Shown here in pieces: positions 1 to 64,000 of a stretch of DNA of 64,000 bases. Every line of letters starts with the position of its first letter. Position 1 is the stretch's first letter. The notes beneath the pieces were generated by a model. The model worked only from the letters and a program-made list of their open reading frames with translations, was not told the DNA's origin and searched no databases. Source of the DNA: a virus; IMG/VR virus record IMGVR_UViG_3300020390_000002, positions 27,336 to 91,335 of that record. One strand, given 5' to 3'. A program made the translations under genes and the position numbers.

Positions 1-90
1 GAAGTTGCCGGTCGGGTAAGGCGTCACGTTCTGTGGCCCGATCTCGCGGTAGAACTCGTCCTTGGTGACTTCGCGCCACTGATCGCTCAT
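1..90 (-). CDS. Partial hypothetical protein (N-terminus only)
   Basis: The first 30 codons of a minus-strand gene run off the left edge of the window. It starts MSDQWREVTKDEFYREIG. The ATG overlaps the TGA of the upstream gene (ATGA), so it is translationally coupled. No family is recognised from this fragment. Confidence 0.7.
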   Translation of the reverse strand, partial: MSDQWREVTKDEFYREIGPQNVTPYPTGNF

Positions 91-512
91 GAGTTGCCTC
101 CGGAAGCGGCGATGACCTGCTCGAAGTCGTCGCGGGTGATGAGGGTGCTCGGGTCCGCCAGGTCCACCGGCTTGGAGATGAACATGCCGTTCGCCTTTGC
201 ATGCTGGGTGGTCATCGTGCCGCTGTAGAACTCGGCTATGCAGAAGCTCTCGATGCCGTCGTTCGTGCGCCAGCGCATCGGCGGCAACACATTGAGCGCG
301 TAGTCGAAGCGCTCCTCGTTACTGGCTACCGCCGGACCCAGGAAGGCGTCGCGCTCCCACTGCGTCTTGAACGCCAGATACTCGTCCCATTCCATGAGCA
401 CGGGCTCGACGTATTCGGGATTGGCGCGATACTTCACGGGGATCTGGTCGTCGAGCACGACGGTCAGGATCGAGCCGCGGAAGTTGCCCTTGTCGATTAC
501 TACCTTCTCCAT
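87..512 (-). CDS. Hypothetical protein, 141 aa
   Basis: Soluble, acidic protein starting MEKVVIDKGNFRGSIL. I recognise no domain and see no signal peptide or membrane segment. A weak Shine-Dalgarno (AAGGGA) precedes the ATG. Its stop overlaps the start of the next gene. It belongs to the run of small accessory genes that fills the left end of the window. Confidence 0.65.
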   Translation of the reverse strand: MEKVVIDKGNFRGSILTVVLDDQIPVKYRANPEYVEPVLMEWDEYLAFKTQWERDAFLGPAVASNEERFDYALNVLPPMRWRTNDGIESFCIAEFYSGTMTTQHAKANGMFISKPVDLADPSTLITRDDFEQVIAASGGNS

Positions 513-541
513 TGCAGTCCCTTGTTATTGCTGTAGTTTTA

Positions 542-832
542 TTATCCGCAACGCTGCGCGGGGCTGCGAGCGATGGCAGCGGGGATCGTCGGATCAGCCG
601 CGCGCGCTTGCCGCAGCAGCGCCAGCGCTTTGCGGCGGACGTATTCCGGCAGCGGGTGCTTCGCCCGGGTGGTGACCTCGCCGAGCCTGTCCACGGTGTA
701 GGTGTCCACGCGGGTGATGTCGGCGGGACCGAAGTAGCCGCAGCGCAGGAACTGGACGATCACCCGCTCGGATGTGACGGCCGATGCCTGCCAGTGGCTC
801 GCTTTGTTGGCGCCCAGGATCAGCGCGCTCAT
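542..832 (-). CDS. Hypothetical protein, 96 aa
   Basis: Starts MSALILGANKASHWQ; the C-terminal half is rich in Arg and Ala. The ATG overlaps the TGA of the upstream 829-1218 gene, which selects this frame over the competing frame starting ten bases earlier. No family recognised. Confidence 0.6.
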   Translation of the reverse strand: MSALILGANKASHWQASAVTSERVIVQFLRCGYFGPADITRVDTYTVDRLGEVTTRAKHPLPEYVRRKALALLRQARAADPTIPAAIARSPAQRCG

Positions 833-1218
833 CCGATCTCACCCAGCAAACTCAGCGGCATCCGCAGGCGTTTCGCATAGTTGATCCGGCCGCACAACGA
901 CTGGAACAGCAGCGACACCAGGTCTGCGTTGCCTCGCGCATGAATGTCCAGAAACCATTGGCCGCTCAATAGCCCGACCAACTCCGCCAACGTGACCAGC
1001 TGCAACCCGCCAGCGAGTTCAGCCAGCCGTTGGACGACCTGGCCCAGATGCACATCTTCGAGGTCGCATTCGAGCTTTTCTGCCCAGACCTTCATGGCGC
1101 TGGATTCACGCTCACTCGCCGCCATCGCGGTGCAGGCGAGCTGTAGCAGCCTGACATCGTGGTCGTCGAGCGTGACCGAATGCTCACACAGGTCGGTGAA
1201 GGTGCGAGTACGACTCAT
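829..1218 (-). CDS. Hypothetical helical protein, 129 aa
   Basis: The start is taken at MSRTRTFTDLCEHS (ATG at 1216-1218), just after the stop of the upstream gene; the longer open frame extends upstream as an antisense or alternate-frame shadow. The sequence is Leu- and Ala-rich and looks all-helical, with no membrane segment. No family recognised. Confidence 0.6.
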   Translation of the reverse strand: MSRTRTFTDLCEHSVTLDDHDVRLLQLACTAMAASERESSAMKVWAEKLECDLEDVHLGQVVQRLAELAGGLQLVTLAELVGLLSGQWFLDIHARGNADLVSLLFQSLCGRINYAKRLRMPLSLLGEIG

Positions 1219-1220
1219 GG

Positions 1221-1523
1221 CTACTGCACCGCCTCGAGCGCGGCATCGAAGATGCGGTCGCTCGAGCCGTCGGGGCGGACGCCGTAATCGCTGATCGCGT
1301 CTTCGCCGTTGCCCAGGATGAAGCAGGCCCACAAATGGTCGCCAGACTTGTTGCGGAATCGGATCGTCGCCATGTCGACCGCATCCACGGCCTCCACCAT
1401 CTCGGTTCGAGTCGGCGTCCGGACAATCTCGTCGTCGCCGTAGTCTACCTCGAGAGGCGCGAAACCTTCCTTGTCGGCCTCTTCGATATAGGCATTGAGC
1501 AGCGTGCGTTCGATGAAGTTCAT
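1221..1523 (-). CDS. Hypothetical acidic protein, 100 aa
   Basis: The start MNFIERTLLNAYIEE (ATG at 1521-1523) lies two bases after the stop of the upstream gene. Asp/Glu-rich throughout, with a plausible mixed alpha/beta core (WACFILGNGED). No family recognised. Confidence 0.6.
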   Translation of the reverse strand: MNFIERTLLNAYIEEADKEGFAPLEVDYGDDEIVRTPTRTEMVEAVDAVDMATIRFRNKSGDHLWACFILGNGEDAISDYGVRPDGSSDRIFDAALEAVQ

Positions 1524-1525
1524 GG

Positions 1526-1765
1526 CTACACCTCGATGTAGTGGATGGATTCTTCCCAGGGCGTAGCCACGTTCGGGATATAGTTCGTGCCGCCCCGGCT
1601 GTGCGGATAGACCGTGCCGTCTTCGGCAATCTCGACCAGATCCCCAGGCTCGTAGATTTCGGGCACGGTCTCCTGGTGATAGGGGCGCGGCTCGAAGCGC
1701 TCGTTGTATTGCGCTAGCGCTTCGTCGAGCCACTTGCGATAGGCGATCATGAAGGCGCGGTTCAT
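1526..1765 (-). CDS. Hypothetical protein, 79 aa
   Basis: Starts MNRAFMIAYRKWLDEAL, a short helix, followed by a beta-rich, Pro- and Tyr-containing C-terminus. The ATG overlaps the upstream stop, indicating coupled translation. No family recognised. Confidence 0.6.
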   Translation of the reverse strand: MNRAFMIAYRKWLDEALAQYNERFEPRPYHQETVPEIYEPGDLVEIAEDGTVYPHSRGGTNYIPNVATPWEESIHYIEV

Positions 1766-2190
1766 GACTGTGCCGCCAGTTCTGGGTCACGCTCGAAGTG
1801 TTTTGCACCGTTGAACGTGCCGGGTGGGAATTGATCGCGTCTCGCCAGCAGCAGCACGGTCATCAGGGCCGCATACCAGCTCTCGTCGTGCGGCTTGTCC
1901 TGCTTGGGCAGCGCCGGATAGAAGCGATAGGGGTTGGTGTAGTCGATCATCGTGGCGATCGACGCCAGTGCGTGTTCATCCACGATCTTCGCCAGGCGCG
2001 ACACGACATACATGCGGCGCACGTCCTCGACCGGCATGCCACAGCGCTCAGCCCAGAGCTTTCTGGCATAGGGCCAGCTGTCGCCGACATCGGACTTCGC
2101 CAGCATGATCAGGCGCACGTCCCATTGGTCCAGGGGCGGCGTGAAACGAGCCGGCCCGATCGTGGATGACCAGAGTTTCATGCCGCTCAT
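1762..2190 (-). CDS. Hypothetical protein, 142 aa
   Basis: The start is taken at MSGMKLWSSTIGP (ATG at 2188-2190), which forms an ATGA overlap with the gene upstream. The open frame continues ten codons further, but without a ribosome site. Contains a Trp-rich helical middle (WPYARKLWAERCGM). No family recognised. Confidence 0.6.
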   Translation of the reverse strand: MSGMKLWSSTIGPARFTPPLDQWDVRLIMLAKSDVGDSWPYARKLWAERCGMPVEDVRRMYVVSRLAKIVDEHALASIATMIDYTNPYRFYPALPKQDKPHDESWYAALMTVLLLARRDQFPPGTFNGAKHFERDPELAAQS

Positions 2191-2501
2191 GAGTTTGACT
2201 CCCGCTGTGCCTTGACCCAATCCACGTAGCCGCGCCGCGTGTCGTTGTTCGTGACTTCGAGCTGCCAGTCCTCGACCGAGAACTCCGGGTCCTCGCCCCA
2301 GGGGTTGACCTCCGGCTCCGGCTCGATCTCGTAGGTGTCGTAGGGGTCACCCACCGCCTCGTGCGTTTCGCTCGGCGGGCAGGACTTGAGGTCGCGCAGG
2401 CGCGCCTCGAGTCCGTTGAGAATCGCTCGCGCTGAGGCGGTCTTGGGGTCCAGACTCTCGACCGAGAAGCCGATCTGATAGGCGTGGTTGTATTTCTTCA
2501 T
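2187..2501 (-). CDS. Hypothetical protein, 104 aa, YNHAF-type paralogue
   Basis: The N-terminus MKKYNHAYQIGFSVES resembles that of the 60 aa protein at 4904-5086 (MSKRYNHAFTLAFELV). Both look like members of one small family with a beta-strand start and a helical second part. The C-terminal half here is very acidic. Function unknown. Confidence 0.6.
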   Translation of the reverse strand: MKKYNHAYQIGFSVESLDPKTASARAILNGLEARLRDLKSCPPSETHEAVGDPYDTYEIEPEPEVNPWGEDPEFSVEDWQLEVTNNDTRRGYVDWVKAQRESNS

Positions 2502-2503
2502 GG

Positions 2504-2791
2504 CTACTCTTCCTCCGCGGGGTCATTTGTCATATACACCGCTTCCACTTCGTCGTTGTCGCGGGCTTTTTGCGTGACCACGTAGCCCACGCAATTGACC
2601 CAGTGATAGCGGGGCACCGCATATAGGGAGCCGTCGTCCGTGCCGTCGACGACGGTCCAGACTCGGTCGATCGGGTAGGTTTCGACGAGCGCCCGATCGT
2701 TGGTGCATAGATCGCCGCCAACCTCTATCGGCTGATAGTCATCCCAGAATTCGTCTTCGGTAATAAGCGTTGGTTCGGGGAGGGTCTTCAT
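2504..2791 (-). CDS. Hypothetical acidic protein, 95 aa
   Basis: Starts MKTLPEPTLITEDEFWDDY and is first in the leftward run that reads from the operator at 2825-2840. Rich in Asp/Glu with beta-type segments (RVWTVVDG, VGYVVTQ). No family recognised. Confidence 0.6.
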   Translation of the reverse strand: MKTLPEPTLITEDEFWDDYQPIEVGGDLCTNDRALVETYPIDRVWTVVDGTDDGSLYAVPRYHWVNCVGYVVTQKARDNDEVEAVYMTNDPAEEE

Positions 2792-2824
2792 GTGCTGAGT
2801 CCGTTTTGTTGATCTGCTTAAAGC

Positions 2825-2840
2825 ATGTCAGCGCTGACTT
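2825..2840. promoter_or_regulatory. Operator palindrome upstream of the 2791 operon
   Basis: Contains the perfect core TCAGCGCTGA of the phage-wide operator (consensus TAAGTCAGCGCTGACTTA). It lies between the end of the 2865-3317 gene and the start at 2791. A convincing sigma70 pair around it was not seen. Confidence 0.7.
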
Positions 2841-2864
2841 GGCTTTGCGCGCGAAGGTGCGCGG

Positions 2865-3317
2865 CTAAAGTCCGATCGCCTCGAGCCTATCCGCCAGCTG
2901 GTTCATGTCGTCGCGGAAAGCGCCCGGATCATCCTTGTGAGGGGTCACTTCGACACACACCAGATTGTGCGACTTGAGCTGGTCGTAAGAATCCGAGAAT
3001 GTATCCTTGTCGGGATCAGAAAGAAGGAGGACCGTCTGGAGCACTTCGCCCCTGCGCAGTTCGTCCAGAGCTTTGAGCGCCAGGCGATCTTCGCCGAAAT
3101 CCTGCGGGACAGCATTCACGTGAAACGGCCAATTCAGCGTGCGCGCCATCACTGCCCCTGCGAAACAAACCGTGCATGTGCCCGGGAATTCCCAGTCGGT
3201 GTTCTGGTGGTAATAGTCGTCCATGCTGACGATGTAGCGATGGTCCTCCTCGACCTCACCCAGGTCAGCCAACGCCACGCGGATCAGTTCGGACGGAATG
3301 TTCGGCAGTTTTTTCAT
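2865..3317 (-). CDS. Hypothetical protein, 150 aa, CxVCFAGAVMA family
   Basis: Contains the block CTVCFAGAVMARTL at about residues 48-61, which also occurs in the paralogue at 6408-6830. I recall this block as typical of an uncharacterised family common in phages. The two copies share the start (PNIPSELIRVALADL versus PNLPSDVIEVALADL) and the end (LADRLEAIGL versus LAKRLRAKGF). The operator-controlled promoter at 3350-3378 drives it. Function unknown. Confidence 0.7.
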   Translation of the reverse strand: MKKLPNIPSELIRVALADLGEVEEDHRYIVSMDDYYHQNTDWEFPGTCTVCFAGAVMARTLNWPFHVNAVPQDFGEDRLALKALDELRRGEVLQTVLLLSDPDKDTFSDSYDQLKSHNLVCVEVTPHKDDPGAFRDDMNQLADRLEAIGL

Positions 3318-3349
3318 ACGCTGAGCCTCTGTTGTTGTTGTCTGCGTTG

Positions 3350-3378
3350 ATTATGTCAGCGCTGACTTATGCCTGCAA
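3350..3378 (-). promoter_or_regulatory. Promoter with operator in its spacer
   Basis: Minus-strand TTGCAG (3373-3378), 17 bp spacer, CATAAT (3350-3355). The operator palindrome (3352-3369) fills the spacer and overlaps the -10, so bound repressor would exclude RNA polymerase. Confidence 0.8.
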
Positions 3379-3423
3379 TAGCTGGCGGCGGCTATTTCGT
3401 GCTCGCCGCGGCGTCTGCCTGGA

Positions 3424-3453
3424 CGAAAGAAAGGGGCGCCGAAGCGCCCCTTG
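3424..3453 (-). terminator. Intrinsic terminator after the 3459-4022 gene
   Basis: An inverted repeat (AGGGGCGC / GCGCCCCT, 3431-3452) is followed on the minus strand by TTTCTTTC. Confidence 0.75.
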
Positions 3454-3458
3454 TTGGG

Positions 3459-4022
3459 TCAGGCGGCGACTGCCTCCTTGCCCTTCTCGGCGATCGAAGC
3501 CATCGCCGGATTGTCGTAGTCGAAGGTCATCGTGGTCTCGATACCCTGGCCCCGGACGCTGGAGACGCCGCCGAGTTCCATGAAGAAGGTCTTGATGTAG
3601 TTCGCCTGGGTCGCCGTCTTGTGCCCGGTGACGCGCATGATCTTGGCGTAGTCCAGCGTCGCCGGCTTCTTCGCCTCGATCAGCTCGATCACTGCGCGCA
3701 GCGGCTTGTCCGCCACCGCCTGCCGGAGACCCTTCGCGAACGCCACGATCGCCAAGCGCTTCTTGAACTCGCGCGAACCGGCTTCGACCTTCACCGGGTC
3801 GAGGTTGTTGCTCTCGCACCAGCCGATCGCATCGTCCGGCAGCTTGAACAGCACCTCCGCCATCTTCGCGTGGGTCTTGCTGGCGGATACGAGCTTCGCA
3901 TCCTCCATGTCGCCGTGCGCCTCGAAGCGCGCCTGGGCTTCCTTCGCCGTGTTCAGACGACTCTTGATGGCGTCCTTCATGACCTTGCGGAACTTGGTGG
4001 TGTATTCATTCTTCTGCGTCAT
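3459..4022 (-). CDS. Hypothetical DNA-binding-like protein, 187 aa
   Basis: The start is MTQKNEYTTKFRKVM (ATG at 4020-4022), chosen because GAGAGG lies six bases upstream; the in-frame ATG seven codons earlier overlaps that ribosome site. Mostly helical and basic. The C-terminal block (LDYAKIMRVTGHKTATQAN) resembles a region of the 252 aa protein at 10012-10770 (VDLKQVYADNGYRPGTANA), so the two may share a small winged-helix-like domain. It is monocistronic, ending in a strong terminator. Function unknown. Confidence 0.65.
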   Translation of the reverse strand: MTQKNEYTTKFRKVMKDAIKSRLNTAKEAQARFEAHGDMEDAKLVSASKTHAKMAEVLFKLPDDAIGWCESNNLDPVKVEAGSREFKKRLAIVAFAKGLRQAVADKPLRAVIELIEAKKPATLDYAKIMRVTGHKTATQANYIKTFFMELGGVSSVRGQGIETTMTFDYDNPAMASIAEKGKEAVAA

Positions 4023-4339
4023 GGTGTTACCTCTCATGCTGTGTGTGAATTGACACTTTCGTGCCTGTTTTTCTATGTCGCTTATTTCCCTGCGACAACT
4101 ATAGTTTCGTGGAGGCGACGCGGCTGCGCAATAGATTTTTACGGCTAATTTCAACGCCTTGCGATTTCACCACAAGAAAGGCAAAGCGAGGCGTTGCGTC
4201 GAATCCAGCGCTCCATGCTCGGATATGTCTTATCTTTTGCCGTCGCTTAGAAGCGCTCACACGCGCTCGCCCTGCGAAGACGATACGACGCGCTCAGTGC
4301 ATCCGCGCATCGGACAGAACCGCGGCTGAAGCCGGATAC
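4023..4339. other. Gene-free stretch with a candidate promoter and an inverted repeat
   Basis: No convincing gene. A minus-strand promoter candidate, TTGTCG (4093-4098), 17 bp, TAGAAA (4070-4075), would serve the 3459-4022 gene; it carries no operator. An inverted repeat (AACGCCTTGC at 4157-4166 against GCGAGGCGTT at 4185-4194) could fold in RNA. The short frames here lack coding character. It could hold a long leader or a small RNA; nothing more can be said. Confidence 0.4.
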
Positions 4340-4364
4340 AAAAAACCCCGCGCGAGGCGGGGTT
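4340..4364 (-). terminator. Intrinsic terminator after the 4369-4554 gene
   Basis: The hairpin AACCCCGC / GCGGGGTT (4344-4364) is followed by a T-run on the minus strand. Confidence 0.85.
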
Positions 4365-4368
4365 TGGT

Positions 4369-4554
4369 TCAGCGGTCGTATCGTCCGGGTCGTCCGATCA
4401 GCGGGTGACGATGCTCGCGTCTGCGGCGATCTTCGAATTTCAGGCGACGCTCGCGACAGCGGCAGTCGCGGAACTCTTCGGCAAGGAGCGCTGCGGCCAT
4501 GAAGGCGAGTATCACCACCGCGACCCAGAAGAACCAGGGTAGTAAGTCAGCCAT
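4369..4554 (-). CDS. Small membrane protein, 61 aa
   Basis: Residues 3-25 (LLPWFFWVAVVILAFMAAAL) form one transmembrane helix, followed by a strongly basic Arg-rich cytoplasmic tail. Last gene of a two-gene unit that reads from the operator-promoter at 4769-4798. Function unknown. Confidence 0.6.
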   Translation of the reverse strand: MADLLPWFFWVAVVILAFMAAALLAEEFRDCRCRERRLKFEDRRRREHRHPLIGRPGRYDR

Positions 4555-4557
4555 GAG

Positions 4558-4737
4558 TCAGACCTCCGCGTAATAGTTGGCCCAGTCGGCGTCGTCCGAC
4601 AGGGGTGCGCCGCTGCCGAGATCGTCGGCGTCGTCGTGCTCGGGAAAGAGCGTGTCCATATCCTCGTCCGAGAAATAGTAGCGGCCGTTGCTGCTTTCGC
4701 TCGGGCTCAGGTCAAGATCGAAGTGCTGAAGTGCCAT
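4558..4737 (-). CDS. Small acidic protein, 59 aa
   Basis: A short frame starting MALQHFDLDLSPSESS and ending ADWANYYAEV. It is very Asp-rich (DTLFPEHDDADDL) and is preceded by GAGAGGAC. First gene behind the operator-promoter at 4769-4798. No family recognised; such small acidic phage proteins are sometimes inhibitors or DNA mimics, but that is speculation. Confidence 0.65.
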   Translation of the reverse strand: MALQHFDLDLSPSESSNGRYYFSDEDMDTLFPEHDDADDLGSGAPLSDDADWANYYAEV

Positions 4738-4768
4738 GTCGTCCTCTCGTTGTTTTAGCGACGATTAA

Positions 4769-4798
4769 AGTATGTCAGCGCTGACTTACTACCTGCAA
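4769..4798 (-). promoter_or_regulatory. Promoter with operator in its spacer
   Basis: Minus-strand TTGCAG (4793-4798), 18 bp spacer, CATACT (4769-4774), with the operator at 4771-4788. Architecture matches the promoter at 3350-3378. Confidence 0.7.
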
Positions 4799-4805
4799 CA
4801 CTTTT

Positions 4806-4907
4806 TTACGGCTTACGCGAGATCGCCAGGCGCTCCAGAAAACTGATCGCAATCCAGGCGACACCCGCGAGGCAGACGGCGAGGACGATGATGCCGATGA
4901 CGCTCAT
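4806..4907 (-). CDS. Small membrane peptide, 33 aa
   Basis: MSVIGIIVLAVCLAG begins a single transmembrane helix, followed by a short basic tail (ERLAISRKP). The ATG overlaps the stop of the upstream gene. Too short for a family call. Confidence 0.5.
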   Translation of the reverse strand: MSVIGIIVLAVCLAGVAWIAISFLERLAISRKP

Positions 4908-5086
4908 GTGCCCTGCTCCATCGTGTCGAAAGGCGCGCCGAGATTGGTCAGCAGTTCGGTGTCGTTGCTCTTGTCGAGCCAGTCCCGAATCGCTTGGCGC
5001 GCCTCGTCTGCGGTGATCTCGCCCTCTTTGCTGCCATTGACCAGCTCGAAGGCGAGCGTGAATGCGTGGTTGTATCGCTTGCTCAT
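4904..5086 (-). CDS. Hypothetical protein, 60 aa, YNHAF-type
   Basis: MSKRYNHAFTLAFELVNGS resembles the N-terminus of the 104 aa protein at 2187-2501. The remainder is helical and acidic. Coupled to both neighbours by start/stop overlaps. Function unknown. Confidence 0.6.
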   Translation of the reverse strand: MSKRYNHAFTLAFELVNGSKEGEITADEARQAIRDWLDKSNDTELLTNLGAPFDTMEQGT

Positions 5087-5445
5087 GCCAGCGGCTCCCC
5101 TTTTGCGTCGCAGCCGAAGGCGCGCACCGCGATCTCCGCAGCTTCGGCGACGGCGTCCAGATCGAACTCGTCGCCATGTCGCCCTTCCGTATAGGCGCGC
5201 GCCAGTGCCCGTGCAGCTTCGAGGGCATCCGCCAGGCTCTGCAGCCCATAGGTGGCGGTGATGTTGCCGTCGATGTCGGTGTTCTCGAGAACCGTCTCGC
5301 GGATCGGGCGACGGATCATGTTGTCGAAGTCGTTGGCGATAGCCTGGGCATTGGGGTAGTCAGCGCCCTCGAACGTGACCGCTCTTGCCGTATCCAGCGC
5401 CACGATCATGGCGTCGTGCCGGCTCTTCTGATTGGTGTCGCTCAT
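5083..5445 (-). CDS. Hypothetical protein, 120 aa (tandem paralogue A)
   Basis: Paralogue of the next gene upstream (5442-5807). Both have F-EGADYP/FEGADWP, an R-P-I motif (MIRRPI / MIRKPI), a long helix and the same end (AFGCDAKGEPLA / AFGCNTEGEPLA). A tandem duplication followed by divergence. Function unknown. Confidence 0.65.
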   Translation of the reverse strand: MSDTNQKSRHDAMIVALDTARAVTFEGADYPNAQAIANDFDNMIRRPIRETVLENTDIDGNITATYGLQSLADALEAARALARAYTEGRHGDEFDLDAVAEAAEIAVRAFGCDAKGEPLA

Positions 5446-5807
5446 GCCAGCGGCTCCCCTTCGGTGTTGCAGCCGAACGCTTCGCAGGCGATTTCACCCG
5501 CCCTGCACACCCAGTCGGTGTCGATGTGCTGGGTGTGGCGGGCGTCCAGATACAGCGCCAGCAGCGTTTCGCAGGCGCTGATCGCAGCCTGGAGATTGCA
5601 CAGCTTGAGGTCGTGCATGCGCTCGTCGTCCTCGTCCCGCACTTCCACGCTGGCTTTCTCGATCGGCTTGCGGATCATGCCGCGGAAGTTCTCCGCGATG
5701 ATCGGTGCGCCGGGCCAGTCGGCGCCCTCGAATGCGATTTCGCTCGCCGTGCCCAGCGCTTCGAGCATGGCTTCGCGCGAGGGGTTGTTGACTTGAATCT
5801 CGTTCAT
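5442..5807 (-). CDS. Hypothetical protein, 121 aa (tandem paralogue B)
   Basis: Duplicate of the 5083-5445 gene. Starts MNEIQVNNPSREAMLEAL. Overlaps its partner by an ATGA junction. First gene of the run that ends at 4806. Function unknown. Confidence 0.65.
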   Translation of the reverse strand: MNEIQVNNPSREAMLEALGTASEIAFEGADWPGAPIIAENFRGMIRKPIEKASVEVRDEDDERMHDLKLCNLQAAISACETLLALYLDARHTQHIDTDWVCRAGEIACEAFGCNTEGEPLA

Positions 5808-5842
5808 GGTGTTATTCCGTTGTCGTCGCGATTTGCGACAGG

Positions 5843-5856
5843 ATCAGTACTGAGTC
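5843..5856. promoter_or_regulatory. Degenerate operator
   Basis: ATCAGTACTGAGTC keeps the TCA-N4-TGA core of the phage operator but has lost most flanking matches. It lies in the leader of the 5807 operon. Confidence 0.45.
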
Positions 5857-5891
5857 GGGGCGTGGCGTTGATAGCGATGGCAATCCGTCGC

Positions 5892-6341
5892 CTAGCAGTG
5901 CGCCTCGATGAAGTCCGCTATCTGGGTGAACTTCAAGCCGCTATCGTTCATCCTTGTCAGGCACGTCACGTCGTCGTCTCTGCCCAGGAAGTGGAACATC
6001 GTGATGGCCGCTCGTCTCTGATCTTCGTTGAGTGCGCCCGCAAGGTGGAAGTCCGGGTCATCTCGGAACTCCGCTATCTTCCGGTCGGCATCTTCGAGAA
6101 CCATCGTCTCGCTCGCGACCGATTCGGGCAGCAGGGTCTCGCCGTCCAGGTAATTGATGCCGTCCCAGGTATTTCCGGTTTTCTGTGCATGGAGATCGCA
6201 CAGGACACCCAGGCAGCAATAGCCCATAACCTCTGTGCGGTCGTCAGGGTCGAATCGGCGCAGCTGCCCGTCGATCTGCTCGTAGGCGCCGCTGCGGAGA
6301 GCGGCGACGAGCTCGGTTTTGTAGGGTTCGATCAACTTCAT
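5892..6341 (-). CDS. Hypothetical protein, 149 aa, CCLGVLC family
   Basis: Contains YCCLGVLCDLH at about residues 40-50, which I recall as the hallmark of an uncharacterised protein family frequent in phages and prophages. The start MKLIEPYKTELVAAL is preceded by AAGGAG. A helical C-terminus (FTQIADFIEAHC) ends the protein. Function unknown. Confidence 0.7.
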   Translation of the reverse strand: MKLIEPYKTELVAALRSGAYEQIDGQLRRFDPDDRTEVMGYCCLGVLCDLHAQKTGNTWDGINYLDGETLLPESVASETMVLEDADRKIAEFRDDPDFHLAGALNEDQRRAAITMFHFLGRDDDVTCLTRMNDSGLKFTQIADFIEAHC

Positions 6342-6407
6342 GGCGTGCTCCTTTGTTCTTGATCGGATCATTATTGGATCGGGTCCGCGGCACTTATAGC
6401 GATGGCG

Positions 6408-6830
6408 CTAGAAGCCCTTCGCCCGCAGTCTTTTCGCCAGGTCTCGCATATCTGCCTTGAATTCTTCGGGGTCTACCGCGTAAGGGGTTGGGCGGAAATC
6501 CCACTCACTGGCTAGCTCGGGCGTCCACTCCACGCCGAAATTCATCAGCCCGTCAGCGACCTCGCCGCATCGAAAGTCATCCAGCGCCCCCAGGCGCTTA
6601 GCAGTGCGGCCCGAGAAATTACCGGGATGCTTGTCGCTACCCACTGGGGACTTGAGGGTCTTGGCCATGACGGCGCCGGCGAAGCAGACCGCGCAGTGGT
6701 TTCCACTCAAGGGCTCGTGCCAGGTGCTCATGTCGATCCGATAACGAGGATCGGCCTCGACGAACTCAAGATCGGCCAGTGCGACTTCGATCACGTCAGA
6801 GGGCAGGTTGGGCAGTAAGCGCTTGGGCAT
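6408..6830 (-). CDS. Hypothetical protein, 140 aa, CxVCFAGAVMA family
   Basis: Paralogue of the 2865-3317 protein, with CAVCFAGAVMAKTL in the same place. The start MPKRLLPNLPSDV (ATG at 6828-6830) is preceded by AAGGAGG. The open frame continues far upstream but the family start and ribosome site fix this one. Function unknown. Confidence 0.7.
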   Translation of the reverse strand: MPKRLLPNLPSDVIEVALADLEFVEADPRYRIDMSTWHEPLSGNHCAVCFAGAVMAKTLKSPVGSDKHPGNFSGRTAKRLGALDDFRCGEVADGLMNFGVEWTPELASEWDFRPTPYAVDPEEFKADMRDLAKRLRAKGF

Positions 6831-6847
6831 AAATCCTCCTTGAACGG

Positions 6848-7087
6848 CTACCAGCCGTTGGTGTCTCGGCAGTGGTTGTGGCAGGGGCAGGTGTCGTCCT
6901 CGATGCGGAACTGGGCCTGCCAGAACGTGTGCTTGCCGCCGACCCAGGTGAAGGCGTCCTGCTGCTGTCCACAACGGCGGCAGTAGCGGCGATAAGGGTT
7001 GCGCTTGTCGTAGGCGAACAGCGGCTTGCGGGTGAGCCACCACAGCATCACCAGCGCGATCGCCAGCAGAACGATCAGGCGAATCAC
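6848..7087 (-). CDS. Small membrane protein with zinc-ribbon-like Cys pairs, 79 aa
   Basis: The GTG start at 7085-7087 overlaps the upstream TGA (GTGA). The first 20 residues (IRLIVLLAIALVMLWWL) form a transmembrane helix. The C-terminal part has CRRC near residue 35 and CPCHNHC near the end, which could bind a metal. Function unknown. Confidence 0.55.
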   Translation of the reverse strand: MIRLIVLLAIALVMLWWLTRKPLFAYDKRNPYRRYCRRCGQQQDAFTWVGGKHTFWQAQFRIEDDTCPCHNHCRDTNGW

Positions 7088-7434
7088 TTCTGATACCCGA
7101 TATGACCCGCACAGCGCATGGCGCGATGCAGCACCTGAGTCAACGAGGGATCGAGGTCCGGGCGCAGCGCCCATTGCCCGACGAGCTGGCACCCTTCGAC
7201 GAGCCAGTCTTCGATACTGCTGGCCATTTCATAGGCCATGACAAAGCGGGCGATGTCGTCGTCGGGCATGTGGTCGCTCATGTCCGTGTAATGCCAGGCG
7301 ACACATTGGGCCGCCGCGATCTTGATCAGGTGAGCGACATCGCCCGCCTTTGGCATCGCTTCGATATAGAAGCCGTAGCCCAGCGGATAGCGGCGCCCGG
7401 TGTGTTCCATGCAGTCCTTTGCGGTGATACTCAT
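7084..7434 (-). CDS. Hypothetical protein, 116 aa (paralogue pair)
   Basis: Shares the block CMEHTGRRYPLGYGFYIEAMP with the neighbour at 7445-7915 (CIARTGRKYPPGYGFAIDQMP) and a helix-loop-helix layout. Duplicated genes lying side by side. Function unknown. Confidence 0.65.
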   Translation of the reverse strand: MSITAKDCMEHTGRRYPLGYGFYIEAMPKAGDVAHLIKIAAAQCVAWHYTDMSDHMPDDDIARFVMAYEMASSIEDWLVEGCQLVGQWALRPDLDPSLTQVLHRAMRCAGHIGYQK

Positions 7435-7444
7435 GAGGTCTCCT

Positions 7445-7915
7445 TCAGGCGCTCTTGGCGAGCGGCGATTTCTTGAATCGAGGGTCGTCCGGATACATGC
7501 GCAAGCTGCTGCGCGTGCGCAGCCCGGCGAGCCCCGGCAGGCTCGGACTCGGGGTGTAGTTGCTGAGAAAATCGGGGTGCCCGCATCTGCCGAGCATCGA
7601 CTTGATCTGGTGCGCGATGTTCCAGTCAGCCTTGCCCTGCTCGATGCGGCTGTAGATCAGCTGGCAGCATTCGATCATCCACCCGTAATCGTCCTTGGCG
7701 GTCTCGGAGGCGACGACGAATCGAGCCACGTCGAGATCCCCTGGCTGAGTCATGTCGTTGAAGAACTGCTTGGCGACAACCCCGAAGGCGTCGCGCTGGA
7801 GCAGGTAGCGGTTCTCCCAGGCGCCGGGCATCTGATCGATGGCGAAGCCGTAGCCCGGCGGGTATTTCCGTCCGGTCCTGGCAATGCAATCGGCGCTGGT
7901 GACGATTTCACTCAT
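7445..7915 (-). CDS. Hypothetical protein, 156 aa (paralogue pair)
   Basis: Longer copy of the 7084-7434 family, with a basic Ser/Pro/Arg-rich C-terminal extension of about 35 residues. It is preceded by an 80 bp gap holding the operator at 7953-7969. Function unknown. Confidence 0.65.
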   Translation of the reverse strand: MSEIVTSADCIARTGRKYPPGYGFAIDQMPGAWENRYLLQRDAFGVVAKQFFNDMTQPGDLDVARFVVASETAKDDYGWMIECCQLIYSRIEQGKADWNIAHQIKSMLGRCGHPDFLSNYTPSPSLPGLAGLRTRSSLRMYPDDPRFKKSPLAKSA

Positions 7916-7952
7916 GTGGGTGTCCTGTTGTTTCGATAATTCATTGTCGCGC

Positions 7953-7969
7953 TAAGTCAGCGGTGACTA
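7953..7969. promoter_or_regulatory. Operator
   Basis: TAAGTCAGCGGTGACTA matches the phage operator with one core change. It lies between the end of the 7987-8298 gene and the start of the 7915 gene. Confidence 0.75.
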
Positions 7970-7986
7970 CAGAATCGGCGCGCGGC

Positions 7987-8298
7987 TTATCCGTGCGCCG
8001 GGCGGATGCCGTGATCCGACAAAGCCTTTTGCGCCTCTTCGACCGACTGCATATAGCTGTCGTACTCGCCGATCTCGTCGATCGTGGCGAACGAATACCA
8101 CCAGCGGCCGTCGTCTCGACGCTGGGCATGACACAGCACGCCGTATTGATTGATCACGCCGATCTTCACGCCGACTCTGTTGTAGAGGTTGATCGAGCGC
8201 TTGAACGCCCGATAGGAGCCGACCACCTTCGGGTCGATGACATCGGCATCCTTCGGCTTGACCTGGTTGTAGAACCGCTTGCCGTTGAGTTCGATCAT
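7987..8298 (-). CDS. Hypothetical protein, 103 aa
   Basis: The start MIELNGKRFYNQVKP (ATG at 8296-8298) overlaps the stop of the 64 aa gene upstream. Basic N-terminus, then beta-rich middle (VGVKIGVINQYGVLCHA). No family recognised. Confidence 0.6.
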   Translation of the reverse strand: MIELNGKRFYNQVKPKDADVIDPKVVGSYRAFKRSINLYNRVGVKIGVINQYGVLCHAQRRDDGRWWYSFATIDEIGEYDSYMQSVEEAQKALSDHGIRPAHG

Positions 8299-8489
8299 GC
8301 TCGCACCTCCACTTCGTCGATCCAGCTCAGGGGTATGCGGAAGGCGCCGGTGATGACGTGCGCCTCCGCGCCCTTGCCCTTGACGCCTTCGCTGATGTAA
8401 CCGCTGAACAGATAGCCCTGCGGGTCGCGGTAGCGGATCAGCGCGCGCGAACCCGCGACATAGGCTGCGTTGAACTTGGCCAGCGTCAT
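8295..8489 (-). CDS. Hypothetical protein, 64 aa
   Basis: Starts MTLAKFNAAYVAGS. Pattern of short beta strands (ALIRYRDPQGYLFSGYI), compatible with a small beta-barrel. Coupled on both sides by ATGA overlaps. No family recognised. Confidence 0.6.
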   Translation of the reverse strand: MTLAKFNAAYVAGSRALIRYRDPQGYLFSGYISEGVKGKGAEAHVITGAFRIPLSWIDEVEVRA

Positions 8490-8881
8490 GCTGGCCGCTC
8501 GAAGCGATCAACGACACTAGCCTGCAACCCTTGCCCTCTCGCCAGCTCGCGCAGTTTCTGTGGCCATTCGCAAACTTCACTGGCGTCGTGAACCATTTGC
8601 AGGCGGTGAATCAGCGAGGCGTGCTGAGTTGGCACGCGACCTTGAGCATGCAGCGTGGGCCAGACCTTGCCCTCTTGAATCTGACACAACTCGCTGTCGG
8701 CGACGAAGCAGCCCGCCGCGCAGGCCAGTCCGTCGAGCGTCCGGTATCGGCAAAGATTGTGTCCCGCCCCGTCCGATTCTCGGCTCTTGGCGTTCTGGGT
8801 GAGGAGGTGCTCCGCTGCCTGGTCGAAGACCGCCTGAGCGGTGGCCTGGGGCAGCGTAGCGAGGGTGATTTTTTCGGCCAT
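8486..8881 (-). CDS. Hypothetical Cys-rich protein, 131 aa
   Basis: Contains CRYRTLDGLACAAGCFVADSE at about residues 44-64. I recall this signature from a widespread uncharacterised family in bacteria and phages. The Cys residues may bind a metal. First gene of a three-gene coupled set. Function unknown. Confidence 0.65.
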   Translation of the reverse strand: MAEKITLATLPQATAQAVFDQAAEHLLTQNAKSRESDGAGHNLCRYRTLDGLACAAGCFVADSELCQIQEGKVWPTLHAQGRVPTQHASLIHRLQMVHDASEVCEWPQKLRELARGQGLQASVVDRFERPA

Positions 8882-8890
8882 GACGGTCTC

Positions 8891-8977
8891 CTAGTAGAGA
8901 GCTTCGAGAAAATCCCCGAAGCCCAGGAAGTCGAGAGCAAGGATGGTGAGTGCGATGAAAACGACGAATACCTTCAT
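8891..8977 (-). CDS. Membrane peptide, 28 aa
   Basis: MKVFVVFIALTILALDFLGF forms one hydrophobic helix, with an acidic end (GDFLEALY). The ATG overlaps the stop of the 8974-9546 gene, which argues that it is translated. Function unknown. Confidence 0.45.
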   Translation of the reverse strand: MKVFVVFIALTILALDFLGFGDFLEALY

Positions 8978-9546
8978 GCCGGATCGATCGCCTCCGGCGT
9001 GCGGATGCCGCCTTTCAAGCCATAGATTTCGTTCACCAGGTTGATCGCCTGCTTCCACTCGCTCCAGTCGCCATCCGATCTGATCGTCCAGCAGCCGGGT
9101 GCCTCGTTCTCGCAGACCAGCAGCAGCGCGCAGACCAGCAGGTCGTAGGGCTTGCGTGCGGTCTTGCAGAAGTTGAAGATCCCCTCGCCCGACTTGAAGG
9201 CGTCCTCCTGCCAGTCTTCCGGCGTGCAGGTGCGCTCCAAGAGCATCGTTTCGTGGCCGAGATCGGCTTCACCGCCGCCGTCGGCAGGTTCGCAGCCGTT
9301 GAATAGAATCATCGACTCGGTGCTCACGAAGGTGTGCTCTATCGTGCTGTTCTTCGACGCCACTTTGAACACGCCTTCGGTTTCGCCTTGAGCGTCGATA
9401 GCCAGCGGGTCCTCCTCGTGATAGCCGCCCGCCGTGCCGGTGAACTCGGGTGCGCGATGAGCGCATTGCAGGAACTTGGCCCGGATCGCGTCCCACTGCT
9501 CGTCGGTGGGCGCCTTGTGCCATCTGAAGTAGTGCGTGTAGCCCAT
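8974..9546 (-). CDS. Hypothetical protein, 190 aa, MGYTHYF family
   Basis: The start MGYTHYFRWHKAPTDEQWDAI is characteristic of an uncharacterised family I recall from many phages and bacteria. Mixed alpha/beta, with conserved Trp and Glu positions and a C-terminal helix. First gene behind the operator at 9565-9582. Function unknown. Confidence 0.7.
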   Translation of the reverse strand: MGYTHYFRWHKAPTDEQWDAIRAKFLQCAHRAPEFTGTAGGYHEEDPLAIDAQGETEGVFKVASKNSTIEHTFVSTESMILFNGCEPADGGGEADLGHETMLLERTCTPEDWQEDAFKSGEGIFNFCKTARKPYDLLVCALLLVCENEAPGCWTIRSDGDWSEWKQAINLVNEIYGLKGGIRTPEAIDPA

Positions 9547-9564
9547 ATTGTTGTAACCTCCTGT

Positions 9565-9582
9565 TAAGTCAGCGTTTACTTA
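9565..9582. promoter_or_regulatory. Operator next to the ribosome site
   Basis: TAAGTCAGCGTTTACTTA, one half degenerate. It lies directly upstream of the AGGAGG of the 9546 gene, with AATAAT, a possible -10, on its promoter side, so it would cover the transcription start. Confidence 0.7.
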
Positions 9583-9610
9583 TTATTTCAGACGCAAAGC
9601 GGCTGTTCGA

Positions 9611-10015
9611 CTACAGGTCCTGGGACGCCATTATCGTGACCACTACCTCGCCCTCGTCGCCGGGGCCGACGTTCACGAACACGCGGTTAAGCTCAATCTC
9701 CTGGTCCGGATACCTCAGCGCCGGAACCTCGAACTCCAGGTCGCCTGAAACCGGCTTGTCCCTGGTCGCAAGCATGTGGCGCATGGCCTCATGCAGCAGT
9801 ATGTATTCGCGCGCGGTCTCGTAGCCCAGGCGTTCCATCGGCTCCTCGCTCGGCCAGGCGACGTTCTCGTTCCAGCAGTTGATGGCGATTGCCACCGGCA
9901 CCTTGAAGCCCATCGCAGCGGCGCCATCGGTGACGTCTTTCAGGACGCCATCCTCGAGGGCTTGCGCCCTAGAGTAGGTGAAGATCGGCTCGCCGAAGAT
10001 GTCGTCCATGCTCAT
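9611..10015 (-). CDS. Hypothetical protein, 134 aa
   Basis: Starts MSMDDIFGEPIFTYSRAQ. It has an acidic beta-rich C-terminus (VGPGDEGEVVVTIMAS). The ATG overlaps the stop of the upstream 252 aa gene. No family recognised. Confidence 0.6.
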   Translation of the reverse strand: MSMDDIFGEPIFTYSRAQALEDGVLKDVTDGAAAMGFKVPVAIAINCWNENVAWPSEEPMERLGYETAREYILLHEAMRHMLATRDKPVSGDLEFEVPALRYPDQEIELNRVFVNVGPGDEGEVVVTIMASQDL

Positions 10016-10770
10016 GCCGCCACCTTCTGCGACAGCTTCTGGGTCAGCGGGTGATCGCGCTCGATAGTGAACTCGCCCCGGACGCCGGTCGGCTTGAGCA
10101 TGCCCACCGTCACGAGCAGCCCCTTGAGCTGACCCGCCTGGGCATTCGCGGTGCCGGGCCGATAGCCGTTGTCCGCATAGACCTGCTTGAGGTCGACCAT
10201 GTGGACGATGCCGCTGTCCTTCGCGAGCGCGGTGTCGATGGCGAGCTCGGTGTAGCGCGAGAGCTTCGCGCCGGACACCAGGTGCTGCACGAGATTGACC
10301 GCCTTGTCCTGGGTCTTCTTCGGCAGATCGCTGAGCCGGTCGAGCAAGATGGCGGTGCGCTCCTGGCGGCCCGCATCATCCAGCGCCGTGAGGTCCAACA
10401 CGCCCTCGCCTGCCAACGGCGGCCCCACAAGCGTGAGCTGACCGTCCTTGACGAGTTCGCCGACACGCGCGCTGACGGTCGCACCCGGCGCGCGGGGCGC
10501 GCGCTTCGCCTTCGGCGCAGCAGCCGCTTCCGACTTGACGGCGACTTCGGTGAGTGCGTCCGGGTTGTCTTCGAGCTGCTTGGCGTAGACCTCGTGGCGC
10601 ATTTCGTCGCTGGCGATCGCCTTCTCGAGGGTCTGCATGTTCTCGCTGGAATCGGCGAGCATGGCTTCGATCTCGTCGGCGATGTCGCCACGAGCGTCTT
10701 CCGCGGCGTCGATTTCGCTGAGCGCCGCGTCCAGATCGAAGTTGTCGTCGAGGCTGATTTCTTCTTTCAT
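10012..10770 (-). CDS. Hypothetical protein, 252 aa, acidic N-terminus and basic linker
   Basis: The N-terminal 75 residues are highly acidic and helical, opening with MKEEISLDDNFDLDAAL. A Lys/Ala-rich linker (residues 90-100) follows, then a folded C-terminal domain. EEISLDDNF resembles SEISLDEDL in the SSB (33338-34324) and RELTLDEELG in two proteins near 25 kb, so it may be a docking motif. Its C-terminal domain resembles part of the 3459-4022 protein. Reads from the promoter at 10840. Function unknown; DNA or RNA binding is possible. Confidence 0.65.
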   Translation of the reverse strand: MKEEISLDDNFDLDAALSEIDAAEDARGDIADEIEAMLADSSENMQTLEKAIASDEMRHEVYAKQLEDNPDALTEVAVKSEAAAAPKAKRAPRAPGATVSARVGELVKDGQLTLVGPPLAGEGVLDLTALDDAGRQERTAILLDRLSDLPKKTQDKAVNLVQHLVSGAKLSRYTELAIDTALAKDSGIVHMVDLKQVYADNGYRPGTANAQAGQLKGLLVTVGMLKPTGVRGEFTIERDHPLTQKLSQKVAA

Positions 10771-10785
10771 TTTACCTCCTGCGTG

Positions 10786-10803
10786 TAAGTCAGTGCTGAG
10801 TCA
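10786..10803. promoter_or_regulatory. Operator downstream of a promoter
   Basis: TAAGTCAGTGCTGAGTCA. It lies 14 bp downstream of the -10 at 10817-10822, so it would sit just past the transcription start. Confidence 0.75.
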
Positions 10804-10816
10804 TTACTCGAATCGA

Positions 10817-10845
10817 ATTATGTGCGATCCGATACGGCATGACAA
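10817..10845 (-). promoter_or_regulatory. Sigma70-type promoter for the 10770 operon
   Basis: Minus-strand TTGTCA (10840-10845), 17 bp spacer, CATAAT (10817-10822). The operator follows downstream instead of filling the spacer, which helps to separate the two signals. Confidence 0.75.
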
Positions 10846-10860
10846 TAGCTGGGAGCGGCT

Positions 10861-11358
10861 TTAGTAACGCTCGGTCTTGCTCCACAGGCCCCAGGCCAGC
10901 AGCTGCCCGGCGCAGGCATCATTGGCGCGCTCGTGCAGTTCGTCGGAGCGGATCGGACGCGGCAGCGTGAACACGGCGCGCGTCATGTTTTCCCGCATCT
11001 CGAGGTTCTTGGCGCTGGCCCGCTCGATGCCCGGCACGGTCTTGTAATACTCGCGTATCTCGGCCTCGCTCATGCCGCCGTTGATGAAGCCTGCGACCTC
11101 TTCGGCGTGCTCGCTGAACACGCGGCAGACGTAGAGATTCTCGGCGCCGGAGAAGTATGGGTGGTCGTAGTCGGCCAGCAGCGGCTGGGGTGCGTCGGGT
11201 GACGGCTGGTCAAAGGCGACGGCTTGAACCGACGGCTGCTCTTTGACATCGCTGGCCGTATCCACGGCCTCGCCCTGGGTCACGGCATAGGCGGTCAGCG
11301 CGCTGCCGCAGATGATGCCGGCACTCAGCGCGCCAGTGATCAGGATGGTTTTCTTCAT
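10861..11358 (-). CDS. Exported or membrane-anchored protein, 165 aa
   Basis: MKKTILITGALSAGIICGSAL and the following residues form a signal peptide or N-terminal anchor (to about residue 26). A Pro/Asp-rich linker and a folded C-terminal domain with three Cys follow. Likely periplasmic. It could act at the envelope, for example in superinfection exclusion, but nothing shows this directly. Confidence 0.6.
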   Translation of the reverse strand: MKKTILITGALSAGIICGSALTAYAVTQGEAVDTASDVKEQPSVQAVAFDQPSPDAPQPLLADYDHPYFSGAENLYVCRVFSEHAEEVAGFINGGMSEAEIREYYKTVPGIERASAKNLEMRENMTRAVFTLPRPIRSDELHERANDACAGQLLAWGLWSKTERY

Positions 11359-11436
11359 GTGGCCCCCTATGCTGTGAATGGACGATTTATTAGATAACGT
11401 CCGCAGCGGCGCGTCTATATTCGGCAGAGGCCAGGC

Positions 11437-11465
11437 ATAAAAAAGCCGGCCCCATAAGGGCCGGC
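11437..11465 (-). terminator. Intrinsic terminator after the exonuclease operon
   Basis: The hairpin GCCGGCCC / GGGCCGGC (11445-11465) is followed on the minus strand by a run of T. Confidence 0.9.
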
Positions 11466-11514
11466 AATCACACTACTCAGCACGAGTAGAGAATAGCCGC
11501 TGTCAGCGTGCGCT

Positions 11515-12078
11515 TCAAGCGGCCTGGTGGTCCTCAGATTCTTGATTCGGCAGCGCAAAGAACCCCATGTCGATCCCCCGGAAGAGACACTCCATCATCA
11601 CCCTGACGTCGTACTCCGCAGCGTGGGCCTGCTCGGTGTCATAGTCGACGCCGAGCGCGAACGCCAGCTCCATGAGCTTCGGCTTCTTGCCGTCCGGCGT
11701 CGCCCACCGCGAGTCCAGGGTGTCGACCACACTCAGGTGCGTCGGCACCGGCTGCTTCACCCGATTCAGCTCGGCTGCGAGGAACGGCACGTCGAACGAC
11801 ATGGCGTTATGGGCCACCAGCACATTGCACTTCGCCAGAATCTTGTTGACCTGCTCGGCCATCTGCTCGAACGTCGGGCAGCCTTCGAGGTCTTCGAGCG
11901 CGATGCGATGCACGGCCTGCGCCTTCGGGTCGATGCTGCGCCCCGGATAGATGCGCCGGGTGAAGTTCAGCAGCTCGCGCCGCGATGGCCAGTGATAGAG
12001 GATCAGCGAAATCTCGATGATCCGATGGTCGTTGAAGTCCAGCCCCGTCGTTTCGAGGTCGAATCCACCCAGGATCAT
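11515..12078 (-). CDS. DnaQ-like 3'-5' exonuclease (DEDDh), 187 aa
   Basis: Predicted 3'-5' exonuclease of the DnaQ/RNase T superfamily. Exo I motif FDLETTG at residues 6-12, Exo II AHNAMSFDVPFL near residue 92, Exo III HAAEYDVRVM near residue 153, giving the D-E-D-H-D metal and catalytic set. The length fits a stand-alone exonuclease domain. Since the phage alpha subunit of polymerase III has no proofreading domain, this could be its epsilon-like partner; that is inference. Last gene of a coupled operon that begins at 13550 and ends in a strong terminator. The ATG overlaps the stop of the 12075-12515 gene. Confidence 0.88.
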   Translation of the reverse strand: MILGGFDLETTGLDFNDHRIIEISLILYHWPSRRELLNFTRRIYPGRSIDPKAQAVHRIALEDLEGCPTFEQMAEQVNKILAKCNVLVAHNAMSFDVPFLAAELNRVKQPVPTHLSVVDTLDSRWATPDGKKPKLMELAFALGVDYDTEQAHAAEYDVRVMMECLFRGIDMGFFALPNQESEDHQAA

Positions 12079-12515
12079 AGCTTGACCCAGCCGGTGCGGC
12101 CGACGATCTCGGCGATGAACTTGCGATAACCTTGCTCCGCTTCGAGATACGGTTGTTCTTCGGCCGAAAAATCCTTCTGCCGGTGCTCGCCGTCGATCGT
12201 GTAGCGGAACACCTCGTCTCCGGGCATCCAGTAGGCCGTGATGTAGTGGCCAGACTTGGAAAAGACCTGCATGCCGATGAGCTCTTCGGGCATCCGGCTG
12301 GCTGTGTCGGCCGCCTGCTCAAGTATCCGGCGCACCTTGTCCGAACACAGGCCGCTGACGCTCGACCATACGACCTGAACGCCACAGACCACCTCTTCGC
12401 GCGAAATGCGTCGCAGCTTGTGGTCGGTGAACAGGCGCTTGAGCGTATCAATCGCCTTGCGATCCAACTCTTCCTCGAAACTCGGGAAGTCCATCGACTC
12501 CGCGGTTGCACTCAT
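12075..12515 (-). CDS. Hypothetical protein, 146 aa
   Basis: The start MSATAESMDFPSFEEEL (ATG at 12513-12515) overlaps the stop of the 59 aa gene upstream. Acidic and helical N-terminus, beta-rich middle (GHYITAYWMPGDEVFRYTI). No family recognised. Confidence 0.6.
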   Translation of the reverse strand: MSATAESMDFPSFEEELDRKAIDTLKRLFTDHKLRRISREEVVCGVQVVWSSVSGLCSDKVRRILEQAADTASRMPEELIGMQVFSKSGHYITAYWMPGDEVFRYTIDGEHRQKDFSAEEQPYLEAEQGYRKFIAEIVGRTGWVKL

Positions 12516-12546
12516 TCGGATTCTTCCTCGTTGGTGCCGGGCCGGT
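12511..12546. repeat. 36 bp direct repeat, copy 1
   Basis: Identical to 12687-12722. Encodes the C-terminal residues RPGTNEEESE of the 59 aa protein. Confidence 0.9.
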
Positions 12547-12691
12547 GCCTTTTGAGCGAGCCCAGGCGATTGATGATGTCGTCGATCACGTCTGAGGTGG
12601 TTTCTCGGGTGCCGCCGATACAGATCGAAGCCAGGCGCACGCACCCATCCATTAGGATTTGATGCGCCTGGCTGGGAGACGGCCCTCTCAT
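12512..12691 (-). CDS. Small protein, 59 aa, duplicated C-terminus
   Basis: Starts MRGPSPSQAHQILMDG and ends RPGTNEEESE, the same ten residues that end the next protein upstream (12688-12969). The shared end comes from the 36 bp direct repeat, so a partial tandem duplication produced it. ATGA overlaps on both sides. Function unknown. Confidence 0.6.
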   Translation of the reverse strand: MRGPSPSQAHQILMDGCVRLASICIGGTRETTSDVIDDIINRLGSLKRHRPGTNEEESE

Positions 12692-12722
12692 TCGGATTCT
12701 TCCTCGTTGGTGCCGGGCCGGT
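12687..12722. repeat. 36 bp direct repeat, copy 2
   Basis: Perfect copy of 12511-12546, starting 176 bp from it. Recombination between them would delete the 59 aa gene and leave both flanking genes intact. Confidence 0.9.
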
Positions 12723-12969
12723 AACTCGGCCCGATTTGGGTTGCGATACGGGCGATCGTGTCGTCGACCAACAGGCGAACGTCAGCCGGGATGCCGGCAT
12801 CGTTCATCGCCGCGAGACGCGCAAACGCCTCGGAGAGAATGTCGCGATGCTTTTCCAGGCGCTCGATCTCGCGCTCGGCGCGCATCATGTCGGCGATGAC
12901 GTTCTCGAGGGTGCGCTTGGCACCCTCGACCTCACGTCGCGAGAGCTGCTGCTTGCGGATCGTATTCAT
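12688..12969 (-). CDS. Coiled-coil protein, 93 aa
   Basis: The start MNTIRKQQLSRREVEGA (ATG at 12967-12969) overlaps the upstream stop. A long amphipathic helix (residues 10-55, MMRAEREIERLEKHRDIL) predicts a coiled coil. Ends RPGTNEEESE. Function unknown. Confidence 0.6.
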   Translation of the reverse strand: MNTIRKQQLSRREVEGAKRTLENVIADMMRAEREIERLEKHRDILSEAFARLAAMNDAGIPADVRLLVDDTIARIATQIGPSYRPGTNEEESE

Positions 12970-13550
12970 GCGGCCTTGTTGGTGATGCCGAGCATCGCGT
13001 TGATGTCGATCACCTTCATCGGCAGATTGACCGTCGGCGGGGCGTCCTCCGGCGGCATGAAGCGCTCTGCTTCCGGCCACAGGGCCAGGAGCTGGCTCGT
13101 CGTCTTGACGGCGTGAAGCAGGTCGTAGAGCCCGCGATCGATCTGTTCGATCTGCTTTTTGCATTCAACCAACCGTCCGACAGCCTTCGAATAGGCTTCG
13201 AATGCCCGCTGCTGCTTGGCGGTTTTCAGGGTCTCGCCGTCACCGCCCTCGGACCTCAGCCAGGCGGCGGGAAGACGCAGCCGCTTGCCGTCCATCCTGA
13301 CGTAGGTGCCCTCACGGTCGCTGCTGGTGAGAAAGACGCGGAAGCCGTCGTGGCTCACGAAGAAATCCTCGGGCACCGATCTGAAGGCGTCCAGCCGGTC
13401 GTCAAGCAAGATGTCGCGAAGGGCGATTACCGCCTTGTTCACGTCGCGGCCGGCTTTCTCCCGCTCTTTCGTGGCGGGCGCATCCTGCAGCGCCGCGCGC
13501 TTGATGGAACTGCGCAGGTTATCGCTGAGATTCTTGGATTTACGGGCCAT
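12966..13550 (-). CDS. Hypothetical protein, 194 aa
   Basis: Starts MARKSKNLSDNLRSSI with a basic N-terminus, then helical regions and a small beta part (FFVSHDGFRVFL). First gene of the operon ending with the exonuclease; an AGGAG lies upstream. No operator precedes it, unlike most operons here. Function unknown. Confidence 0.6.
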   Translation of the reverse strand: MARKSKNLSDNLRSSIKRAALQDAPATKEREKAGRDVNKAVIALRDILLDDRLDAFRSVPEDFFVSHDGFRVFLTSSDREGTYVRMDGKRLRLPAAWLRSEGGDGETLKTAKQQRAFEAYSKAVGRLVECKKQIEQIDRGLYDLLHAVKTTSQLLALWPEAERFMPPEDAPPTVNLPMKVIDINAMLGITNKAA

Positions 13551-13623
13551 ATTTTTCTCCTTTGTGCTGTGTAGTAGACTGATTTTGTTGGATTAGAAGC
13601 GGCTGATCACGCTTAGGTGACGG

Positions 13624-14229
13624 TCAGTGCGTCCCTGCCACCTTCGCCAGCTCCATGTCGTCCTGCTGCAGGCTGTGCCGCATGGTGTCGAGCATTTCGA
13701 CCCGCTGATCGAGCGCCGTTACCGACGGCCGGCAGAGCATCGCTCGGCATCTATTCAGATCGAATGCGACGCCACGCACGATAGCGTTGAACTGCGCCAT
13801 GTAGGCCGTGTTGGGCTCGGCCTTGCCCTCTTCGGCAGCGATCGGTATGCCCGGCTGCAGGATCAAGACGCCGCCGAAATAACGGTCGGTCAGGTTCAGA
13901 CAGGCGGTGACGTATTTCGACACGATCACTTCCATGACGCCGGACGTGCAGTTGCGGGCGTCCGCGAGCGTGTACGCGATCAGGTCGAGCGGCGTGCGGT
14001 CGCTGATGAACACGCCGCCGGCCTCTTTGAACAGCTCAGTGAAGTGCGCCAGCAACGCCTGTTGCAGCAACATTCGAGATGCGAACGGGATCGGCCGATC
14101 GACAGGAATCCCCATGACTTGCGCGATGGCGCCGACATTGGTTTCGATGAACGGGATGTCTGCCAGCTCCGCGTAAGCCCTGGCGAGTGTGGTTTTGCCC
14201 GTGCGGTGGGCGCCGGTGAGTCCGAGCAT
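13624..14229 (-). CDS. P-loop NTPase / nucleotide-kinase-like protein, 201 aa
   Basis: Walker A GAHRTGKTTL at residues 6-15. A Walker-B-like DR region (GGVFISDRTPLDLIAY) near residue 75 matches AAA_28/NadR-type kinases, which act on small nucleotides. Could be a deoxynucleoside or nicotinamide-nucleotide kinase; substrate cannot be read from the sequence. Monocistronic behind the double operator at 14245-14282. The dNTP-making genes (thyA, nrdAB) lie nearby. Confidence 0.7.
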   Translation of the reverse strand: MLGLTGAHRTGKTTLARAYAELADIPFIETNVGAIAQVMGIPVDRPIPFASRMLLQQALLAHFTELFKEAGGVFISDRTPLDLIAYTLADARNCTSGVMEVIVSKYVTACLNLTDRYFGGVLILQPGIPIAAEEGKAEPNTAYMAQFNAIVRGVAFDLNRCRAMLCRPSVTALDQRVEMLDTMRHSLQQDDMELAKVAGTH

Positions 14230-14244
14230 GTATTCCCTCCTTGA

Positions 14245-14282
14245 GGTCAGCGCTGAACCCCTATTGACTCAGCGCTGACTTA
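14245..14282. promoter_or_regulatory. Double operator
   Basis: Two sites, GGTCAGCGCTGAACC (14245-14259) and ACTCAGCGCTGACTTA (14267-14282), with centres 22 bp apart, about two helical turns. Both lie just upstream of the 14229 gene. Suits cooperative binding of two dimers. Confidence 0.8.
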
Positions 14283-14319
14283 TCATTTTAGACGAAAGCA
14301 AACGGTTTGCAAGCCCTGG

Positions 14320-14715
14320 CTAGTAGCTGCCGCTGGCACCACCACCGCCGAAGTCGCCACCGCCGCCGGAGAAGCTGCTGCCGCCCGCATCGTGGCCGCC
14401 CCAGCCGAAGCCATCGCCACCCATGCCGAAGCCCATGCCGGCCCCGTACAGGCTGGCTGAGCGCATCTCCTCGTCTTCATCGTCGAGCCGCCGGCGGCGC
14501 GCTCGTTCGGCCTCGCGGTGCCGGCGCTCCGATTCCTCGACGATGCGCCGCGCCGTCCAGCCATCGGTGATGCTGTCCTCGTCGTCGGCTTCGTCCAGCT
14601 CCGGGGTGTCGGTATAGCGCGCGTGAACTTCGTCCAGGCGGTCGTCCATGAAGGCCGCCAGCCGCTCTTCCCGACGCCGCGCGTAGAGTGCTTTGATCCG
14701 GGCGATTATGCCCAT
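14320..14715 (-). CDS. Hypothetical protein with Gly/Ser-rich tail, 131 aa
   Basis: The N-terminal 90 residues are charged and helical with Arg/Glu clusters. The last 40 residues are a Gly/Ser/Phe-rich low-complexity tail (GFGMGGDGFGWGG). It resembles bacterial TPM-type protein tails but has no catalytic domain. Function unknown. Confidence 0.6.
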   Translation of the reverse strand: MGIIARIKALYARRREERLAAFMDDRLDEVHARYTDTPELDEADDEDSITDGWTARRIVEESERRHREAERARRRRLDDEDEEMRSASLYGAGMGFGMGGDGFGWGGHDAGGSSFSGGGGDFGGGGASGSY

Positions 14716-14730
14716 AGTTATCTCCTTTTG

Positions 14731-14746
14731 AGTCAGTGGTGAATTA
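14731..14746. promoter_or_regulatory. Operator
   Basis: AGTCAGTGGTGAATTA. It lies just upstream of the ribosome site (AAAAGGAG) of the 14715 gene. Confidence 0.7.
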
Positions 14747-14747
14747 T

Positions 14748-15155
14748 CTATGCGGTCGCGTGGGAGCCGCCCGTGTGGACGGCATCACAGCCGGAGCCGC
14801 CCGTGTGGGCGGGGATGTAGCCGAAGTCCTGGCGCTGACGCACTACGCGCAGGGGCTCATTGCCCGAGTCGAGGCGGGTGCAGATCGTCAGCTCCGCTTT
14901 CGGCAGATTCCACCGCGCGACCTCGTTGCCGGCGTGGAAGAACAGGCCGAACATGCCGTTGTTGCGATCGGTGACGACCATCGACTGATCGAACCGCACG
15001 CCGAGCGCCTCGAGCGCGAGCTGGCCGAAGTTGATGCCTTCGATCGTGACGCCGCCGCAGACACTGCGCCGCAGGCCACGTGCGCCGTGCTTGTTGCGCA
15101 GGTCATCCATGCGATGACCGACCTGGGCCAGAATTACGTCTTGCTTGGTTTCCAT
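14748..15155 (-). CDS. Hypothetical protein, 135 aa
   Basis: Starts [19 protein letters not shown]. Mixed alpha/beta with a beta-rich centre. The C-terminus has two copies of a HTGGS motif (IPAHTGGSGCDAVHTGGSHATA region) encoded by short direct repeats. Its start overlaps the thyA stop. Function unknown. Confidence 0.6.
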   Translation of the reverse strand: METKQDVILAQVGHRMDDLRNKHGARGLRRSVCGGVTIEGINFGQLALEALGVRFDQSMVVTDRNNGMFGLFFHAGNEVARWNLPKAELTICTRLDSGNEPLRVVRQRQDFGYIPAHTGGSGCDAVHTGGSHATA

Positions 15156-16642
15156 CAGATTGCTACCTCCGCAGAGATTTTCGGGTGTGAGTTGTAGCCC
15201 TGGAGATCGAAGTCGTCGTAGACGAACTCGTCGATGGTGGCGCGCGGTGCGATCACCATTCGGGGCGGCAGCCGGGGCTCACGGCTGAGCTGTTCTTGCA
15301 CCTGCTCGAGGTGATTCGAATAGATATGGGCGTCGCCGATGGTGTGGACGAAGGTCTGCGGCACGTGGCCGGTCACCCGCGCGACCATCATGGTCAGCAG
15401 CGCATACGAGGCGATGTTGAACGGCACGCCCAGGAACAGGTCGGCGCTGCGCTGATAGAGCTGGCAAGAGAGTCCGCGGCGCGGGATGTTGGCGCGGTCC
15501 ATCGCGTCATGCCCGCCCCAGCCGCCCTTCGGCTCGCCCCACTGCTGGCGATACAGCTCGCAGCGGTGACCCAGGGTCAGCGGCTGGGAGTAGAACTGGA
15601 ACAGCAGATGGCACGGCGGCAGCGCCATCAGCTCCACTTGCCCCGGATTCCATGCGGAAACGATATGCCGGCGACCATCGGGGTTAGTCTTGAGACCCTC
15701 GATCACGTTGGCGAGCTGATCCACCCCATCATTGAGGTTTTCTACGGATACCAGCTCGAACCCGTATCGTTTTTTACCGAGCTTCGGGTCGACCCAGAGA
15801 TCTGACAGGTTTCGACCATCAACGGCACGGCCGTCTGCATTCATGCGCTCGCAGAAAGCCGCTATGTTGGTGAACTGATACGACCTGTTTTCATCCTTGA
15901 TCGTGTAGAGCTTGTTCGCGCCAAAGCCCGCGTTCGCTTCGTCGGTCACCCAAACACAATGTTCAGGGGCATAGACGAAGCCGTTACCCGCGGAGTCCTT
16001 ATCGAGAACGTATCGTCGATCAGACTTTACCTTGTCCGAGTATCCCGGCAGCCGCTCGGCGTCCGCCGCGAATGCGGCGAACTCCAACCAGCGGTTGCAA
16101 ACCGAAACGCCGCGCGCGCCATATCTCGCGTAGCTAGGCGAGTGAATGTCATAGCAGCGCGCGACCATCCCTTCCCATGTTTTACCCAGAGCGTGCTTGG
16201 ACTTGCCGGCGCCATTAGCTACGCCGAGATAGGTAGCGGCAACACCCTCCCGCAGTTTGGGCGTCGGCTGCGGCACACTTTCCGGCCGCTTGCCGTAGCG
16301 TCGCCAGGACCAGCCGTACACCGGCCCCAGATCCCCGTTCTCGTCGGCCCACTCGTCCCATATCCGCACGCCGTTTTCTTTCAGGTAGCGGATATTGGTG
16401 TCGCCGCGGATGAACCACAGCAGCTCATGGATCACCGACTTCAGGTGAACCTTCTTGGTGGTCAGCAGCGGGAAGCCGCGCGCCAGGTTGAAGCGCATCT
16501 GGGCGCCGAAGTAGCTGATCGTGCCGGTGCCGGTGCGATCGTCCTTCTCGACGCCATGCAGCAACACCCGGGTGAGCAGGTTCAGATATTCCGCCTCGTT
16601 GGCTACGCTGGCGGCGAACAGTGCGTTGTGGGGGCTACTCAT
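15155..16642 (-). CDS. thyA: Thymidylate synthase with an in-frame homing-nuclease-like insertion, 495 aa
   Basis: Methylates dUMP to dTMP with methylene-tetrahydrofolate. ThyA blocks are clear: DRTGTGT (35-41), FPLLTTKK (57-64), [20 protein letters not shown] (94-113), [10 protein letters not shown] (324-333), catalytic Cys344 in [27 protein letters not shown] (392-411) and a normal end PKISAEVAI. Ordinary ThyA has 260-300 residues. Here about 173 extra residues lie between REGV (131-134) and DQLANVI (308-314), with no stop. The insert carries [15 protein letters not shown] (171-185) and PEHCVWV, as in small HNH/AP2-like phage endonucleases, then a NUMOD-like DNA-binding stretch. It has no intein splice residues. 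Whether ThyA tolerates it or it is removed is unknown. Confidence 0.92.
15721..16240 (-). mobile_element. Homing-endonuclease-like insertion inside thyA
   Basis: Approximate limits of the insert, about codons 135-307 of thyA. The nuclease-like block is followed by a DNA-binding block ([12 protein letters not shown]). The same nuclease signature (RYGGRGIRVCERW) is in the free-standing gene at 20248-20898. Being open throughout and fully protein-like, it leaves no room for a group I ribozyme core; it lacks the first Cys/Ser and terminal His-Asn of an intein. Confidence 0.7.
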
Positions 16643-17003
16643 CGGCGCCGCGCTCCTTCATGGCTTGCGCCAGGTAGAGGTCGAAATCCCTGGTCTTTGC
16701 GCTAGCCGAATGCTCCATGACATCGGCGTAGTCGCTTTCCAAGTCGGGATGGATCACGTGGACCAGCTCTTTCGGGTCCGTGCCGTCGGTGTCGTAGTCG
16801 AGGATCGTGACCTGCACCGGCAGGTTCGATTCGATGCCCTGCGCGACGCCGCCGCGAACGTGAATGATCACGTGGGCTTCGGGGTCGGCGCAGCGACAGC
16901 GCATGACGCTTTTCGGGATACTGCCGAAATACGGCGGCGCGGGCGGCGGAGCTGGGCGTTGGGCGCCCTCCGGCGGGTTGGGATTGGAGCCTTTCTTACT
17001 CAT
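16635..17003 (-). CDS. Hypothetical protein, 122 aa
   Basis: The start MSKKGSNPNPPEGAQ (ATG at 17001-17003) is preceded by GGAGACG. A Pro-rich N-terminal 30 residues precede a folded part with CRCADPEAH and a beta-rich core (VQVTILDYDTDG). The last bases overlap the thyA start. No family recognised. Confidence 0.6.
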   Translation of the reverse strand: MSKKGSNPNPPEGAQRPAPPPAPPYFGSIPKSVMRCRCADPEAHVIIHVRGGVAQGIESNLPVQVTILDYDTDGTDPKELVHVIHPDLESDYADVMEHSASAKTRDFDLYLAQAMKERGADE

Positions 17004-17085
17004 TTCGTCTCCTGCGTGTTGCGTTGGAGTTATTGTTGAATCGGGCAGACGGGCACGCACGCATCGGCGCACGTGCCCCTTGCTG

Positions 17086-17481
17086 TTAGCCGCTGATGCT
17101 CGTTTCCAGATCGATATTCGGGATGATCGATTGAGGCTTGAAGATCACGCGGTAGTGGAAGGTGCTGGCCTTCGTAGAATCGAGCTGCTCCGAGAAGTAG
17201 GTCACGTTGTCGCTCAGCCCCAGGTGATGCTTCTTGAGTTCGCCGTTTTCCGTCATGCAGAGCACGCGCAAAACGCTGGAGCCGATGTCGATCGAGCAGC
17301 GCCCCTCGATTACCAGCATGTATTTGTCGGTGATGCCGTTGTAGAAGACGATCCGGCGGTTCAGCTCGAACTCGTCGCCGGCCTTGGACAGGTTTCGGGA
17401 TGCAACGGTGGCAGCCGTATCGCAGCCGGCCAGGAGCGGCAGAGCCAGGCAGGCCGCAATGATGAGTTTTTTCATGGGCAC
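17086..17481 (-). CDS. Phage beta-sandwich-type lipoprotein, 131 aa
   Basis: Signal peptide MPMKKLIIAACLALPLLAGC with lipobox LLAGC (Cys20), so a lipid-anchored envelope protein. The mature part (RRIVFYNGITDKYMLVIEG, then FHYRVIFKP) fits a small beta-sandwich lipoprotein family I recall from many temperate phages. A role in superinfection exclusion is possible but unproven. Ribosome site good; the gene stands between the MazG-like gene and the 122 aa protein. Confidence 0.75.
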   Translation of the reverse strand: MPMKKLIIAACLALPLLAGCDTAATVASRNLSKAGDEFELNRRIVFYNGITDKYMLVIEGRCSIDIGSSVLRVLCMTENGELKKHHLGLSDNVTYFSEQLDSTKASTFHYRVIFKPQSIIPNIDLETSISG

Positions 17482-17485
17482 CCCC

Positions 17486-18004
17486 CTATGCCGCGGACGC
17501 GGCTGCGTTTTTGGCAGCCTCGATCGCCATGTCCGAGAAGTCGGCTTCGGCGTAGTCCGGCCCCTTCACCCACTTGTGGTTGTCGCGGCGCTTGCAGATC
17601 GCCTTGCCGGGGATCGGGGTCGGCTCGAAGTAGACCTCGTCCACCGTGAGCTCGTGGGTGGCCAGATGGTCGACGATCTGCTCGTCGGTCATGCCGCCCG
17701 GCCAGAGCTTGCTGAGATTCGCCTCGTGAATGCGGGCGGTCACGATCTTGCCGTTGACGCCGGCCTCGACGAACGTGCCGTCGACGAAATACTTGATGTC
17801 GCCCAGCGCATCGACGAACTGGGCGAAGTCGCCGGCCTCGATAGCCTGAAACAGCTCCACCAATTCCGACTTGATGTAGTCGGCGCGCTGGGTCATGCGA
17901 AGCTCGGTCATGAGCGTCGGGCGGTTGGCGATCGGGTGCCCGGCGATCTCGTGCATTTCACGCACCATCGTCTGCGATCCCACCAGGGTGTAGTCCTTGG
18001 ACAT
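17486..18004 (-). CDS. MazG-like / PRA-PH superfamily hydrolase, 172 aa
   Basis: The start MSKDYTLVGSQTMVREM (ATG at 18002-18004) is preceded by GGAGAACC. The segment IKSELVELFQAIEAGDF then FVDALGDIKYFVDGT (about residues 47-80) carries the E-x2-E and D-x3-D pairs of the all-alpha NTP pyrophosphatase superfamily, which hydrolyses nucleoside triphosphates. The N-terminal helix bundle fits; the C-terminal 80 residues are family-external. A role in dNTP pool cleaning beside thyA and nrdAB is plausible. Confidence 0.7.
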   Translation of the reverse strand: MSKDYTLVGSQTMVREMHEIAGHPIANRPTLMTELRMTQRADYIKSELVELFQAIEAGDFAQFVDALGDIKYFVDGTFVEAGVNGKIVTARIHEANLSKLWPGGMTDEQIVDHLATHELTVDEVYFEPTPIPGKAICKRRDNHKWVKGPDYAEADFSDMAIEAAKNAAASAA

Positions 18005-18069
18005 CGGTTCTCCTTGCGTTGACGGGCGCGGCCGTATGCCGCGCCCTGTGTGGTTGGTCCTGTGGCCGG

Positions 18070-19080
18070 TTAGACGTGACAATCGATCGCGGTCAGGATC
18101 GTGTCGTCGTCCAGAGCGTCGAGCACGGCCCATGCCTTGTCGTGCCATTCATCGGCGCCCTGTTCGTTGCTCACGCAGCCGAACCAGCCCATTTCGCCCT
18201 GCTCCATCCACTCGCCGTCGACCAGCAGGGCGAAGGGAGTGATGGCCTTCTTGCGGGCGCGCTCGATGAAGGCGTCGCGATCGCCTGCGCAGAAGTGCTT
18301 GCGCAAAGACCCGGCGACCCAGATCAGGTCCTGGTCCAGTTCTTTCAGGGCTATGATCGCCGGGTGCTTGTTGTGCTCGTCCCGTGCGGTATCGATGTCG
18401 CCGCCGGTCTCGTTGTGCCGATCGCGGATTTCGTCCCAGCAGGGCAGCTGGCTGAGGTCGGTGATGGCGGCGGCGCGATCGAACTCAGCGGCAGCCTTTT
18501 CGCCGGCTTTGGTCATCATCGCCTCGAAGTCGATGTCACCCTTGCGCAGGCTGTCGGCGCGGCCTTCCTCGGCCGGCTCGGTCATAAGTCCGGGGCGGCC
18601 GATCTTGCCGCTCTGCACGCCGGGCTTGGTCTTGAAGTAGCCGGTCCAGCGACCGCCGACGAGATACCAATCCCACTTTGCGTTCGGATTCTCGAAGTAG
18701 CCGAAGCGGGGTTCGTCGTAGCCATCGATCTGACGAGGGTCGAAACCGTGATACTCATGGGCGAACTCTTCGAGCGAGCCGTAGATTTCCTTGTTCGGCT
18801 TCTCGATCTCGGTCGCGCCTTCGGGCAGGACCAGCTCGCGACGTGCGAAGAGCGTATCGTCGACCGGCTTGTAGACCTCGTCGCTGTAGCGCGGGATCTC
18901 GCGGCCGTCGGGCATGCGCACCATTGACCGGGTGCCGTTCTCGTAACCATCGACGACATCATCGGTCTCATCGTGGAACTTCAGGTATTCCGCAGGGCAG
19001 TCACCCATGTTGTTTTCCTGAAACGGCGCGAGCGCGGCGTCCACGTCTTCTCCGGCCACGATTACTACGAAATGACTCAT
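18070..19080 (-). CDS. Hypothetical protein, 336 aa, MSHFVV family
   Basis: Starts MSHFVVIVAGEDVDAALAPF, a beginning I recall from a frequent uncharacterised phage protein family. The middle has KWDWYLVGGRWTGYF at about residues 135-149, the most conserved-looking block. Soluble and acidic. Monocistronic behind the operator at 19097-19114. Function unknown. Confidence 0.7.
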   Translation of the reverse strand: MSHFVVIVAGEDVDAALAPFQENNMGDCPAEYLKFHDETDDVVDGYENGTRSMVRMPDGREIPRYSDEVYKPVDDTLFARRELVLPEGATEIEKPNKEIYGSLEEFAHEYHGFDPRQIDGYDEPRFGYFENPNAKWDWYLVGGRWTGYFKTKPGVQSGKIGRPGLMTEPAEEGRADSLRKGDIDFEAMMTKAGEKAAAEFDRAAAITDLSQLPCWDEIRDRHNETGGDIDTARDEHNKHPAIIALKELDQDLIWVAGSLRKHFCAGDRDAFIERARKKAITPFALLVDGEWMEQGEMGWFGCVSNEQGADEWHDKAWAVLDALDDDTILTAIDCHV

Positions 19081-19096
19081 AGGCTGTTCTCCTTGT

Positions 19097-19114
19097 TATG
19101 TCAGTGCTGAGTTA
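19097..19114. promoter_or_regulatory. Operator
   Basis: TATGTCAGTGCTGAGTTA. It lies directly upstream of the AAGGAGA of the 19080 gene. Confidence 0.75.
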
Positions 19115-19167
19115 TCTTTGGGAGCGCGGCTTTGCGCTCGTTTCGTTTCAGAGCGCTTATGATGCGC

Positions 19168-19212
19168 AAAAAAATGCGAGTTGTAAATCAGTGGTGACTT
19201 ACAACCCGCATA
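19168..19212 (-). terminator. nrdB terminator with an operator built into its stem
   Basis: On the minus strand a long inverted repeat (TGCG-GTTGTAA ... TTACAAC-CGCA, 19175-19210) is followed by seven T, a strong intrinsic terminator. Its inner stem and loop are the operator TAAATCAGTGGTGACTTA (19184-19201). So repressor binding and RNA hairpin formation use the same bases. Confidence 0.8.
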
Positions 19213-19240
19213 GTATTTTCCTATCGTCGGACGACGGTCG

Positions 19241-20251
19241 CTACCAATCGAGCGCGCCGCTCAGGTAGCCGGTGACCTTCCCTTCGAAGAAATTCTCCGA
19301 CGTGCCGTCGACGCGGCTGTAGTCGTCAAACCAGGCCACCGGGCTCCGCGTGCCGTAGAGTGTGCCCAGGCCGATCGAATTGGCGCGCAGGTCGGCCAGA
19401 TTCTCGACATGGGCACGGCAGACGCGGTCATTCATGCCGGGCACGCCGCCCTGCACGAAGTAGGCGCCCCACTCGGCTTCCATATCGACGGCATTGCGCA
19501 GGATCTGGCGCGCGTCCTCCAGCAGCTCGGCCGTGAACAGCTCCGGGCGCTCGCGCTGGATCGCATACCAGATGTTCACGAACAGCTCGAGGTGGGTCAC
19601 CTCGTCGCGCTGGATGAACTTCACCATCTTGGCGCTGCCCTGCATCTTGCCCATGCGAGCCAGGGTGTAGAACAGCAGGAAGCCGTTGTAGAAGTAGATG
19701 CCTTCCAGCGCGATGTTGGCCACGACCGCGCGCACGAAGTTCGCCGCGGAGTAGTCCTCGCCCAGGATGCGCGACTGCTTGAGGATCGCCGCGTTCTTGG
19801 CAGCCAGCATGCCGTCGCGCTCGAACATGAAATAGACCTCGGTGGGCTCGAAACCCATCGACTCGATCATGTGCGCGTAGGACTCGACGTGCATCGCCTC
19901 TTCCCACGCCTGGCGCACGAGGCACTGATTGATCTCCGGCGACGTGATGTGCTGGTTGATGTTGTTCGTGAGGTTGTTGAGCTGGATGCCGTCGAGGTTG
20001 CTCAGCGCGGCCAGGACGCACTTGTAGGCGCGCTGCTCACCTTCGGACAGGTCGCCGTTGATCCATTGCTTCTGATCTTCGCCGAGCGGCGCTTCTTCCT
20101 CGGTCCAGTGGTTGTTGCGCATCTTCTTGAGCATGTCGCGGGCGAACTGATGGCGCACCGGACGCACGCACATGAGCTCAGACCGTTCGCCCTCAATCAC
20201 GCGCCGCGCGTTGATCACTTCGGCCGGCGTTGGGATTCTTCCTTCTGTCAT
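19241..20251 (-). CDS. nrdB: Ribonucleotide reductase, small (beta) subunit, 336 aa
   Basis: Holds the diiron-tyrosyl radical cofactor that starts NDP reduction by NrdA. Metal ligands visible: Asp in SNLDGIQ (about 88), Glu and His in QAWEEAMHVESY (about 115-125, with the radical Tyr at its end), Glu in NIALEGIYFY (about 190), Glu and His in RDEVTHLELF (about 224-233). Length is as in class I proteins. The start MTEGRIPTPAEVINA overlaps the stop of the HNH gene. The C-terminal tail, which docks to NrdA, is short and ends SGALDW. Co-transcribed with 20248-21419; nrdA is a separate unit upstream. Confidence 0.93.
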   Translation of the reverse strand: MTEGRIPTPAEVINARRVIEGERSELMCVRPVRHQFARDMLKKMRNNHWTEEEAPLGEDQKQWINGDLSEGEQRAYKCVLAALSNLDGIQLNNLTNNINQHITSPEINQCLVRQAWEEAMHVESYAHMIESMGFEPTEVYFMFERDGMLAAKNAAILKQSRILGEDYSAANFVRAVVANIALEGIYFYNGFLLFYTLARMGKMQGSAKMVKFIQRDEVTHLELFVNIWYAIQRERPELFTAELLEDARQILRNAVDMEAEWGAYFVQGGVPGMNDRVCRAHVENLADLRANSIGLGTLYGTRSPVAWFDDYSRVDGTSENFFEGKVTGYLSGALDW

Positions 20252-20898
20252 TGATTGAACCTTCCTTTGTTGGTTAGATGTTTATGCAGGGGCTCCGTGA
20301 CTGCCCTCTCTTCGGTCCAGCCCTTCTTGAGCCGACTACGGATTGTTTCCGGCTTAACGCCCAGGCGCTCAGCCCATTGATTGATCGAAAGGGATAGGTC
20401 TCCACAGGCGATCAGGGCCGGGATTCTCCCGTTGCGACGTCGATTGTTCGCCTGCTCCTTGTATGTCGCCCATCGACAGTTTCCGGGTTCGTAATTGCCC
20501 TCGTTATTGGATCGCTCGATCGTTAGTCCGGGTGGCCTTTCGCCCATGTCGGCTAGAAAGTTTTCGAACGAGTGCCACCGCTCGCACACTCGAATCCCAC
20601 GCCCTCCATAGCGGCAAAAACTCTTGTTCTTCGGGTTCCGACAGCGTTCGAGCATCCCGAACCAGATCGTGTACGTGGAAGTGCCGTAGTAGCCGTGCTT
20701 CGTTGCCTTCTCCCTCGAGACGTCGCCGCGCAGGCAGCCGCACGATTGAGTCTCTCCGGATCGCAGCCTTTTACCCTCGACCTTTGCGGTCGAGCCGCAA
20801 TCACAGCGACACAGCCAAAGCGCCTTACCGTCGCTCGTGCTGCCGGAGCGTTCGGCCACCAAGAGGCGGCCGAAGCGCTCGCCAGTAATATCTATCGT
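20248..20898 (-). CDS. HNH/AP2-like homing endonuclease, 216 aa, probably lost its ATG
   Basis: Sequence after the expected start reads MIDITGERFGRLLVAERSGS, the normal opening of this phage endonuclease family, but the first codon is ACG (20896-20898). Later in-frame GTG at 20860-20862 would cut off the first part. A zinc-ribbon-like CRCDCGS...CGCL block (about 32-55), then RYGGRGIRVCERWHSFENF (about 97-115), LTIERSNNEGNYEPGNCRW (about 127-145) and a C-terminal HTH (SINQWAERLGVKPETIRSRL) are present. It lies directly upstream of nrdB with overlap, a usual home for a free-standing homing nuclease. Translation may rest on ACG, on GTG, or have failed. Confidence 0.75.
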   Translation of the reverse strand, partial: TIDITGERFGRLLVAERSGSTSDGKALWLCRCDCGSTAKVEGKRLRSGETQSCGCLRGDVSREKATKHGYYGTSTYTIWFGMLERCRNPKNKSFCRYGGRGIRVCERWHSFENFLADMGERPPGLTIERSNNEGNYEPGNCRWATYKEQANNRRRNGRIPALIACGDLSLSINQWAERLGVKPETIRSRLKKGWTEERAVTEPLHKHLTNKGRFNQ

Positions 20899-20909
20899 GC
20901 GGGACAGGG

Positions 20910-21419
20910 TTAGGCGTCCTCTTCCTCGGGATACGCAGCCTTCTCGGCGGCTTCCGGATCGAAGTCGGCGAGCTTGCCTTCGTAGAGCACGCGGTCGTCG
21001 CCGGAATAGCCGACCTTTTCGACGCGCAGCATCAGCGGGCCGTAGGTGGCGAAGAATCCTTCACCCTCGCCCTCACCCGGATAGAGGCGATAGATGTAGT
21101 CCTCGCCGCAGTCCGAGCTACCGGCCGGATACACGTAGACATTGCCGACGCTCGGCGAGGCGGGGTTGTTCTTGTAGTCGGAGTCGTGCATGCCGCCGAA
21201 CTTGAGAAAGGCGATCAGCTGCGCGGCCAGACAGCCCATGCCGTTGGCCACAGGGTTGTCCGAGATGCCGAAGCCGTTGACGATCTCGTGCTTGCCGAAG
21301 CTGTCGAGCAGTTCCTGCCCGTGTCCGGTCGGGTAGCCATCGAACTGTCGATAGATAGTGACGAGCGGCCGATTGTCGCCCTTCTGTTCGTAGACGTGCG
21401 TGAGTGATCGTGTGCCCAT
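20910..21419 (-). CDS. Hypothetical protein, 169 aa, MGTRSLTHVY family
   Basis: Starts MGTRSLTHVYEQKGD and has TIYRQFDGYPTGHGQELLD at about residues 22-40, a signature I recall from an uncharacterised family common in phages and bacteria. Acidic C-terminus. First gene of the nrdB operon, behind the operator at 21459-21476 and a good AGGAGG. Function unknown. Confidence 0.7.
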   Translation of the reverse strand: MGTRSLTHVYEQKGDNRPLVTIYRQFDGYPTGHGQELLDSFGKHEIVNGFGISDNPVANGMGCLAAQLIAFLKFGGMHDSDYKNNPASPSVGNVYVYPAGSSDCGEDYIYRLYPGEGEGEGFFATYGPLMLRVEKVGYSGDDRVLYEGKLADFDPEAAEKAAYPEEEDA

Positions 21420-21458
21420 ACTGATGTCCTCCTGTGTTTTGCGTGCTCTTATAGTATG

Positions 21459-21476
21459 TAAGTCACTGTTGACTTA
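21459..21476. promoter_or_regulatory. Operator of the nrdB operon
   Basis: TAAGTCACTGTTGACTTA. On the minus strand CATACT/TATAAG follow at once, so it would cover the promoter. Confidence 0.75.
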
Positions 21477-21507
21477 GCATCTTTCGGCGGATATTCGCCT
21501 GAACTGA

Positions 21508-21532
21508 AAAGGAGGGGCGCCGTAGCGCCCCT
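21508..21532 (-). terminator. Intrinsic terminator after nrdA
   Basis: Hairpin AGGGGCGC / GCGCCCCT (21513-21532) with a short T-rich tail on the minus strand. Very like the terminator at 3424-3453. Confidence 0.7.
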
Positions 21533-21568
21533 AATGGTTGAATCTCGCTGTGCCCTTTGATCCAGCGT

Positions 21569-21586
21569 TAAGTCAATACTGACTTA
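21569..21586. promoter_or_regulatory. Operator between the nrdA stop and its terminator
   Basis: TAAGTCAATACTGACTTA, 19 bp after the nrdA stop and before the terminator hairpin. I see no acceptable -10 next to it, so it may block elongation instead of initiation. Confidence 0.7.
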
Positions 21587-21604
21587 CTTTCTGGAAGAAA
21601 GCAA

Positions 21605-23950
21605 TCACTGGCAAGAGGTGCAGTCCGGGCCGTTTTCGATCGAACAGACCAGCGCGTCGAGCGGTTCGGAGCTGTTGTTGACGACGCTGACCGTAACCGG
21701 CGCGACGCCCTGCTCGTCGACCTTCACGCGGTAATCGCTAGCAGCGAGCCCAGCGGGGGCCATCACCTCGACGACCGGCTTGATCTCGCCGATGACCTTG
21801 TGGTCCACGTCGTTGATCTGATTGCGCAGGTAGTAAGTCGTCTTGACGCCGAGACGCCAGGCAGTGCGATACCAATCGTCCAGCTCGCGCCCGAGGGTGC
21901 CGAACTTGGCGAACAGGTTCAGGCTCTGGGCCTGGTCGATCCACTTCTGACGCACGGCCGCGGCACGGATCAGCCACTTCTGGTCGATCTCGAACACCGT
22001 CTTGATCTGGTCGGCAGACAGATACTTGAACGTGGGGTCGAGCACCTTGAACAGGCCGGAGGTCTGCTCGAAGTTGCCTACCCGCTCGAACGCCGGCTCG
22101 ATGCAGGGGCTGCAGCCGGTGATGTGGCTGATCGTGGCGGTCGGGGCGATCGCCATGACGTTGGAGTTGCGCATGCCGTGGCGCTTGATGCGCTCACGCA
22201 GGCCGTCCCAGTCCACGCGACCGCCGCGCCCTGACCAGGCCGCCGGCAGCTTGCGGGCCGTATCGATAGGCAGCAGTCCCCGATCCCACTTCGAGCCGTC
22301 GTAGCTCTCGTAGGTGCCGCGGTCGGCTGCCAGATCGCAGCTGGCGCTGATCGCCCAGTAGCTCCACTGCTCGAAGAACTCGTCGGTCAGGCGCAGATGC
22401 TCCTCGCTCTCCCAGTCCACGCCCATGCGGGCCACGTATTCGTTCCATCCCATCAGGCCCAGGCCGATCGGGCGATGGCGCATATTGGAGTAGCGCGCCT
22501 TTTCGGACGGGTAGAAGTTCAGGTCGATCACGTTGTCGAGCATGCGCACCGCAACGGTGATGACGCGGCGCAGCTGGGCCGGGCCGATGCGGCCCACGTT
22601 CACGCTACCCAGGTTGCAGACTGCGGTTTCGTCGTCGGAGGTGTTGAGGGTGATCTCGGTGCAGAGGTTGGAGTTGTGGACCGTGCCGACGTGGTCCTGC
22701 GGGCTGCGGCGGTTGCACTCGTCCTTGAAGGTGATCCAGGGCGCGCCGGATTCCGCGAGCGAGGTGATGATCTTGCGCCACAGCGTGTTCGCATCAACCT
22801 TGCGGACAGCCCCACCCTCTGCTTCGGCGGCCTCGTAGGCGGCCTTGAACTCGTCGCCGTACAGCTCGTGCAGCTCGGGGTATTCGGCGGACGAGAACAG
22901 CGACCACTCGCCGCCGGCCTCGAGGCGCTCCATGAACAAGTCGTTCATCCACAGGGCCGGGAAGATTTCGCGGGCACGCATGCGGTCGTCGCCGGCGTTC
23001 TTCTTGAGGTCGATGAACGCCTCGACGTCGGCATGCCAGGGCTCAAGGTAGGCCGCGAAGGCGCCGTTGCGCTTGCCGCCCTGATTGACGGCCACGGCCG
23101 TATCGTTGAACACCTTCAGGTAGGGCACCACGCCGGACGACTTGCCGCGCGTGCCCTGGATCAGATCCCCGGACGGGCGAACGCGCGTCCAGTCCGTGCC
23201 GATGCCGCCCGCCCACTTCGACAGGTGCGCGCACTCGGTGATCGTGCCGTAGATCCCCTCGATCGAGTCGTCGACCGTATTCAGGTAGCAGCTCGACATC
23301 TGGCTGTGGTTTGTGCCGCTGTTGAACAGCGTCGGCGTGGAGCTGACGAACTCGAACTGGGACAGCACGTCATAGAACTGAATGGCCCAGAAGGTGCGCG
23401 CGGACTCATGTTCGTTGAGCGCCAGGCCGAGCGCGACGCGCATCCAGAAGTGCTGCGGCATCTCCATCACGGTGCCCTTGGAGCCGCGCTTGCCCTCGCG
23501 ACGGATCAGGTAGCGGTCATAGACCGTCTGCATGCCGCGGTAGTCGAACAGCATGTCGCGGTCGGGATCGATCGCCTTGTCGATCGCCTCGAGATCGAAG
23601 CTGAGCAGGTCGTAGTTCAGCGCCCCCTGAGCCACGCCCTCTTCGATGTATTCACGCAGCGGCCGGTAGCTGACTTCGCCGCCGGTGGCCTCCTTGTAGG
23701 TGCGCTGCATGAGCAGGCGCGCGGCCACGAACGTGTAGTCGGGGTTGTTGACGGTGACCGCTTCCGCCGCGGCCTTGATCAGAAGATCCTGCATCTGTTG
23801 GGTCGACACGCCGTCGTAGAAGGCGATGCCGCTGTTGTCGATGACCAGCTGGGGGTTCACGTCGAGTCCGGCGCACGCCCAGCGCACGCACTTCTCGATC
23901 TTTTCGGGACAAAGGGGCTCTTTCGAGCCATCACGCTTGATGACTTCCAT
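21605..23950 (-). CDS. nrdA: Ribonucleotide reductase, large (alpha) subunit, 781 aa
   Basis: Reduces ribonucleotides to deoxyribonucleotides with NrdB. ATP-cone at the N-terminus (MEVIKRDGSKEPLCPEKIEK). Active-site set: Cys in MSSCYLNTVDD (about 219), NLCTEITLN with Asn-Cys-Glu (about 430), Cys in AVCNLGSVN (about 450), and the tyrosine pair near the end. The C-terminal DCTSCQ is the swinging Cys pair used for re-reduction. Complete, without insertion or split, unlike several other replication genes here. Alone between two operators and closed by a terminator. No phage glutaredoxin or thioredoxin was found near it. Confidence 0.95.
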   Translation of the reverse strand: MEVIKRDGSKEPLCPEKIEKCVRWACAGLDVNPQLVIDNSGIAFYDGVSTQQMQDLLIKAAAEAVTVNNPDYTFVAARLLMQRTYKEATGGEVSYRPLREYIEEGVAQGALNYDLLSFDLEAIDKAIDPDRDMLFDYRGMQTVYDRYLIRREGKRGSKGTVMEMPQHFWMRVALGLALNEHESARTFWAIQFYDVLSQFEFVSSTPTLFNSGTNHSQMSSCYLNTVDDSIEGIYGTITECAHLSKWAGGIGTDWTRVRPSGDLIQGTRGKSSGVVPYLKVFNDTAVAVNQGGKRNGAFAAYLEPWHADVEAFIDLKKNAGDDRMRAREIFPALWMNDLFMERLEAGGEWSLFSSAEYPELHELYGDEFKAAYEAAEAEGGAVRKVDANTLWRKIITSLAESGAPWITFKDECNRRSPQDHVGTVHNSNLCTEITLNTSDDETAVCNLGSVNVGRIGPAQLRRVITVAVRMLDNVIDLNFYPSEKARYSNMRHRPIGLGLMGWNEYVARMGVDWESEEHLRLTDEFFEQWSYWAISASCDLAADRGTYESYDGSKWDRGLLPIDTARKLPAAWSGRGGRVDWDGLRERIKRHGMRNSNVMAIAPTATISHITGCSPCIEPAFERVGNFEQTSGLFKVLDPTFKYLSADQIKTVFEIDQKWLIRAAAVRQKWIDQAQSLNLFAKFGTLGRELDDWYRTAWRLGVKTTYYLRNQINDVDHKVIGEIKPVVEVMAPAGLAASDYRVKVDEQGVAPVTVSVVNNSSEPLDALVCSIENGPDCTSCQ

Positions 23951-23978
23951 TGGGTCTCCTGTGTGGGATTAGGGGGTT

Positions 23979-24000
23979 CGAATCCGGCGGGGCCGGGATT
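23979..24000 (-). promoter_or_regulatory. Hairpin in the nrdA leader
   Basis: Inverted repeat AATCCGGC / GCCGGGATT just downstream of the nrdA -10, so at the very 5' end of its mRNA. It may stabilise the message or act in control; no riboswitch motif is visible. Confidence 0.4.
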
Positions 24001-24023
24001 ATAGCATAGTCAGCGCTGACTTA
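23998..24023 (-). promoter_or_regulatory. nrdA promoter (extended -10) with operator
   Basis: Minus-strand TGCTATAAT (-10 at 23998-24003 with the TG element). The perfect operator TAGTCAGCGCTGACTTA (24007-24023) occupies the spacer directly upstream. Confidence 0.8.
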
Positions 24024-24027
24024 TTTT

Positions 24028-24447
24028 CTACCAACTTCCGCGCAGCGGATCGTCGGCGGGCGCCGCTTCCACGCCCAGCTCCTCGTCGAGGGTCAGCTCA
24101 CGCTCGGGTGGCACGTTGATCTTGCGGGGCGGTATGCGCTCTGCAGGCAGCAGCAAGCTGGGTATTTCGCGGGCCGTGTAGACGCAGCCCTGCTTCGGCG
24201 ATCGGGTGCAGCTGTTTCGCATGCTGAAGACGCGGTCGAAGGTCGCGTTGCCTTCCTCCTCGAACCGGATCGACCGATACGGGCACCCTGCGCACGACGG
24301 GTGCATCTCGGCCTCGCAGCCGCGAGTCAGCTCCTCCTGAGCCCACGCCTCTATGCGCCCGGTGGGCATCATTTCAGCCATGTGGCGGTCGAGGGAGATG
24401 TAGTTCTTCATGACCCGGCCGATCAGCTGCTCGCGAATGTCACTCAT
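24028..24447 (-). CDS. Cys-rich protein with LDEEL and GSW tail motifs, 139 aa
   Basis: The start MSDIREQLIGRVMKNYI (ATG at 24445-24447) overlaps the ruvC stop. CEAEMHPSCAGCPY and a later Cys pair could bind metal. The tail RELTLDEELG ... PLRGSW matches that of the protein at 25381-25794, and the terminal GSW recurs in four other proteins here. Last gene of the recombination operon. Function unknown. Confidence 0.65.
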   Translation of the reverse strand: MSDIREQLIGRVMKNYISLDRHMAEMMPTGRIEAWAQEELTRGCEAEMHPSCAGCPYRSIRFEEEGNATFDRVFSMRNSCTRSPKQGCVYTAREIPSLLLPAERIPPRKINVPPERELTLDEELGVEAAPADDPLRGSW

Positions 24448-25031
24448 GCGTTGACAGCCACCGCACGGATCATGCTGCGCATCATGGCGACGGCCTGGGC
24501 ATACTGGGCAGTCCGGATGCCGGCATAGATCACCGCGACCGCATCGGCCAGGTGCTCGTTGTCGTTCATCAGCACCTGCTTGCCTTTGAGCTTGCGCACC
24601 AGCCAGGGGGCCGACGGGTGCAGTTCGGTCGCCCAGCTGATCATCTCCTCCTTGCTGGCGGTCTTTTTGCCGACGGAAGCCAGCTTGACCTCTTTCTGAT
24701 CGACCTCGATCAGCGGGATCGGCAACGTGGCCAGCAGCCCGGTCGCGATGCCGAAGGCGCGCGCGGTCGAAGCGCTCTGGCCGCCGGTAGGCACTTCCGC
24801 GATCGCCAGGTGACACTGGGCGCAAGCAGCATTGAGCGCGCCGTGTATCTGTCGAGCGCGCTGCAGGTTGTCCGACGACGCCCGCACCTGCTTGCTCTTG
24901 GTCTTTGCGGTCTTCACCAGATCCATCTGACGGATCACGACCGCACCGTCATGCAGATCGACGTCGGCGAACACGAGACCCACGTTGGCCAGTGCCATGT
25001 CGATGCCGACCACCTTTATGATTTCGCTCAT
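24444..25031 (-). CDS. ruvC: RuvC-like Holliday junction resolvase, 195 aa
   Basis: RNase-H-fold nuclease that would resolve recombination junctions before packaging. First catalytic Asp in GIDMALANVG (residues 9-18), Glu in LAIAEVPTGGQS (about 78), then KLASVGKKTASKEEM (about 122-136) and the final Asp in EHLADAVAVIYAG (about 160-172) follow RuvC order. Somewhat longer than bacterial RuvC. Lies with sbcC and sbcD in one operon, which fits. No RuvA or RuvB gene is seen in the window. Confidence 0.8.
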   Translation of the reverse strand: MSEIIKVVGIDMALANVGLVFADVDLHDGAVVIRQMDLVKTAKTKSKQVRASSDNLQRARQIHGALNAACAQCHLAIAEVPTGGQSASTARAFGIATGLLATLPIPLIEVDQKEVKLASVGKKTASKEEMISWATELHPSAPWLVRKLKGKQVLMNDNEHLADAVAVIYAGIRTAQYAQAVAMMRSMIRAVAVNA

Positions 25032-25039
25032 GTTTACTC

Positions 25040-25384
25040 CTAGTTCCAGCTGCCGCGCAGCGTGTCCGTTTCGCTCAGGTCGGCGTCTATCGTCGTCAGC
25101 TCCATGACCCGCGCCTCGAGCGCCTCGAGTGCTTCAAGGCGTCGCTCCAGGCGCTCCAGGCGCTGGGCGATACCGGGGATCTCGCCGTCGAACTCGACCC
25201 TGTCCAGACGGCGCTCGATCATTTCGCGGCGCGTGGTTTCGGCCGAGAGGTCCCCGGACAGCAGGCTGCTATCGCAAATCAGCCGGTCGACCTCGATACG
25301 CATCTGGCCCGAGTTGTGTTCCCAGTCGGTGAGGCGCGTGTTGATCGCGATCACCGCGTCACGTAATTCATCGAAGTTGTTCAT
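25040..25384 (-). CDS. Coiled-coil protein ending in GSWN, 114 aa
   Basis: The start MNNFDELRDAVIAIN (ATG at 25382-25384) overlaps the upstream stop. Residues 60-95 form a coiled coil (RLERLERRLEALEALEARV). Ends DTLRGSWN, a variant of the shared C-terminal tag. Function unknown. Confidence 0.6.
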   Translation of the reverse strand: MNNFDELRDAVIAINTRLTDWEHNSGQMRIEVDRLICDSSLLSGDLSAETTRREMIERRLDRVEFDGEIPGIAQRLERLERRLEALEALEARVMELTTIDADLSETDTLRGSWN

Positions 25385-25794
25385 GACCAGCTCCCCCACA
25401 GTTGGGCGGGGCTTTCTTCCTCGATGCCCAGCTCCTCGTCGAGGGTCAGCTCGCGACCTGCCGGCGCGTCGACCTCGTCGCGCGCCACCAGGTTGGGCTC
25501 CAGACCCCGGATGAGTGGCTCCAGAACAGCGGCACTCAAAAGGCTCTTCTCTGCCCGTCTCGCCGGGAGCCGGGCGGCCATCTCTTCCGCGAGCCGAGAG
25601 GTCATCCCTTCCGCTTCGCGCGCCTCGATTTCACTCGCAGTAAAGCTCTTGGGTTCAATCAGGCTCGAGCGGAGGCGCGGAGTGCCGGTGAGCAGGCTTC
25701 CGGTGGACACTGGCGTGTTGTATTCCCGTGCCCAATCGATCCAGACCCGTGATGCCGATTCCCGGATGATGCTGTCGTATTCTTCGTTGTCCAT
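25381..25794 (-). CDS. Hypothetical protein with LDEEL and GSW tail motifs, 137 aa
   Basis: The start MDNEEYDSIIRESASR (ATG at 25792-25794) overlaps the upstream TAA (TAATG). Charged, helical body. Tail RELTLDEELGIEEE ... QLWGSWS is shared with the 24028-24447 protein. The tail module has been duplicated between otherwise unrelated proteins. Function unknown. Confidence 0.6.
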   Translation of the reverse strand: MDNEEYDSIIRESASRVWIDWAREYNTPVSTGSLLTGTPRLRSSLIEPKSFTASEIEAREAEGMTSRLAEEMAARLPARRAEKSLLSAAVLEPLIRGLEPNLVARDEVDAPAGRELTLDEELGIEEESPAQLWGSWS

Positions 25795-26201
25795 TACCAG
25801 CTCGCCCACAGGGGATTCCTGGCCACTCGATCAGCCATTGCTGCATTCGCGGTTGCGTCGATCGGCGGCACGTTCGAGTTGCCCTCGAGGTCCGCCTCCT
25901 CGATCACGGCCAGATAGTCGGCAAACCCTTTCAGCAAGCCCCTGGCGACGTCCAGCGTCATTTCCATGTGCCGACGCCCCGGGTCATCGCTGTGCGAAAA
26001 GATGAAAACTAGACCGCCGCGCTTGCCGACGTAGCACTCGGTCAGCGTGAAGCGATCACCGCGAACCATCGACACCTTGAGGAACTTGCCGTTTATCTTG
26101 GCGGTGACCTTCGCGGTCGTATTCAGCTGCCAGGAAGGCGCAGCGCCGCCATTCTCTTCGAACATGCGCCGTCTCAGGCGCGTGGCATAGGCTTGATCCA
26201 T
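25794..26201 (-). CDS. Hypothetical protein ending in LWASW, 135 aa
   Basis: Starts MDQAYATRLRRRMFEEN. Beta-rich middle (KVTAKINGKFLKVSMV, GLVFIFSHS) then a helix. The C-terminal NPLWASW is a form of the GSW tag. Start overlaps the sbcC stop (TGATG). Function unknown. Confidence 0.6.
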   Translation of the reverse strand: MDQAYATRLRRRMFEENGGAAPSWQLNTTAKVTAKINGKFLKVSMVRGDRFTLTECYVGKRGGLVFIFSHSDDPGRRHMEMTLDVARGLLKGFADYLAVIEEADLEGNSNVPPIDATANAAMADRVARNPLWASW

Positions 26202-28135
26202 CAGGCAGCGTCCTCCACCAGGGTCGAATAGCCGCCCTCTTTCACCAGCGTCATCGACGTGCGAATCCAGTCGCGCAACGGGTTGTGTGACACCACGATC
26301 ACCGTGCCCTTCTCGCGCGCCTTCTCCTCCAGCACCGCCATCAGGCGCTCGAGGCCCGCCGCGTCCAGTGCGTCGTCGATCTCGTCGGCGATATACAGGC
26401 CGATCGGCTTCTCGGCGCGCGAGGCCACGAGGTCCTGCAGGGCCATTGACGTGGCCAGCCGGACCTTGCGCTTCTCGCCGCCCGACAGGCTGCGGAAGGA
26501 CTCCGCGGCCGTCGTGGAGGTGGCCGCGATATGGAACTTCTCGCGCGCCTCACCCTTCGACGTCTCGCCGATGGTCGACCACACGGCTGACAGATTGCCG
26601 TCGGACAGCACGCCCAGGTAATGCGCAGTGCGGTCATTCAAAAACGGGGTGACCTCGTCGAGAATGTAGCCGCGCACACCCGCCGGCGAGAACACGTCGC
26701 AGGCGGCCTCCATCGGCTTCATAGCCTGCTTCTGATCGATAAGCCGGCGCGTGACGGCCACCAGCTCGCTCTTCGCTCCATCGGCGCGCTCACGTGCTTT
26801 GACCAGCATGGCCGTATACGGGTTGACCTCGTCCTGCGCGGTGGCCAGATTGGCCTCGCAGGTATCCTTGATCTCGCCGGCGCGCGTGATGCGATTGCCG
26901 GCATCGCGGTGCTTCTGAATCTCGGCGTCGACGCGGTCGCGCGCATCGAGCATCTTGCTGATGTCCGTCATGGAAGACTCGTAATCGGTGACGCGCTGCG
27001 CTGCGATCTGAGCGCGTTTCTCCGCTTCCGAATACGCTGATAGCGCTTTGTCCGCGTTCTCCTGCTCACGCGCGAGCTGCGCGCTGATGCGGGCCTTTTG
27101 ATCGGCCACATCATCCTCGCAATACAGCTTTCCGCACTCACCGCAGGGCTTGCCGGGGATCTGTTCGACCCGGTCGAGCGCACCCTGACTGGCCTTGACG
27201 GCATTGCGCGCAGTGTTCAGCGCGTTCAGCGCCGTGTTCTGCTGGTTGATCAGATTGCCCTGCTCGGCCAGCAGTCGATTGTGTTCGACCTTCTCGCCCG
27301 ACACGCCGTTGATTCTGTCGCCCACCTTCGCCCGCATGTCGTTGAGCTTGGTAAGCGGGGTCAGGCGCCCGGCGTCGGCCTGGGCGGCCTTGAGTGAAGC
27401 GACGGCCTCGTCCAGCGCCTTCTGCGCCGTCTCGATCTTGGTCGCCTGGGTGCCGCCCCAGCCGGCCTCGTTGGTGGTCAGCTCGTCTACGCGGCGCTTG
27501 GCGTCGTCGAAAACCTGGCGCTTGGCATCCTGGTCACGCACCAGCGATTCGATCTCCTTTTCCAGCGCGCCGCGCCGGGTGCGCGCCTCGACATAGGCAC
27601 GCTCGAGCACGGTCACGCCCGCCGCTTCCTCGACAATCGCCTTTAGTTCGCGATCGGTCATGCCCGGCAGGTCCGGCATCTTCTCCTGGCCGGAGTAGAT
27701 CGCGGCATTGAATACGTCCACCGGCGCGCCGATCAGCCGCTCGACCATTTCCTGGGTGAGCTTGTTCGTGCCCTTCGTGACGTCGACGCCGTTGTGATAG
27801 ACCCACAGCTTGGACTTGAGGGTCTTGTGCTTGCGTCCGCGGCTCACGACCCAGTCGCTGCCATCCGCAGGATCGGTCAGGCCGATGGTCACGGAGCAGC
27901 CCTTGCCGGCAGTGCGATTGATGACCTCGTCGCCGGAGTCGCCTTTGGCCGTGATGCCGTAGAGGCACCAGGACAGCGCGTCCGGCAGGCTGGACTTGCC
28001 GGCACCGTTGGAATCGGCCGAGCTGTCGTCCAGATTCTTGCCCTGCAGCAGCAGCAGCCCGAGCGAATCGAGGCTGTTCAGGTTGGCCCGGCCGATCGCG
28101 CCGAAGTTTTCAAGATGAATGGACTGGAACTTCAT
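26201..28135 (-). CDS. sbcC: SbcC/gp46-like recombination ATPase, 644 aa
   Basis: SMC-like ATPase that with SbcD (T4 gp46/gp47, Rad50/Mre11) processes DNA ends for recombination. Walker A SNGAGKSSL at about residues 43-51, coiled coil about 180-470, zinc hook CGEC at about residue 335, ABC signature LSGGEKRKV about 553, Walker B YIADEIDDALD about 583 and the H-loop VSHNP near 620. Length fits phage gp46. It overlaps sbcD by four bases. Operon partners are ruvC and sbcD. Confidence 0.92.
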   Translation of the reverse strand: MKFQSIHLENFGAIGRANLNSLDSLGLLLLQGKNLDDSSADSNGAGKSSLPDALSWCLYGITAKGDSGDEVINRTAGKGCSVTIGLTDPADGSDWVVSRGRKHKTLKSKLWVYHNGVDVTKGTNKLTQEMVERLIGAPVDVFNAAIYSGQEKMPDLPGMTDRELKAIVEEAAGVTVLERAYVEARTRRGALEKEIESLVRDQDAKRQVFDDAKRRVDELTTNEAGWGGTQATKIETAQKALDEAVASLKAAQADAGRLTPLTKLNDMRAKVGDRINGVSGEKVEHNRLLAEQGNLINQQNTALNALNTARNAVKASQGALDRVEQIPGKPCGECGKLYCEDDVADQKARISAQLAREQENADKALSAYSEAEKRAQIAAQRVTDYESSMTDISKMLDARDRVDAEIQKHRDAGNRITRAGEIKDTCEANLATAQDEVNPYTAMLVKARERADGAKSELVAVTRRLIDQKQAMKPMEAACDVFSPAGVRGYILDEVTPFLNDRTAHYLGVLSDGNLSAVWSTIGETSKGEAREKFHIAATSTTAAESFRSLSGGEKRKVRLATSMALQDLVASRAEKPIGLYIADEIDDALDAAGLERLMAVLEEKAREKGTVIVVSHNPLRDWIRTSMTLVKEGGYSTLVEDAA

Positions 28136-29223
28136 TCGACGGCCTCCACGGTGGTCAAAATGTCGTCGCAGACCGTCTTGACGGCCTCCGGATCGTCGTA
28201 TCCCTTCTCGTCGATGTACGCCGCAGTCGAGCCACGCAGCGTCTTGCCGGCGGTGACCGCCGCGCTACGGGTTGCAGCAGCCTTGCGGATGGGGATGACC
28301 GTGACGCCCAGCGCGCCGGCCTCCTTGAGCTGATTGCGCACGGTCTCGACGTCGGATTCGTTCTCGATCTCGACCTTCACGCGCACGAAGTGGCCATCGA
28401 CCATCAGCTCGATGTCGTTGGGGTCGGTGTCGACCGTGATGTCCACGAACTGCGGCGCCTGGGTGCAGCGCCACTCGACCTTCTCCGGGTAGACCAGCAG
28501 GTGGCCCGCCTTCGTGTTCGGGTCGTTCCAGGTCTGGTGCGTGACCGCGCCGATGGAGTAGACGCCGTTACCGAAGTCGACATGATTGTGGTAGTGGCCG
28601 GCGAACACGCGCTTGAAGCCCAGTGCGGCCAGCTCGTCGGCCTCGAGACCGGAGTCCGGCAGGCCCTTGATCACGCCGTTGACCGGCGCATGGATGACGG
28701 CGTCGACTTGAGCGCAGTCACCGCCGCGTTCCGACAAGCCCTGCAGCCATTCCTGCATCGTCTTCATAAGCTGCTGATGTGAACCATGCCAGGGGAAGAG
28801 CGCCACGTTCTGGTCGCAGTCGAGCTTGAAGCTGTTGCCGGCAGGATCGTTGACCATCGTCACACCCACGCGCGTGAGCGCTTCGGCGGAATTGCTCAGC
28901 CGGAACGTGTCGTTGGTTTCCAGATCGTGGTTGCCGGGGATCGCGTAGATGTTCAGGTCGAACTGAGTTTTCAGTTCGGCGAACAGGTCGAGCGTGACGT
29001 TGAGCACCATCGGCGAGACCGAGCCGCGCACGTGAAAGATGTCGCCGCCGATCACCACGTCCCGGCCGCCGCGATCGATCAGCTCGCGACAGGCAAGCCG
29101 GATGTTTTCGCGGATACTCCACAGGCGCGAGTTGACGCCGTTCTCGTTGATGGTCGAGAACGCGGACCACTCGTGCATGTGCAGGTCCGAGATCAGCAGA
29201 TAGGGAACGCTACTTGCCGGCAT
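28132..29223 (-). CDS. sbcD: SbcD/gp47-like nuclease, 363 aa
   Basis: Calcineurin-type phosphoesterase, nuclease partner of SbcC. Metal-binding blocks: ISDLHMH (about residue 12), GGDIFH (about 60), GNHD (about 97), VIHAP (about 175), GHYHNH (about 208). The start is set at MPASSVPYLLISDLH (ATG at 29221-29223), with GAGG upstream; it overlaps the membrane-protein gene by 14 bases. The C-terminal 100 residues are the usual capping part. Confidence 0.9.
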   Translation of the reverse strand: MPASSVPYLLISDLHMHEWSAFSTINENGVNSRLWSIRENIRLACRELIDRGGRDVVIGGDIFHVRGSVSPMVLNVTLDLFAELKTQFDLNIYAIPGNHDLETNDTFRLSNSAEALTRVGVTMVNDPAGNSFKLDCDQNVALFPWHGSHQQLMKTMQEWLQGLSERGGDCAQVDAVIHAPVNGVIKGLPDSGLEADELAALGFKRVFAGHYHNHVDFGNGVYSIGAVTHQTWNDPNTKAGHLLVYPEKVEWRCTQAPQFVDITVDTDPNDIELMVDGHFVRVKVEIENESDVETVRNQLKEAGALGVTVIPIRKAAATRSAAVTAGKTLRGSTAAYIDEKGYDDPEAVKTVCDDILTTVEAVE

Positions 29224-29458
29224 TCTTGGCCTCGTCAAGCTGGGCCTCGAGGTCTGCATCGGCGTTCTTGATGAGGTTCGACATCACCATGAAGCCCGTC
29301 GCGAGCATCGAGTTCCAGATCAGCAGGCAGATCGCGAGGATCGTGAACAGCCAGTTGGTGCCGACCGCGAGCGCGGCGATCAGGGCGACCGACAGGACGA
29401 AGTGTCCGAGCGTGAGCAGTGGGTTGAGGGTGCATTTGACGCCTTTGAAATGGTGCAT
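29210..29458 (-). CDS. Small membrane protein, 82 aa
   Basis: Two hydrophobic helices (about residues 18-36 and 38-60, LFTILAICLLIWNSML) and an acidic cytoplasmic tail. First gene behind the strong operator-promoter at 29494-29521. Its place ahead of sbcD is odd for a recombination operon. Function unknown. Confidence 0.65.
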   Translation of the reverse strand: MHHFKGVKCTLNPLLTLGHFVLSVALIAALAVGTNWLFTILAICLLIWNSMLATGFMVMSNLIKNADADLEAQLDEAKNAGK

Positions 29459-29493
29459 GTTCTGTCCTCTTGTTGTGTGCTGAGTCTCTGCTT

Positions 29494-29521
29494 ATGATAA
29501 GTCAGCGCTGAGTTATGTCAA
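29494..29521 (-). promoter_or_regulatory. Promoter of the recombination operon with operator in the spacer
   Basis: Minus-strand TTGACA (29516-29521), 16 bp spacer, TATCAT (29494-29499). The operator TAAGTCAGCGCTGAGTTA (29498-29515) fills the spacer. Confidence 0.85.
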
Positions 29522-29528
29522 TAGACGG

Positions 29529-29939
29529 CTAGATTTTTATTTCGCCCTGCAGCAGCCGGAAGTGGATCAGCGGCAGATACTTCTGATTCGCGCCGCCGCG
29601 ACGCGAGTAGTCCGCGGACTTCACCTTGTGCGGATCATAGTAGTTGCTGATGTGGGTGAACCATTTGTCGCGACTGTTGCGCACCAGCACCACGATCCAC
29701 TCGACGCCGCGCGCTCGTGCCATGCCGAGCGTCGAGACATCGAGCGCCCAGGTGGCGGTGCCCGCGCGCATGGCATCCGAGAGCGTCTTGCAGTCCGACC
29801 CCGCGCGGAAGATTTCGCGCGTGCTGCGATAGGCCACGTAGACCTGGCGGCCGGAGGGATGGAAGGTCACGAACGCACCGTAGAGCTTGCCCTTGTGCTT
29901 GAGCGGCTCGACCGTGCGGTCAGCGTTGGATTTCAGCAT
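29529..29939 (-). CDS. Hypothetical protein, 136 aa
   Basis: The start is placed at MLKSNADRTVEPLKH; a second ATG seven codons upstream (MAPSRYT) is possible, both overlapping the upstream gene. Beta-rich basic protein with Tyr and Arg clusters (RQVYVAYRSTREIF). No family recognised. Confidence 0.55.
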   Translation of the reverse strand: MLKSNADRTVEPLKHKGKLYGAFVTFHPSGRQVYVAYRSTREIFRAGSDCKTLSDAMRAGTATWALDVSTLGMARARGVEWIVVLVRNSRDKWFTHISNYYDPHKVKSADYSRRGGANQKYLPLIHFRLLQGEIKI

Positions 29940-30504
29940 CGTGTATCGGCTCGGGGCCATCCTCGTAAGGGGTGAGATAAAGCGCCTGCAGCTGCAGGTC
30001 CTCCTTGTTCATGAACGCGCCGTAGGCTTTGCGCAGCACCGCATCGACATGGGCGACGGGATCTTCGGGCTTGTCGTGGAGCGCGCAGTGATTGAACTTC
30101 GCGTGCGCCAGCAGAATGGCGTTGTAGCCGCCGGCGAATACCTGCCGGGTGCGGGCGTAGCCGAAGATGTTGTCCGCCACGCTGTCGTAGAGCGCAACGG
30201 TGGTGCCCGTGCTCAGGCGCTCGGTCCAGGCGCGGCCAAGCCGCATCGTGTTGAAGGTCGTCTCCATGCCGATCAGCGGCGGCCGGAAGGCCACCAGCGG
30301 TATGAACTTCTCGCACCAGCGCGTGCGTATCTGGACGAACGACGGTGCCGCTGCGAGCCTGCCGACCGCGCACAGGGCAGCGCGCCCACAGCAGTCGCAG
30401 AGGTTCACGTCGCGCGCCTGCTCGGGCTGCGTCTCGATCGTGAATGCCCCGTTGGGGTGACGCTTGACCCGCTGGCTGAGCTTGTTGTCGAGGCCGGAGC
30501 TCAC
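29920..30504 (-). CDS. Hypothetical protein, 194 aa, Cys pair and possible ASCH-like fold
   Basis: GTG start (30502-30504) overlapping the upstream TGA. CDCCGRAALC near residue 36 could be a zinc ribbon. The following RLGRAWTERLSTGTTVALYD (about 95-114) and a later HAKFNH recall ASCH-type beta-barrels, but the match is weak. Function unknown. Confidence 0.5.
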   Translation of the reverse strand: MSSGLDNKLSQRVKRHPNGAFTIETQPEQARDVNLCDCCGRAALCAVGRLAAAPSFVQIRTRWCEKFIPLVAFRPPLIGMETTFNTMRLGRAWTERLSTGTTVALYDSVADNIFGYARTRQVFAGGYNAILLAHAKFNHCALHDKPEDPVAHVDAVLRKAYGAFMNKEDLQLQALYLTPYEDGPEPIHDAEIQR

Positions 30505-30782
30505 GCCTCGTCTTCCTCGGCCGCGCACTTCTGACAGAGCCAGGTCTCGTCGTCGTCGTCGAGCGTCGCTTCTTCGGTCGGCACGTCGTCGTAACAGTCA
30601 CCACAGACCTTGTGGTCCGCCGTGTTGATGTCTTCGAAGCTGACCCACTCCCAGGTCTGGACGTAAGCGCCGTACTCACACCCGAACGAGACGACGGCGT
30701 CCGCATCGGCTCCGGACGCGCATGCGTCGCGAACGCGCTCAACTATTTTCTTTTGATTTTCATCGTACTCGACGTCAGGCAT
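30501..30782 (-). CDS. Zinc-ribbon-like acidic protein, 93 aa
   Basis: The start MPDVEYDENQKKIVERV (ATG at 30780-30782) is preceded by GGAGAA. Two Cys pairs, VCGDCYD and LCQKC, at about residues 57 and 83 form a probable zinc ribbon; the acidic stretch between them is unusual. First gene of a three-gene leftward unit. Function unknown. Confidence 0.65.
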   Translation of the reverse strand: MPDVEYDENQKKIVERVRDACASGADADAVVSFGCEYGAYVQTWEWVSFEDINTADHKVCGDCYDDVPTEEATLDDDDETWLCQKCAAEEDEA

Positions 30783-30919
30783 GCGTGTTCTCCATGTTTT
30801 CTGATATGAAAATGATATGCGCACAGAAGCGGCGAAGCACGCAATGGCGAAATGCCACGAGGAGATTCGCCGCTGTCGCGCGGATAAACTCCGCTCAGGG
30901 TAAAAATCGAGGGAAAAAA

Positions 30920-31153
30920 ATGACGTTGGACGGAATAAAGGAGCGACTCGCATTCGCTCGGGTCGCAACGGGCCTGATTGTAGTGACGGACGCTTCAATA
31001 ATTGGCGTGACCTTCAACTCCTGGGGCAACCCGGCGCGCGAGATCACGATCGCCTGGGGCGCGACGAGCGCCATTGTCTTAACGGCGATGGCCGTGTGCG
31101 CTATCATCTACGCAACGCACCTGATTCGCCGCATGGAGGAAGATCATGCTTGA
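30920..31153 (+). CDS. Two-helix membrane protein, 77 aa
   Basis: One of the few plus-strand genes. The start MTLDGIKERLAFARV has GAGGG just upstream. Two hydrophobic segments (about 15-35, LIVVTDASIIGVTF; about 46-68, AIVLTAMAVCAIIYA). Its stop overlaps the next small gene. The divergent setting between the 30782 gene and recA, with a bidirectional terminator, suggests an independently acquired cassette. Function unknown. Confidence 0.65.
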   Translation: MTLDGIKERLAFARVATGLIVVTDASIIGVTFNSWGNPAREITIAWGATSAIVLTAMAVCAIIYATHLIRRMEEDHA

Positions 31154-31238
31154 GCTATTCAACAACGTAATGGTCCCCCTGTCGGCGGTGTCCTTTGTCG
31201 CCATGCTGGGCTGGGCGATCTACTACATCACCCACTAG
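31146..31238 (+). CDS. Membrane peptide, 30 aa
   Basis: MLELFNNVMVPLSAVSFVAM is mostly hydrophobic, ending IYYITH. The start lies inside the end of the preceding gene and the stop is ten bases before the shared terminator, which fits a real last gene. Confidence 0.5.
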   Translation: MLELFNNVMVPLSAVSFVAMLGWAIYYITH

Positions 31239-31249
31239 ATCGGACAGTG

Positions 31250-31282
31250 CATAAAAAGCGGGCCATCGGCCCGCTTTTTTTA
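31250..31282. terminator. Bidirectional terminator between the membrane cassette and recA
   Basis: Hairpin AGCGGGCC / GGCCCGCT (31256-31275) flanked by A-run and T-run, so it can stop transcripts from both sides. Confidence 0.9.
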
Positions 31283-31302
31283 TGCCTGCGATCCGCGAGC
31301 GG

Positions 31303-32325
31303 TCAGGCGGATTCGGGGAACAGCTCCAGCAACTTGGCGGTCTCGTCATTGGCCGCAATACGTTCGATCAGCGTCGAGCGGGGGAATTTCTTGCCGTCCC
31401 ATTCGATGTTGTTGCCCGCCTTCTCGAGCCGACCCATTTCCAGCAGCGCGTCGATGCTCGAGCCGATCACGTCGAACTTGCCGGTGCCGTCCTCCTGGTA
31501 GAGGAAGTCCCATTCGCACTTGCCGAACGGGCGATAGACCTTGTTCTTGATGATCTCGGCGCCGATGCGCTGACCGATCCGAACCTTCGCACCGCCGACC
31601 GTCTTCGTGAGCTGGCTGCGACCGAGCTTCACACGCACCGACGCATAGAACTCGGGCGCGTTGCCACCCGGGGTCGTCGTCGGATCGCCGAACATGACGC
31701 CGATCTTGGTGCGCGCCTGATTCAGGAACAGCGCCAGCATTTCATACTGCTCGCACCACTGCGCCAGTGCCGGGAAGCTGGCAGAGGTCGCACGTGCCAG
31801 CGCAGTGTTGTCGGACATATTCAGCGCAGCGACACCCTTGTCCTCGATGTTGTTGAACTTCGATTGCGGCACCATAGAGGCAAGCGAGTCGAACACGCAG
31901 ACGATCGGGGCGTCCGGGTCGATCAGGCTCTTCTCGCGGATCACCTTCGCCATGTTCATGGCGGTAGCGATCGACTCCTCGAACGTCTTGGGCGCCTTGT
32001 AGACCCACTGGCCCGGATCGACATTCAGGCCGAGCGCGACGCCCTGTCCCACGTCGAAGCTGCGCTCGTGGTCGAAGAAGGCGGCGACGCCGCCGTTACG
32101 CTGTGCGGTCGCCATCGCGCAGGTCGCGATCGCGGTCTTGCCGGAGGACGGCGGGCCGAACATTTCGACGATACGGCCCAGGGGAAAACCGCCGCCGTGA
32201 TAGTGGCCGGAGATTTCGTAGTCGAGCTTGGGGTAGCCGGTCGACAGGAACATGCGGACTTCCTGCCGCGGATCGTTGATGCCGATCGCGGCCTCCAGCT
32301 CAGCAGCCAGGTCCTTTACACTCAT
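31303..32325 (-). CDS. recA: RecA-family recombinase, 340 aa
   Basis: Strand-exchange ATPase. Walker A GPPSSGKTA (about residues 57-65), catalytic Glu in FFDHERSFD (about 88), Walker B IVCVFDSLAS (about 141-150), L1/L2 region with MFGDPTTTPGGNAPEF (about 208-223). Core like bacterial RecA with a shorter C-terminal domain. Co-transcribed with the 5'-3' exonuclease and SSB, a classical recombination-replication trio. The preceding membrane cassette is transcribed towards it and is stopped by the terminator. Confidence 0.92.
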   Translation of the reverse strand: MSVKDLAAELEAAIGINDPRQEVRMFLSTGYPKLDYEISGHYHGGGFPLGRIVEMFGPPSSGKTAIATCAMATAQRNGGVAAFFDHERSFDVGQGVALGLNVDPGQWVYKAPKTFEESIATAMNMAKVIREKSLIDPDAPIVCVFDSLASMVPQSKFNNIEDKGVAALNMSDNTALARATSASFPALAQWCEQYEMLALFLNQARTKIGVMFGDPTTTPGGNAPEFYASVRVKLGRSQLTKTVGGAKVRIGQRIGAEIIKNKVYRPFGKCEWDFLYQEDGTGKFDVIGSSIDALLEMGRLEKAGNNIEWDGKKFPRSTLIERIAANDETAKLLELFPESA

Positions 32326-32334
32326 GGTGCCTCC

Positions 32335-33267
32335 TTATCGGGAAAAGCGTTCGGCCCAGAGGTCGAACTTTTGGAGAATCGATTGGAAATTCAGCTCACG
32401 ACACAGGCGCTCGAAGGCGTCCATGTCGGGCTTGGGGTTGCCCACCTGCAGCTGTAGCCCGGTCGGGTCCGTTTGCAGGTTCATCAGCTTGAAGTTGCGC
32501 TTGAACACGTCCAGGCGCCCGACATGCTCATGCTTCGGACAGGGCTTGTTCTCGGCGAGGTCGCGGTAGGGCTTGGGAATCTTCTGGCCAGCCAGTTCGC
32601 CGCCGTTGTACGCCTTCACGAAGGCCGGCACCGAGCCAAACTCCGCCAGGAGCTCCGCGGCCTTCTGCTCACCGAGCATGCCGACCGGATGAATGTTGTC
32701 CGAGTTGTCACCCTGCAGCGCCTTGCCCTGCAGGAAGGCAGCCGGCGTGGCGTATCCGGTGAGATCGAGAAAGGTCTCGTGGTGGACGAACTTGTAGTTG
32801 TCGTCGCGGGCATTCATCCAGGCGCAATTCGGGCGCACCAGCTGAATCCAGTCGCGGTCGCCGGTGACCAGGATCACGCCATTGTTCGGCTTGGCCAGCA
32901 GTCGCCGCGCGAGCACGCCGGCGAGATCGTCGGCCTCCTGGCCCGGATCGTAGATGGCGCCGACACCCAGCGTCTCGCAGACGCGCTTGATGTCGTCCTT
33001 CTGGTCACGGAATGCGGCCCGCATCTTGGCGATCTTCGGGTCCATCTCCCGCTTTTCCTTGTATTGCGGGTAGAGGTCGTAGCGCCACTGGCTATGCCCG
33101 TCCCAGAGAACGATGATGCGTGCGTGGGGCTTTTCGCCGATCAGGAAGTTCAGCTTCTTGGCGAAGCCGAAGATCGCCTGCACCTCGCGATTGCCGACCG
33201 TCAGTCGGGCTGACTGCTGTGCGGCGTATCCGACCGAGTGCGCGTCGATAAGGTATGTCGTTTTCAT
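32335..33267 (-). CDS. 5'-3' exonuclease / FEN-like RNase H, 310 aa
   Basis: Removes RNA primers and flaps (as T4 RNase H or the N-terminal domain of Pol I). Acidic metal-binding positions: IDAHS (6-10), VLWDGHS (about 53), GQEADDLAG (about 104), VTGDRDWIQL (about 130) and GDNSDNIHPV (about 190) with the helix-hairpin-helix after it. Length fits. Lies between SSB and recA, ten bases from the latter. Confidence 0.9.
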   Translation of the reverse strand: MKTTYLIDAHSVGYAAQQSARLTVGNREVQAIFGFAKKLNFLIGEKPHARIIVLWDGHSQWRYDLYPQYKEKREMDPKIAKMRAAFRDQKDDIKRVCETLGVGAIYDPGQEADDLAGVLARRLLAKPNNGVILVTGDRDWIQLVRPNCAWMNARDDNYKFVHHETFLDLTGYATPAAFLQGKALQGDNSDNIHPVGMLGEQKAAELLAEFGSVPAFVKAYNGGELAGQKIPKPYRDLAENKPCPKHEHVGRLDVFKRNFKLMNLQTDPTGLQLQVGNPKPDMDAFERLCRELNFQSILQKFDLWAERFSR

Positions 33268-33284
33268 TCTTGCCCCTCTAGGAA

Positions 33285-33310
33285 GCAGGGCCGGATTAAC
33301 CGGCCCTGCG
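33285..33310 (-). terminator. GC-rich hairpin between SSB and the exonuclease gene
   Basis: Perfect inverted repeat GCAGGGCCGG / CCGGCCCTGC with a five-base loop. No T-run follows, so it may be a pause or processing site instead of a true terminator; it could lower expression downstream of the abundant SSB. Confidence 0.5.
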
Positions 33311-33337
33311 GGTTGCGCCTTGTGTCCGCGACCGGGC

Positions 33338-34324
33338 TTACGAGCCCAGCGCGTCCAGCTCGGCCATCAGGGCATCCACGTCCTCGTCGTCCGAGCTGGC
33401 CGCAGCCTGGACCGGGTTCGCGGCCGGAGCAGCAGCCGGAGCAGCAGCCGGAGCAGCAGCCGGAGCCGGGGCAGCAGCCGGGGCCGGAGCCGGGGCAGCA
33501 GCGGCCGGAGCGGCGGGCTCCGACTCGGTGAAGTCGGCATCGCTGACGTCACTGAGGTCTTCGTCGAGGCTGATTTCACTCAGACTCGGCGCCTTCGCAG
33601 CGGCAGGAGCGTGCGTCAGAGCGCCCGCGCCCGTCGAAGCCGTCACCAGACCGCGCGTTGCGTTGACCACGCCCAGCGCCTTCTGCAGACCCGCCTCGTA
33701 TTCCTGATCGACGTACTCGTCGAGGTTGGTCACCTTGTCCATGATCGACGGATCGATCGCGGTGGACTTGACGGCCACGTTGACGGTGTATTTCGTGCTC
33801 AGGCCGGTGCCGTCGCGTTCGATCATCACGTCATAGCCTTCGGCGAAGTCGAAGATATTGACGCCTTCGTCGTAGTAGTTCTTGGCGACGTTGCAGAACT
33901 GCTCGAACACGGTCATCGGCATTTCCAGCACGACCGGCGTGTTCGGCTCGGAACCATCACGACGCAGCGCGTTGACCAGCATGCGCGGGGTGGCCTTGCT
34001 CGCTTCCAGCGCCTTGATCGTGGCGTCGTCGTGCGCGTCACGGATGCCCTCGCTGATCAGCTCGCACACCCGGCACGGACGGCCATAGGTGGCCTCTGCG
34101 CAGATGTAGACGGCCTTGACCTCGTCGCTGCCCGGCGCCTTCAGGAAGTGAACGCCGTAGCCGTGGAAGAACGGCTGCTCTTCACCATTCGGGCCTTTCG
34201 GGCGCCAGGACGGAAGCACGCGATAGCGCGACTTGCCCGGCGTGATCTTGGCCGTGCGCTCACGGCGGCCCGAGCGGGCCTGCGCCTGCTTCTGCGCGGC
34301 ATTAAGAATGTCCAACATGCTCAT
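33338..34324 (-). CDS. T4-gp32-like single-strand DNA-binding protein, 328 aa
   Basis: Coats single-stranded DNA at forks. N-terminal basic part (QARSGRRERTAKI), OB-type core with a zinc-binding-like set ICAEATYGRPCRVC (about 74-87), FHGYG. The C-terminal 90 residues are acidic with long Ala/Pro runs (about 262-310) coded by tandem GGAGCAGCAGCC-type repeats, ending DDEDVDALMAELDALGS, a typical acidic SSB tail for partner binding. SEISLDEDL (about 247) resembles motifs in other phage proteins here. First gene of the ssb-exo-recA operon. Confidence 0.85.
   Translation of the reverse strand: MSMLDILNAAQKQAQARSGRRERTAKITPGKSRYRVLPSWRPKGPNGEEQPFFHGYGVHFLKAPGSDEVKAVYICAEATYGRPCRVCELISEGIRDAHDDATIKALEASKATPRMLVNALRRDGSEPNTPVVLEMPMTVFEQFCNVAKNYYDEGVNIFDFAEGYDVMIERDGTGLSTKYTVNVAVKSTAIDPSIMDKVTNLDEYVDQEYEAGLQKALGVVNATRGLVTASTGAGALTHAPAAAKAPSLSEISLDEDLSDVSDADFTESEPAAPAAAAPAPAPAAAPAPAAAPAAAPAAAPAANPVQAAASSDDEDVDALMAELDALGS
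33424..33490. repeat. Short tandem repeats coding the Ala/Pro linker of SSB
   Basis: GGAGCAGCAGCC-like units repeated about five times. They lie in frame inside the SSB gene and code only for Ala and Pro. Confidence 0.8.
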
Positions 34325-34358
34325 AGATAGGTTCCTCTTAGTTGTGCAGTCGTAAATG

Positions 34359-34376
34359 TAAGTCAGTGGTGATTTA
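34359..34376. promoter_or_regulatory. Operator of the ssb-exo-recA operon
   Basis: TAAGTCAGTGGTGATTTA, between the 34388 gene and the SSB start. Confidence 0.75.
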
Positions 34377-34387
34377 TTACTGCGATG

Positions 34388-34900
34388 TTAATGTTCTCGT
34401 CCAACCTGGCCTGCGATTCGGGTTGCCTCGTCACGAGCCGAGCCGCCTGAACCCGTTGTTCCGCTAACGGTGACACGGGCCTGGCCCTTCATTTCTTCGA
34501 GCTGACGCTTACCGACCTGCACGAGCATGTCGCGACGCTGCTTGAAGGCTTCGAGCGCGTTACGGGCCATTTCCGCGATCATGCGCGAGTCATTGGCCAG
34601 CTTCGCTGCCTGGATATAGTCGGGGTGCAGGATGATCCGCTCCTCGACCATGTTCTCCGTCACTTTCTTGCCGCCCTCCGCGGCATCCTCGCGCACCGCA
34701 TGGGCGACACGCGCGCGCACGTGGGTCATGTGCGTCTTGAACCGATCCGCCTGATGCTGCGCCTGCGCGTAAATGTTCCCGTAGTAGGAATACAGCGACG
34801 CCTGCTGCATCATGGCCGTGTCGATGTCCACGTCCGAAAAAGCGACCTGCTCCTTGAGCTTCGCAGGGTCGATGAACTTCTTGAAAACAGGAGCGGTCAT
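34388..34900 (-). CDS. Helical protein, 170 aa, possible recombination mediator
   Basis: The start MTAPVFKKFIDPAKLKE (ATG at 34898-34900) has AGAGGAC upstream. All-helical: MMQQASLYSYYGNIYAQAQHQ (about 30-50), then EAFKQRRDMLVQVGKRQLEEMKG (about 125-147). I recall similar proteins beside SSB or recombinase genes in other phages. A UvsY-like loader role is suggested by position only. Monocistronic, with its own strong promoter. Confidence 0.65.
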   Translation of the reverse strand: MTAPVFKKFIDPAKLKEQVAFSDVDIDTAMMQQASLYSYYGNIYAQAQHQADRFKTHMTHVRARVAHAVREDAAEGGKKVTENMVEERIILHPDYIQAAKLANDSRMIAEMARNALEAFKQRRDMLVQVGKRQLEEMKGQARVTVSGTTGSGGSARDEATRIAGQVGREH

Positions 34901-34928
34901 AGAATTTTGTCCTCTTTCTGATGAATGA

Positions 34929-34971
34929 ACTATAGTCGTCGCTGAGTAGAAAGTCAATCAGCGGTGACTTA
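34929..34971 (-). promoter_or_regulatory. Promoter of the 34900 gene with operator over the -35
   Basis: Minus-strand TTGACT (34952-34957), 17 bp spacer, TATAGT (34929-34934). The operator AATCAGCGGTGACTTA (34956-34971) overlaps the -35 from upstream, a different placement from the spacer sites. Confidence 0.85.
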
Positions 34972-34975
34972 CTTT

Positions 34976-36154
34976 TTACACCGCTTCAGCGGCCTTCACG
35001 AACACTTCGTCCAGAAGGTTCTGGCGATCCGGCTCGAACGAGATCATCCCCGGATTGAGGCCGAAGATGATCGTGGCGTCGCGGCGCGTGTCGTACACGG
35101 CCTGCCCGCACAGTGCCTCCCAGCCGCCTTTGGCCTCCGGCACGAGGTGGCGTATCGACTTCGAGCCCAGCGCGATGATGACCGGCGGCTTCAGCAGCTC
35201 GATCTCCCGATCCAGGTAGCCGCTGCAGGCGTTGATCATAGCGTTGGTGATGCCGTCCTCGCCCTTGATCGACTTCACCAGCGTCGTGAAGTAGCCGTCC
35301 GAGACCTTGAGCCCGGCGTTCTTGAGCGCGGTCACAAGGAAGTTGGACGCCTTACCCTCGATCAGCTTGCCGGCCTGGTCCTCCGACCAATTCGGGCAAT
35401 CGGAAACGACCATGAACTTCGGCTTGCTGCCCAGGCGCGGCAGCGGGTGAACACCGCCGGCGAGCGGGCACTTGTCGCAGACGCGGGTCTCGTTGATCAG
35501 GTGGATGATCTTCGCCTTCACGAACTTGTCGACCACCACCTGCCGATCCGCCTTGACCACCTGATTGATCAGGCCGGGCAGCAGCTCGATCTGATCGCGC
35601 AGACGATCCGGGTGGCGGGCGTCGATCGACCCCGCTTCGATGGTCGCGAACGCGCCCACGCGGCGCAGACGATCCTGCACCAGCGAATTGCAGGCGCGCA
35701 GGCTCACGTTCTCGATCAGGTCGGTGATCGACTCGAACTTCCCGCCGGACTTGTCGCGCGCCTTCATGATCGCCTGGCTGCCCTTGTCGGACACCCCCTT
35801 GACTGCAGAGAACGGCATCACGATCGTGGGCTTGGCGCGGCCCGTGTCCCAGGCGATCTCGAAGCGGTCGGTCGACTCGTTGATATGCGGCGGCATGACC
35901 AGGATGCCCTCAGCCTCGATCGCGCTCACCAGCGACGGCCGGCGGTCCTCGTCGGCCATGTCCAGCGATGCCGCGAAGAACTCGGCCGCGTAGTAGGTCT
36001 TGAGATACATGGACCAATAACTGATGACGCTGTATTCGCACGAATGTGACTTGTTGAAGGCGTAACCGGCGAACTTCTCGATGCGCGAAAACAGCGCGTG
36101 CGCGGCGGTCTCCTCCATGCCAGGGTCGGCAACACTTACGCTCTTAATTTTCAT
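34976..36154 (-). CDS. dnaE: DNA polymerase III alpha, C-terminal half fused to a UDG-like domain, 392 aa
   Basis: After a short foreign start (MKIKSVSVADP) the protein continues polymerase III alpha at EKFAGYAFNKSHS (residues 26-38), through SYWSMYLKTYYAAEFFAA (45-62) and PFSAVKGVSDKG. This is the part following the finger region in ordinary DnaE. From about residue 225 a second domain begins: CDKCPLAGGVHPLP, KFMVVSDCPNWSEDQAG, INACSGYLDREIELL, PPVIIALG, like family 4 uracil-DNA glycosylases, with Cys residues in place for an Fe-S cluster. The usual GEAPG active-site block is SDCPN, so catalysis is doubtful. Overlaps the HNH gene by ATGA. Confidence 0.85.
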   Translation of the reverse strand: MKIKSVSVADPGMEETAAHALFSRIEKFAGYAFNKSHSCEYSVISYWSMYLKTYYAAEFFAASLDMADEDRRPSLVSAIEAEGILVMPPHINESTDRFEIAWDTGRAKPTIVMPFSAVKGVSDKGSQAIMKARDKSGGKFESITDLIENVSLRACNSLVQDRLRRVGAFATIEAGSIDARHPDRLRDQIELLPGLINQVVKADRQVVVDKFVKAKIIHLINETRVCDKCPLAGGVHPLPRLGSKPKFMVVSDCPNWSEDQAGKLIEGKASNFLVTALKNAGLKVSDGYFTTLVKSIKGEDGITNAMINACSGYLDREIELLKPPVIIALGSKSIRHLVPEAKGGWEALCGQAVYDTRRDATIIFGLNPGMISFEPDRQNLLDEVFVKAAEAV

Positions 36155-36858
36155 TTTGCCTCCGCCAGCTTTCGCTGAATTTGTGTTCTTGAAAAGCCCA
36201 GTTCGCCAGCAATCTGATGAAGCGTTAAGCCCCGACCCTTCAGGTTCAGCGCTTGACTTACGTCAGCCGCAGTCATCCTTCGGAGCTTGCGTTTCTTGTC
36301 GGCTAGTGGCCCCGCTACGTGTTTGTATTTTTGCCCCGAGCAAACACGCCAGACGTAGGGCGCGGTCAACCCAGTTGATCGCGCTATTTCGTCATAAGTA
36401 GCTCCCCCCTCGCGTAGATTGCGAATCGTCACCACCTGGTCCGGGCGCAACTTCGACCAGCTCAAGTCGATGTCGCTCGGCTGCGTCCCGTGAACCAGCT
36501 TGTCGGCGCAGTTTTCAGAGGGTGTGCCGTAGCGGAGGTTTTCGATCCCGTCATTACCCGGCACGTTGTCACCGTGCAGAACGTAATAGCCGGCGGGACA
36601 CTCGCCGAGGAATGCCTCCGCGACGAGCCTATGTCGAAACTCCCAGTGTCTAACGCCGTACAGGCTAAATTCGACCCATATATAGCCCCACGGATGACGG
36701 CGCTCGAGCAGCTTATTAAGAGCTGGAACCGTTCTCAGATGCCCGCGTCCGCGGCCCTGGCGAACAACATAAGACTGGCGGCGAAGCGCACCATAATTGG
36801 ACGCCTCTATTATGTTGTCGAATCGAGCTATGGGTCGCCAAATCTCTACATCAGCCAC
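36151..36858 (-). CDS. HNH homing endonuclease (NUMOD4 type), 235 aa
   Basis: Starts at GTG (36856-36858). The N-terminus EIWRPIARFDNIIEASNYGALR is a NUMOD4 domain, then the HNH core HRLVAEAFLGECPAGYYVLHGDN...NLRYGTPSEN (about residues 77-115), then two helix-turn-helix blocks (ATYDEIARSTGLTAPYVWRV; LTLHQIAGELGFSRTQIQRK). Sits exactly in the break of the polymerase gene, overlapping both halves by a few bases; such nucleases cut and spread into unbroken copies of their target gene. Confidence 0.88.
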   Translation of the reverse strand: MADVEIWRPIARFDNIIEASNYGALRRQSYVVRQGRGRGHLRTVPALNKLLERRHPWGYIWVEFSLYGVRHWEFRHRLVAEAFLGECPAGYYVLHGDNVPGNDGIENLRYGTPSENCADKLVHGTQPSDIDLSWSKLRPDQVVTIRNLREGGATYDEIARSTGLTAPYVWRVCSGQKYKHVAGPLADKKRKLRRMTAADVSQALNLKGRGLTLHQIAGELGFSRTQIQRKLAEAK

Positions 36859-39241
36859 CGAGCAACTCCTTGCCGTCTATGTCGGCTACGTCTCGAAGCG
36901 CCTCTTCGACCGTTCGTCGCAAGCCGTCTGCGCATTTGAATTTCCTAGCCCTGTGGACTCTTACGGTCTGCCCATCTTCTAGCTCCACACTCACCCAGCC
37001 GGCAGTAGCTCCAGCCACGAACTGCTCACGCTGCTTTGCCATTTCAGCCGGCAGCTTTTTACCCATTGCCTTCCTGAGAAAATCCGCATCCGCCATCGAG
37101 TAGCCGGCCAGGTCGCGGGCGACCTGCATTACCTGCTCCTGGTAGACGATCACGCCGCCGGTCTCTTCGAGCCCCGCCTTCATGCTCGGGTGCTCGAAGA
37201 TCGGCTCCCCATAGGACTGACGGAAGCTCACGTAATCCGCCATCAGGCCCGACTCCATCGGACCCGGCCGATACAGCGCGGTCGCGGCGGACAGGTCGTC
37301 GAATGTCAGATCGCCGGCCACCGCGAGGTCGCGCAGCAGCTTGCGCATGCCGGGCGATTCGAACTGGAACACGCCGGTCGTGGCGCCCTGCCCGAAGGCG
37401 CTCATGACCTTCGGGTCGTCCAGCGGCATGTCCAGCAGGTCGAGACGCTTGCCGTGACGCCGCTCGACGAGGTCCAGCGCGCGCGAGAGCACGTCCAGGG
37501 TGGACAGGCCGAGCACGTCGAGCTTGACCAGCCCCATGTCCTCCGCGGTGCGCTTATCCCAGTTGACGCAGTAGTCGTCACCGCGTCGCTCGATCACGCC
37601 GCGCTTGACGATCGGCTCCCCGGCAACCGCGACGCCGGCCGCGTGGCGTCCCATAGAGCGCAGCTGCCCCTCGAGCGCGCAGGCGTGCTTCCAGATCAGC
37701 GGGTGGCTGTCGCGGAAGCGCTCGACTTCGGCGATCTCGTCGGCGGCCCGCTCGAGCTTGTAGGGCGTGCCGCCCTCCTTCGGGATCAGCTTCGATGCTG
37801 TCAGGTCGATGTTGTCGAGCCCATAGACGCGCCCGACATTGCGCAGCGCGGAACTCGAGGCCATCGTGGTGTAGTTGGATATGCCAGTGACGTTCTCGCT
37901 GCCGTATTTGCCCACCAGGTAGGTGATCACCTCCTGGCGGCGCGTGGACATGAAGTCGAGGTCGGCGTCCGGCAGGTCGAGACGCTCGGGGTTGATGAAG
38001 CGCTCGAACAGCAGGCCAAAGCGCAACGGATCGACATCGGTGATGCCGATCAGATAAGCGACCAGCGAGCCGCCCACGGAGCCACGCCCCGGGCCGACGA
38101 TGATGCCCTCGTCCTTGGCCCATACCACGAGGTCGCGCACCAGCAGGAAGTAGCCGGCGAAGTTCATGTCGCGCAGCACCCCCAGCTCATACTGAAGGCG
38201 CGCGGCATAGGTCTTCTGCTCGGCGGCGTCGGGCATGTGCCCGAGCACCGGCTTGGCGAAGCGCGCCTTGAAGCCCGCCACGCAGAGCTTGCGCAGCTCC
38301 CCATATTCGTCCGCCGCCATCTCAGGCAACGTGATCTGAGGAGCGACCCATGTGTATTTGATCAAGGATGCGAGCGACTCATTGCCGCGCAGGGCCTGCG
38401 CTGCAGAGCGCTTCGCATCTGGATCGCCGCAGCGCTCGAGTGTCGCGATTGTGCGCTTCGCAAGATCGTGCGCAGCCAGGGGCGCGTGATCGCGGGTGAA
38501 CGGAATGCGCCGCCACGGAGAGTCCATGCGGTCATTGGAGACGATGGTGGCGTAGACGTCCTTGGCGTCAGCGAGCATCGGCGTCTCGTAGCGAGCGCCG
38601 TAGCTGGCCAGCAGCGGTAGTCCATGTGCAACCGCCATACTCAGGGCGCGCGCATTCAGCGTGTCGTAGAGCGGCGTCTGAATGCTCTCGACGCGCATGA
38701 ACAGATGTGACTGGGGCGTGACTAGATCGCTTGGGCAGCTCATCAGCGCGTCGAAGATCATCGATATATAGCGCTGATAGTCCTGCAGATGAAAGACGCT
38801 GAAAGCGTCAGACGTGACGCACGCCAGGTTGCCCTTACGCAGGGCGTCGCACAGCTCAGGCAGGCCCACGCGGGGCACGTAGTAGAAGAAATCCCGCTCA
38901 TGCGCCCGGCTCAGCAGCCGGGTCAGGTCCTCGAATCCTTGCGCGTTGACGATATACAGGTCGAAGAAGCACTCGGGATTCGGCTTTTCGATCTCGCCGC
39001 TGCGCGCGGGGGGCTTGCGATAGGTCGGGTCCTCGACCACGCGCACGCGCGCGCCGACGATCGGGCGCACGCCGGCCTCCTCGCACGCCTTCGTGAAGGG
39101 GATCAGCGCAGAGATGCTCATGGTATCCGCCAGCGCCGCGGACTCGTAGCCCGCAGCCTTCGCTGCAGCAGCCAGGGCTTTGGGCGACAGGAGACTTTCG
39201 CCGCTGGAGAAGTGGGTGCGACCGAACAGGGTGAGCTTCAT
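36851..39241 (-). CDS. dnaE: DNA polymerase III alpha, N-terminal half, 796 aa
   Basis: Replicative polymerase, C-family. N-terminal PHP domain is degenerate: HxH is GRTH and the TDH block is ADT. Palm: GPGRGSVGGSLVAYLIGI (about 380-397), PDADLDFMSTRR with the catalytic Asp pair (about 424-435), KLDVLGLSTLDVL with the third Asp (about 575). ALYRPGPMESG and YQEQVM follow. Polymerase homology stops after AKQREQFVAGA. The last 47 residues (WVSVELEDGQTVRVHRARKF... to GKELLGG) are not polymerase and look like part of a Hint/intein fold. The other half is at 34976-36154. Confidence 0.92.
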   Translation of the reverse strand: MKLTLFGRTHFSSGESLLSPKALAAAAKAAGYESAALADTMSISALIPFTKACEEAGVRPIVGARVRVVEDPTYRKPPARSGEIEKPNPECFFDLYIVNAQGFEDLTRLLSRAHERDFFYYVPRVGLPELCDALRKGNLACVTSDAFSVFHLQDYQRYISMIFDALMSCPSDLVTPQSHLFMRVESIQTPLYDTLNARALSMAVAHGLPLLASYGARYETPMLADAKDVYATIVSNDRMDSPWRRIPFTRDHAPLAAHDLAKRTIATLERCGDPDAKRSAAQALRGNESLASLIKYTWVAPQITLPEMAADEYGELRKLCVAGFKARFAKPVLGHMPDAAEQKTYAARLQYELGVLRDMNFAGYFLLVRDLVVWAKDEGIIVGPGRGSVGGSLVAYLIGITDVDPLRFGLLFERFINPERLDLPDADLDFMSTRRQEVITYLVGKYGSENVTGISNYTTMASSSALRNVGRVYGLDNIDLTASKLIPKEGGTPYKLERAADEIAEVERFRDSHPLIWKHACALEGQLRSMGRHAAGVAVAGEPIVKRGVIERRGDDYCVNWDKRTAEDMGLVKLDVLGLSTLDVLSRALDLVERRHGKRLDLLDMPLDDPKVMSAFGQGATTGVFQFESPGMRKLLRDLAVAGDLTFDDLSAATALYRPGPMESGLMADYVSFRQSYGEPIFEHPSMKAGLEETGGVIVYQEQVMQVARDLAGYSMADADFLRKAMGKKLPAEMAKQREQFVAGATAGWVSVELEDGQTVRVHRARKFKCADGLRRTVEEALRDVADIDGKELLGG

Positions 39242-39681
39242 GGGAGTTCCTTGTGTGGGGCGATCGCGCCGAGTGCGTACATGACCCGCATCGCGACCGA
39301 TGCCTGGGTGCGCGCGCTGCTGGGAGCCAAACCCTGCGACAACAGGGTGAGCTCGAGGCGTTGACGATCGAGGCCGTTGTCATTGATCAGGTCGAATCCG
39401 AGCCGGAGGTAGCCGGGCGCGGTTTCCGGCAGCGGGTTGCTGCGGGCGGCGATTGATTCGCGCACGCCCTGGAGGGTCACGCCGCTGTCGAACAGACGGC
39501 GCAGCACACGCTTGACGGTCTTCGGCAGGCGGGTGCGCGCATGGATAAGACGACGCTCCTCGGGGCCGGCGGGCTGCCGGGCCTCACGAATGGCGGTTCT
39601 GCAGGCAAAAAAGACGGGGCACGAGCGGCAAACCGCATTGGCCCCGTCAAAGCACACGCTCGACGCAAAGCAACCTTTCAT
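39238..39681 (-). CDS. Hypothetical Cys-cluster protein, 147 aa
   Basis: N-terminal CFASSVCFDGANAVCRSCPVF (about residues 4-24) plus a Cys a few residues later make a likely zinc or Fe-S site, recalling the arrangement in WhiB-like proteins. The rest is helical and basic. Its stop overlaps the polymerase start. No good ribosome site was seen, so it may be coupled to cobS upstream. Function unknown. Confidence 0.6.
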   Translation of the reverse strand: MKGCFASSVCFDGANAVCRSCPVFFACRTAIREARQPAGPEERRLIHARTRLPKTVKRVLRRLFDSGVTLQGVRESIAARSNPLPETAPGYLRLGFDLINDNGLDRQRLELTLLSQGLAPSSARTQASVAMRVMYALGAIAPHKELP

Positions 39682-39693
39682 TCGTGTGGTCGA

Positions 39694-40848
39694 CTACCCG
39701 AACAGACGCTGGGCGTAGTTGTCGCAAGTCACGCGGGAGGTCTCCGGCAACTTGTTGATGAACGCCTGACGCAGGCCCAGGTGGAAGTCTCCGCGGCGGA
39801 TGCCGATCATTCCGGCGAAGATCAGCTCGCGCTGACCGATCGGATTCGACCCGGCGGATTCCGCGAAGTCCCGGCGCACATCGTTTGCGAAGCGCACGAG
39901 CTTGTCGGCGTCGTCGGGTTCGATGTGGCACTTCGAGATCAGCAGCGCCTTCTCCTGGCTCGCCGGCATGTAGGGGACATTTTCGACAATGCCGAATCGA
40001 GAGTAGTTGGCGGCGTTCTGAATCTGGGTGCCCGCGTAGAGCCCCGTCTCGTCACCCGATCCGTTCGTGTTGCCGGTGGCCAGGAAGCGGAAGTTCGGGT
40101 GCGGATTGATCACGCGCCACTCCTCATCGGCGTCCTTGATCACCAGCGGTTTGCCTTCCAGCACGGGCTGATAGGCCAGCAGCACGGCGGGCATGGCCGC
40201 GTCGTACTCGTCGGCGAGATAGGTCCAGCCATTGCGCATCGCCAGCGCGAGCGGACCCGGCGCGAAGTAGGTGCCCTGCTCGTTGGCCTGCAGCTGACCC
40301 ACGATCTGACACTCTTCGGTGTTGATCGTATGCTGGATGCGCAGCATCGGCAGCTTGAGGTGATGCAGCACCTGCTCGAGCATCGTGGTCTTGCCGGTGC
40401 CGGTGTGGCCCCAGAGATACGTCGGGATATTCAGCTCCAGGCCCATGCACACCGCCTTGAGCATGCCGATGTCGAAGATGTAGTTCGGGTCCTGCGCCGG
40501 GACCATGTCCGAGAACTCCCCGCGATTCGAGACCTTGAGCATGATCGGGCGCCCGCTCTTGGAGGCACCGTCGGGAATGCCGAACACTTCGTTGAACGGC
40601 ACCAGGTCGAAACCTTCCTTGCGGGCTTTCTCGCGCGCCTGCTCGTCCTGCTCGGTGACTTCATTGCGCTTGGCCTGAAGCTCGAGCCAGCGCTTTTTCG
40701 CCAGCTCACTGAACAGCGGCGCGTCCGGGTAATCGGCCCGATACTTCTCGATGGTGATCTCGGGGTGCGCGTCCTCGAGGTGCTTTTTCATCACGTGCGC
40801 TTTGGCGCCGCATATCTGACAAGTGATCTTTTCGTTCGGTTGCGTCAT
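39694..40848 (-). CDS. cobS: CobS-like AAA+ ATPase with N-terminal zinc finger, 384 aa
   Basis: MoxR-group AAA+ ATPase related to the CobS subunit of cobaltochelatase. Walker A GHTGTGKTT (about 147-155), Walker B WTYLADEYDAAMP (about 207-219), sensor LATGNTNGSGD (about 258), ETGLYAGTQIQNAANYSRF (about 269-287). The first 30 residues carry CQICGAKAHVMKKHLEDAH, a C2H2-type finger absent from bacterial CobS. No other cobalamin gene is present, so corrin synthesis is unlikely. With CobT it probably remodels a protein or nucleoprotein complex in replication. Confidence 0.85.
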   Translation of the reverse strand: MTQPNEKITCQICGAKAHVMKKHLEDAHPEITIEKYRADYPDAPLFSELAKKRWLELQAKRNEVTEQDEQAREKARKEGFDLVPFNEVFGIPDGASKSGRPIMLKVSNRGEFSDMVPAQDPNYIFDIGMLKAVCMGLELNIPTYLWGHTGTGKTTMLEQVLHHLKLPMLRIQHTINTEECQIVGQLQANEQGTYFAPGPLALAMRNGWTYLADEYDAAMPAVLLAYQPVLEGKPLVIKDADEEWRVINPHPNFRFLATGNTNGSGDETGLYAGTQIQNAANYSRFGIVENVPYMPASQEKALLISKCHIEPDDADKLVRFANDVRRDFAESAGSNPIGQRELIFAGMIGIRRGDFHLGLRQAFINKLPETSRVTCDNYAQRLFG

Positions 40849-40880
40849 TCTTATAGTCCTCGCGTTGTGCTGGAGCGCTT

Positions 40881-40909
40881 ATGATAAGTCAGTGCTGACT
40901 TACCATCAA
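40881..40909 (-). promoter_or_regulatory. Promoter of the cobS-polymerase operon with operator in the spacer
   Basis: Minus-strand TTGATG (40904-40909), 17 bp spacer, TATCAT (40881-40886). Perfect-type operator TAAGTCAGTGCTGACTTA at 40885-40902. Confidence 0.85.
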
Positions 40910-40936
40910 GCTCCGGTTGAATGTTTTTCTGGGCTT

Positions 40937-43033
40937 TCAGCGTGCGCCGGACAGCAGCAGCGTGCGCACCTGATCAAGAACGGTGGTCGCCAGGTCGCCA
41001 ACCTGGTTCAGCACCACATGACGGCTGTAGAACTCCTCTACTGCGTCGGACATGATGCCGATACCCACGACCTTCGTGCCGGAGCCCTCGATCTCCTTGA
41101 TCGCCTGCTTGAGATGCCAGGGATGCCGCGACCCGCCCGCGCTTGTGGGCATGCCGTCGCTGAGCACGATCATGATTTTGTTACTCTCGCGCTGCGCCAT
41201 CAGTCGCCGGTGAGCAATGAGAACCGACTCGCCATCGACGTTATCCGAAACCGCGCCCGTGAATGAGGACCAATAGACGTTGTCCTTGTGCTCCTGGCGC
41301 ATCGGCGTGCCGAAGGGCTTCAGGATTGGCATCATGAGCGGCATCATGCGGTTGTATTCAACCGACCCCGGCGCGCGGCGCGCGGCGTCGGTCGCCTCGT
41401 AATAATGCTTCGGGTCATATTCGGTGGTGAAACCGATGATTTCGCAATTCACCCGCATGCGATCGAGCACCGACCCCAACGCATAGGCGGTCTGCGCCGC
41501 ACGTAGCGCCTGGGCACCGTACATGGAGCCCGACATATCCACGACGAGCTGCACGGCCGCGTCCTTGCTCGTGTGAACCTCCTTGCGGCGAAACACGCGA
41601 GAATCGCCAACCTGCAGCCGGTGAAGCGCCGATCCGCTGAGCTTGCCGGATCGATAGCCGCCCACATGATAGGACTGGCTGCGCGCCTCGATCGCGCGTT
41701 CGAGCTTTTTCTGAATCACGCCCGCGAGCCCGTCCACCGACTCGAAGAACGCCGAGCGTCTGCGGGTGTCACGCAGCATCGATTCATCCGATGGGAGCGG
41801 TCGGGGTGGGCCGATATAGTCGTGCTCCGTGGTGTAGGCAATATACTCGCCCCGCGACTCGTCCAGCCACAGCTTACTGATGTGTTCGGACAGCTCGGCA
41901 TCGAAGTCAGGCAGGTCGTTCGGGTCGATCGGCTGCAGCGCCTGAGCTGGCTCAGAATCGTCGGAATCGCCGTCGGAGTCCTTGTTGGCATCCGGAGGGG
42001 CGCCGCCGTCGCTCTCGTCGCCGTCGTCGTCTTCCTGATCGGGCGTCTTGGGGGCTTCGCCCTCCGAGTCGTCCTCACCTTCGGAGTCGTCCTCACCTTC
42101 GGAGTCGTCCTCACCGTCCGAGTCGTCCTCGCCTTCGGAGTCGTCCTCGCCTTCGGAGTCGTCCTCGCCTTCGGAGTCGTCCTCGCCTTCGGAGTCGTCC
42201 TCGTTCTCGCCTTCCGAGCCGTCCTCGCCCTCGCTTTCGGATTCGGCTTCGTCGCTCTCGTCCTGGCCGGAGTCCCCCTGCTGGTCATCGTCGTCACTTT
42301 CAGACGGCTCTTCGCCTTGCTTGGAATCATCATCGGCATCCTCATCGGGCTGCCCACCACCACCCCCGCCCGGCGGCGGCGGCGGATCGTAGGCGCTGAT
42401 GCGTTCGGCAATGTCGATCGCCAGGTCGAGACTATCCTGGCTGCTCTCGATCTTGGGTAAGCGGGCGATGAGGTCCTCGCCGATCAGATCACGCACGGGC
42501 TGGACCAGCTCCTGCTTGTCCCGCGCGTAGTGTTCGCACTCCGCGTGGCCAGCCCAGGCGCGCAAGAAGACCACGCTCAGCGCGGACCAGACGCTGTTGG
42601 GGTCCAGGCGGCCGGCAGCGACCAGCTTCTGGAAATTCGGGTCCACCATCGTGTTGCAGAAGTAGTCTCGGGTGTTCGCCAGATTGATGTCGGACCCCGA
42701 AAAGCGGCGCGCCATCGCGCGCTCGATGAAGGTGTCCTCAAGCGCGTTCCAGAGGCCGTGCATGCCCAGCTCCTGAGCCTTGCGCGACACGCTCGAATCG
42801 GTGAACAGAACGTGTGCGACCTCATGGTCGAGAAAGCCCTGCACTGCACGAATGAAGGTGTCCGAGGCGTTGTCGGGGATGTAGGGGATATAGACGGCCT
42901 TCGGCTGACCCGTCTTGGGGTCCCACACGACTTTCGCCTCATGTGCACGCATGACCACCTTGATTTTCTTTTCGGCGATCATCGACGCGACACGGGGCAG
43001 CGCGTCGCGGAGTTGGTTAATGCGTCGGTTCAT
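40937..43033 (-). CDS. cobT: CobT-like VWA-domain protein, 698 aa
   Basis: Partner of CobS. N-terminal part contains LDHEVAHVLFTD (about residues 68-79), a zinc-metalloprotease-like HExxH. A long acidic region (about 225-370) is built of repeated SEGEDD units. The C-terminal von Willebrand A domain has the MIDAS LVVDMSGSMYG (about 495-505) and SDGMP later. MoxR-VWA pairs act as chaperone-like machines; the target here is unknown. Monocistronic with its own operator. Confidence 0.85.
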   Translation of the reverse strand: MNRRINQLRDALPRVASMIAEKKIKVVMRAHEAKVVWDPKTGQPKAVYIPYIPDNASDTFIRAVQGFLDHEVAHVLFTDSSVSRKAQELGMHGLWNALEDTFIERAMARRFSGSDINLANTRDYFCNTMVDPNFQKLVAAGRLDPNSVWSALSVVFLRAWAGHAECEHYARDKQELVQPVRDLIGEDLIARLPKIESSQDSLDLAIDIAERISAYDPPPPPGGGGGGQPDEDADDDSKQGEEPSESDDDDQQGDSGQDESDEAESESEGEDGSEGENEDDSEGEDDSEGEDDSEGEDDSEGEDDSDGEDDSEGEDDSEGEDDSEGEAPKTPDQEDDDGDESDGGAPPDANKDSDGDSDDSEPAQALQPIDPNDLPDFDAELSEHISKLWLDESRGEYIAYTTEHDYIGPPRPLPSDESMLRDTRRRSAFFESVDGLAGVIQKKLERAIEARSQSYHVGGYRSGKLSGSALHRLQVGDSRVFRRKEVHTSKDAAVQLVVDMSGSMYGAQALRAAQTAYALGSVLDRMRVNCEIIGFTTEYDPKHYYEATDAARRAPGSVEYNRMMPLMMPILKPFGTPMRQEHKDNVYWSSFTGAVSDNVDGESVLIAHRRLMAQRESNKIMIVLSDGMPTSAGGSRHPWHLKQAIKEIEGSGTKVVGIGIMSDAVEEFYSRHVVLNQVGDLATTVLDQVRTLLLSGAR
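42062..42240. repeat. 18 bp tandem repeats in cobT
   Basis: About nine copies of TCGGAGTCGTCCTCGCCT-like units, in frame, coding SEGEDD. Slippage would change the length of the acidic linker without breaking the frame. Confidence 0.85.
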
Positions 43034-43045
43034 TTCGCTCCTTAT

Positions 43046-43062
43046 AGTTCAGTGCTGACTTA
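43046..43062. promoter_or_regulatory. Operator of cobT
   Basis: AGTTCAGTGCTGACTTA, directly next to the TAAGGAG of cobT; TAATAC upstream on the minus strand may be the -10. Confidence 0.7.
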
Positions 43063-43073
43063 TGTATTAGAGC

Positions 43074-43105
43074 ATAAAAAAAGCGGCAAGTATCGTTGCC
43101 GCTTT
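43074..43105 (-). terminator. Intrinsic terminator after the 43130-43318 gene
   Basis: Hairpin AAGCGGCAA / TTGCCGCTT followed by a T-run on the minus strand. Confidence 0.85.
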
Positions 43106-43129
43106 CAGAAATTCGCGTTCGCCGAGCTG

Positions 43130-43318
43130 CTATGTCTGGACGGCCACCATGAAGGATTGACCGATCGCCGCCTGGGTCAGCACTATAAGGCCATGTATGG
43201 CGTGCATTCCCTGCAGTGCCATACCCCACCCCAGATCAACCTGGCTTTCGACGGCCAGCTCACTGGCCAAGACGAGCGTTTGCTCTTCGCTAAGCAGAAC
43301 CATGTTCAGTAGATTCAA
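43130..43318 (-). CDS. Small hydrophobic protein divergent from the repressor, 62 aa
   Basis: Probable TTG start at 43316-43318 (GAGAGGGG upstream at good distance); an ATG five codons later is the alternative. The sequence (MVLLSEEQTLVLASEL ... HGLIVLTQAAIGQSFMVAV) is hydrophobic at the end. Its position, facing away from the repressor across the control region and followed by its own terminator, is where Cro-like genes sit, but I see no HTH. Function unknown. Confidence 0.45.
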   Translation of the reverse strand: MNLLNMVLLSEEQTLVLASELAVESQVDLGWGMALQGMHAIHGLIVLTQAAIGQSFMVAVQT

Positions 43319-43614
43319 CCGTGTGTCCCCTCTCGTTGTTGTTGAAGATCACTCATTGCTGATCTATTATTATCCAAGCCGTCGGAAGACGCAACACTTA
43401 TTTCATATCCAGAAAAGATTAGTTTTTACCCGTTTTTTTACAGCAACTTACCGGGCGTTCAGCGCGGCTTTCAGGGCGTCACCGAGCGAATATCATTGTT
43501 CACTGTTGACTTATACTCAGCATTCGCTTAACGTGGCCTTGCCCTGATAAACATTTAGCCGGCGCCTATAAAGATTTCAATACTGTGCGCCCATCAATAA
43601 AAGGAGCAACGGCA
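43319..43614. promoter_or_regulatory. Divergent control region of the repressor
   Basis: Holds a degenerate operator on the left (43348-43364, ACTCATTGCTGATC), next to TAATAAT on the minus strand, and two side-by-side operators on the right: GTTCACTGTTGACTTA (43498-43513) and ACTCAGCATTCGCTTA (43515-43530). TTGACT within the first, 17 bp before TAACGT, could be the repressor promoter, so the repressor would regulate itself. No gene seen. Confidence 0.65.
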
Positions 43615-44016
43615 ATGAAAGGTAAGGCAGTACGAAACGCGGCTCGAGAGCCCCTGGCAGACCGGATCGGCAAGCTGATCAACATCAGCCCGAAGAGCCA
43701 GAACGAGATCGCTGACGAGATCGGCTACGAGAAGGCGAACATCATCACGATGTTCAAGAAGGGAACGACCAAAGTGCCGATTGGTCGCGTGGGTCCGCTG
43801 GCGACTGCGCTGGGTGCTGACCCGGCCCAACTCGTTCGTCACGCGCTCATGGAATATCTGCCTGAGACCTACGACGCCATCGAGAAGTATCTCGGGGGCG
43901 TGCTGACCCAGAACGAGCTGGCCGTTGTGGAAGCCTTCCGCGAGGCAACGAACTTCGAGGACCCTGATCTGACCTCCGCGAAGCTCGCCAGGATTCGCGA
44001 GGCATGCGCAGGCTAA
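43615..44016 (+). CDS. XRE-type HTH repressor, 133 aa
   Basis: Likely the lysogenic repressor. The start MKGKAVRNAAREPLAD (ATG at 43615-43617) follows AAGGAG. HTH at about residues 28-62: SQNEIADEIGYEKANIITMF, then the recognition-helix part and VGPLATALGADPAQLV. The C-terminal 55 residues are helical and may dimerise; there is no LexA-like peptidase, so SOS cleavage is not expected. It is the only clear stand-alone DNA-binding regulator in the window and is flanked by operators, so it is the best candidate to bind the dispersed palindrome. A terminator follows. Confidence 0.8.
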   Translation: MKGKAVRNAAREPLADRIGKLINISPKSQNEIADEIGYEKANIITMFKKGTTKVPIGRVGPLATALGADPAQLVRHALMEYLPETYDAIEKYLGGVLTQNELAVVEAFREATNFEDPDLTSAKLARIREACAG

Positions 44017-44055
44017 AAGATCGTCGACCGCCTGCCGCGGTCCAGATCCAGAAAT

Positions 44056-44078
44056 GCCCGGCTACGCCGGGCTTTTTT
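44056..44078 (+). terminator. Intrinsic terminator of the repressor gene
   Basis: Hairpin GCCCGG / CCGGGC followed by six T on the plus strand. Confidence 0.9.
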
Positions 44079-44090
44079 GTGCGCGCCATT

Positions 44091-44098
44091 TGTGGCCA
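44091..44098. other. Candidate integrase arm site P1
   Basis: TGTGGCCA. One of four copies of TGTGGCCAC-like sequence that flank the att core on both sides. Confidence 0.5.
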
Positions 44099-44166
44099 TA
44101 GAAATCGAACCAGCGCACAAAGTTCAGTTACTACTGAGGTGATTTTTCGATTCCCCTGGACCCATC

Positions 44167-44176
44167 TGTGGCCACA
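44167..44176. other. Candidate integrase arm site P2
   Basis: TGTGGCCACA, 59 bp left of the att core. Confidence 0.55.
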
Positions 44177-44234
44177 TAGGGACCCAAAAACGAAAAAGGC
44201 CAGATTTTCATCTAGCCTAAGTCGTTGATTTAAT

Positions 44235-44279
44235 TGGTGGAGCCGGGCGGAATCGAACCGCCGACCTTCGCATTGCGAA
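44235..44279 (-). other. attP core: 3' part of a tRNA-Ala(CGC) gene
   Basis: On the minus strand, 45 bases read as a tRNA from its anticodon loop TTCGCAA (anticodon CGC) through 3' anticodon stem TGCGA, variable loop AGGTC, T-arm GGCGG-TTCGATT-CCGCC, acceptor CGGCTCC, A and CCA. U70 is present, as for the G3-U70 identity pair of tRNA-Ala. The 5' half is missing, so this is not a gene but the segment that restores the host tRNA on integration. The integrase gene is 230 bp away. Confidence 0.85.
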
Positions 44280-44317
44280 GTCAGTGGTGACTTATTTACA
44301 CACTCAGCATTGACTTA
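44278..44317. promoter_or_regulatory. Two operators next to the att core
   Basis: AAGTCAGTGGTGACTTA (44278-44294), which touches the att core, and ACTCAGCATTGACTTA (44302-44317). The repressor may therefore also affect access of integrase to attP. Confidence 0.75.
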
Positions 44318-44362
44318 TAAAATCAGCCGCTTATGGCCGATAAATAATGCTTTCAAAGGTTA

Positions 44363-44406
44363 TTGCCATGCTGCCGCCTTTGTATATAATACCTCAGCGC
44401 TGACCA
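44363..44406 (+). promoter_or_regulatory. Integrase promoter with operator at the start site
   Basis: TTGCCA (44363-44368), 16 bp spacer, TATAAT (44385-44390). Operator CCTCAGCGCTGACCA (44392-44406) covers the predicted start. Confidence 0.85.
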
Positions 44407-44435
44407 CATTTTGGCCCTAATTTAGCGCCTTCGGC

Positions 44436-44465
44436 AACTGTGGCCACAAAATCGTGGCCACAGTT
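44436..44465. other. Candidate integrase arm sites P'1-P'2 (inverted pair)
   Basis: Perfect inverted repeat AACTGTGGCCAC, six bases, GTGGCCACAGTT. Same TGTGGCCAC unit as on the other side of the core. It lies in the leader of the integrase gene and could also fold in its mRNA. Confidence 0.6.
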
Positions 44466-44506
44466 TTCTCGCAGAAAAGGGGTCTGAAGTTTCACTGGGA
44501 GCTTAG

Positions 44507-46036
44507 ATGCCGCAACTCAAACTCACGCAGGCCAACCTGGACGCCCTGCCCCCACCGGGCGACAGCCCGGTTGAATACACAGACACGGAGCTGACAGGCT
44601 TCATGCTTCGCCGCGGGCGGCGCGGCATGACCTTCTATGTTCGCGCCTACGATCCCGCCACCCGGCGACGGGCACGGATCAAGCTCGGCACGGATCGGCA
44701 GATCAGCGTGTCGAAGGCGCGAAAGCTCGCGCAGGATCGCCTGGCTGATGCGCGCGTTGCGGTCAGCTCCGGCGAGACGATCACCAAGGACCGGCGCGAC
44801 GATCGCCCCACCGACATAACCCTCAAGCAGTCACTCGAACAGATGCTGAGGGAGCGCCAGCACCGGCTATCCGAGAAGACCCGGCGCAGCTACGAGGCCG
44901 TGATCGAGAATCACATGAGCGACTGGCTCAATCTGCCGATCACCAAAATCACCCCCACGATGGTCATCGAGCGTCACGCGAAGATCAGCGCCATGCGCGG
45001 CGGCGACGGTCACCTGGGCGGCAAGGTCGCGGCGAATACCGCCTGCGACGTGCTGCGCACGATCATCAACTACATATCGAACCGCTACGTCGACAGTCTC
45101 GGGCAGCCGATGATCCTGTATAACCCGACGAACTCCCTGAAGGCGCTCAAGCTGCGCAACCCAGTCAAGCGCCGCAAGACCATCGTGAAGCGATCCGATC
45201 TGAATCGCTGGCTGGCGGACATCTGCAACTACCCGAACGAGCACCGCCGCGACCTCGCCCTGTTCGTCTGGCAAACCGGCGCTCGCCCCGGAGAGCCTGA
45301 GCAGCTGGAGTGGCCACAGGTGGACTTCGAGGAGCGCAGCTTCACCTTCGAAAAGACCAAGAACGGCGACGAGCTGCATCTGCCGATGAGCGACTTTCTG
45401 TACGCCCTGTTCGCTCATCGCTGGGAGCACTACGGTCGGCACGGCGCGCGCTATGTGTTCGGCTGGAAGAAGGACGAGCCGATCGGCGACATCAAGCACG
45501 TGCTGAAGGTGCTTCAGCGCGGCAATCAGGTGCGCTTCACATTCCAGGATATGAGGCGCGGCTTCGTCACCGCCTGCGAAGCGTGTCAGATCGGCTTTCT
45601 CACCTACAAACGTCTGGTGAATCATCGCATCGACCATAGCGACGTCACCGCCGGCTACTTCGTCGGCGAGGTGGAGACACTGCGTGGCCCATCGCAGAGC
45701 ATTTCCAACTACCAGCTGCAGGTGGCCAACGCAGTGCTGGCGCCGTGCGACGACCCGCCGGCCGGCGCCCTGGTCATCGACTTCGAAGACCGCATGCTGA
45801 CCACCAGCCAGGCCGCTCAGGCATCCGGCATGACCAAGGCGTGGTTCGAAGGCCAGCGCCACACGAACAAGGATGGCGGGCCGCCCTTCTACAAGGTGGC
45901 CCGCGACATCGCCTATCGAGAAAGCGAACTCAAGGCGTGGTTCGAGGCCCAGGGGAGAGTCTACGGGCAGCGCGCAAGAAAGCCGCGACTGAGTGAGCGC
46001 CGGCGCAAGGAGCTGATCCGGGCGATAATGCGCTGA
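44507..46036 (+). CDS. int: Tyrosine integrase with C-terminal excisionase-like HTH domain, 509 aa
   Basis: Catalyses phage integration and excision. An N-terminal DUF4102-type part (to about 100, with GFMLRRGRRGMTFYVRAY), a core-binding helical domain (about 105-200) and the catalytic domain: Arg260 in TGARPGE, Lys284/286, Arg350 in QDMRRGF (the usual His is Gln), His373, Tyr384 in AGYFVGE. From about 430 to 482 a separate domain follows: LTTSQAAQASGMTKAWFEGQ, GGPPFYKVARDIAYRESELK, AWFEAQ, the pattern of AlpA/Xis-type MerR-like HTH proteins. No stand-alone excisionase gene was found. The start is preceded by GGGAG. The 3' end overlaps the doc-like gene on the other strand. Confidence 0.9.
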   Translation: MPQLKLTQANLDALPPPGDSPVEYTDTELTGFMLRRGRRGMTFYVRAYDPATRRRARIKLGTDRQISVSKARKLAQDRLADARVAVSSGETITKDRRDDRPTDITLKQSLEQMLRERQHRLSEKTRRSYEAVIENHMSDWLNLPITKITPTMVIERHAKISAMRGGDGHLGGKVAANTACDVLRTIINYISNRYVDSLGQPMILYNPTNSLKALKLRNPVKRRKTIVKRSDLNRWLADICNYPNEHRRDLALFVWQTGARPGEPEQLEWPQVDFEERSFTFEKTKNGDELHLPMSDFLYALFAHRWEHYGRHGARYVFGWKKDEPIGDIKHVLKVLQRGNQVRFTFQDMRRGFVTACEACQIGFLTYKRLVNHRIDHSDVTAGYFVGEVETLRGPSQSISNYQLQVANAVLAPCDDPPAGALVIDFEDRMLTTSQAAQASGMTKAWFEGQRHTNKDGGPPFYKVARDIAYRESELKAWFEAQGRVYGQRARKPRLSERRRKELIRAIMR

Positions 46037-46334
46037 ACAGCCGCACGATCTTGTGCGGCCGGGACAGGTCGGTGCGCTTGTTCATCGAGAGCACCGACAG
46101 ACACGCCACCATGCCGAGCCGGAGATTGTTGCCCTCGAAGGGCGCCAGGTCCACCAGGGCCGCTGCGTATTCAGCGGCCACATCGTAGACGTCCCCACCT
46201 TCGGCTTCACGCGACAGGGCGCGCGCTAGGACCTCGTCCAGGGCTGCGTCGTCGCGCACCCCTGCCCTACCTCCGTGATGACGCTGAATCCGCCCGTGAG
46301 CGTCCAGCAGCGCGATCCGAGACAGGTGTTTCAT
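45930..46334 (-). CDS. Doc/Fic-like toxin, degenerate, 134 aa
   Basis: RIQRHHGGRAGVRDDAALDEVLARAL (about 17-42) and VYDVAAEYAAALVDLAPFEGNN (about 49-70) match the Doc (death-on-curing) layout, a kinase that phosphorylates EF-Tu. The Fic motif HPFxxGNKR is APFEGNNLR: the catalytic His and the Lys are lost. The last 35 residues are encoded opposite the end of the integrase gene and look unlike Doc, as if the gene end was replaced. Probably inactive or altered. Confidence 0.65.
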   Translation of the reverse strand: MKHLSRIALLDAHGRIQRHHGGRAGVRDDAALDEVLARALSREAEGGDVYDVAAEYAAALVDLAPFEGNNLRLGMVACLSVLSMNKRTDLSRPHKIVRLFSALSPGSAPCAGAHSVAAFLRAARRLSPGPRTTP

Positions 46335-46561
46335 GCGTCGTCGAGCGCTTGAATCTCGCTAGCGCGCTCGACGATGGTCTTGCTCGTGTGCTGCAGCCGA
46401 CGCACGAGGTCGGGGTCGAATTTCGTGAGCAGCAGACCGTCCGTGGTCAGGCTGACATGCAGATGATAGCCCTCCGCCACGCCCATCGTGTCGAGCAGTG
46501 TCTTGGGCAGAATCACGCCGGTGGAGTTGCCCACCGCGCGGAGCACCACGCGCTGACTCAC
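46331..46561 (-). CDS. AbrB/MazE-type antitoxin, 76 aa
   Basis: GTG start (46559-46561) overlapping the gmk stop. LRAVGNSTGVILPKTLLDTM and a following beta strand form a swapped-hairpin AbrB domain that binds DNA and, in TA systems, its own operator. The C-terminal helix would bind the toxin. ATGA-coupled to the Doc-like gene downstream, the usual antitoxin-toxin order. Confidence 0.8.
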   Translation of the reverse strand: MSQRVVLRAVGNSTGVILPKTLLDTMGVAEGYHLHVSLTTDGLLLTKFDPDLVRRLQHTSKTIVERASEIQALDDA

Positions 46562-47151
46562 GCGGCGCTGTCGCCGCGAATTTCGTCCATCCAGTCCTGG
46601 GCGTAGAAGGTCAGCCAGTCCATGTCGGACGGCACCACGTAATCGTCGTATCGACCCGCCTTGTCGCGCCAGTGGCGTTCGGAATCGAGCAGGAAGCGCA
46701 GGCGCGAGCGGTAGACTTCCGGGTCGGCGAGCTTGTCGTTCATCGCCCGCAGTAGCAGGCGCTCGATCAGAACCTCGTCGGGCTGGTCGACGAATACGGA
46801 ATGGACCGTCCAGCCGTGCTTCCTGCCTGCCACCTTGAACTGGCGCTTGCCGTGGGGATCGCAGACCACAACGATCGGCTTGCCGAGCAGCGCGAGGCGC
46901 TGGATTTCGGCAACGCTCACGCCGTAGCGATAGCCGTTGAAGTCGACACACTCCACGAACTGACCTGCGGCATCCATCATGTCGAAGTATTCGGGGGCCA
47001 CGAAGTAGTAGTCCTTGGCGTCGACCTCACCCTGGCGGATAGGTCGGGTGGTGACCGAAATGACCTTGCCGAAGCCGTGTTCGACCATGACCTTTTCGAG
47101 GGTGGATTTACCGGAGCAGCACGGCCCGGTGAGCGTGATGATGTGGATCAT
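46558..47151 (-). CDS. gmk: Guanylate-kinase-like enzyme, 197 aa
   Basis: Phosphorylates (d)GMP to (d)GDP, feeding dNTP synthesis. Walker A TGPCCSGKST (about 7-16), GMP-binding part SVTTRPIRQGEVDAKDYYF (about 31-49), FVECVDFNGYRYG (about 64-76). The start MIHIITLTGPCC (ATG at 47149-47151) follows AAGGAG. Length as in Gmk. It lies between ligase and the toxin-antitoxin pair. Confidence 0.85.
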   Translation of the reverse strand: MIHIITLTGPCCSGKSTLEKVMVEHGFGKVISVTTRPIRQGEVDAKDYYFVAPEYFDMMDAAGQFVECVDFNGYRYGVSVAEIQRLALLGKPIVVVCDPHGKRQFKVAGRKHGWTVHSVFVDQPDEVLIERLLLRAMNDKLADPEVYRSRLRFLLDSERHWRDKAGRYDDYVVPSDMDWLTFYAQDWMDEIRGDSAA

Positions 47152-47153
47152 GG

Positions 47154-48656
47154 TTACTCCTTGTGGCCCGGATGGGCGGTGTCGCGGAAGCGCTTGAAGC
47201 GCGGGTGACGGAGTGAGCCGTCGGGCGTGACTTCGTGATACTCGACCTCGATGATTCGGCCAAGCAGTCGCATGGCGACGCCTGGAATCTGTGTGTCCTT
47301 GATGTCCGCCTGATAGTCCGCCCACAGCTCGACACGCTGCGCATCCGACCAGCCACCGCCGACCCGGACCTCGACGCCCTCGTGGTCGACGATCACGCCA
47401 CCGAGCTGACCCTCATACTTGGTGCCGGCCTCGCCCTCGAAGGCGCCTATAATCTTGAGGTCTTCACTTTCCTCAGCCTTCACCTTAAGCCAGTGGTAAC
47501 TGCGCTTGGGCTCGTAGCACCCATCGAAGGGCTTGACGATCACACCCTCGAGACCGCGCGCCATCACGGCTGCCGCGATCGACTGCACTTCCTCGTCGGA
47601 GCCGGCGATGTAGCGCTTCGACAGCTGAACCTTATCGAGCGGCCGGGCTCGGGTGCTGTCCACATCGATGAACAGCTCCCTAAGCAGACCATAGTGGGTC
47701 GTGTTATCTGCTTCGCTGCCGTTCTCGAACTCGTCGAGCGACAGAAGGTTGAACACATGAAAGACCGCGTCCTTAGCCTCCTCTCCCTTCTTGCGCACAG
47801 CCGATACCGTGTCGTTAAAGCTGCCGGTAACCACTTCGCCGTCGATGACGATCGTGTTGGTCTCTTCGGAAAGCAGCGTGGTGTATTCGAGACCCCCGCA
47901 ATCGGGACAGGGTGCGTCAGAGCGCAAGTGGGAGCCCGTGCCGCCCATTTTCTCGTCGATCGTGCCTACCCCCTCGCAGGTCGTGCATCGCTGATTGAAC
48001 TGCTCTGCCGCCGCTATCGCTAGCTCGGTGAGCTGGAACTCGATGTCCTGACCGAAGGAGGTGAACGCCTTGCCGGAGCGCGACAGGAAGTCGACAGTGA
48101 CCGGGCCGTCCGGCGGCATCTTCACCACCGCCAGAACGCGCACACCGTCGAGCTTGATCTCGACGCCGACCGGCCAGGACTTGATCCGCTTGGCCTCGTA
48201 TTTGTGCGCCAGCATCGGGCTGAACTTCGTGATCAGGCCCGGGAACGCCTTGTTGATCGACGAGATATTCATGCCGATCTTGAGGTCGCGGTCGATGATC
48301 TTGATTAGCAGGTAGCGACCTTCGTAGGACTGCGACGCCATGACGCCCGCGTAGGAATCGGCAGCCGCTAGGCCAGTCAGCTTGCGCGCTGACAGCTCGG
48401 CCAGGAGCTTGGGCACGATCCAGAACTCGCCCTCGCCGTTCGGCTCGGCCACGCCCTTCGGGTGCTTCTTGATCCCGTAGGTGGTCATCGGATCGTAGGT
48501 CGCGACCAGCAGCCACTTCATCAGCGGCATCGCGTGCTCGGGCGTCGCCTGCAGCGCGTCGATCTTGGCCTTGCCGGAGGCTTTCTTTATCGCCTCGAGC
48601 TGCTGATAGACGGCGTCGACGCAGGCCGGCGCGTAGTGTTCGGTGCTGAGTGTCAT
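47154..48656 (-). CDS. ATP-dependent DNA ligase with Zn-ribbon insertion, 500 aa
   Basis: Seals nicks; T4-gp30-like. Nucleotidyl lysine in EIKLDGVRVLA (about 167-177), IDGEVV (about 271), GLEGVIVKP (about 370), WLKVKA (about 390). Between the lysine motif and IDGE lies CTTCEGVGTIDEKMGG and CPDCGG (about 225-257), two Cys pairs resembling a DnaJ-type zinc ribbon, not usual in this ligase family. First gene of its operon, directly behind an operator. Confidence 0.9.
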   Translation of the reverse strand: MTLSTEHYAPACVDAVYQQLEAIKKASGKAKIDALQATPEHAMPLMKWLLVATYDPMTTYGIKKHPKGVAEPNGEGEFWIVPKLLAELSARKLTGLAAADSYAGVMASQSYEGRYLLIKIIDRDLKIGMNISSINKAFPGLITKFSPMLAHKYEAKRIKSWPVGVEIKLDGVRVLAVVKMPPDGPVTVDFLSRSGKAFTSFGQDIEFQLTELAIAAAEQFNQRCTTCEGVGTIDEKMGGTGSHLRSDAPCPDCGGLEYTTLLSEETNTIVIDGEVVTGSFNDTVSAVRKKGEEAKDAVFHVFNLLSLDEFENGSEADNTTHYGLLRELFIDVDSTRARPLDKVQLSKRYIAGSDEEVQSIAAAVMARGLEGVIVKPFDGCYEPKRSYHWLKVKAEESEDLKIIGAFEGEAGTKYEGQLGGVIVDHEGVEVRVGGGWSDAQRVELWADYQADIKDTQIPGVAMRLLGRIIEVEYHEVTPDGSLRHPRFKRFRDTAHPGHKE

Positions 48657-48668
48657 TTGTTCTCCTTT

Positions 48669-48686
48669 TAAGTCAGTGCTGACTTA
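48669..48686. promoter_or_regulatory. Operator of the ligase operon
   Basis: TAAGTCAGTGCTGACTTA, abutting the AAAAGGAG of the ligase gene; TAAAAT on its upstream side is a possible -10, so it would cover the transcription start. Confidence 0.8.
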
Positions 48687-48723
48687 GTATTTTACGCAGA
48701 ATGCAGCGGCGTGCAAGCGTTGG

Positions 48724-49209
48724 CTACCAGCTGCCGTATAGGTGATTGATCGATCGCCTGCGTTCCAGTAGTGATTGGGCATCGACTTCCTTCTCTGCCC
48801 CGGGCGCCGTCATGCGCCCAGCCACGAAATCGATCACATACCCCTTCATCATGGGGTTCAGGAGCACAAATCGAGGCTCGGACGCCGCCCATTCGAACAG
48901 CTCGTGGACCTGGCTTTCTGGGTAGAACTCCGATCTATACGTCCGCGGCCCGGGCCTTTCGCCGACGATGTTTGTCTTGATCCAGCCATTGATGCGACTG
49001 CTGACTCCCCTATGCGTGTCCAGAAAGTAGTTTTCGCACCCTTCCACGCCGGGTCGAGAGGACTGATGCTCGAACACCAAGAGTGATTCGGCATCGAATC
49101 CTTTCCCCCTGCTCAGCTTCAGCATCCGCACAATATCGTTTCGACCCAGGTCATCTTTGTTGCCGGTGACGGTCGAATAATGGGCATATATGATCTGATT
49201 GAACTTCAT
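48724..49209 (-). CDS. Hypothetical protein ending in LYGSW, 161 aa
   Basis: Starts MKFNQIIYAHYSTVTGN, overlapping the primase stop. Alpha/beta with a basic middle. It ends INHLYGSW, the tag found on four proteins near 25 kb, although it lies 23 kb from them. Function unknown; it is the last gene of the helicase-primase operon. Confidence 0.65.
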   Translation of the reverse strand: MKFNQIIYAHYSTVTGNKDDLGRNDIVRMLKLSRGKGFDAESLLVFEHQSSRPGVEGCENYFLDTHRGVSSRINGWIKTNIVGERPGPRTYRSEFYPESQVHELFEWAASEPRFVLLNPMMKGYVIDFVAGRMTAPGAEKEVDAQSLLERRRSINHLYGSW

Positions 49210-51287
49210 GCGCGCACCCCTGACTTGAGCATCTGTTGCATGACGTATGTTCGCGTGACGAGCGCGGCGTTGCTATATGCCCGTCGCACAATATCTCCAG
49301 TCACCTCAGCTGCGTCCTTGCCGCCAGTGATGGTCGCGTTGCGCACATGAAATCCGTGCCCGGTCAGTGCCAGCCCAACCTTGAGTGCGCGCGCCTGGGC
49401 TTCCGGCTGGCTGTCCCAGAACATGACGATGGTGCGCAGTCCGTGGCGCTTGAGCGCGAGCAGCTGCGCGAGCTGGCTGGTCTCTCCTTTCATCGACAGC
49501 TCCATGCCGAACGAGGCCAGCGGCACGACATCGCGGGTGAAGCGATCGGCCTGGAACGCCTGCCAGGTGGCCATGACGTCGAAGGCGCCCTCGCCGATCG
49601 TGACGACAGACGCGCCCTTCGCTGTATGGGCGTTGAACAGGTAGCGTCCGGCGATCGAATAGCCGGGCGGATTCTGATACTTGGGCTCGCGCTCGCCGGT
49701 GATGTCGCGGCCCTGGAAGCTGACCATCTTGCCCTCCGCATCGAAGACAGGGATCAGCACCCGCTGAGCGTAATTCTGCCCGCGAGTCTCGCCGTCGAAG
49801 CCGGTGTAGTTGAACCAGCCGTTCTCGCAATACCGCAGCCGGAAGTGCTCCGCGGTCGCGGGCTGTATGTTGCGATCCCACAGGTAGTTGATCATCTGGC
49901 CGTTGCTCGGCATCGGGATCGAGTCAGGCAGGGTCAGCGCTGAGGTGTCGACCTCCACCGCCACTTTCGGGCGCGGCGGACGCCACCCCATTTCGCGGGC
50001 CACCTGCTTGACGTGCTGGACCACCGTGTAGTCGTTGCTCGCGCCGATGTGGGCCTTGATGAACGAATACTTGTTGAAGTTCTCGCCGGGCGGATGATCG
50101 CCGGCGAAGCAGTTCCGGCTATGTATGCCGTTTGCCAGCGCAAAACTTCCAGTGGTGGGAACCTCCGGACAATAGACCCGCTCGACCCTGGGTTCGTATG
50201 GCTTGTTTTTCCCGGCGGCAGTTTGTCTGAAAGACCACCTTTGAGTAGTATGCGCGCGACTTGAGTCCCAACTGACCCACCGATCCTTGTGCTGGTCAAT
50301 CAGAAAGTCGTCCGACGCCATACTCATTTTGGCGAAATGCAGATTTCCGGAGCTCTTGTGGCGTTTCCCGAAATTGGTTCTGCTCGACAGCATCGAGTGC
50401 GCCCGAGGAAGCCAGCCGATTACGGGCGCCCACCTGCGAGCCCACTCCGCCTCCTTTGGGCCGCAACAAAGGGATACCGTTCCCCTCTCGCACACGCACC
50501 CATCTGCGGCCAGCCAGCCTCGAAAGAAGCCCACGAGGTAATCGATGTCGCAGACGCTTGCCTCCGGCAGCGACTTGAACTCGCACCAAGCCTCGCGTCT
50601 TGCCACGTAGTATCGCGAGTCCACCCTGCCTTTCGACTCGATTAGCGAAAACGGAAACCGGCTCAGATGGGGGGCTATGCTGTCATGGTGCGAGCAAACC
50701 CGAATACGATAGGTGCCCGCGTTCTCCTTCGACCCATCACCGTAAATGAGCCCGTGGATTACACCCCTGGCATGCTGCTCTTTGCTGACCACACGTCTTG
50801 CGTAACGAAGATCGGCGACCTGACTCGAACCATCTTTTTTTCGCCTCAAATCCTTGGTGAGCACGACCTCACCATTCGGATCGATCCACCCGTGCTCTGC
50901 GGTCGAACGAACAGTAAGGTGGCCACTATTGGAGGCAAATTTCGCTGCATAGGTAGTTTGCAGACCGTAATCGCGGACGAGACAGGGCGTCCATTCGCCG
51001 TTGCCGTCAAGCAGCGTTACGGTCTGCCCAGCGACTTCCTCAATGGCGATCGCCCCGTATTCTCGGGTCAATATTTCGGTGTCGCCAGACAAACAGTTGC
51101 CGAGACCCGTCTCGGCGTTGAGAAAGACCTTGTGCTTGGTCGAACCGCAGACGGGGCACTCGCGCACGTTCAGCTGAACGCCGCTGGCACCCGTCTTCGT
51201 GCGGTAGTCGATGCCGTGCATGTCCAGATACAGCTCGATGTCGATCGTATCTAGAACATCGGTCAGCTCGTCACGGGCGGCGCTCAT
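49206..51287 (-). CDS. DnaG-type primase with intein, 693 aa precursor
   Basis: Makes RNA primers with the DnaB-like helicase. Zinc ribbon CPVC (44-47) and, after splicing, C-F-A-G-D-H, so the intein interrupts the metal site. TOPRIM domain: TIGEGAFDVMATWQ (first Glu), MFWDSQPEA and GGKDAAEV. The start MSAARDELTDVLDTIDI (ATG at 51285-51287) overlaps the helicase stop. Without the 328 aa intein the enzyme has 365 residues, a compact phage primase. Confidence 0.88.
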   Translation of the reverse strand: MSAARDELTDVLDTIDIELYLDMHGIDYRTKTGASGVQLNVRECPVCGSTKHKVFLNAETGLGNCLSGDTEILTREYGAIAIEEVAGQTVTLLDGNGEWTPCLVRDYGLQTTYAAKFASNSGHLTVRSTAEHGWIDPNGEVVLTKDLRRKKDGSSQVADLRYARRVVSKEQHARGVIHGLIYGDGSKENAGTYRIRVCSHHDSIAPHLSRFPFSLIESKGRVDSRYYVARREAWCEFKSLPEASVCDIDYLVGFFRGWLAADGCVCERGTVSLCCGPKEAEWARRWAPVIGWLPRAHSMLSSRTNFGKRHKSSGNLHFAKMSMASDDFLIDQHKDRWVSWDSSRAHTTQRWSFRQTAAGKNKPYEPRVERVYCPEVPTTGSFALANGIHSRNCFAGDHPPGENFNKYSFIKAHIGASNDYTVVQHVKQVAREMGWRPPRPKVAVEVDTSALTLPDSIPMPSNGQMINYLWDRNIQPATAEHFRLRYCENGWFNYTGFDGETRGQNYAQRVLIPVFDAEGKMVSFQGRDITGEREPKYQNPPGYSIAGRYLFNAHTAKGASVVTIGEGAFDVMATWQAFQADRFTRDVVPLASFGMELSMKGETSQLAQLLALKRHGLRTIVMFWDSQPEAQARALKVGLALTGHGFHVRNATITGGKDAAEVTGDIVRRAYSNAALVTRTYVMQQMLKSGVRA
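50112..51095 (-). mobile_element. LAGLIDADG intein in the primase zinc ribbon, 328 aa
   Basis: Begins CLSGDTEILTREYG (block A) at primase residue 65 and ends FALANGIHSRN before Cys. The penultimate residue is Arg instead of the usual His. Two LAGLIDADG-like helices, HGLIYGDG and GFFRGWLAADG, mark a homing endonuclease. The +1 extein residue is the Cys that binds zinc, so only spliced primase can fold properly. Confidence 0.88.
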
Positions 51288-52627
51288 TCGACGCCCAACA
51301 CCGCCGTCAGCCACTTCATCTTGCTGCGATCCTGCTTGATGCGCACCGTGAACTCGTCGCGCTGGTTGCGCGACGCGGCGAAGAACAGGCGAGCCTCGCC
51401 ACGCATCTTCTCCTCTTCCGTGGCGTTGATACTGATCACCAGATCGGCGATGCGAATCTTATTGATGTCCTCCGCGACGTCGGTGGCTCGACCGACACTC
51501 GCCTTGGAGCCTTCACGGTTGAGCGCGGTCGCCGAGATCATGGCGAGATCCTCGGTGATCGCGATGTCGCGCACGCTCGTCCAGGTGTTCTTTGACTCGT
51601 CGCGCTTCTCGCTTTCCTTGTGGTCGGGCGCCATGATGTCGAGGTAGTCGGGGAAGACCGCATCGAACTTGATGCCCTTCGCCCGGTAGCGGCGAATCAG
51701 CCGCTTGAGGTCGGACGGCTTGAACGTCGATGCCGGATAGCGATGGATCATGAGCTTGCCGGCCTTGCCGCGCACCGCCTTGATCTTGCCGTCGATGTCC
51801 ATGATGTGGCTGGTGATCTCGGTCATGTCGGTCGAGGTCACGTTAGCGTCCAGGCGATCGGCGATGATCTCGTCGGAGACCTCGAGCGAGACGTAGAGAC
51901 AGTTGTAGCCGAGCAGTGACATGCCTTTCGCGACTTCGCCCAAGCCGGTCGATTTGCCCGACTTCGGCGCGCCCATGAGCACGGTCAACCCCTGACGCTC
52001 GAAGCCCTTGTAGTAGAGAAACTTGTCGAGTTCGGGCACACCGGAAGGGATACCCTTGGACGGCTTGATGCCGGCAACCTCGTCCTTGCGCCGTTGCGTG
52101 CGCAGGTCGATGTCGCCCCAGTAGTCGGTGAACTGCCCTTCCTCGTTGAGCCCGACCAGCTCGGCCTCGCCCATGATTCGGCGGATACCCTCGAAGTCAC
52201 GCTTGGCGTGCAGGTCGATGGCCTTGATCATGGCCTGGGCGTAGGCTTGCGAGCGCGCGAACTTCGCGACCTCGTCGGCGACGTATTCCCCGTCGGAGAG
52301 GTCCGATTTCCAGATCGAGCCGAGTGCGGCCTTGACGTCGTCGACCAGCTCCTTGCGCACGCGGCCGTCCGCGATGCGATCCTTGAGCAGCTTGACGAAG
52401 ATCGCGCGGCTGGGCGTCGTGCCATAGCGGTCGTAGTAATCCAGGCCGATGTCGACGAGCACGCCTTCGGCCACGCTCTCGAAATGAGCCGGGTCGATCA
52501 GTCCCTCGACCCGTTGCATGAAAGCCCCGTCGAGGATCGTCAGCGCGGCGACTTTGGTCTGGAACCCCGCGTCGAACTCATACGTCGGGGCGGAGCCGGC
52601 TGCCGCAGTGGTCGTGGCGGTCGTCAC
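51284..52627 (-). CDS. dnaB: DnaB-like replicative helicase, 447 aa
   Basis: Hexameric RecA-fold helicase. GTG start (52625-52627) overlapping the TGA of the Hfq-like gene. N-terminal helical domain (to about 150); then GIPSGVPELDKFLYYKG, Walker A GAPKSGKSTG (about 219-228), Walker B AVFPDYLDIM (about 325-334) and a DnaB-type ending FFAASRNQRDEF. The following primase gene overlaps its stop. Confidence 0.88.
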   Translation of the reverse strand: MTTATTTAAAGSAPTYEFDAGFQTKVAALTILDGAFMQRVEGLIDPAHFESVAEGVLVDIGLDYYDRYGTTPSRAIFVKLLKDRIADGRVRKELVDDVKAALGSIWKSDLSDGEYVADEVAKFARSQAYAQAMIKAIDLHAKRDFEGIRRIMGEAELVGLNEEGQFTDYWGDIDLRTQRRKDEVAGIKPSKGIPSGVPELDKFLYYKGFERQGLTVLMGAPKSGKSTGLGEVAKGMSLLGYNCLYVSLEVSDEIIADRLDANVTSTDMTEITSHIMDIDGKIKAVRGKAGKLMIHRYPASTFKPSDLKRLIRRYRAKGIKFDAVFPDYLDIMAPDHKESEKRDESKNTWTSVRDIAITEDLAMISATALNREGSKASVGRATDVAEDINKIRIADLVISINATEEEKMRGEARLFFAASRNQRDEFTVRIKQDRSKMKWLTAVLGVE

Positions 52628-52980
52628 TTGGCGATACCCTCCAGCTCCCACTTGGTGCTGGGTCGAACGCATTCGATATTGCTCTTGAAGAACAGCGCCG
52701 GGTCGCTGATGGTGCAGTCGATCAGATTCAAGCTGATGGTGAACTGATCGAAGGAGGCGATGCGGCCAATGGCGTGACGGCCTGATGCCAGCTCGATCGT
52801 CACCGCAGTCTCTTCCCGGCGCCAGTGGTGAAGGTAGCTGGCGTGATTCTTGGTCGAGACGCCTGAATCCAACGGACGGTTGGCGTCACTCTCGGAGCGC
52901 ACGTGACGCTGACGGCTGGGGTGGATCGCGCGCGTCGATCCGGATGATGGACCCGATACGCTGGCTTGTGTGCCTTTCAT
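52624..52980 (-). CDS. Hfq/Sm-like RNA-binding protein, 118 aa
   Basis: Residues 49-107 match bacterial Hfq: YLHHWRREETAVTIELASG against LNALRRERVPVSIYLVNG; GRIASFDQFTISL against GQIESFDQFVILL (Sm1, with Ser-Phe-Asp-Gln-Phe kept); FFKSNIECVRP against YKHAISTVVP (Sm2, Lys kept, Tyr and His changed). Hfq forms a hexamer that pairs small RNAs with mRNAs. A basic, disordered 45-residue N-terminal extension is added. The start MKGTQASVSG (ATG at 52978-52980) has AGGAGG upstream. It heads the helicase-primase operon behind an operator. Could act on phage or host RNA, or as a poly(A) or DNA-binding ring. Confidence 0.75.
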   Translation of the reverse strand: MKGTQASVSGPSSGSTRAIHPSRQRHVRSESDANRPLDSGVSTKNHASYLHHWRREETAVTIELASGRHAIGRIASFDQFTISLNLIDCTISDPALFFKSNIECVRPSTKWELEGIAK

Positions 52981-53026
52981 GTTATTGTCCTCCTGCTGGG
53001 AATCTTCCATCGCTGGAAGTAAACTT

Positions 53027-53044
53027 TAACTCAGCGTTGACTTA
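53027..53044. promoter_or_regulatory. Operator of the helicase-primase operon
   Basis: TAACTCAGCGTTGACTTA, in the gap upstream of the Hfq-like gene. Confidence 0.75.
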
Positions 53045-53053
53045 TTTTCAACG

Positions 53054-53743
53054 CTATATCCGCATTGCCCTTTCGAACAGTTCGGAGCCGAACTCTTGCC
53101 GCGCGAGCTCTGGGGTGAAGGTCGAATAGCGGGTTACCAGGCTGTGGACGGCAAGCTCGGGATGCACGCGGTCGTGCACCTGGGCCACGAGGTAATCCAC
53201 GTAGGCCCGCTGCTGCGAGTCCAGACGATCGGGGGTCAGTTGCGTGAATCGCCCGTCCTGGGCGAGCTGCAGGCACTGGGCGGAATACAGACGCCACCGA
53301 AAGGAGACGTGCTCGACCAATGCTTCGCTATACAGCTGGTTGGGGCGTGGCACCCTATCCCAGTGCCGATCCTCACACCAGCGCAGCGCGGTGAGGGTAT
53401 AGAAATCGTAGCGACAACCCAATGAATCCGCGGATTGTCGCGCACGCCACAGGCCGGTGGCCTGGGTCTTGGTGAGGTCGAACAGGCCCCCCGGCTTGAT
53501 GCCGGAATTCTTCAGGCCGTCGATGTAATCGATGCGCTCGGCCGCGATCCTGCGGTAAGCCTCCCGGTAGCACTCGGCGAATAGTTCGGTGGCGTGAACC
53601 GGGTGGAGACTGCGGTAATCGAACCACTTCGACTCGAACAGCGCCGGCTCCTTCTTGAAGTCGGTCTTGGCGATCGCCGCCGCTGCGGCTTGATCCAGTG
53701 CACGCGGCGGCAATCCCGTTCCAGCAAAGTCGTCGATGTGCAT
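53054..53743 (-). CDS. Hypothetical protein, 229 aa
   Basis: Starts MHIDDFAGTGLPPRALD. Helical, Tyr- and Trp-rich (FESKWFDYRSLHPVHATELF); one helix has LWRARQSADSLGC. Soluble. Monocistronic between two operators. No family recognised. Confidence 0.65.
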   Translation of the reverse strand: MHIDDFAGTGLPPRALDQAAAAAIAKTDFKKEPALFESKWFDYRSLHPVHATELFAECYREAYRRIAAERIDYIDGLKNSGIKPGGLFDLTKTQATGLWRARQSADSLGCRYDFYTLTALRWCEDRHWDRVPRPNQLYSEALVEHVSFRWRLYSAQCLQLAQDGRFTQLTPDRLDSQQRAYVDYLVAQVHDRVHPELAVHSLVTRYSTFTPELARQEFGSELFERAMRI

Positions 53744-53769
53744 GCGCGTCCTCGTTTGAAGAGCGCAGA

Positions 53770-53798
53770 GATTAAGTCAGTGCTGACTTACTTGTCAA
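53770..53798 (-). promoter_or_regulatory. Strong promoter of the 53743 gene with operator in the spacer
   Basis: Minus-strand TTGACA (53793-53798), 17 bp spacer, TTAATC (53770-53775). Perfect-type operator TAAGTCAGTGCTGACTTA at 53773-53790. The clearest example of the operator-promoter design. Confidence 0.88.
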
Positions 53799-54523
53799 CT
53801 CCTTTCGTAAGCAATGACGATGTCGCGCGCGAGACCCGAGCGCACGATGTCCTCGACCGTGAACTCGACCATCGCCACGCTGCGCAGGTGCGACAGGCGG
53901 GCGATCGCATCCTCGAGCCCGGTGGCGCCGCGCAGATCGGTCTGACGCACGTCGCCGTTGACCACGCAACGCACGCCCTCGCCCAGCCGCGTGAGGAACA
54001 GCTTCATCTGGCCGGTGGTGGTGTTCTGCGCTTCGTCGAGGATGACGAATGCGTCCTTGAAGGTCTTGCCGCGCATGAAGGCCAGCGGCGAGGCCACGAT
54101 GCGACCGGACGCGATCAGGGCCTTGACCTGGCCCTTGCCCAGCCGCTCCTCGAGCACATCACGAAAGGGCTCGAAATACGGGGCGAACTTCTCGTCGACC
54201 TCGCCCGGCAGGAAACCGATGTTCTCCTGGGCTTCGACGACGGGTCGGGTGATGATGATGCGATCGACCCGCCGCGACATCAGCGCGTCGGCGGCCATCG
54301 CCGCACAGATATAGGTCTTGCCGGTGCCGGCGGGGCCGGTGGCGATCGTCAGGGGTGACGACTGGATGGCCAGCATATAGTGGCCCTGGGCTTCGGTTTG
54401 GGGCTGCAGCGGCTCGATAATGGGGCGAACGCTGTAGTCGGCATGCTGCTCCTGAATCGGAGCGTGGCGCTTTTGCTTGCCTGAGCGGGGACGGACATTC
54501 TGGGGTCTGGATCGACGCGCCAT
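53795..54523 (-). CDS. phoH: PhoH-like ATPase, 242 aa
   Basis: P-loop ATPase, possibly an RNA helicase. Walker A TGPAGTGKTY (about 62-71), IIITRPVVEAQENIGFLPG (about 88-106), Walker B FVILDEAQNTTTGQMK (about 156-171), VVNGDVRQTDL (about 188-198). Basic N-terminal tail. Last gene of the lysis region. PhoH genes are common in phages; their role is not settled. Confidence 0.9.
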   Translation of the reverse strand: MARRSRPQNVRPRSGKQKRHAPIQEQHADYSVRPIIEPLQPQTEAQGHYMLAIQSSPLTIATGPAGTGKTYICAAMAADALMSRRVDRIIITRPVVEAQENIGFLPGEVDEKFAPYFEPFRDVLEERLGKGQVKALIASGRIVASPLAFMRGKTFKDAFVILDEAQNTTTGQMKLFLTRLGEGVRCVVNGDVRQTDLRGATGLEDAIARLSHLRSVAMVEFTVEDIVRSGLARDIVIAYERS

Positions 54524-54569
54524 TCGGGTTCCTGAGTTGAAAGAATCTTGGGCTCTAGCCCGGCATCAG

Positions 54570-55910
54570 TTAAGCGGCGCCCTCCAGGGCGAACAGGTTC
54601 GCATCGCCATACACTTCGTCAGGCGCGCGGTGATACCACTTGCCGCCAGCCACCGCGAAGTCGGTGACCGGGACATAATCGAAGTTGGTCGCCAGGGTCT
54701 CGATGTTGCAGTTGGCGATCGCGAAGCCCATGCCCCACTTCTCGCCCTCCGCATAGCTGGCGCTGCGCTTGTGGCCCGAGCCCAGCTGATGGAACTCGTA
54801 GGCGCCGTAGACCGGCGAGAACTCCGGCCAGACGATGTGCTTGTGATGGTGGCCGCACCAGCCCGGCAGGCCCATGTTGCGCGCGCTCGGGAAGTGATGC
54901 GCCAGCAGGCAGCGCCAGTAGACCTTGTAGTTCTTCGCCAGCTCGCGCTGCTGGTCGGCCTTCGTGAAGGCGCCCAGATCGCCCTTGGCGATGTAGTTAA
55001 CCTCGAACTCGTCCAGGCCGAGCAGCTTCGAGATCGTGAAGTCGTGCAGGTCGGACAGCACGGCGCGCAGGGCCGGCGTGGCATCCGCCATGTGCTTGAG
55101 CAGACGCAGCTCGTGGTTGCCCTCGATCAGGTCGATCTGTGCGTTCGGGCAGGCTTCGCGCAGCGGGCGCAGCACATGGTCGTGTGCGAAGCGGATGCGG
55201 CCCACCACGTCCCACTCGCGCGGGTCGACGCCATACTTGCCGAATTCCGGCAGGTCGAACAGGTCGCCATTCAGGCAGATGACGTCGGGCTGCACGCGGC
55301 GTGCGGTGTCGATGAACACGCGCAGCCAGAAGCGATCGACCTCCTCGTCATGGATGTCGGAGCCGACCAGGATGGTCTTGTATTTGCCGCCCGACTCGCG
55401 CTCGTACTTGTCCGCGTAGTCCAGGCGCTCGTTGCCGATGGCGCGGTAGTGATCGACGCTGGCGTGCTTGGCGATATGCCGCTCGAGGGCGTGCTGCGGC
55501 CGACTAAGCATGATGCCGGCCTGGCGCTTGAACTCAAGAAAAGTCCCAAAATACCGTGACCACGTAGATTCGGAAATATCCGAATGCACGCGGAAGTAGT
55601 TGCGGCTGACCACGTGGTCTGGATCAATCTCGGCGACCCGGCGCAGCTCTGCGCAGCACTCTTCCGGCCCCCAGTCCTCCATGAACTTGGCCTGATCCTC
55701 GGACATCGGCACGGCGCGCTTCTCGGCGCGGTTGATGACCTGGGGCAGACTGTCGTCGAGGGCCGCCTCGCGGCGATAGATCGTGGCGCGGTTGCGCACC
55801 GTCTGCAGCGAAAGACCCGTCTCGATCGCGACATCCGCGAGCGTCGGGAACTCGTCCACGTTGTTGAAGGTGGCAACGAACGTCGCCCGGTCGATAGCGG
55901 GCTTGCTCAT
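54570..55910 (-). CDS. Metallophosphoesterase with N-terminal HTH, 446 aa
   Basis: The start MSKPAIDRATFVATF (ATG at 55908-55910) overlaps the i-spanin stop. Residues about 18-45 (TLADVAIETGLSLQTVRNRA) form an HTH. The calcineurin-type domain has GSDIHDEE (about 187), LNGDLFDLPEF (about 225), EGNHELRLL (about 270) and GHHHKH (about 350). DNA-binding plus phosphatase parts suggest a nuclease or a nucleotide-monophosphate phosphatase acting on DNA. Its place between spanins and PhoH is common in some phages. Confidence 0.8.
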   Translation of the reverse strand: MSKPAIDRATFVATFNNVDEFPTLADVAIETGLSLQTVRNRATIYRREAALDDSLPQVINRAEKRAVPMSEDQAKFMEDWGPEECCAELRRVAEIDPDHVVSRNYFRVHSDISESTWSRYFGTFLEFKRQAGIMLSRPQHALERHIAKHASVDHYRAIGNERLDYADKYERESGGKYKTILVGSDIHDEEVDRFWLRVFIDTARRVQPDVICLNGDLFDLPEFGKYGVDPREWDVVGRIRFAHDHVLRPLREACPNAQIDLIEGNHELRLLKHMADATPALRAVLSDLHDFTISKLLGLDEFEVNYIAKGDLGAFTKADQQRELAKNYKVYWRCLLAHHFPSARNMGLPGWCGHHHKHIVWPEFSPVYGAYEFHQLGSGHKRSASYAEGEKWGMGFAIANCNIETLATNFDYVPVTDFAVAGGKWYHRAPDEVYGDANLFALEGAA

Positions 55911-56470
55911 TGCGTTCCCTCGTTGATGGATTGCTGGCGGTTGAGCCACTCGATCAGTTCGTTGTGCCGGACCCGGAGCTTCTCGTACTCGACGGCGCAA
56001 TCGGCGTGATATTCGACTTCGGCGCGTCGGGTAACAGTGGAAGGGGTTTCGCCGGAGACATGAGGCTCTTCGGCGGCATAGGGCACACGGGTTGGATCGG
56101 CGGCACGACGGGCACTGTTGAGCAGGCGCACAGCGCCAACAGACAGATTGTCGCTATCGTCAGTTTCAGGGACATATTCGATGACCTGCTTGGTGATGGT
56201 CTTGATGGTGGTTTCGACGGACTTGTCCGCCATTTCCAGACTCACCTGGGCCGCGGAGTCGTTGTCGCGGGTAGCCTCGAGCTGGACGCGCTGGGCGCCG
56301 GCCATTTCGAGCACGATTTCGGCCTTGGCCTCGGCGGCGTCGGCATCGGCCGCGCGCTCGACCGTGGCGTTCAGCCAGTAGCCGGAGCCGAAGCCGATCG
56401 CGATACCGGCGATCAGAGCGATTAAGGTGGCGCGCGCGCCGGTCAACAGCCCCGTGATGGTCTTAATCAT
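55907..56470 (-). CDS. Rz: Inner-membrane spanin (Rz-like), 187 aa
   Basis: N-terminal transmembrane anchor (about 12-35, ATLIALIAGIAIGFGSGYWL) and a periplasmic coiled-coil rich in Ala, Glu and Asp. With the embedded lipoprotein it fuses inner and outer membranes at lysis, so the host has an outer membrane. Good fit in length and context. Confidence 0.85.
   Translation of the reverse strand: MIKTITGLLTGARATLIALIAGIAIGFGSGYWLNATVERAADADAAEAKAEIVLEMAGAQRVQLEATRDNDSAAQVSLEMADKSVETTIKTITKQVIEYVPETDDSDNLSVGAVRLLNSARRAADPTRVPYAAEEPHVSGETPSTVTRRAEVEYHADCAVEYEKLRVRHNELIEWLNRQQSINEGTQ
55954..56175 (-). CDS. Rz1: Outer-membrane spanin (Rz1-like) lipoprotein nested in Rz, 73 aa
   Basis: Entirely inside the Rz-like gene in another frame, as in lambda. 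Signal peptide MSLKLTIATICLLALCAC with lipobox LCAC, then a Pro-rich mature part (VPVVPPIQPVCPMPPKSL). Confidence 0.88.
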   Translation of the reverse strand: MSLKLTIATICLLALCACSTVPVVPPIQPVCPMPPKSLMSPAKPLPLLPDAPKSNITPIAPSSTRSSGSGTTN

Positions 56471-56744
56471 TGGACTGGATCTTCTTCTGGGCGACGTTCG
56501 CGGCGGCGAAAACGCCCATCGCGATACTCAGCGCGGCAATCCATTCGCCGCCGCCGAGCACACCGGCCAGCGTGAGCACGCTGGACAGCACGATCACGAC
56601 GAAGAAGGCCCACCACTTTCGTGAGAGCCAGCGCCAGGCGATCTCGCGCCGCTGCTCGGTCGTGAGCGCGCGAACGGAGGCGATGGTCGCGATGATGAAA
56701 GAGACCACGAACGTGATCATGAAAGCCGCGGCGATGCGCATCAT
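56463..56744 (-). CDS. Candidate holin, 93 aa, two membrane helices
   Basis: Hydrophobic helices at about 3-25 (IAAAFMITFVVSFIIATIA) and 47-80 (FFVVIVLSSVLTLAGVL ... IAALSIAMGVFAAANVA) with a basic loop between. It overlaps both neighbours. Size, topology and position next to spanins fit a holin. Confidence 0.6.
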   Translation of the reverse strand: MMRIAAAFMITFVVSFIIATIASVRALTTEQRREIAWRWLSRKWWAFFVVIVLSSVLTLAGVLGGGEWIAALSIAMGVFAAANVAQKKIQSND

Positions 56745-57178
56745 GCAGAGTCACCCGGTGGTGCCATGACGAACGGTGCGTCAGGCAGATTGACGGTAAT
56801 CACACGCAATGGATTGCAGCGGTAGTCGACCGCTGCACGGAAGGCATAGGTGCCGGGGGCGAGTGTCGGCAGGTCGACGCGGGCCTCGATCTGGCCCTTG
56901 TCCGCGGGCATCGTGCCGATGCGCGCTTCGCCCAGATGGACGTAGTAATCCCCGACCACCCAGCTGTTCATGTAGCCGACGCACTGTCGGCTCGATTCGA
57001 ACTGAAAGCGCACGATGAGCGGGTCGCCCATCGCAACCGGCGTGTTAATCACGACCGGCGGGTTTGTGACCTTCAGCGGCGGTTCGCTGTCGAAGAAGGT
57101 CCAGTAGCCGAGCATGGCCACAACACACTGGGCGCTGATGATGGTGAGGACGGCGAACCACTTGCGAATGTTGAGCAT
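56741..57178 (-). CDS. Membrane-anchored periplasmic protein, 145 aa
   Basis: An N-terminal anchor (about 8-28, AVLTIISAQCVVAMLGYW) is followed by a beta-rich domain with Cys pairs (RQCVGYM, DYRCNP). Part of the lysis set by position; function not clear. Confidence 0.6.
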   Translation of the reverse strand: MLNIRKWFAVLTIISAQCVVAMLGYWTFFDSEPPLKVTNPPVVINTPVAMGDPLIVRFQFESSRQCVGYMNSWVVGDYYVHLGEARIGTMPADKGQIEARVDLPTLAPGTYAFRAAVDYRCNPLRVITVNLPDAPFVMAPPGDSA

Positions 57179-57179
57179 G

Positions 57180-57500
57180 CTACCCCACGACCAGATTGAC
57201 GATCGCGCCCAGGACGGCGACCAGCGTGGTGGTAGCGAGCCCGTAGGCGATCCAAGAAACGGGGGCGAAGGTGTCGCGCGATACGAATCGCTCCATCGCG
57301 GCCTTGATGCCGGTGATTTCTATGCGAACGCCCTCCAGAGCCCCATGAATGTCTTTCGAGTTGTTGCGCCGGACCTCCTGAATCTCTTCCTTCAGAGAGC
57401 GCTCCAGGCGGTCATGGTCACGAACGAGCGCCTGATACCGCTCGTCCAGGCGCAGCAGCAGCGAAGAGTCCGAATTACCCGACGACTGATCGCTATCCAA
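57180..57500 (-). CDS. XhlA-like / holin-associated protein, 106 aa
   Basis: A charged coiled coil (about 16-70, LDERYQALVRDHDRLERSLK) ends in one C-terminal transmembrane helix (GLATTTLVAVLGAIVNLVVG). This is the layout of XhlA-type accessory holins. First gene of the lysis run. Confidence 0.65.
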   Translation of the reverse strand: MDSDQSSGNSDSSLLLRLDERYQALVRDHDRLERSLKEEIQEVRRNNSKDIHGALEGVRIEITGIKAAMERFVSRDTFAPVSWIAYGLATTTLVAVLGAIVNLVVG

Positions 57501-57556
57501 GCCCGTTCCGGTGGTGCGGCAAGAGCCTAGATGATAGCGCGAAACGCCCTAGAAAT

Positions 57557-57574
57557 CAAGTCAGCGCTGACTTA
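57557..57574. promoter_or_regulatory. Operator between the tail operon and the lysis genes
   Basis: CAAGTCAGCGCTGACTTA, perfect core. It is the rightmost site seen; none lies in the tail genes. Confidence 0.8.
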
Positions 57575-57579
57575 TCTTT

Positions 57580-58392
57580 TTAAGGCGCGCGATGGCCTTT
57601 TTCGGAGCGCAGCAGGCGGATCACATAGTGCCCGGCGTCGAACTCCCACCAGCGCTGCCCGAAGTGCGTCTTGCCGGCATGGCGATGATGATTGTTGTGC
57701 CAGGCTTCGCCGAACGTCAGGTGTCCCAGCCACAGCACGTTATGACTCTCGTCAGCCAGGTCATGATTGCGATAGCTGCCGGGGCCGCCGTAGTGCGCGA
57801 AGGTCACCAGCGACAGCGACGCCGCCGTGGTCCAGGCGAACGGGATACACCAGCCGAACAGCACGCCCGGGAAGCCGGCGATCGCGAACAGCGCGACCAG
57901 CCAGGCCAGCAGAAACAGGTTGTGATACTTGTGGACGAACAGGATCTTGGGGTCACGCAGATAGCGGCGCGTCGGCCAGCCGGTGAACTCGTAGCGCGGA
58001 TAGAACCAGATCAGCAGCATCTTGAAGCCGTGCCGTCCGAAGAAGTGCGGATCGGCCTCGGTGTCGGTGCCGCGATGGTGGAGTATGTGCTGGTGCGCCC
58101 AGGCACCCGGTGAACTCTGCCCACCGAGCACGGCGCACACCAGCATCAACCATTGCGCCCAGGGCCGCGCCTTGAACTGATGGTGGGCATAGTAGCGGTG
58201 GTATCCGACCGACATGCCCACGCAATAGAACATGAAGTAGACCACAAATGCCGCGCCCCAGGCCCACAGCGGAAATCCCTGAAGCAGCGCCCAGAAGAAC
58301 AGCACCGTGCATAGCACCTGGAGCGCGCCGCTGGCCTCGTAGGACGGGCGCAGCAGATACTTGCGCCCTACCCTGCGTAGCGACGAGATCAT
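57580..58392 (-). CDS. Membrane fatty-acid desaturase, 270 aa
   Basis: Diiron desaturase of the acyl-CoA/acyl-lipid delta-9 type. Three His boxes: HRYYAHH (65-71), HQHILHH (100-106) and HNNHH (about 231-235). Hydrophobic stretches around 25-60, 80-92 and 160-205 give the usual four helices. Shorter than eukaryotic enzymes but like bacterial ones. Its stop-start overlap with the cupin-like gene places it at the end of the tail operon, so it is expressed late. It may alter host membrane fluidity or be a lysogenic-conversion gene; redox partner must come from the host. Confidence 0.88.
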   Translation of the reverse strand: MISSLRRVGRKYLLRPSYEASGALQVLCTVLFFWALLQGFPLWAWGAAFVVYFMFYCVGMSVGYHRYYAHHQFKARPWAQWLMLVCAVLGGQSSPGAWAHQHILHHRGTDTEADPHFFGRHGFKMLLIWFYPRYEFTGWPTRRYLRDPKILFVHKYHNLFLLAWLVALFAIAGFPGVLFGWCIPFAWTTAASLSLVTFAHYGGPGSYRNHDLADESHNVLWLGHLTFGEAWHNNHHRHAGKTHFGQRWWEFDAGHYVIRLLRSEKGHRAP

Positions 58393-58955
58393 GCTCCGTA
58401 GCCCGGCTGGGGCGTCAGGGAGGCCGGTTCGCTGTCCGTCATCATGACCAGCACCGCGCGCTCGGTGGCCGTCAGGATATGCGCGCTGCCAGGGGTGACC
58501 GACAGCATCTTGCGCGCCGACAGGTCGCGCTCACCCAGGCGCAGGCCGCGGGTGGCGATATACACGCAGCGGCGCGCGTCCGAAGGCTCGATCTCGTAGT
58601 GCTCGCCAGGGTTGAGGGCCACGCACTCGCGTGCCCAGTGCCGGGACAGATCGCGGGCGACCATGCAGGTCCACTCCGCATCGTTCGAGAGTGCGGTGAA
58701 GGCGATTGTGCCGACCTGGCAGTAGTCGTGGCCGCCGTCGCCGGCGACCAGGCGACGGATCTCGCCGTCCGGCCGCTTCACCTCGAACTCGCCTGCCGTG
58801 ATGGCGATGATGTTGCGCGAGTAGATCCAGGTGCCTGATGCTGGAGCGACCTCGCCCGGCATGAGCCGCGGCACGTGCTCCACCCAGCTCTCCCCGGCCG
58901 CGAAGATGCCGGTATTGATGATGAAGTCTCTACTGTGTCCGTGATGCCACCGCAT
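58389..58955 (-). CDS. Cupin-like protein, 188 aa
   Basis: Starts MRWHHGHSRDFIINTG. Two beta-rich parts (TWIYSRNIIAITAGEFEV; NPGEHYEIEPSDARRCVYIAT) resemble cupin-type barrels; metal ligands are not certain. Lies between a tail accessory gene and the desaturase. Function unknown. Confidence 0.5.
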   Translation of the reverse strand: MRWHHGHSRDFIINTGIFAAGESWVEHVPRLMPGEVAPASGTWIYSRNIIAITAGEFEVKRPDGEIRRLVAGDGGHDYCQVGTIAFTALSNDAEWTCMVARDLSRHWARECVALNPGEHYEIEPSDARRCVYIATRGLRLGERDLSARKMLSVTPGSAHILTATERAVLVMMTDSEPASLTPQPGYGA

Positions 58956-59437
58956 TAGATGACCTCCTCGAGATCGTCGCCGTAGAGCGCCTGACGAATG
59001 ATGGCGGTGACCTCAGCAGGCACACGCGGGGTGTCCTCGCCCTTGAGGGCCAGATTGCCCATCGTGAGCTCCATCGCCACCTGATTGGCTGTGCCGGCCT
59101 CTGCGATCAGTCGCTTCGTGGTCAGCCGGATCAACTCGATGGCCACACCGATGGCGCGCCAGCTGTTGTAGGTGTCGATGACGAACTGCGCCGCGGCTTC
59201 GGGCGTCATGTTCTGCGCGAGGGCTTCGCCCTTGACCCAGGGGTAGTCGTCGAGCGCCGGATCGGTGGCCGCGATGAAGGCTCGACAGTCGGCCAGCTTC
59301 TCCGTGTAGGCGTCGGACTGGCCTGGAATGTCGGTCAAAAAGCGCGCGCGCAGCGCGCCAACGGCGGCGTCGATCGTCGCGGCTGCCCGCGCGCGATCTT
59401 CACTGAGGTTGGGCGCGGCGCCGAAGCTAAGTCGCAT
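58955..59437 (-). CDS. Tail-region helical protein, 160 aa
   Basis: Starts MRLSFGAAPNLSEDRARA. All-helical; the pattern (LADCRAFIAATDPALDDYPWV, then AQFVIDTYNSWRAIGVAIE) is like the helical proteins I recall next to tail-fibre genes in many phages, possibly fibre chaperones. Overlaps both neighbours. Confidence 0.55.
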   Translation of the reverse strand: MRLSFGAAPNLSEDRARAAATIDAAVGALRARFLTDIPGQSDAYTEKLADCRAFIAATDPALDDYPWVKGEALAQNMTPEAAAQFVIDTYNSWRAIGVAIELIRLTTKRLIAEAGTANQVAMELTMGNLALKGEDTPRVPAEVTAIIRQALYGDDLEEVI

Positions 59438-59843
59438 TGATAGTCACCTCGCTACGTCGGTAGGGAAAGGGGGCGGACAAGAAGACGCGGTAGGTGCCGG
59501 GGTGCACGAAGTCCAGCTCGAGGTCGCCGCTTACGGTGTTGCCGATTCGGTCTGGGCCGGACTCGACCTCCACCCACGTGTCGTCCGGTAGACCGGATAG
59601 CGTGGTGACGGTGTGACCGTCAGCGGGCAGGGTCGTGAGTGAAAACTCGGACGGCGTAGGCGGACGCTCGATCAGCACATGAGGCACGACGCTGACATCG
59701 ACGCGGTGCGTCGAATTGGTGCCCTCCGACATGAGGATGACGCCCTGCCCCTCGGACACCTGGCGCAGCGCGTCCTGCTCCTCGCCGTCGTAGGTCATGA
59801 AGTCGATCTCGCCAGTAGCCAACCAGTAAATGCCGTAGCTCAT
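59427..59843 (-). CDS. Hypothetical tail-region protein, 138 aa
   Basis: Starts MSYGIYWLATGEIDFMTY. The second half (LPADGHTVTTLSGLPDDTWVE) looks like an Ig-like beta domain. Between the large fibre gene and the helical protein. Probably a tail accessory. Confidence 0.55.
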   Translation of the reverse strand: MSYGIYWLATGEIDFMTYDGEEQDALRQVSEGQGVILMSEGTNSTHRVDVSVVPHVLIERPPTPSEFSLTTLPADGHTVTTLSGLPDDTWVEVESGPDRIGNTVSGDLELDFVHPGTYRVFLSAPFPYRRSEVTINAT

Positions 59844-62800
59844 CGTTTGAATACCTTGATGCCGACAAGACGATCCTCGACCCAGCGATGAGAGCTGCCC
59901 TCCATGTAGACCTGCAGCTTGACCTGGGTGACGCCGCCGGAAAGCGGGAAGAAAACGACCTTCTCATTGTCGAAAGCCAGCCCCGACACGCCGGGGAAAC
60001 CGGGCGTGTAGCTGTAGTCGGGACCCTTCGGGTCGCCCGAACCGGACTCCTGGGTGGCGGACACGGTGCGCGTATAAAGCAGGCCGTTCTGGGGCACGAC
60101 GTTGTCGAACAGGACGCGGACCTGGAGCTTGCCGGTGCCGTTGCTGCCGCCGCTGGCGCTCGCATACATGCGCCAGGACATTTCCAGGAAGCCACCGACA
60201 AACCCGGACGCCACGTTCACATTCAGGGTCGCAACGGTCGTCCAGGTCGCCTGCGCCGGATTGATGGTGGAGTCGGAGTAATACGTGACCAGGTCAGAGA
60301 CCGTGCGCCGGCGCACGTTCAGCTCGCCGATCACGTCCAGCGCATTCAGCGTGACGTTGCCGCTGGTATCCACACAGAACAGCGCGTTGTTGGTCGTCTT
60401 GCTGCCGGTGCCATACCAGAAGATGAAGCTGTCCTCGCCACCGAACTCGCCGCGATAGCCGGTGGTGCTCGTCTTGGTCTTGAACAGGCCCGAGGTGACC
60501 GTGCCCAGGTTCGCCGAGATCGCCGACAGCTGATCGGCCACGATCTTGTTCGCGTTGATCGAGTCGATCTTGTCGTTGCCGACAGACGAATTGAGCAGGT
60601 TCACGCCGTTGAAATACGGCACGTTGCCCGAGATCACGAACGGATAGATCGTGTTCGACCCGGCCGCATTGTTCGTGAAGGCGATCTTGTCGGCCCGGAA
60701 CACCAGGTTGGAGGTCGTCACTCCGGCCGCGCCGGCCGGGCCGACCGACAGCCCGATGCCGGCAATCACGCCGTTGGCTTCAACCTTGATCGTCGACTGC
60801 GCGGACAGCTGCCCCAGCTCGTTGCGCTGGGCGGTAAACTTCTCCTCGATGGTCGCGGTGCTGGCGCCATCGGAGACCGTGACCTGGCGGACAGCCGTCG
60901 CGAGCGCGCCGGTCGGGCTGAGTATCACGTCATTGTTGTCCGAGATCATCCCCGAGACGGTCGAGGCGTTGACCTTGTCGCTAAGGCTCGTCTGGATGGC
61001 GCTGTATTGGCTGGCTCGAGCAGATGCCTCGTCCGAAACCACGTCGTCGACGTAGGTGATCGCGGCCTTGGATGCCAACTTGCCGTCGTAGTCGGCCTCG
61101 ATCGCCTGCTGAAGTGTCGCTCGCGCCGATGCGGCATTGGAGACCGCCTCACTCAGAGCCGACGTGGTCGCCTTGGTGTTTAGCTCAGCATCGACCCCCG
61201 AGAACTGGGTCTGAATGGCGTCGTATTGAGTGGCGCGCGCCGCGCTTTCATCGGAAACCGCCTCATCCACATAGGTGATGGCGGCCTTGGACGAAAGTTT
61301 ATTGTCGTAGTCCGCTTCGATTGTCGTCTGCAGTTGCCCGCGCGCGGACTCGTTATCCGTCTGGGCATCCTGAAGCTGCGTTATGGTCGCGCGGTTGTTG
61401 ATCTGCGTCTGTTGATCTGCGTCGGCGGCTTCAAACGCCGCGGTCAGTGCTGTTGCAAGCTGCGCTCGTGCCGACACGGCATCGCTTTCGACAGTATCTA
61501 CGCGATCGTTGGTCGCGCGGGCGTTGATCTGCTGCTGCTGGGCATCCAGCTTGCTGTTGTAGTCAGCCGCCAGCGTAGACGACAGCAATCCTCGGGCGGC
61601 CTCATTATCGGACTGAGCATCGGCTAGTTGCCCAACCGTGACACGATTGCCCAGCGCGTCATCCACGTCACCAAATTGAGCCTGGATGTCGTCGTATTGA
61701 GTGCTGCGCGCCTGCGTTTCCGTCGCCACCGCGGTGGCGACTTCATCGCTCGACGCTTTCGACGACAAGCCGTTATCCGGATCATTGATGACTGCCGACA
61801 AGGCGGAAAGCGATTGCGTTTGTGCTACAAGTTCGCCCTCGATGACGCCAACATCTGTCGAGACGCGCTCCGTCGCCTTTGCGTTGACGATCGACTGGGT
61901 GGCCTGGCTCGGCGACGCGCCGGGGGCGGCGATCAGGTCGATCGAGCGCATGCCCAGCAGCTCGCTCTCCAGAAAATCGGTTCGTGCCGCGGATGCCGCG
62001 GATGCCCGGGCGAACGCCTCGTCCAGCTGATCGCTCGACGCCTTACTTGCCAGCTCGCCGTCGACGTTTTCGAACTGGGTCTGGATCGCATCGTATTGCG
62101 AGCCGCGCGCAGCCGTCTCCGTTGCTACGGACTCATCGACGTAAGTGATGGCCGCCTTGGCCTCGAGCTTGCCGTCGTAGTCTGCCTCGATGGCCTGACG
62201 CAGTGCCGCCCGAGCCGACTCGTTGTCGGACTGGGCAGTCTGCAGCGCTTCGACCGTAGCGCGGGTGTTGATGTCTTCTTGTAGGTTGGAGTCTGCGGCT
62301 TGGAATGCGACCGTCAGGTCCGTGCCAAGCTGCCCCCGTGCCGACTCAGCGTCGCTTTCAACTTGATCTACCCGGTCGATTGCGGCCTTGGCATCGATCT
62401 GCTGCTGCTGGTCACCGAACTTGCTGTCGTAATCGGCACGCAAGGTCTGGTCGAGCGATGCCCTGGCCTGGGCGTTGTCGGTCTGCGCCTGGCCGAGTTG
62501 GCTGACGGATGCCTTCGACGCCAGCGCAGTGTCGACATCGTCGAACTGGGCCTGGATCTCGCCGTATTGGGTCGCACGGGCTTCTGATTCCGTGCTGACA
62601 GCTTCGCTAAGATCGTCCTGCGACGCCTTGGTGCTGAGGCCCGTATCGGGATCGTTGACAGCCGACTCGAGCGTTGTCGCCCGCTCGGCAACCGACTCGA
62701 TGTCACCTTCGTTCTCGGTAACTCGAACATTCAGCTGCTCACGCGCGATCGCGCTGGCCAGCCCTTCGGCGCCGACTTCCGAAATGCCTTTCGGATAGCG

Positions 62801-62863
62801 AACCACGACGTCATCGAACAGGACGCTGTTATCGGTGGATTGATCGAGATCGTATGCAGCCAT
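59840..62863 (-). CDS. Tail fibre / tip protein with coiled-coil repeats, 1007 aa
   Basis: The N-terminal 700 residues contain many repeats of the type EARATQYGEIQAQFDDVD ... TYVDEAV, heptad-like Ala/Asp/Gln-rich segments as in DUF1983 regions of tail-tip proteins. After that a beta-rich receptor-side region (IKVEANGVIAGIGLSVGPAG ... FRADKIAFTN) and a C-terminal domain with aromatic residues. It is a trimeric fibre by likelihood. Internal repeats at DNA level are visible. Host-binding specificity cannot be read. Confidence 0.75.
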   Translation of the reverse strand: MAAYDLDQSTDNSVLFDDVVVRYPKGISEVGAEGLASAIAREQLNVRVTENEGDIESVAERATTLESAVNDPDTGLSTKASQDDLSEAVSTESEARATQYGEIQAQFDDVDTALASKASVSQLGQAQTDNAQARASLDQTLRADYDSKFGDQQQQIDAKAAIDRVDQVESDAESARGQLGTDLTVAFQAADSNLQEDINTRATVEALQTAQSDNESARAALRQAIEADYDGKLEAKAAITYVDESVATETAARGSQYDAIQTQFENVDGELASKASSDQLDEAFARASAASAARTDFLESELLGMRSIDLIAAPGASPSQATQSIVNAKATERVSTDVGVIEGELVAQTQSLSALSAVINDPDNGLSSKASSDEVATAVATETQARSTQYDDIQAQFGDVDDALGNRVTVGQLADAQSDNEAARGLLSSTLAADYNSKLDAQQQQINARATNDRVDTVESDAVSARAQLATALTAAFEAADADQQTQINNRATITQLQDAQTDNESARGQLQTTIEADYDNKLSSKAAITYVDEAVSDESAARATQYDAIQTQFSGVDAELNTKATTSALSEAVSNAASARATLQQAIEADYDGKLASKAAITYVDDVVSDEASARASQYSAIQTSLSDKVNASTVSGMISDNNDVILSPTGALATAVRQVTVSDGASTATIEEKFTAQRNELGQLSAQSTIKVEANGVIAGIGLSVGPAGAAGVTTSNLVFRADKIAFTNNAAGSNTIYPFVISGNVPYFNGVNLLNSSVGNDKIDSINANKIVADQLSAISANLGTVTSGLFKTKTSTTGYRGEFGGEDSFIFWYGTGSKTTNNALFCVDTSGNVTLNALDVIGELNVRRRTVSDLVTYYSDSTINPAQATWTTVATLNVNVASGFVGGFLEMSWRMYASASGGSNGTGKLQVRVLFDNVVPQNGLLYTRTVSATQESGSGDPKGPDYSYTPGFPGVSGLAFDNEKVVFFPLSGGVTQVKLQVYMEGSSHRWVEDRLVGIKVFKR

Positions 62864-62865
62864 AA

Positions 62866-64000
62866 CTAGGCACTCACATACCGATCAATGATCTCGGCGT
62901 CGATCGCGTCGCGGTCGGCTTGATTCGCGCCCGCCGTGATCGTCACACGGCCTATGCGGCTTGCAGCGCCACCGATTCGAAACGGATCGCCCTCTGCAAA
63001 CGATGCAGCATTCGTCAGCGGCGGCGCATTGGTGGCCGCACCCGATCGGAATTCAAACGCTCCATTCACGCCCACGGCAACCGCCGCACTTGCTATAGCC
63101 GTGCCGCTGTGAAGCAACGCGCCGGCGCGATACTGGAAATAATCGTTTTCGCCGTTGCACTCGATCCACGCACGCTCGCCGTCCGTTCGGTAGATAAGAC
63201 CCGTAGACTCAGGTGCCGCCTGTAGATGATTTCCATTTGGACCGAGGTCAAGCATGAAACGCACAGGGTCTCCATCGCGCTCGACAGGCTTGATTCCGTG
63301 CCGGTCTTGGAACAGTGACAGACGCTCATTCGGATCGTAGTCTGCAAGGATTTGGCCACTGGCGATTGTCGTGCGGCGGGGTACGGCGGTTAGGCGCTGA
63401 AATTGTTCGTCGGTCAGGGCTTCGGGGTTGAAGGGTAATTGGCGAATCCAGCCAGACCACGTGTTTTGTCTTCCGCCTATCTCCAAATTTGATGCCGGAA
63501 ACTGCCTTGTTTGCTCGAACTCGTGAACCTCTGATCCATTTGATGAGGTTCGGACAGTAACACCGTCCCATGAAACCGCCGAAATATTGCGGGCTAAGGT
63601 CGGATACTCAACATAGCCGCTGCCGATGTAAGTGAAATGCTCCCCGTCAATCTCACCACTAGCCGCCCTTTGCCCTAAAAACTCATAGTTAGACCCCGCA
63701 GGGGATAATATATAGGAATTACTGGTCGGCTTATTACTAAAAGTTTCCCAGCCAATAACAAACGTCCCGCGCTCGAAATTGTTGAACACGCTCGGGTCAG
63801 TGAAGCGGGCGTCGTCGCGGTCGCGGGTTACGGCGCCGCCGTTTGTGTAGATATAAGAGGATGCATTCTTGCCTTTCTCACACTGCACAAACCCAATTTT
63901 GCACGACGATAGACCAGAGTTTGCGCGCAGGTCATTAGCGTTGCCTTCGCCGAAATAGAGCACAACCATTGTCCCTGCTTCTGTAGCCTCGCGTCCGATT
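62866..64000 (-). CDS. Tail protein with LamG/ConA-like domain, partial at N-terminus
   Basis: The frame is open to the right edge (IGREATEAGT precedes MVVLYFGEGNAND), so the ATG at 63969 may not be the start. About 370 residues are seen. Beta-rich; YIYTNGGAVTRDRDDARF and GGRQNTWSGWIRQLPF recall laminin-G/concanavalin-type sugar-binding domains. Middle block ILADYDPNERLSLFQDRHG follows. It lies directly before the fibre gene. Confidence 0.65.
   Translation of the reverse strand, partial: IGREATEAGTMVVLYFGEGNANDLRANSGLSSCKIGFVQCEKGKNASSYIYTNGGAVTRDRDDARFTDPSVFNNFERGTFVIGWETFSNKPTSNSYILSPAGSNYEFLGQRAASGEIDGEHFTYIGSGYVEYPTLARNISAVSWDGVTVRTSSNGSEVHEFEQTRQFPASNLEIGGRQNTWSGWIRQLPFNPEALTDEQFQRLTAVPRRTTIASGQILADYDPNERLSLFQDRHGIKPVERDGDPVRFMLDLGPNGNHLQAAPESTGLIYRTDGERAWIECNGENDYFQYRAGALLHSGTAIASAAVAVGVNGAFEFRSGAATNAPPLTNAASFAEGDPFRIGGAASRIGRVTITAGANQADRDAIDAEIIDRYVSA

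What the first reader, a model, noticed from the sequence alone, without database searches (positions are those of the whole stretch)
34976..39241. Polymerase III alpha broken in two by a homing endonuclease gene
The two halves meet exactly where DnaE homology breaks (AKQREQFVAGA / EKFAGYAFNKSHS), with the NUMOD4-HNH gene overlapping both. The left half ends in 47 foreign residues (VSVELEDGQTVRVHRARKF ...) like part of a Hint domain, and the right half starts with MKIKSVSVADP, like the beginning of a C-terminal split intein. Block A Cys and the terminal His-Asn are missing, so trans-splicing seems lost and the halves must assemble.
Basis: partly seen in the sequence, partly recalled or inferred. 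Interest (0 to 1): 0.75.

Follow-up and report, generated by a model that had tools for sequence, protein, structure and literature searches.

The report
Phage polymerase split by half-intein element
A phage's DNA polymerase gene is cut in two by a mobile DNA-cutting enzyme gene whose ends encode what looks like the docking half of an intein that can no longer splice, and the same element recurs in hundreds of phage-plasmids, in some of which the two halves have been fused again.

Summary
On the minus strand, DnaE is encoded as two ORFs (36851-39241 and 34976-36154) with an HNH gene (36151-36858) overlapping both. This is not a sequencing error: the same break, with the same ~45-residue "tail" and ~11-residue "head", occurs in many phages and phage-plasmids. 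Of 80 relatives in viral contigs, 76 have an uninterrupted site and 4 have this break. The tail was found in 865 plasmid records. All states exist: empty site; split with HNH type A; split with an unrelated HNH type B; split with the HNH deleted; and fused into one ORF (SSU5, Cyrano). DNA comparisons show homing-like conversion tracts around the site, and a single origin in the polymerase tree is rejected. The tail matches DnaE split inteins from block B to the end of IntN by sequence profile (14 of the first 14 PDB hits) and by predicted fold. The catalytic ends (block A Cys, terminal His-Asn) are absent throughout, so splicing is not expected. Best reading: a mobile split-intein relative reduced to its docking part, which breaks the polymerase but supplies a module for the halves to reassemble. 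Assembly is inferred, not shown.

The parts
37010..39241 (-). N-terminal part of DnaE (PHP, palm/thumb, fingers), residues 1-744 of the left half
   Evidence: Pfam DNA_pol3_alpha E 2.5e-74, finger E 4.4e-52, PHP E 2e-13; alignment with intact homologues
36854..37009 (-). 'Tail': residues 745-796 of the left half (ATAGWVSVELEDGQTVRVHRARKFKCADGLRRTVEEALRDVADIDGKELLGG), like intein block B to the end of IntN; stop codon at 36851-36853
   Evidence: homologous to in-frame insertion in unbroken SSU5 DnaE; PDB profile hits all DnaE inteins; fold match
36151..36858 (-). HNH homing-endonuclease-like gene (235 aa, GTG start; HNH_3 domain at 36511-36639, C-terminal HTH motifs); overlaps both halves
   Evidence: Pfam HNH_3 E 1.6e-11; PHROG HNH endonucleases; absent from intact relatives
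36159..36163 (-). Shine-Dalgarno GGAGG, 4 nt upstream of the right-half ATG
36122..36154 (-). 'Head': MKIKSVSVADP, residues 1-11 of the right half, placed where the start of IntC would be
   Evidence: same position and pattern (M-K-I-x) in nearly all split relatives; part of fused insert in SSU5
34976..36121 (-). C-terminal part of DnaE (rest of fingers with FNKSHS, HhH) with C-terminal uracil-DNA-glycosylase domain at 35039-35425
   Evidence: Pfam HHH_6 E 1.8e-15, UDG E 1.2e-11; PHROG 405 DNA polymerase and 4335

Best explanation
The polymerase gene carries a mobile element made of three coding parts: a tail added to the end of the first half, an HNH homing endonuclease, and a head added to the start of the second half. 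The endonuclease moves the whole unit into uninterrupted (or differently interrupted) dnaE alleles by homing. The tail and head are related to the internal, fragment-recognising part of a DnaE-type split intein (block B to the end of IntN, plus the start of IntC). The catalytic parts (block A Cys1, blocks F/G His-Asn) are missing, so no splicing occurs. Translation makes two polypeptides; tail and head fold together as a small beta-rich module in a loop of the fingers and hold the halves in one working polymerase. Once fixed, the endonuclease can be swapped, deleted, or removed with the stop and start codons, giving a fused polymerase that keeps the module. Shown by sequence: the split, the tail's intein relationship, loss of catalytic residues, recurrence, conversion tracts, constraint on the tail. 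Inferred: endonuclease activity, non-covalent assembly, docking by tail and head.
For: Same break, tail and head in many lineages. Two unrelated HNH families at one site. Split kept after HNH loss: L130 vs L132, near-identical backgrounds; A. baumannii L166/L092 vs L164/L168; L091, L097. Fused forms exist; Cyrano, a fused form, makes virions (PMC9928086). Conversion footprint: L086 (split A) vs L089 (fused) 95-100% identical over most of the gene but 67-73% at the site, while L086 vs L093 (both split A) are mostly 75-88% over the gene but 93% at the site. One clade of inserted alleles rejected, p-AU 1e-33; at least 9 state changes. Tail vs DnaE inteins; column-shuffle control 0 of 300 (best 6.2 vs 19.6 bits); fold. 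Fused insert predicted at pLDDT about 90 inside the fingers. Purifying selection on the tail. No RNA intron family.
Against: Sequence E-values to inteins are modest (3.5e-4 at best) and the match covers only ~40 residues; the head is too short for a statistical test. Foldseek E-values are weak (0.04 at best), although inteins fill the first 14 ranks. No structure or biochemistry of any member was available. The charge contrast between tail and head is weaker than in Npu DnaE. Several splitA heads lack a strong Shine-Dalgarno.
Confidence: 0.72

Rival explanations
1. Plain genes-in-pieces: an HNH gene inserted in dnaE and the halves assemble through the polymerase's own interfaces; tail and head are a foldable scar with no docking role.
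For: Precedent in Aeh1 NrdA and Aeromonas phage 25 gp43A/B, where split enzymes work (review PMC2988022). Fused forms still carry the module, so constraint on the tail may reflect only the need to fold.
Against: Tail and head are present in every split allele read in unrelated polymerase backgrounds and with two different endonucleases, as expected if they are a working part of the element.
Confidence: 0.2
2. A split intein that still trans-splices or cleaves by an unusual chemistry.
For: Homology of the tail to IntN and of the arrangement to split-intein fractured genes.
Against: No block A, no Cys/Ser/Thr at a splice junction, no terminal His-Asn in any member; fused alleles keep the insert as an in-frame part of the coding sequence.
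Confidence: 0.03
3. A group I or II intron with an HNH gene, spliced from the RNA; tail and head are intron sequence read through.
For: HNH genes often sit in phage introns.
Against: No Rfam match at E<=1; tail and head conserved as protein with dN/dS well below 1 and present in fused ORFs; split alleles without HNH keep only ~100 nt between stop and right-half coding sequence.
Confidence: 0.02
4. Sequencing or assembly error joins or breaks the frame.
For: Single metagenomic record.
Against: Same arrangement in complete plasmids and phage records from many laboratories.
Confidence: 0.01

Closest known systems
Genes-in-pieces of T4-like phages (Aeh1 nrdA split by mobE; Aeromonas phage 25 gp43A/seg43/43B; 44RR 43A/43B split by a non-coding IC-UTS; T4 gp39/gp60 with mobA)
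   Same: Essential replication gene split by a free-standing homing endonuclease gene; in some relatives split without the endonuclease; halves work together (PMC2988022)
   Different: Here the host is DnaE, the same split recurs across many lineages, two endonuclease families alternate, and the element carries an intein-like tail and head; no such module is reported for the T4 cases in the review read
Split-intein fractured genes with a homing endonuclease between the halves (Dassa et al. 2009, cited in PMC3653736 and PMC11766414; paper itself not held)
   Same: N-half plus intein-like tail, endonuclease ORF, intein-like head plus C-half
   Different: Block A Cys1 and His-Asn are absent, so no trans-splicing; endonucleases are NUMOD4-HNH or NUMOD3-HNH
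Cyanobacterial DnaE split inteins (Npu, Ssp)
   Same: Same host protein; tail aligns without gaps to IntN from LEDG to its end; insertion lies in the same part of the fingers
   Different: Insertion about 23 residues upstream of the FNKSHS site used in cyanobacteria (cyanobacterial site from memory); only ~57 of ~138 intein residues kept; no endonuclease in cyanobacteria (memory)

Membership tests
Split intein | Block A with catalytic Cys/Ser at the N-terminal junction | tested here: not met
   Extein runs straight into the tail (FVAGATAG-WVSVELEDG); no member has block A
Split intein | C-terminal block F/G with His-Asn before the C-extein | tested here: not met
   Head is 8-12 residues and runs straight into the C-half
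Split intein | Hint-fold sequence relationship | tested here: met
   Block B to IntN end only:
Split intein | Trans-splicing | not testable with these tools
   Needs protein mass spectrometry
Genes-in-pieces | Intact homologues exist and both pieces keep all parts of the enzyme | tested here: met
   76 of 80 viral relatives uninterrupted; both halves align end to end
Genes-in-pieces | Homing endonuclease ORF between the pieces | tested here: met
Genes-in-pieces | The two polypeptides form an active enzyme | not testable with these tools
   Indirect only: split kept after endonuclease loss
HNH homing endonuclease | HNH domain and presence/absence among alleles with co-conversion of flanks | tested here: met
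   (conversion shown in relatives, not for the window itself)
HNH homing endonuclease | Cleaves the uninterrupted target | not testable with these tools
   Needs an in vitro cleavage assay
Self-splicing intron | Intron RNA structure | tested here: not met
   No Rfam hit at E<=1 in 35800-37300

The most novel reading that the evidence does not exclude
A class of mobile element that does not splice at RNA or protein level. It breaks its host protein permanently and pays for the damage with a built-in docking module: a split intein stripped to its fragment-capture half. It is an alternative end point of intein evolution, followed in some lineages by in-frame fusion that leaves the docking module as a permanent domain of the polymerase.
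Probability: 0.5. Interest if true: 0.85.

Novelty: new variant of a known kind. Interest (0 to 1): 0.72.

Why it matters
It links two separately described phenomena, split inteins with endonucleases and genes-in-pieces, through a set of natural intermediates at one site: empty, split with either of two endonucleases, split without, and fused. It gives the field a tractable case for asking how split enzymes reassemble, a question the T4 literature calls open (PMC2988022). It also shows that an intein can lose splicing and stay useful as an assembly module. It occurs in a replicative polymerase of common phage-plasmids, where current annotation calls the left half 'dnaE' and the right half hypothetical or 'uracil-DNA glycosylase'.

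Tried and rejected
Intron: no Rfam match. Sequencing error: many independent records. Tail in genes other than DnaE: none in phage records at E<=10 beyond two weak hits at E 5, none in ~45,000 ORFs of the fetched loci, none in bacterial genome contigs; the Thermus phage RNR hit at E 0.5 was not pursued. A complete intein at the same site: none among 80 viral relatives, the loci surveyed from 64 nickie-type hits and 80 bacterial contigs. Single-sequence Pfam and NCBIfam searches of the tail gave only chance-level hits; the profile was needed. A broad tail alignment was too variable for the DNA-pattern search. The Aeh1 and Dassa papers are not in the library, so claims about them rest on reviews and memory.

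Full report
What is there. On the minus strand of the window, DnaE (DNA polymerase III alpha) is encoded by two ORFs, 36851-39241 (796 aa) and 34976-36154 (392 aa), with a 235-aa HNH endonuclease gene (36151-36858) between them that overlaps both by a few bases. Pfam places PHP, palm/thumb and finger domains in the left half, and the HhH and a uracil-DNA-glycosylase domain in the right half. Alignment with intact phage DnaE shows that the break falls in one loop of the fingers, about 23 residues before FNKSHS. The window lies in a 91,335-nt viral record, which holds one match to the left half of the polymerase.

The tail is a conserved coding sequence. The extra residues at the end of the left half are 68% identical over 38 residues to an insertion inside the unbroken DnaE of Salmonella phage SSU5. 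Among 80 relatives in viral contigs, 76 are uninterrupted at this site and four (L006, L016, L038, L075) have the same split with the same tail and head. A tail search of plasmids found 865 records, mostly ~110-kb phage-plasmids of Klebsiella, Escherichia, Acinetobacter, Enterobacter and Salmonella. Reading representatives gave a series of states: empty; split with an HNH of type A (NUMOD4-HNH_3, as in the window, Klebsiella, a Salmonella Typhi plasmid and most A. baumannii alleles read); split with an unrelated HNH of type B (NUMOD3-HNH; L098, L100, L075, L155, L162, L214); split with no or only a remnant endonuclease (L091, L097, L130, L092, L166); and fused in one ORF (SSU5, PhiR41_1, Cyrano, Providencia, Moellerella). 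In plasmids, 243 records carry the Klebsiella-type HNH A and 25 the E. coli-type HNH B.

Mobility. In a tree of the polymerase without the insert, inserted alleles need at least nine changes of state, and holding them as one clade is rejected (p-AU 1e-33). Some branches in this tree are long, so the exact count is approximate. Within the SSU5 group the DNA itself shows the process. Pairs with different states are 95-100% identical over most of the gene but fall to about 65-85% in the 150-450 nt next to the site. Two alleles with the same element (L086, L093) are mostly 75-88% identical over the gene and 93% at the site. Cyrano's fused tail is 76% identical to the split A tail of L086 but only 31% to that of SSU5. 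These are the tracts expected from homing with co-conversion. The direction of individual fusions is inferred.

Relation to inteins. A profile of 18 tails with heads searched against 177,635 PDB sequences returned DnaE split inteins as its first 14 hits (7qil E 3.5e-4 down to 0.06), then an unrelated protein at 1.2; the best alignments run ungapped from LEDG in block B to the end of IntN. Column-shuffled profiles never exceeded 6.2 bits against 19.6 for the real one. A divergent tail found later (L214), not part of the profile, found the same inteins alone (E 0.0012). AlphaFold2 of a fused insert alone was of moderate confidence (pLDDT 67), yet Foldseek against PDB listed inteins at its first 14 ranks, with 37-42 residues at 1.5-1.9 A for several. 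In the context of the fingers the insert was predicted at pLDDT about 90, with DnaE structures first and inteins among the next hits. The head (M-K-I-x..) sits where IntC would begin but is too short to test. Block A with Cys1 and the terminal His-Asn are missing in every member read. So by definition this is not a working intein, although it is related to one.

How it probably works. Translation yields two chains: the right half usually has its own ribosome-binding sequence (GGAGG 4 nt before ATG in the window), and the reading-frame relation between the halves is not conserved. The split persists after endonuclease loss in at least four lineages, so two chains must be workable. Naturally split inteins assemble by capture and collapse: disordered acidic parts of IntN catch basic IntC, then the rest folds (PMC11766414, citing Shah et al. 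2013). From memory of that work, the capture parts are the second half of IntN and the first half of IntC, which is what is kept here. Tails are mildly acidic and heads mostly mildly basic, less so than in Npu. The proposal is therefore that tail and head dock the halves. This is inference. The strong purifying selection on the tail in fused forms (dN/dS 0.04; heads about 0.2-0.3) shows that the module must at least fold.

Rivals. The main one is that the tail and head are passive and the polymerase halves bind by themselves, as assumed for T4-like genes-in-pieces. Splicing introns and sequencing errors are effectively excluded. Residual splicing is very unlikely.

Verdict. The system combines genes-in-pieces with a non-splicing relative of split inteins. 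I rate it a new variant of a known kind, with a fair chance that it defines a new class.

Noticed in passing
window 35039-35425 (-): The DnaE C-terminus is fused to a uracil-DNA-glycosylase superfamily domain; aligned intact phage DnaE proteins of this group (SSU5, nickie, RHph_X66, ANB28) share this C-terminal region. A polymerase-UDG fusion may bear on uracil handling in these phages.
   Followed up: partly
PHROG families 21652 and 4335: PHROGs holds a short DNA polymerase family (phrog_21652, 476 positions) that matches the left half through most of the tail, and a family of unknown function (phrog_4335) that matches the right half; the latter appears to be the C-terminal part of DnaE plus UDG.
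   Followed up: partly
L164/L165/L168/L173/L175 versus L166/L092/L205 (Acinetobacter phage-plasmids): The HNH gene has an internal deletion in some alleles, leaving a 63-aa NUMOD4-only ORF, while the polymerase stays split; L205 also has a frameshift in the tail.
   Followed up: partly
L214:3036-5244: A nickie-type phage has the most intein-like tail (VWEIELNDGSVVQVNSKNKYLTEEGEYCLIEEIERRGLSLHL) and keeps the extein Cys (GC) that most other inserted alleles have replaced by Ala.
   Followed up: partly
window 40937-43033 (-): A gene in the position of the CobT-like genes of related phages, with a long low-complexity acidic repeat (SEGEDD), next to a CobS-like AAA ATPase gene (39694-40848).
   Followed up: no
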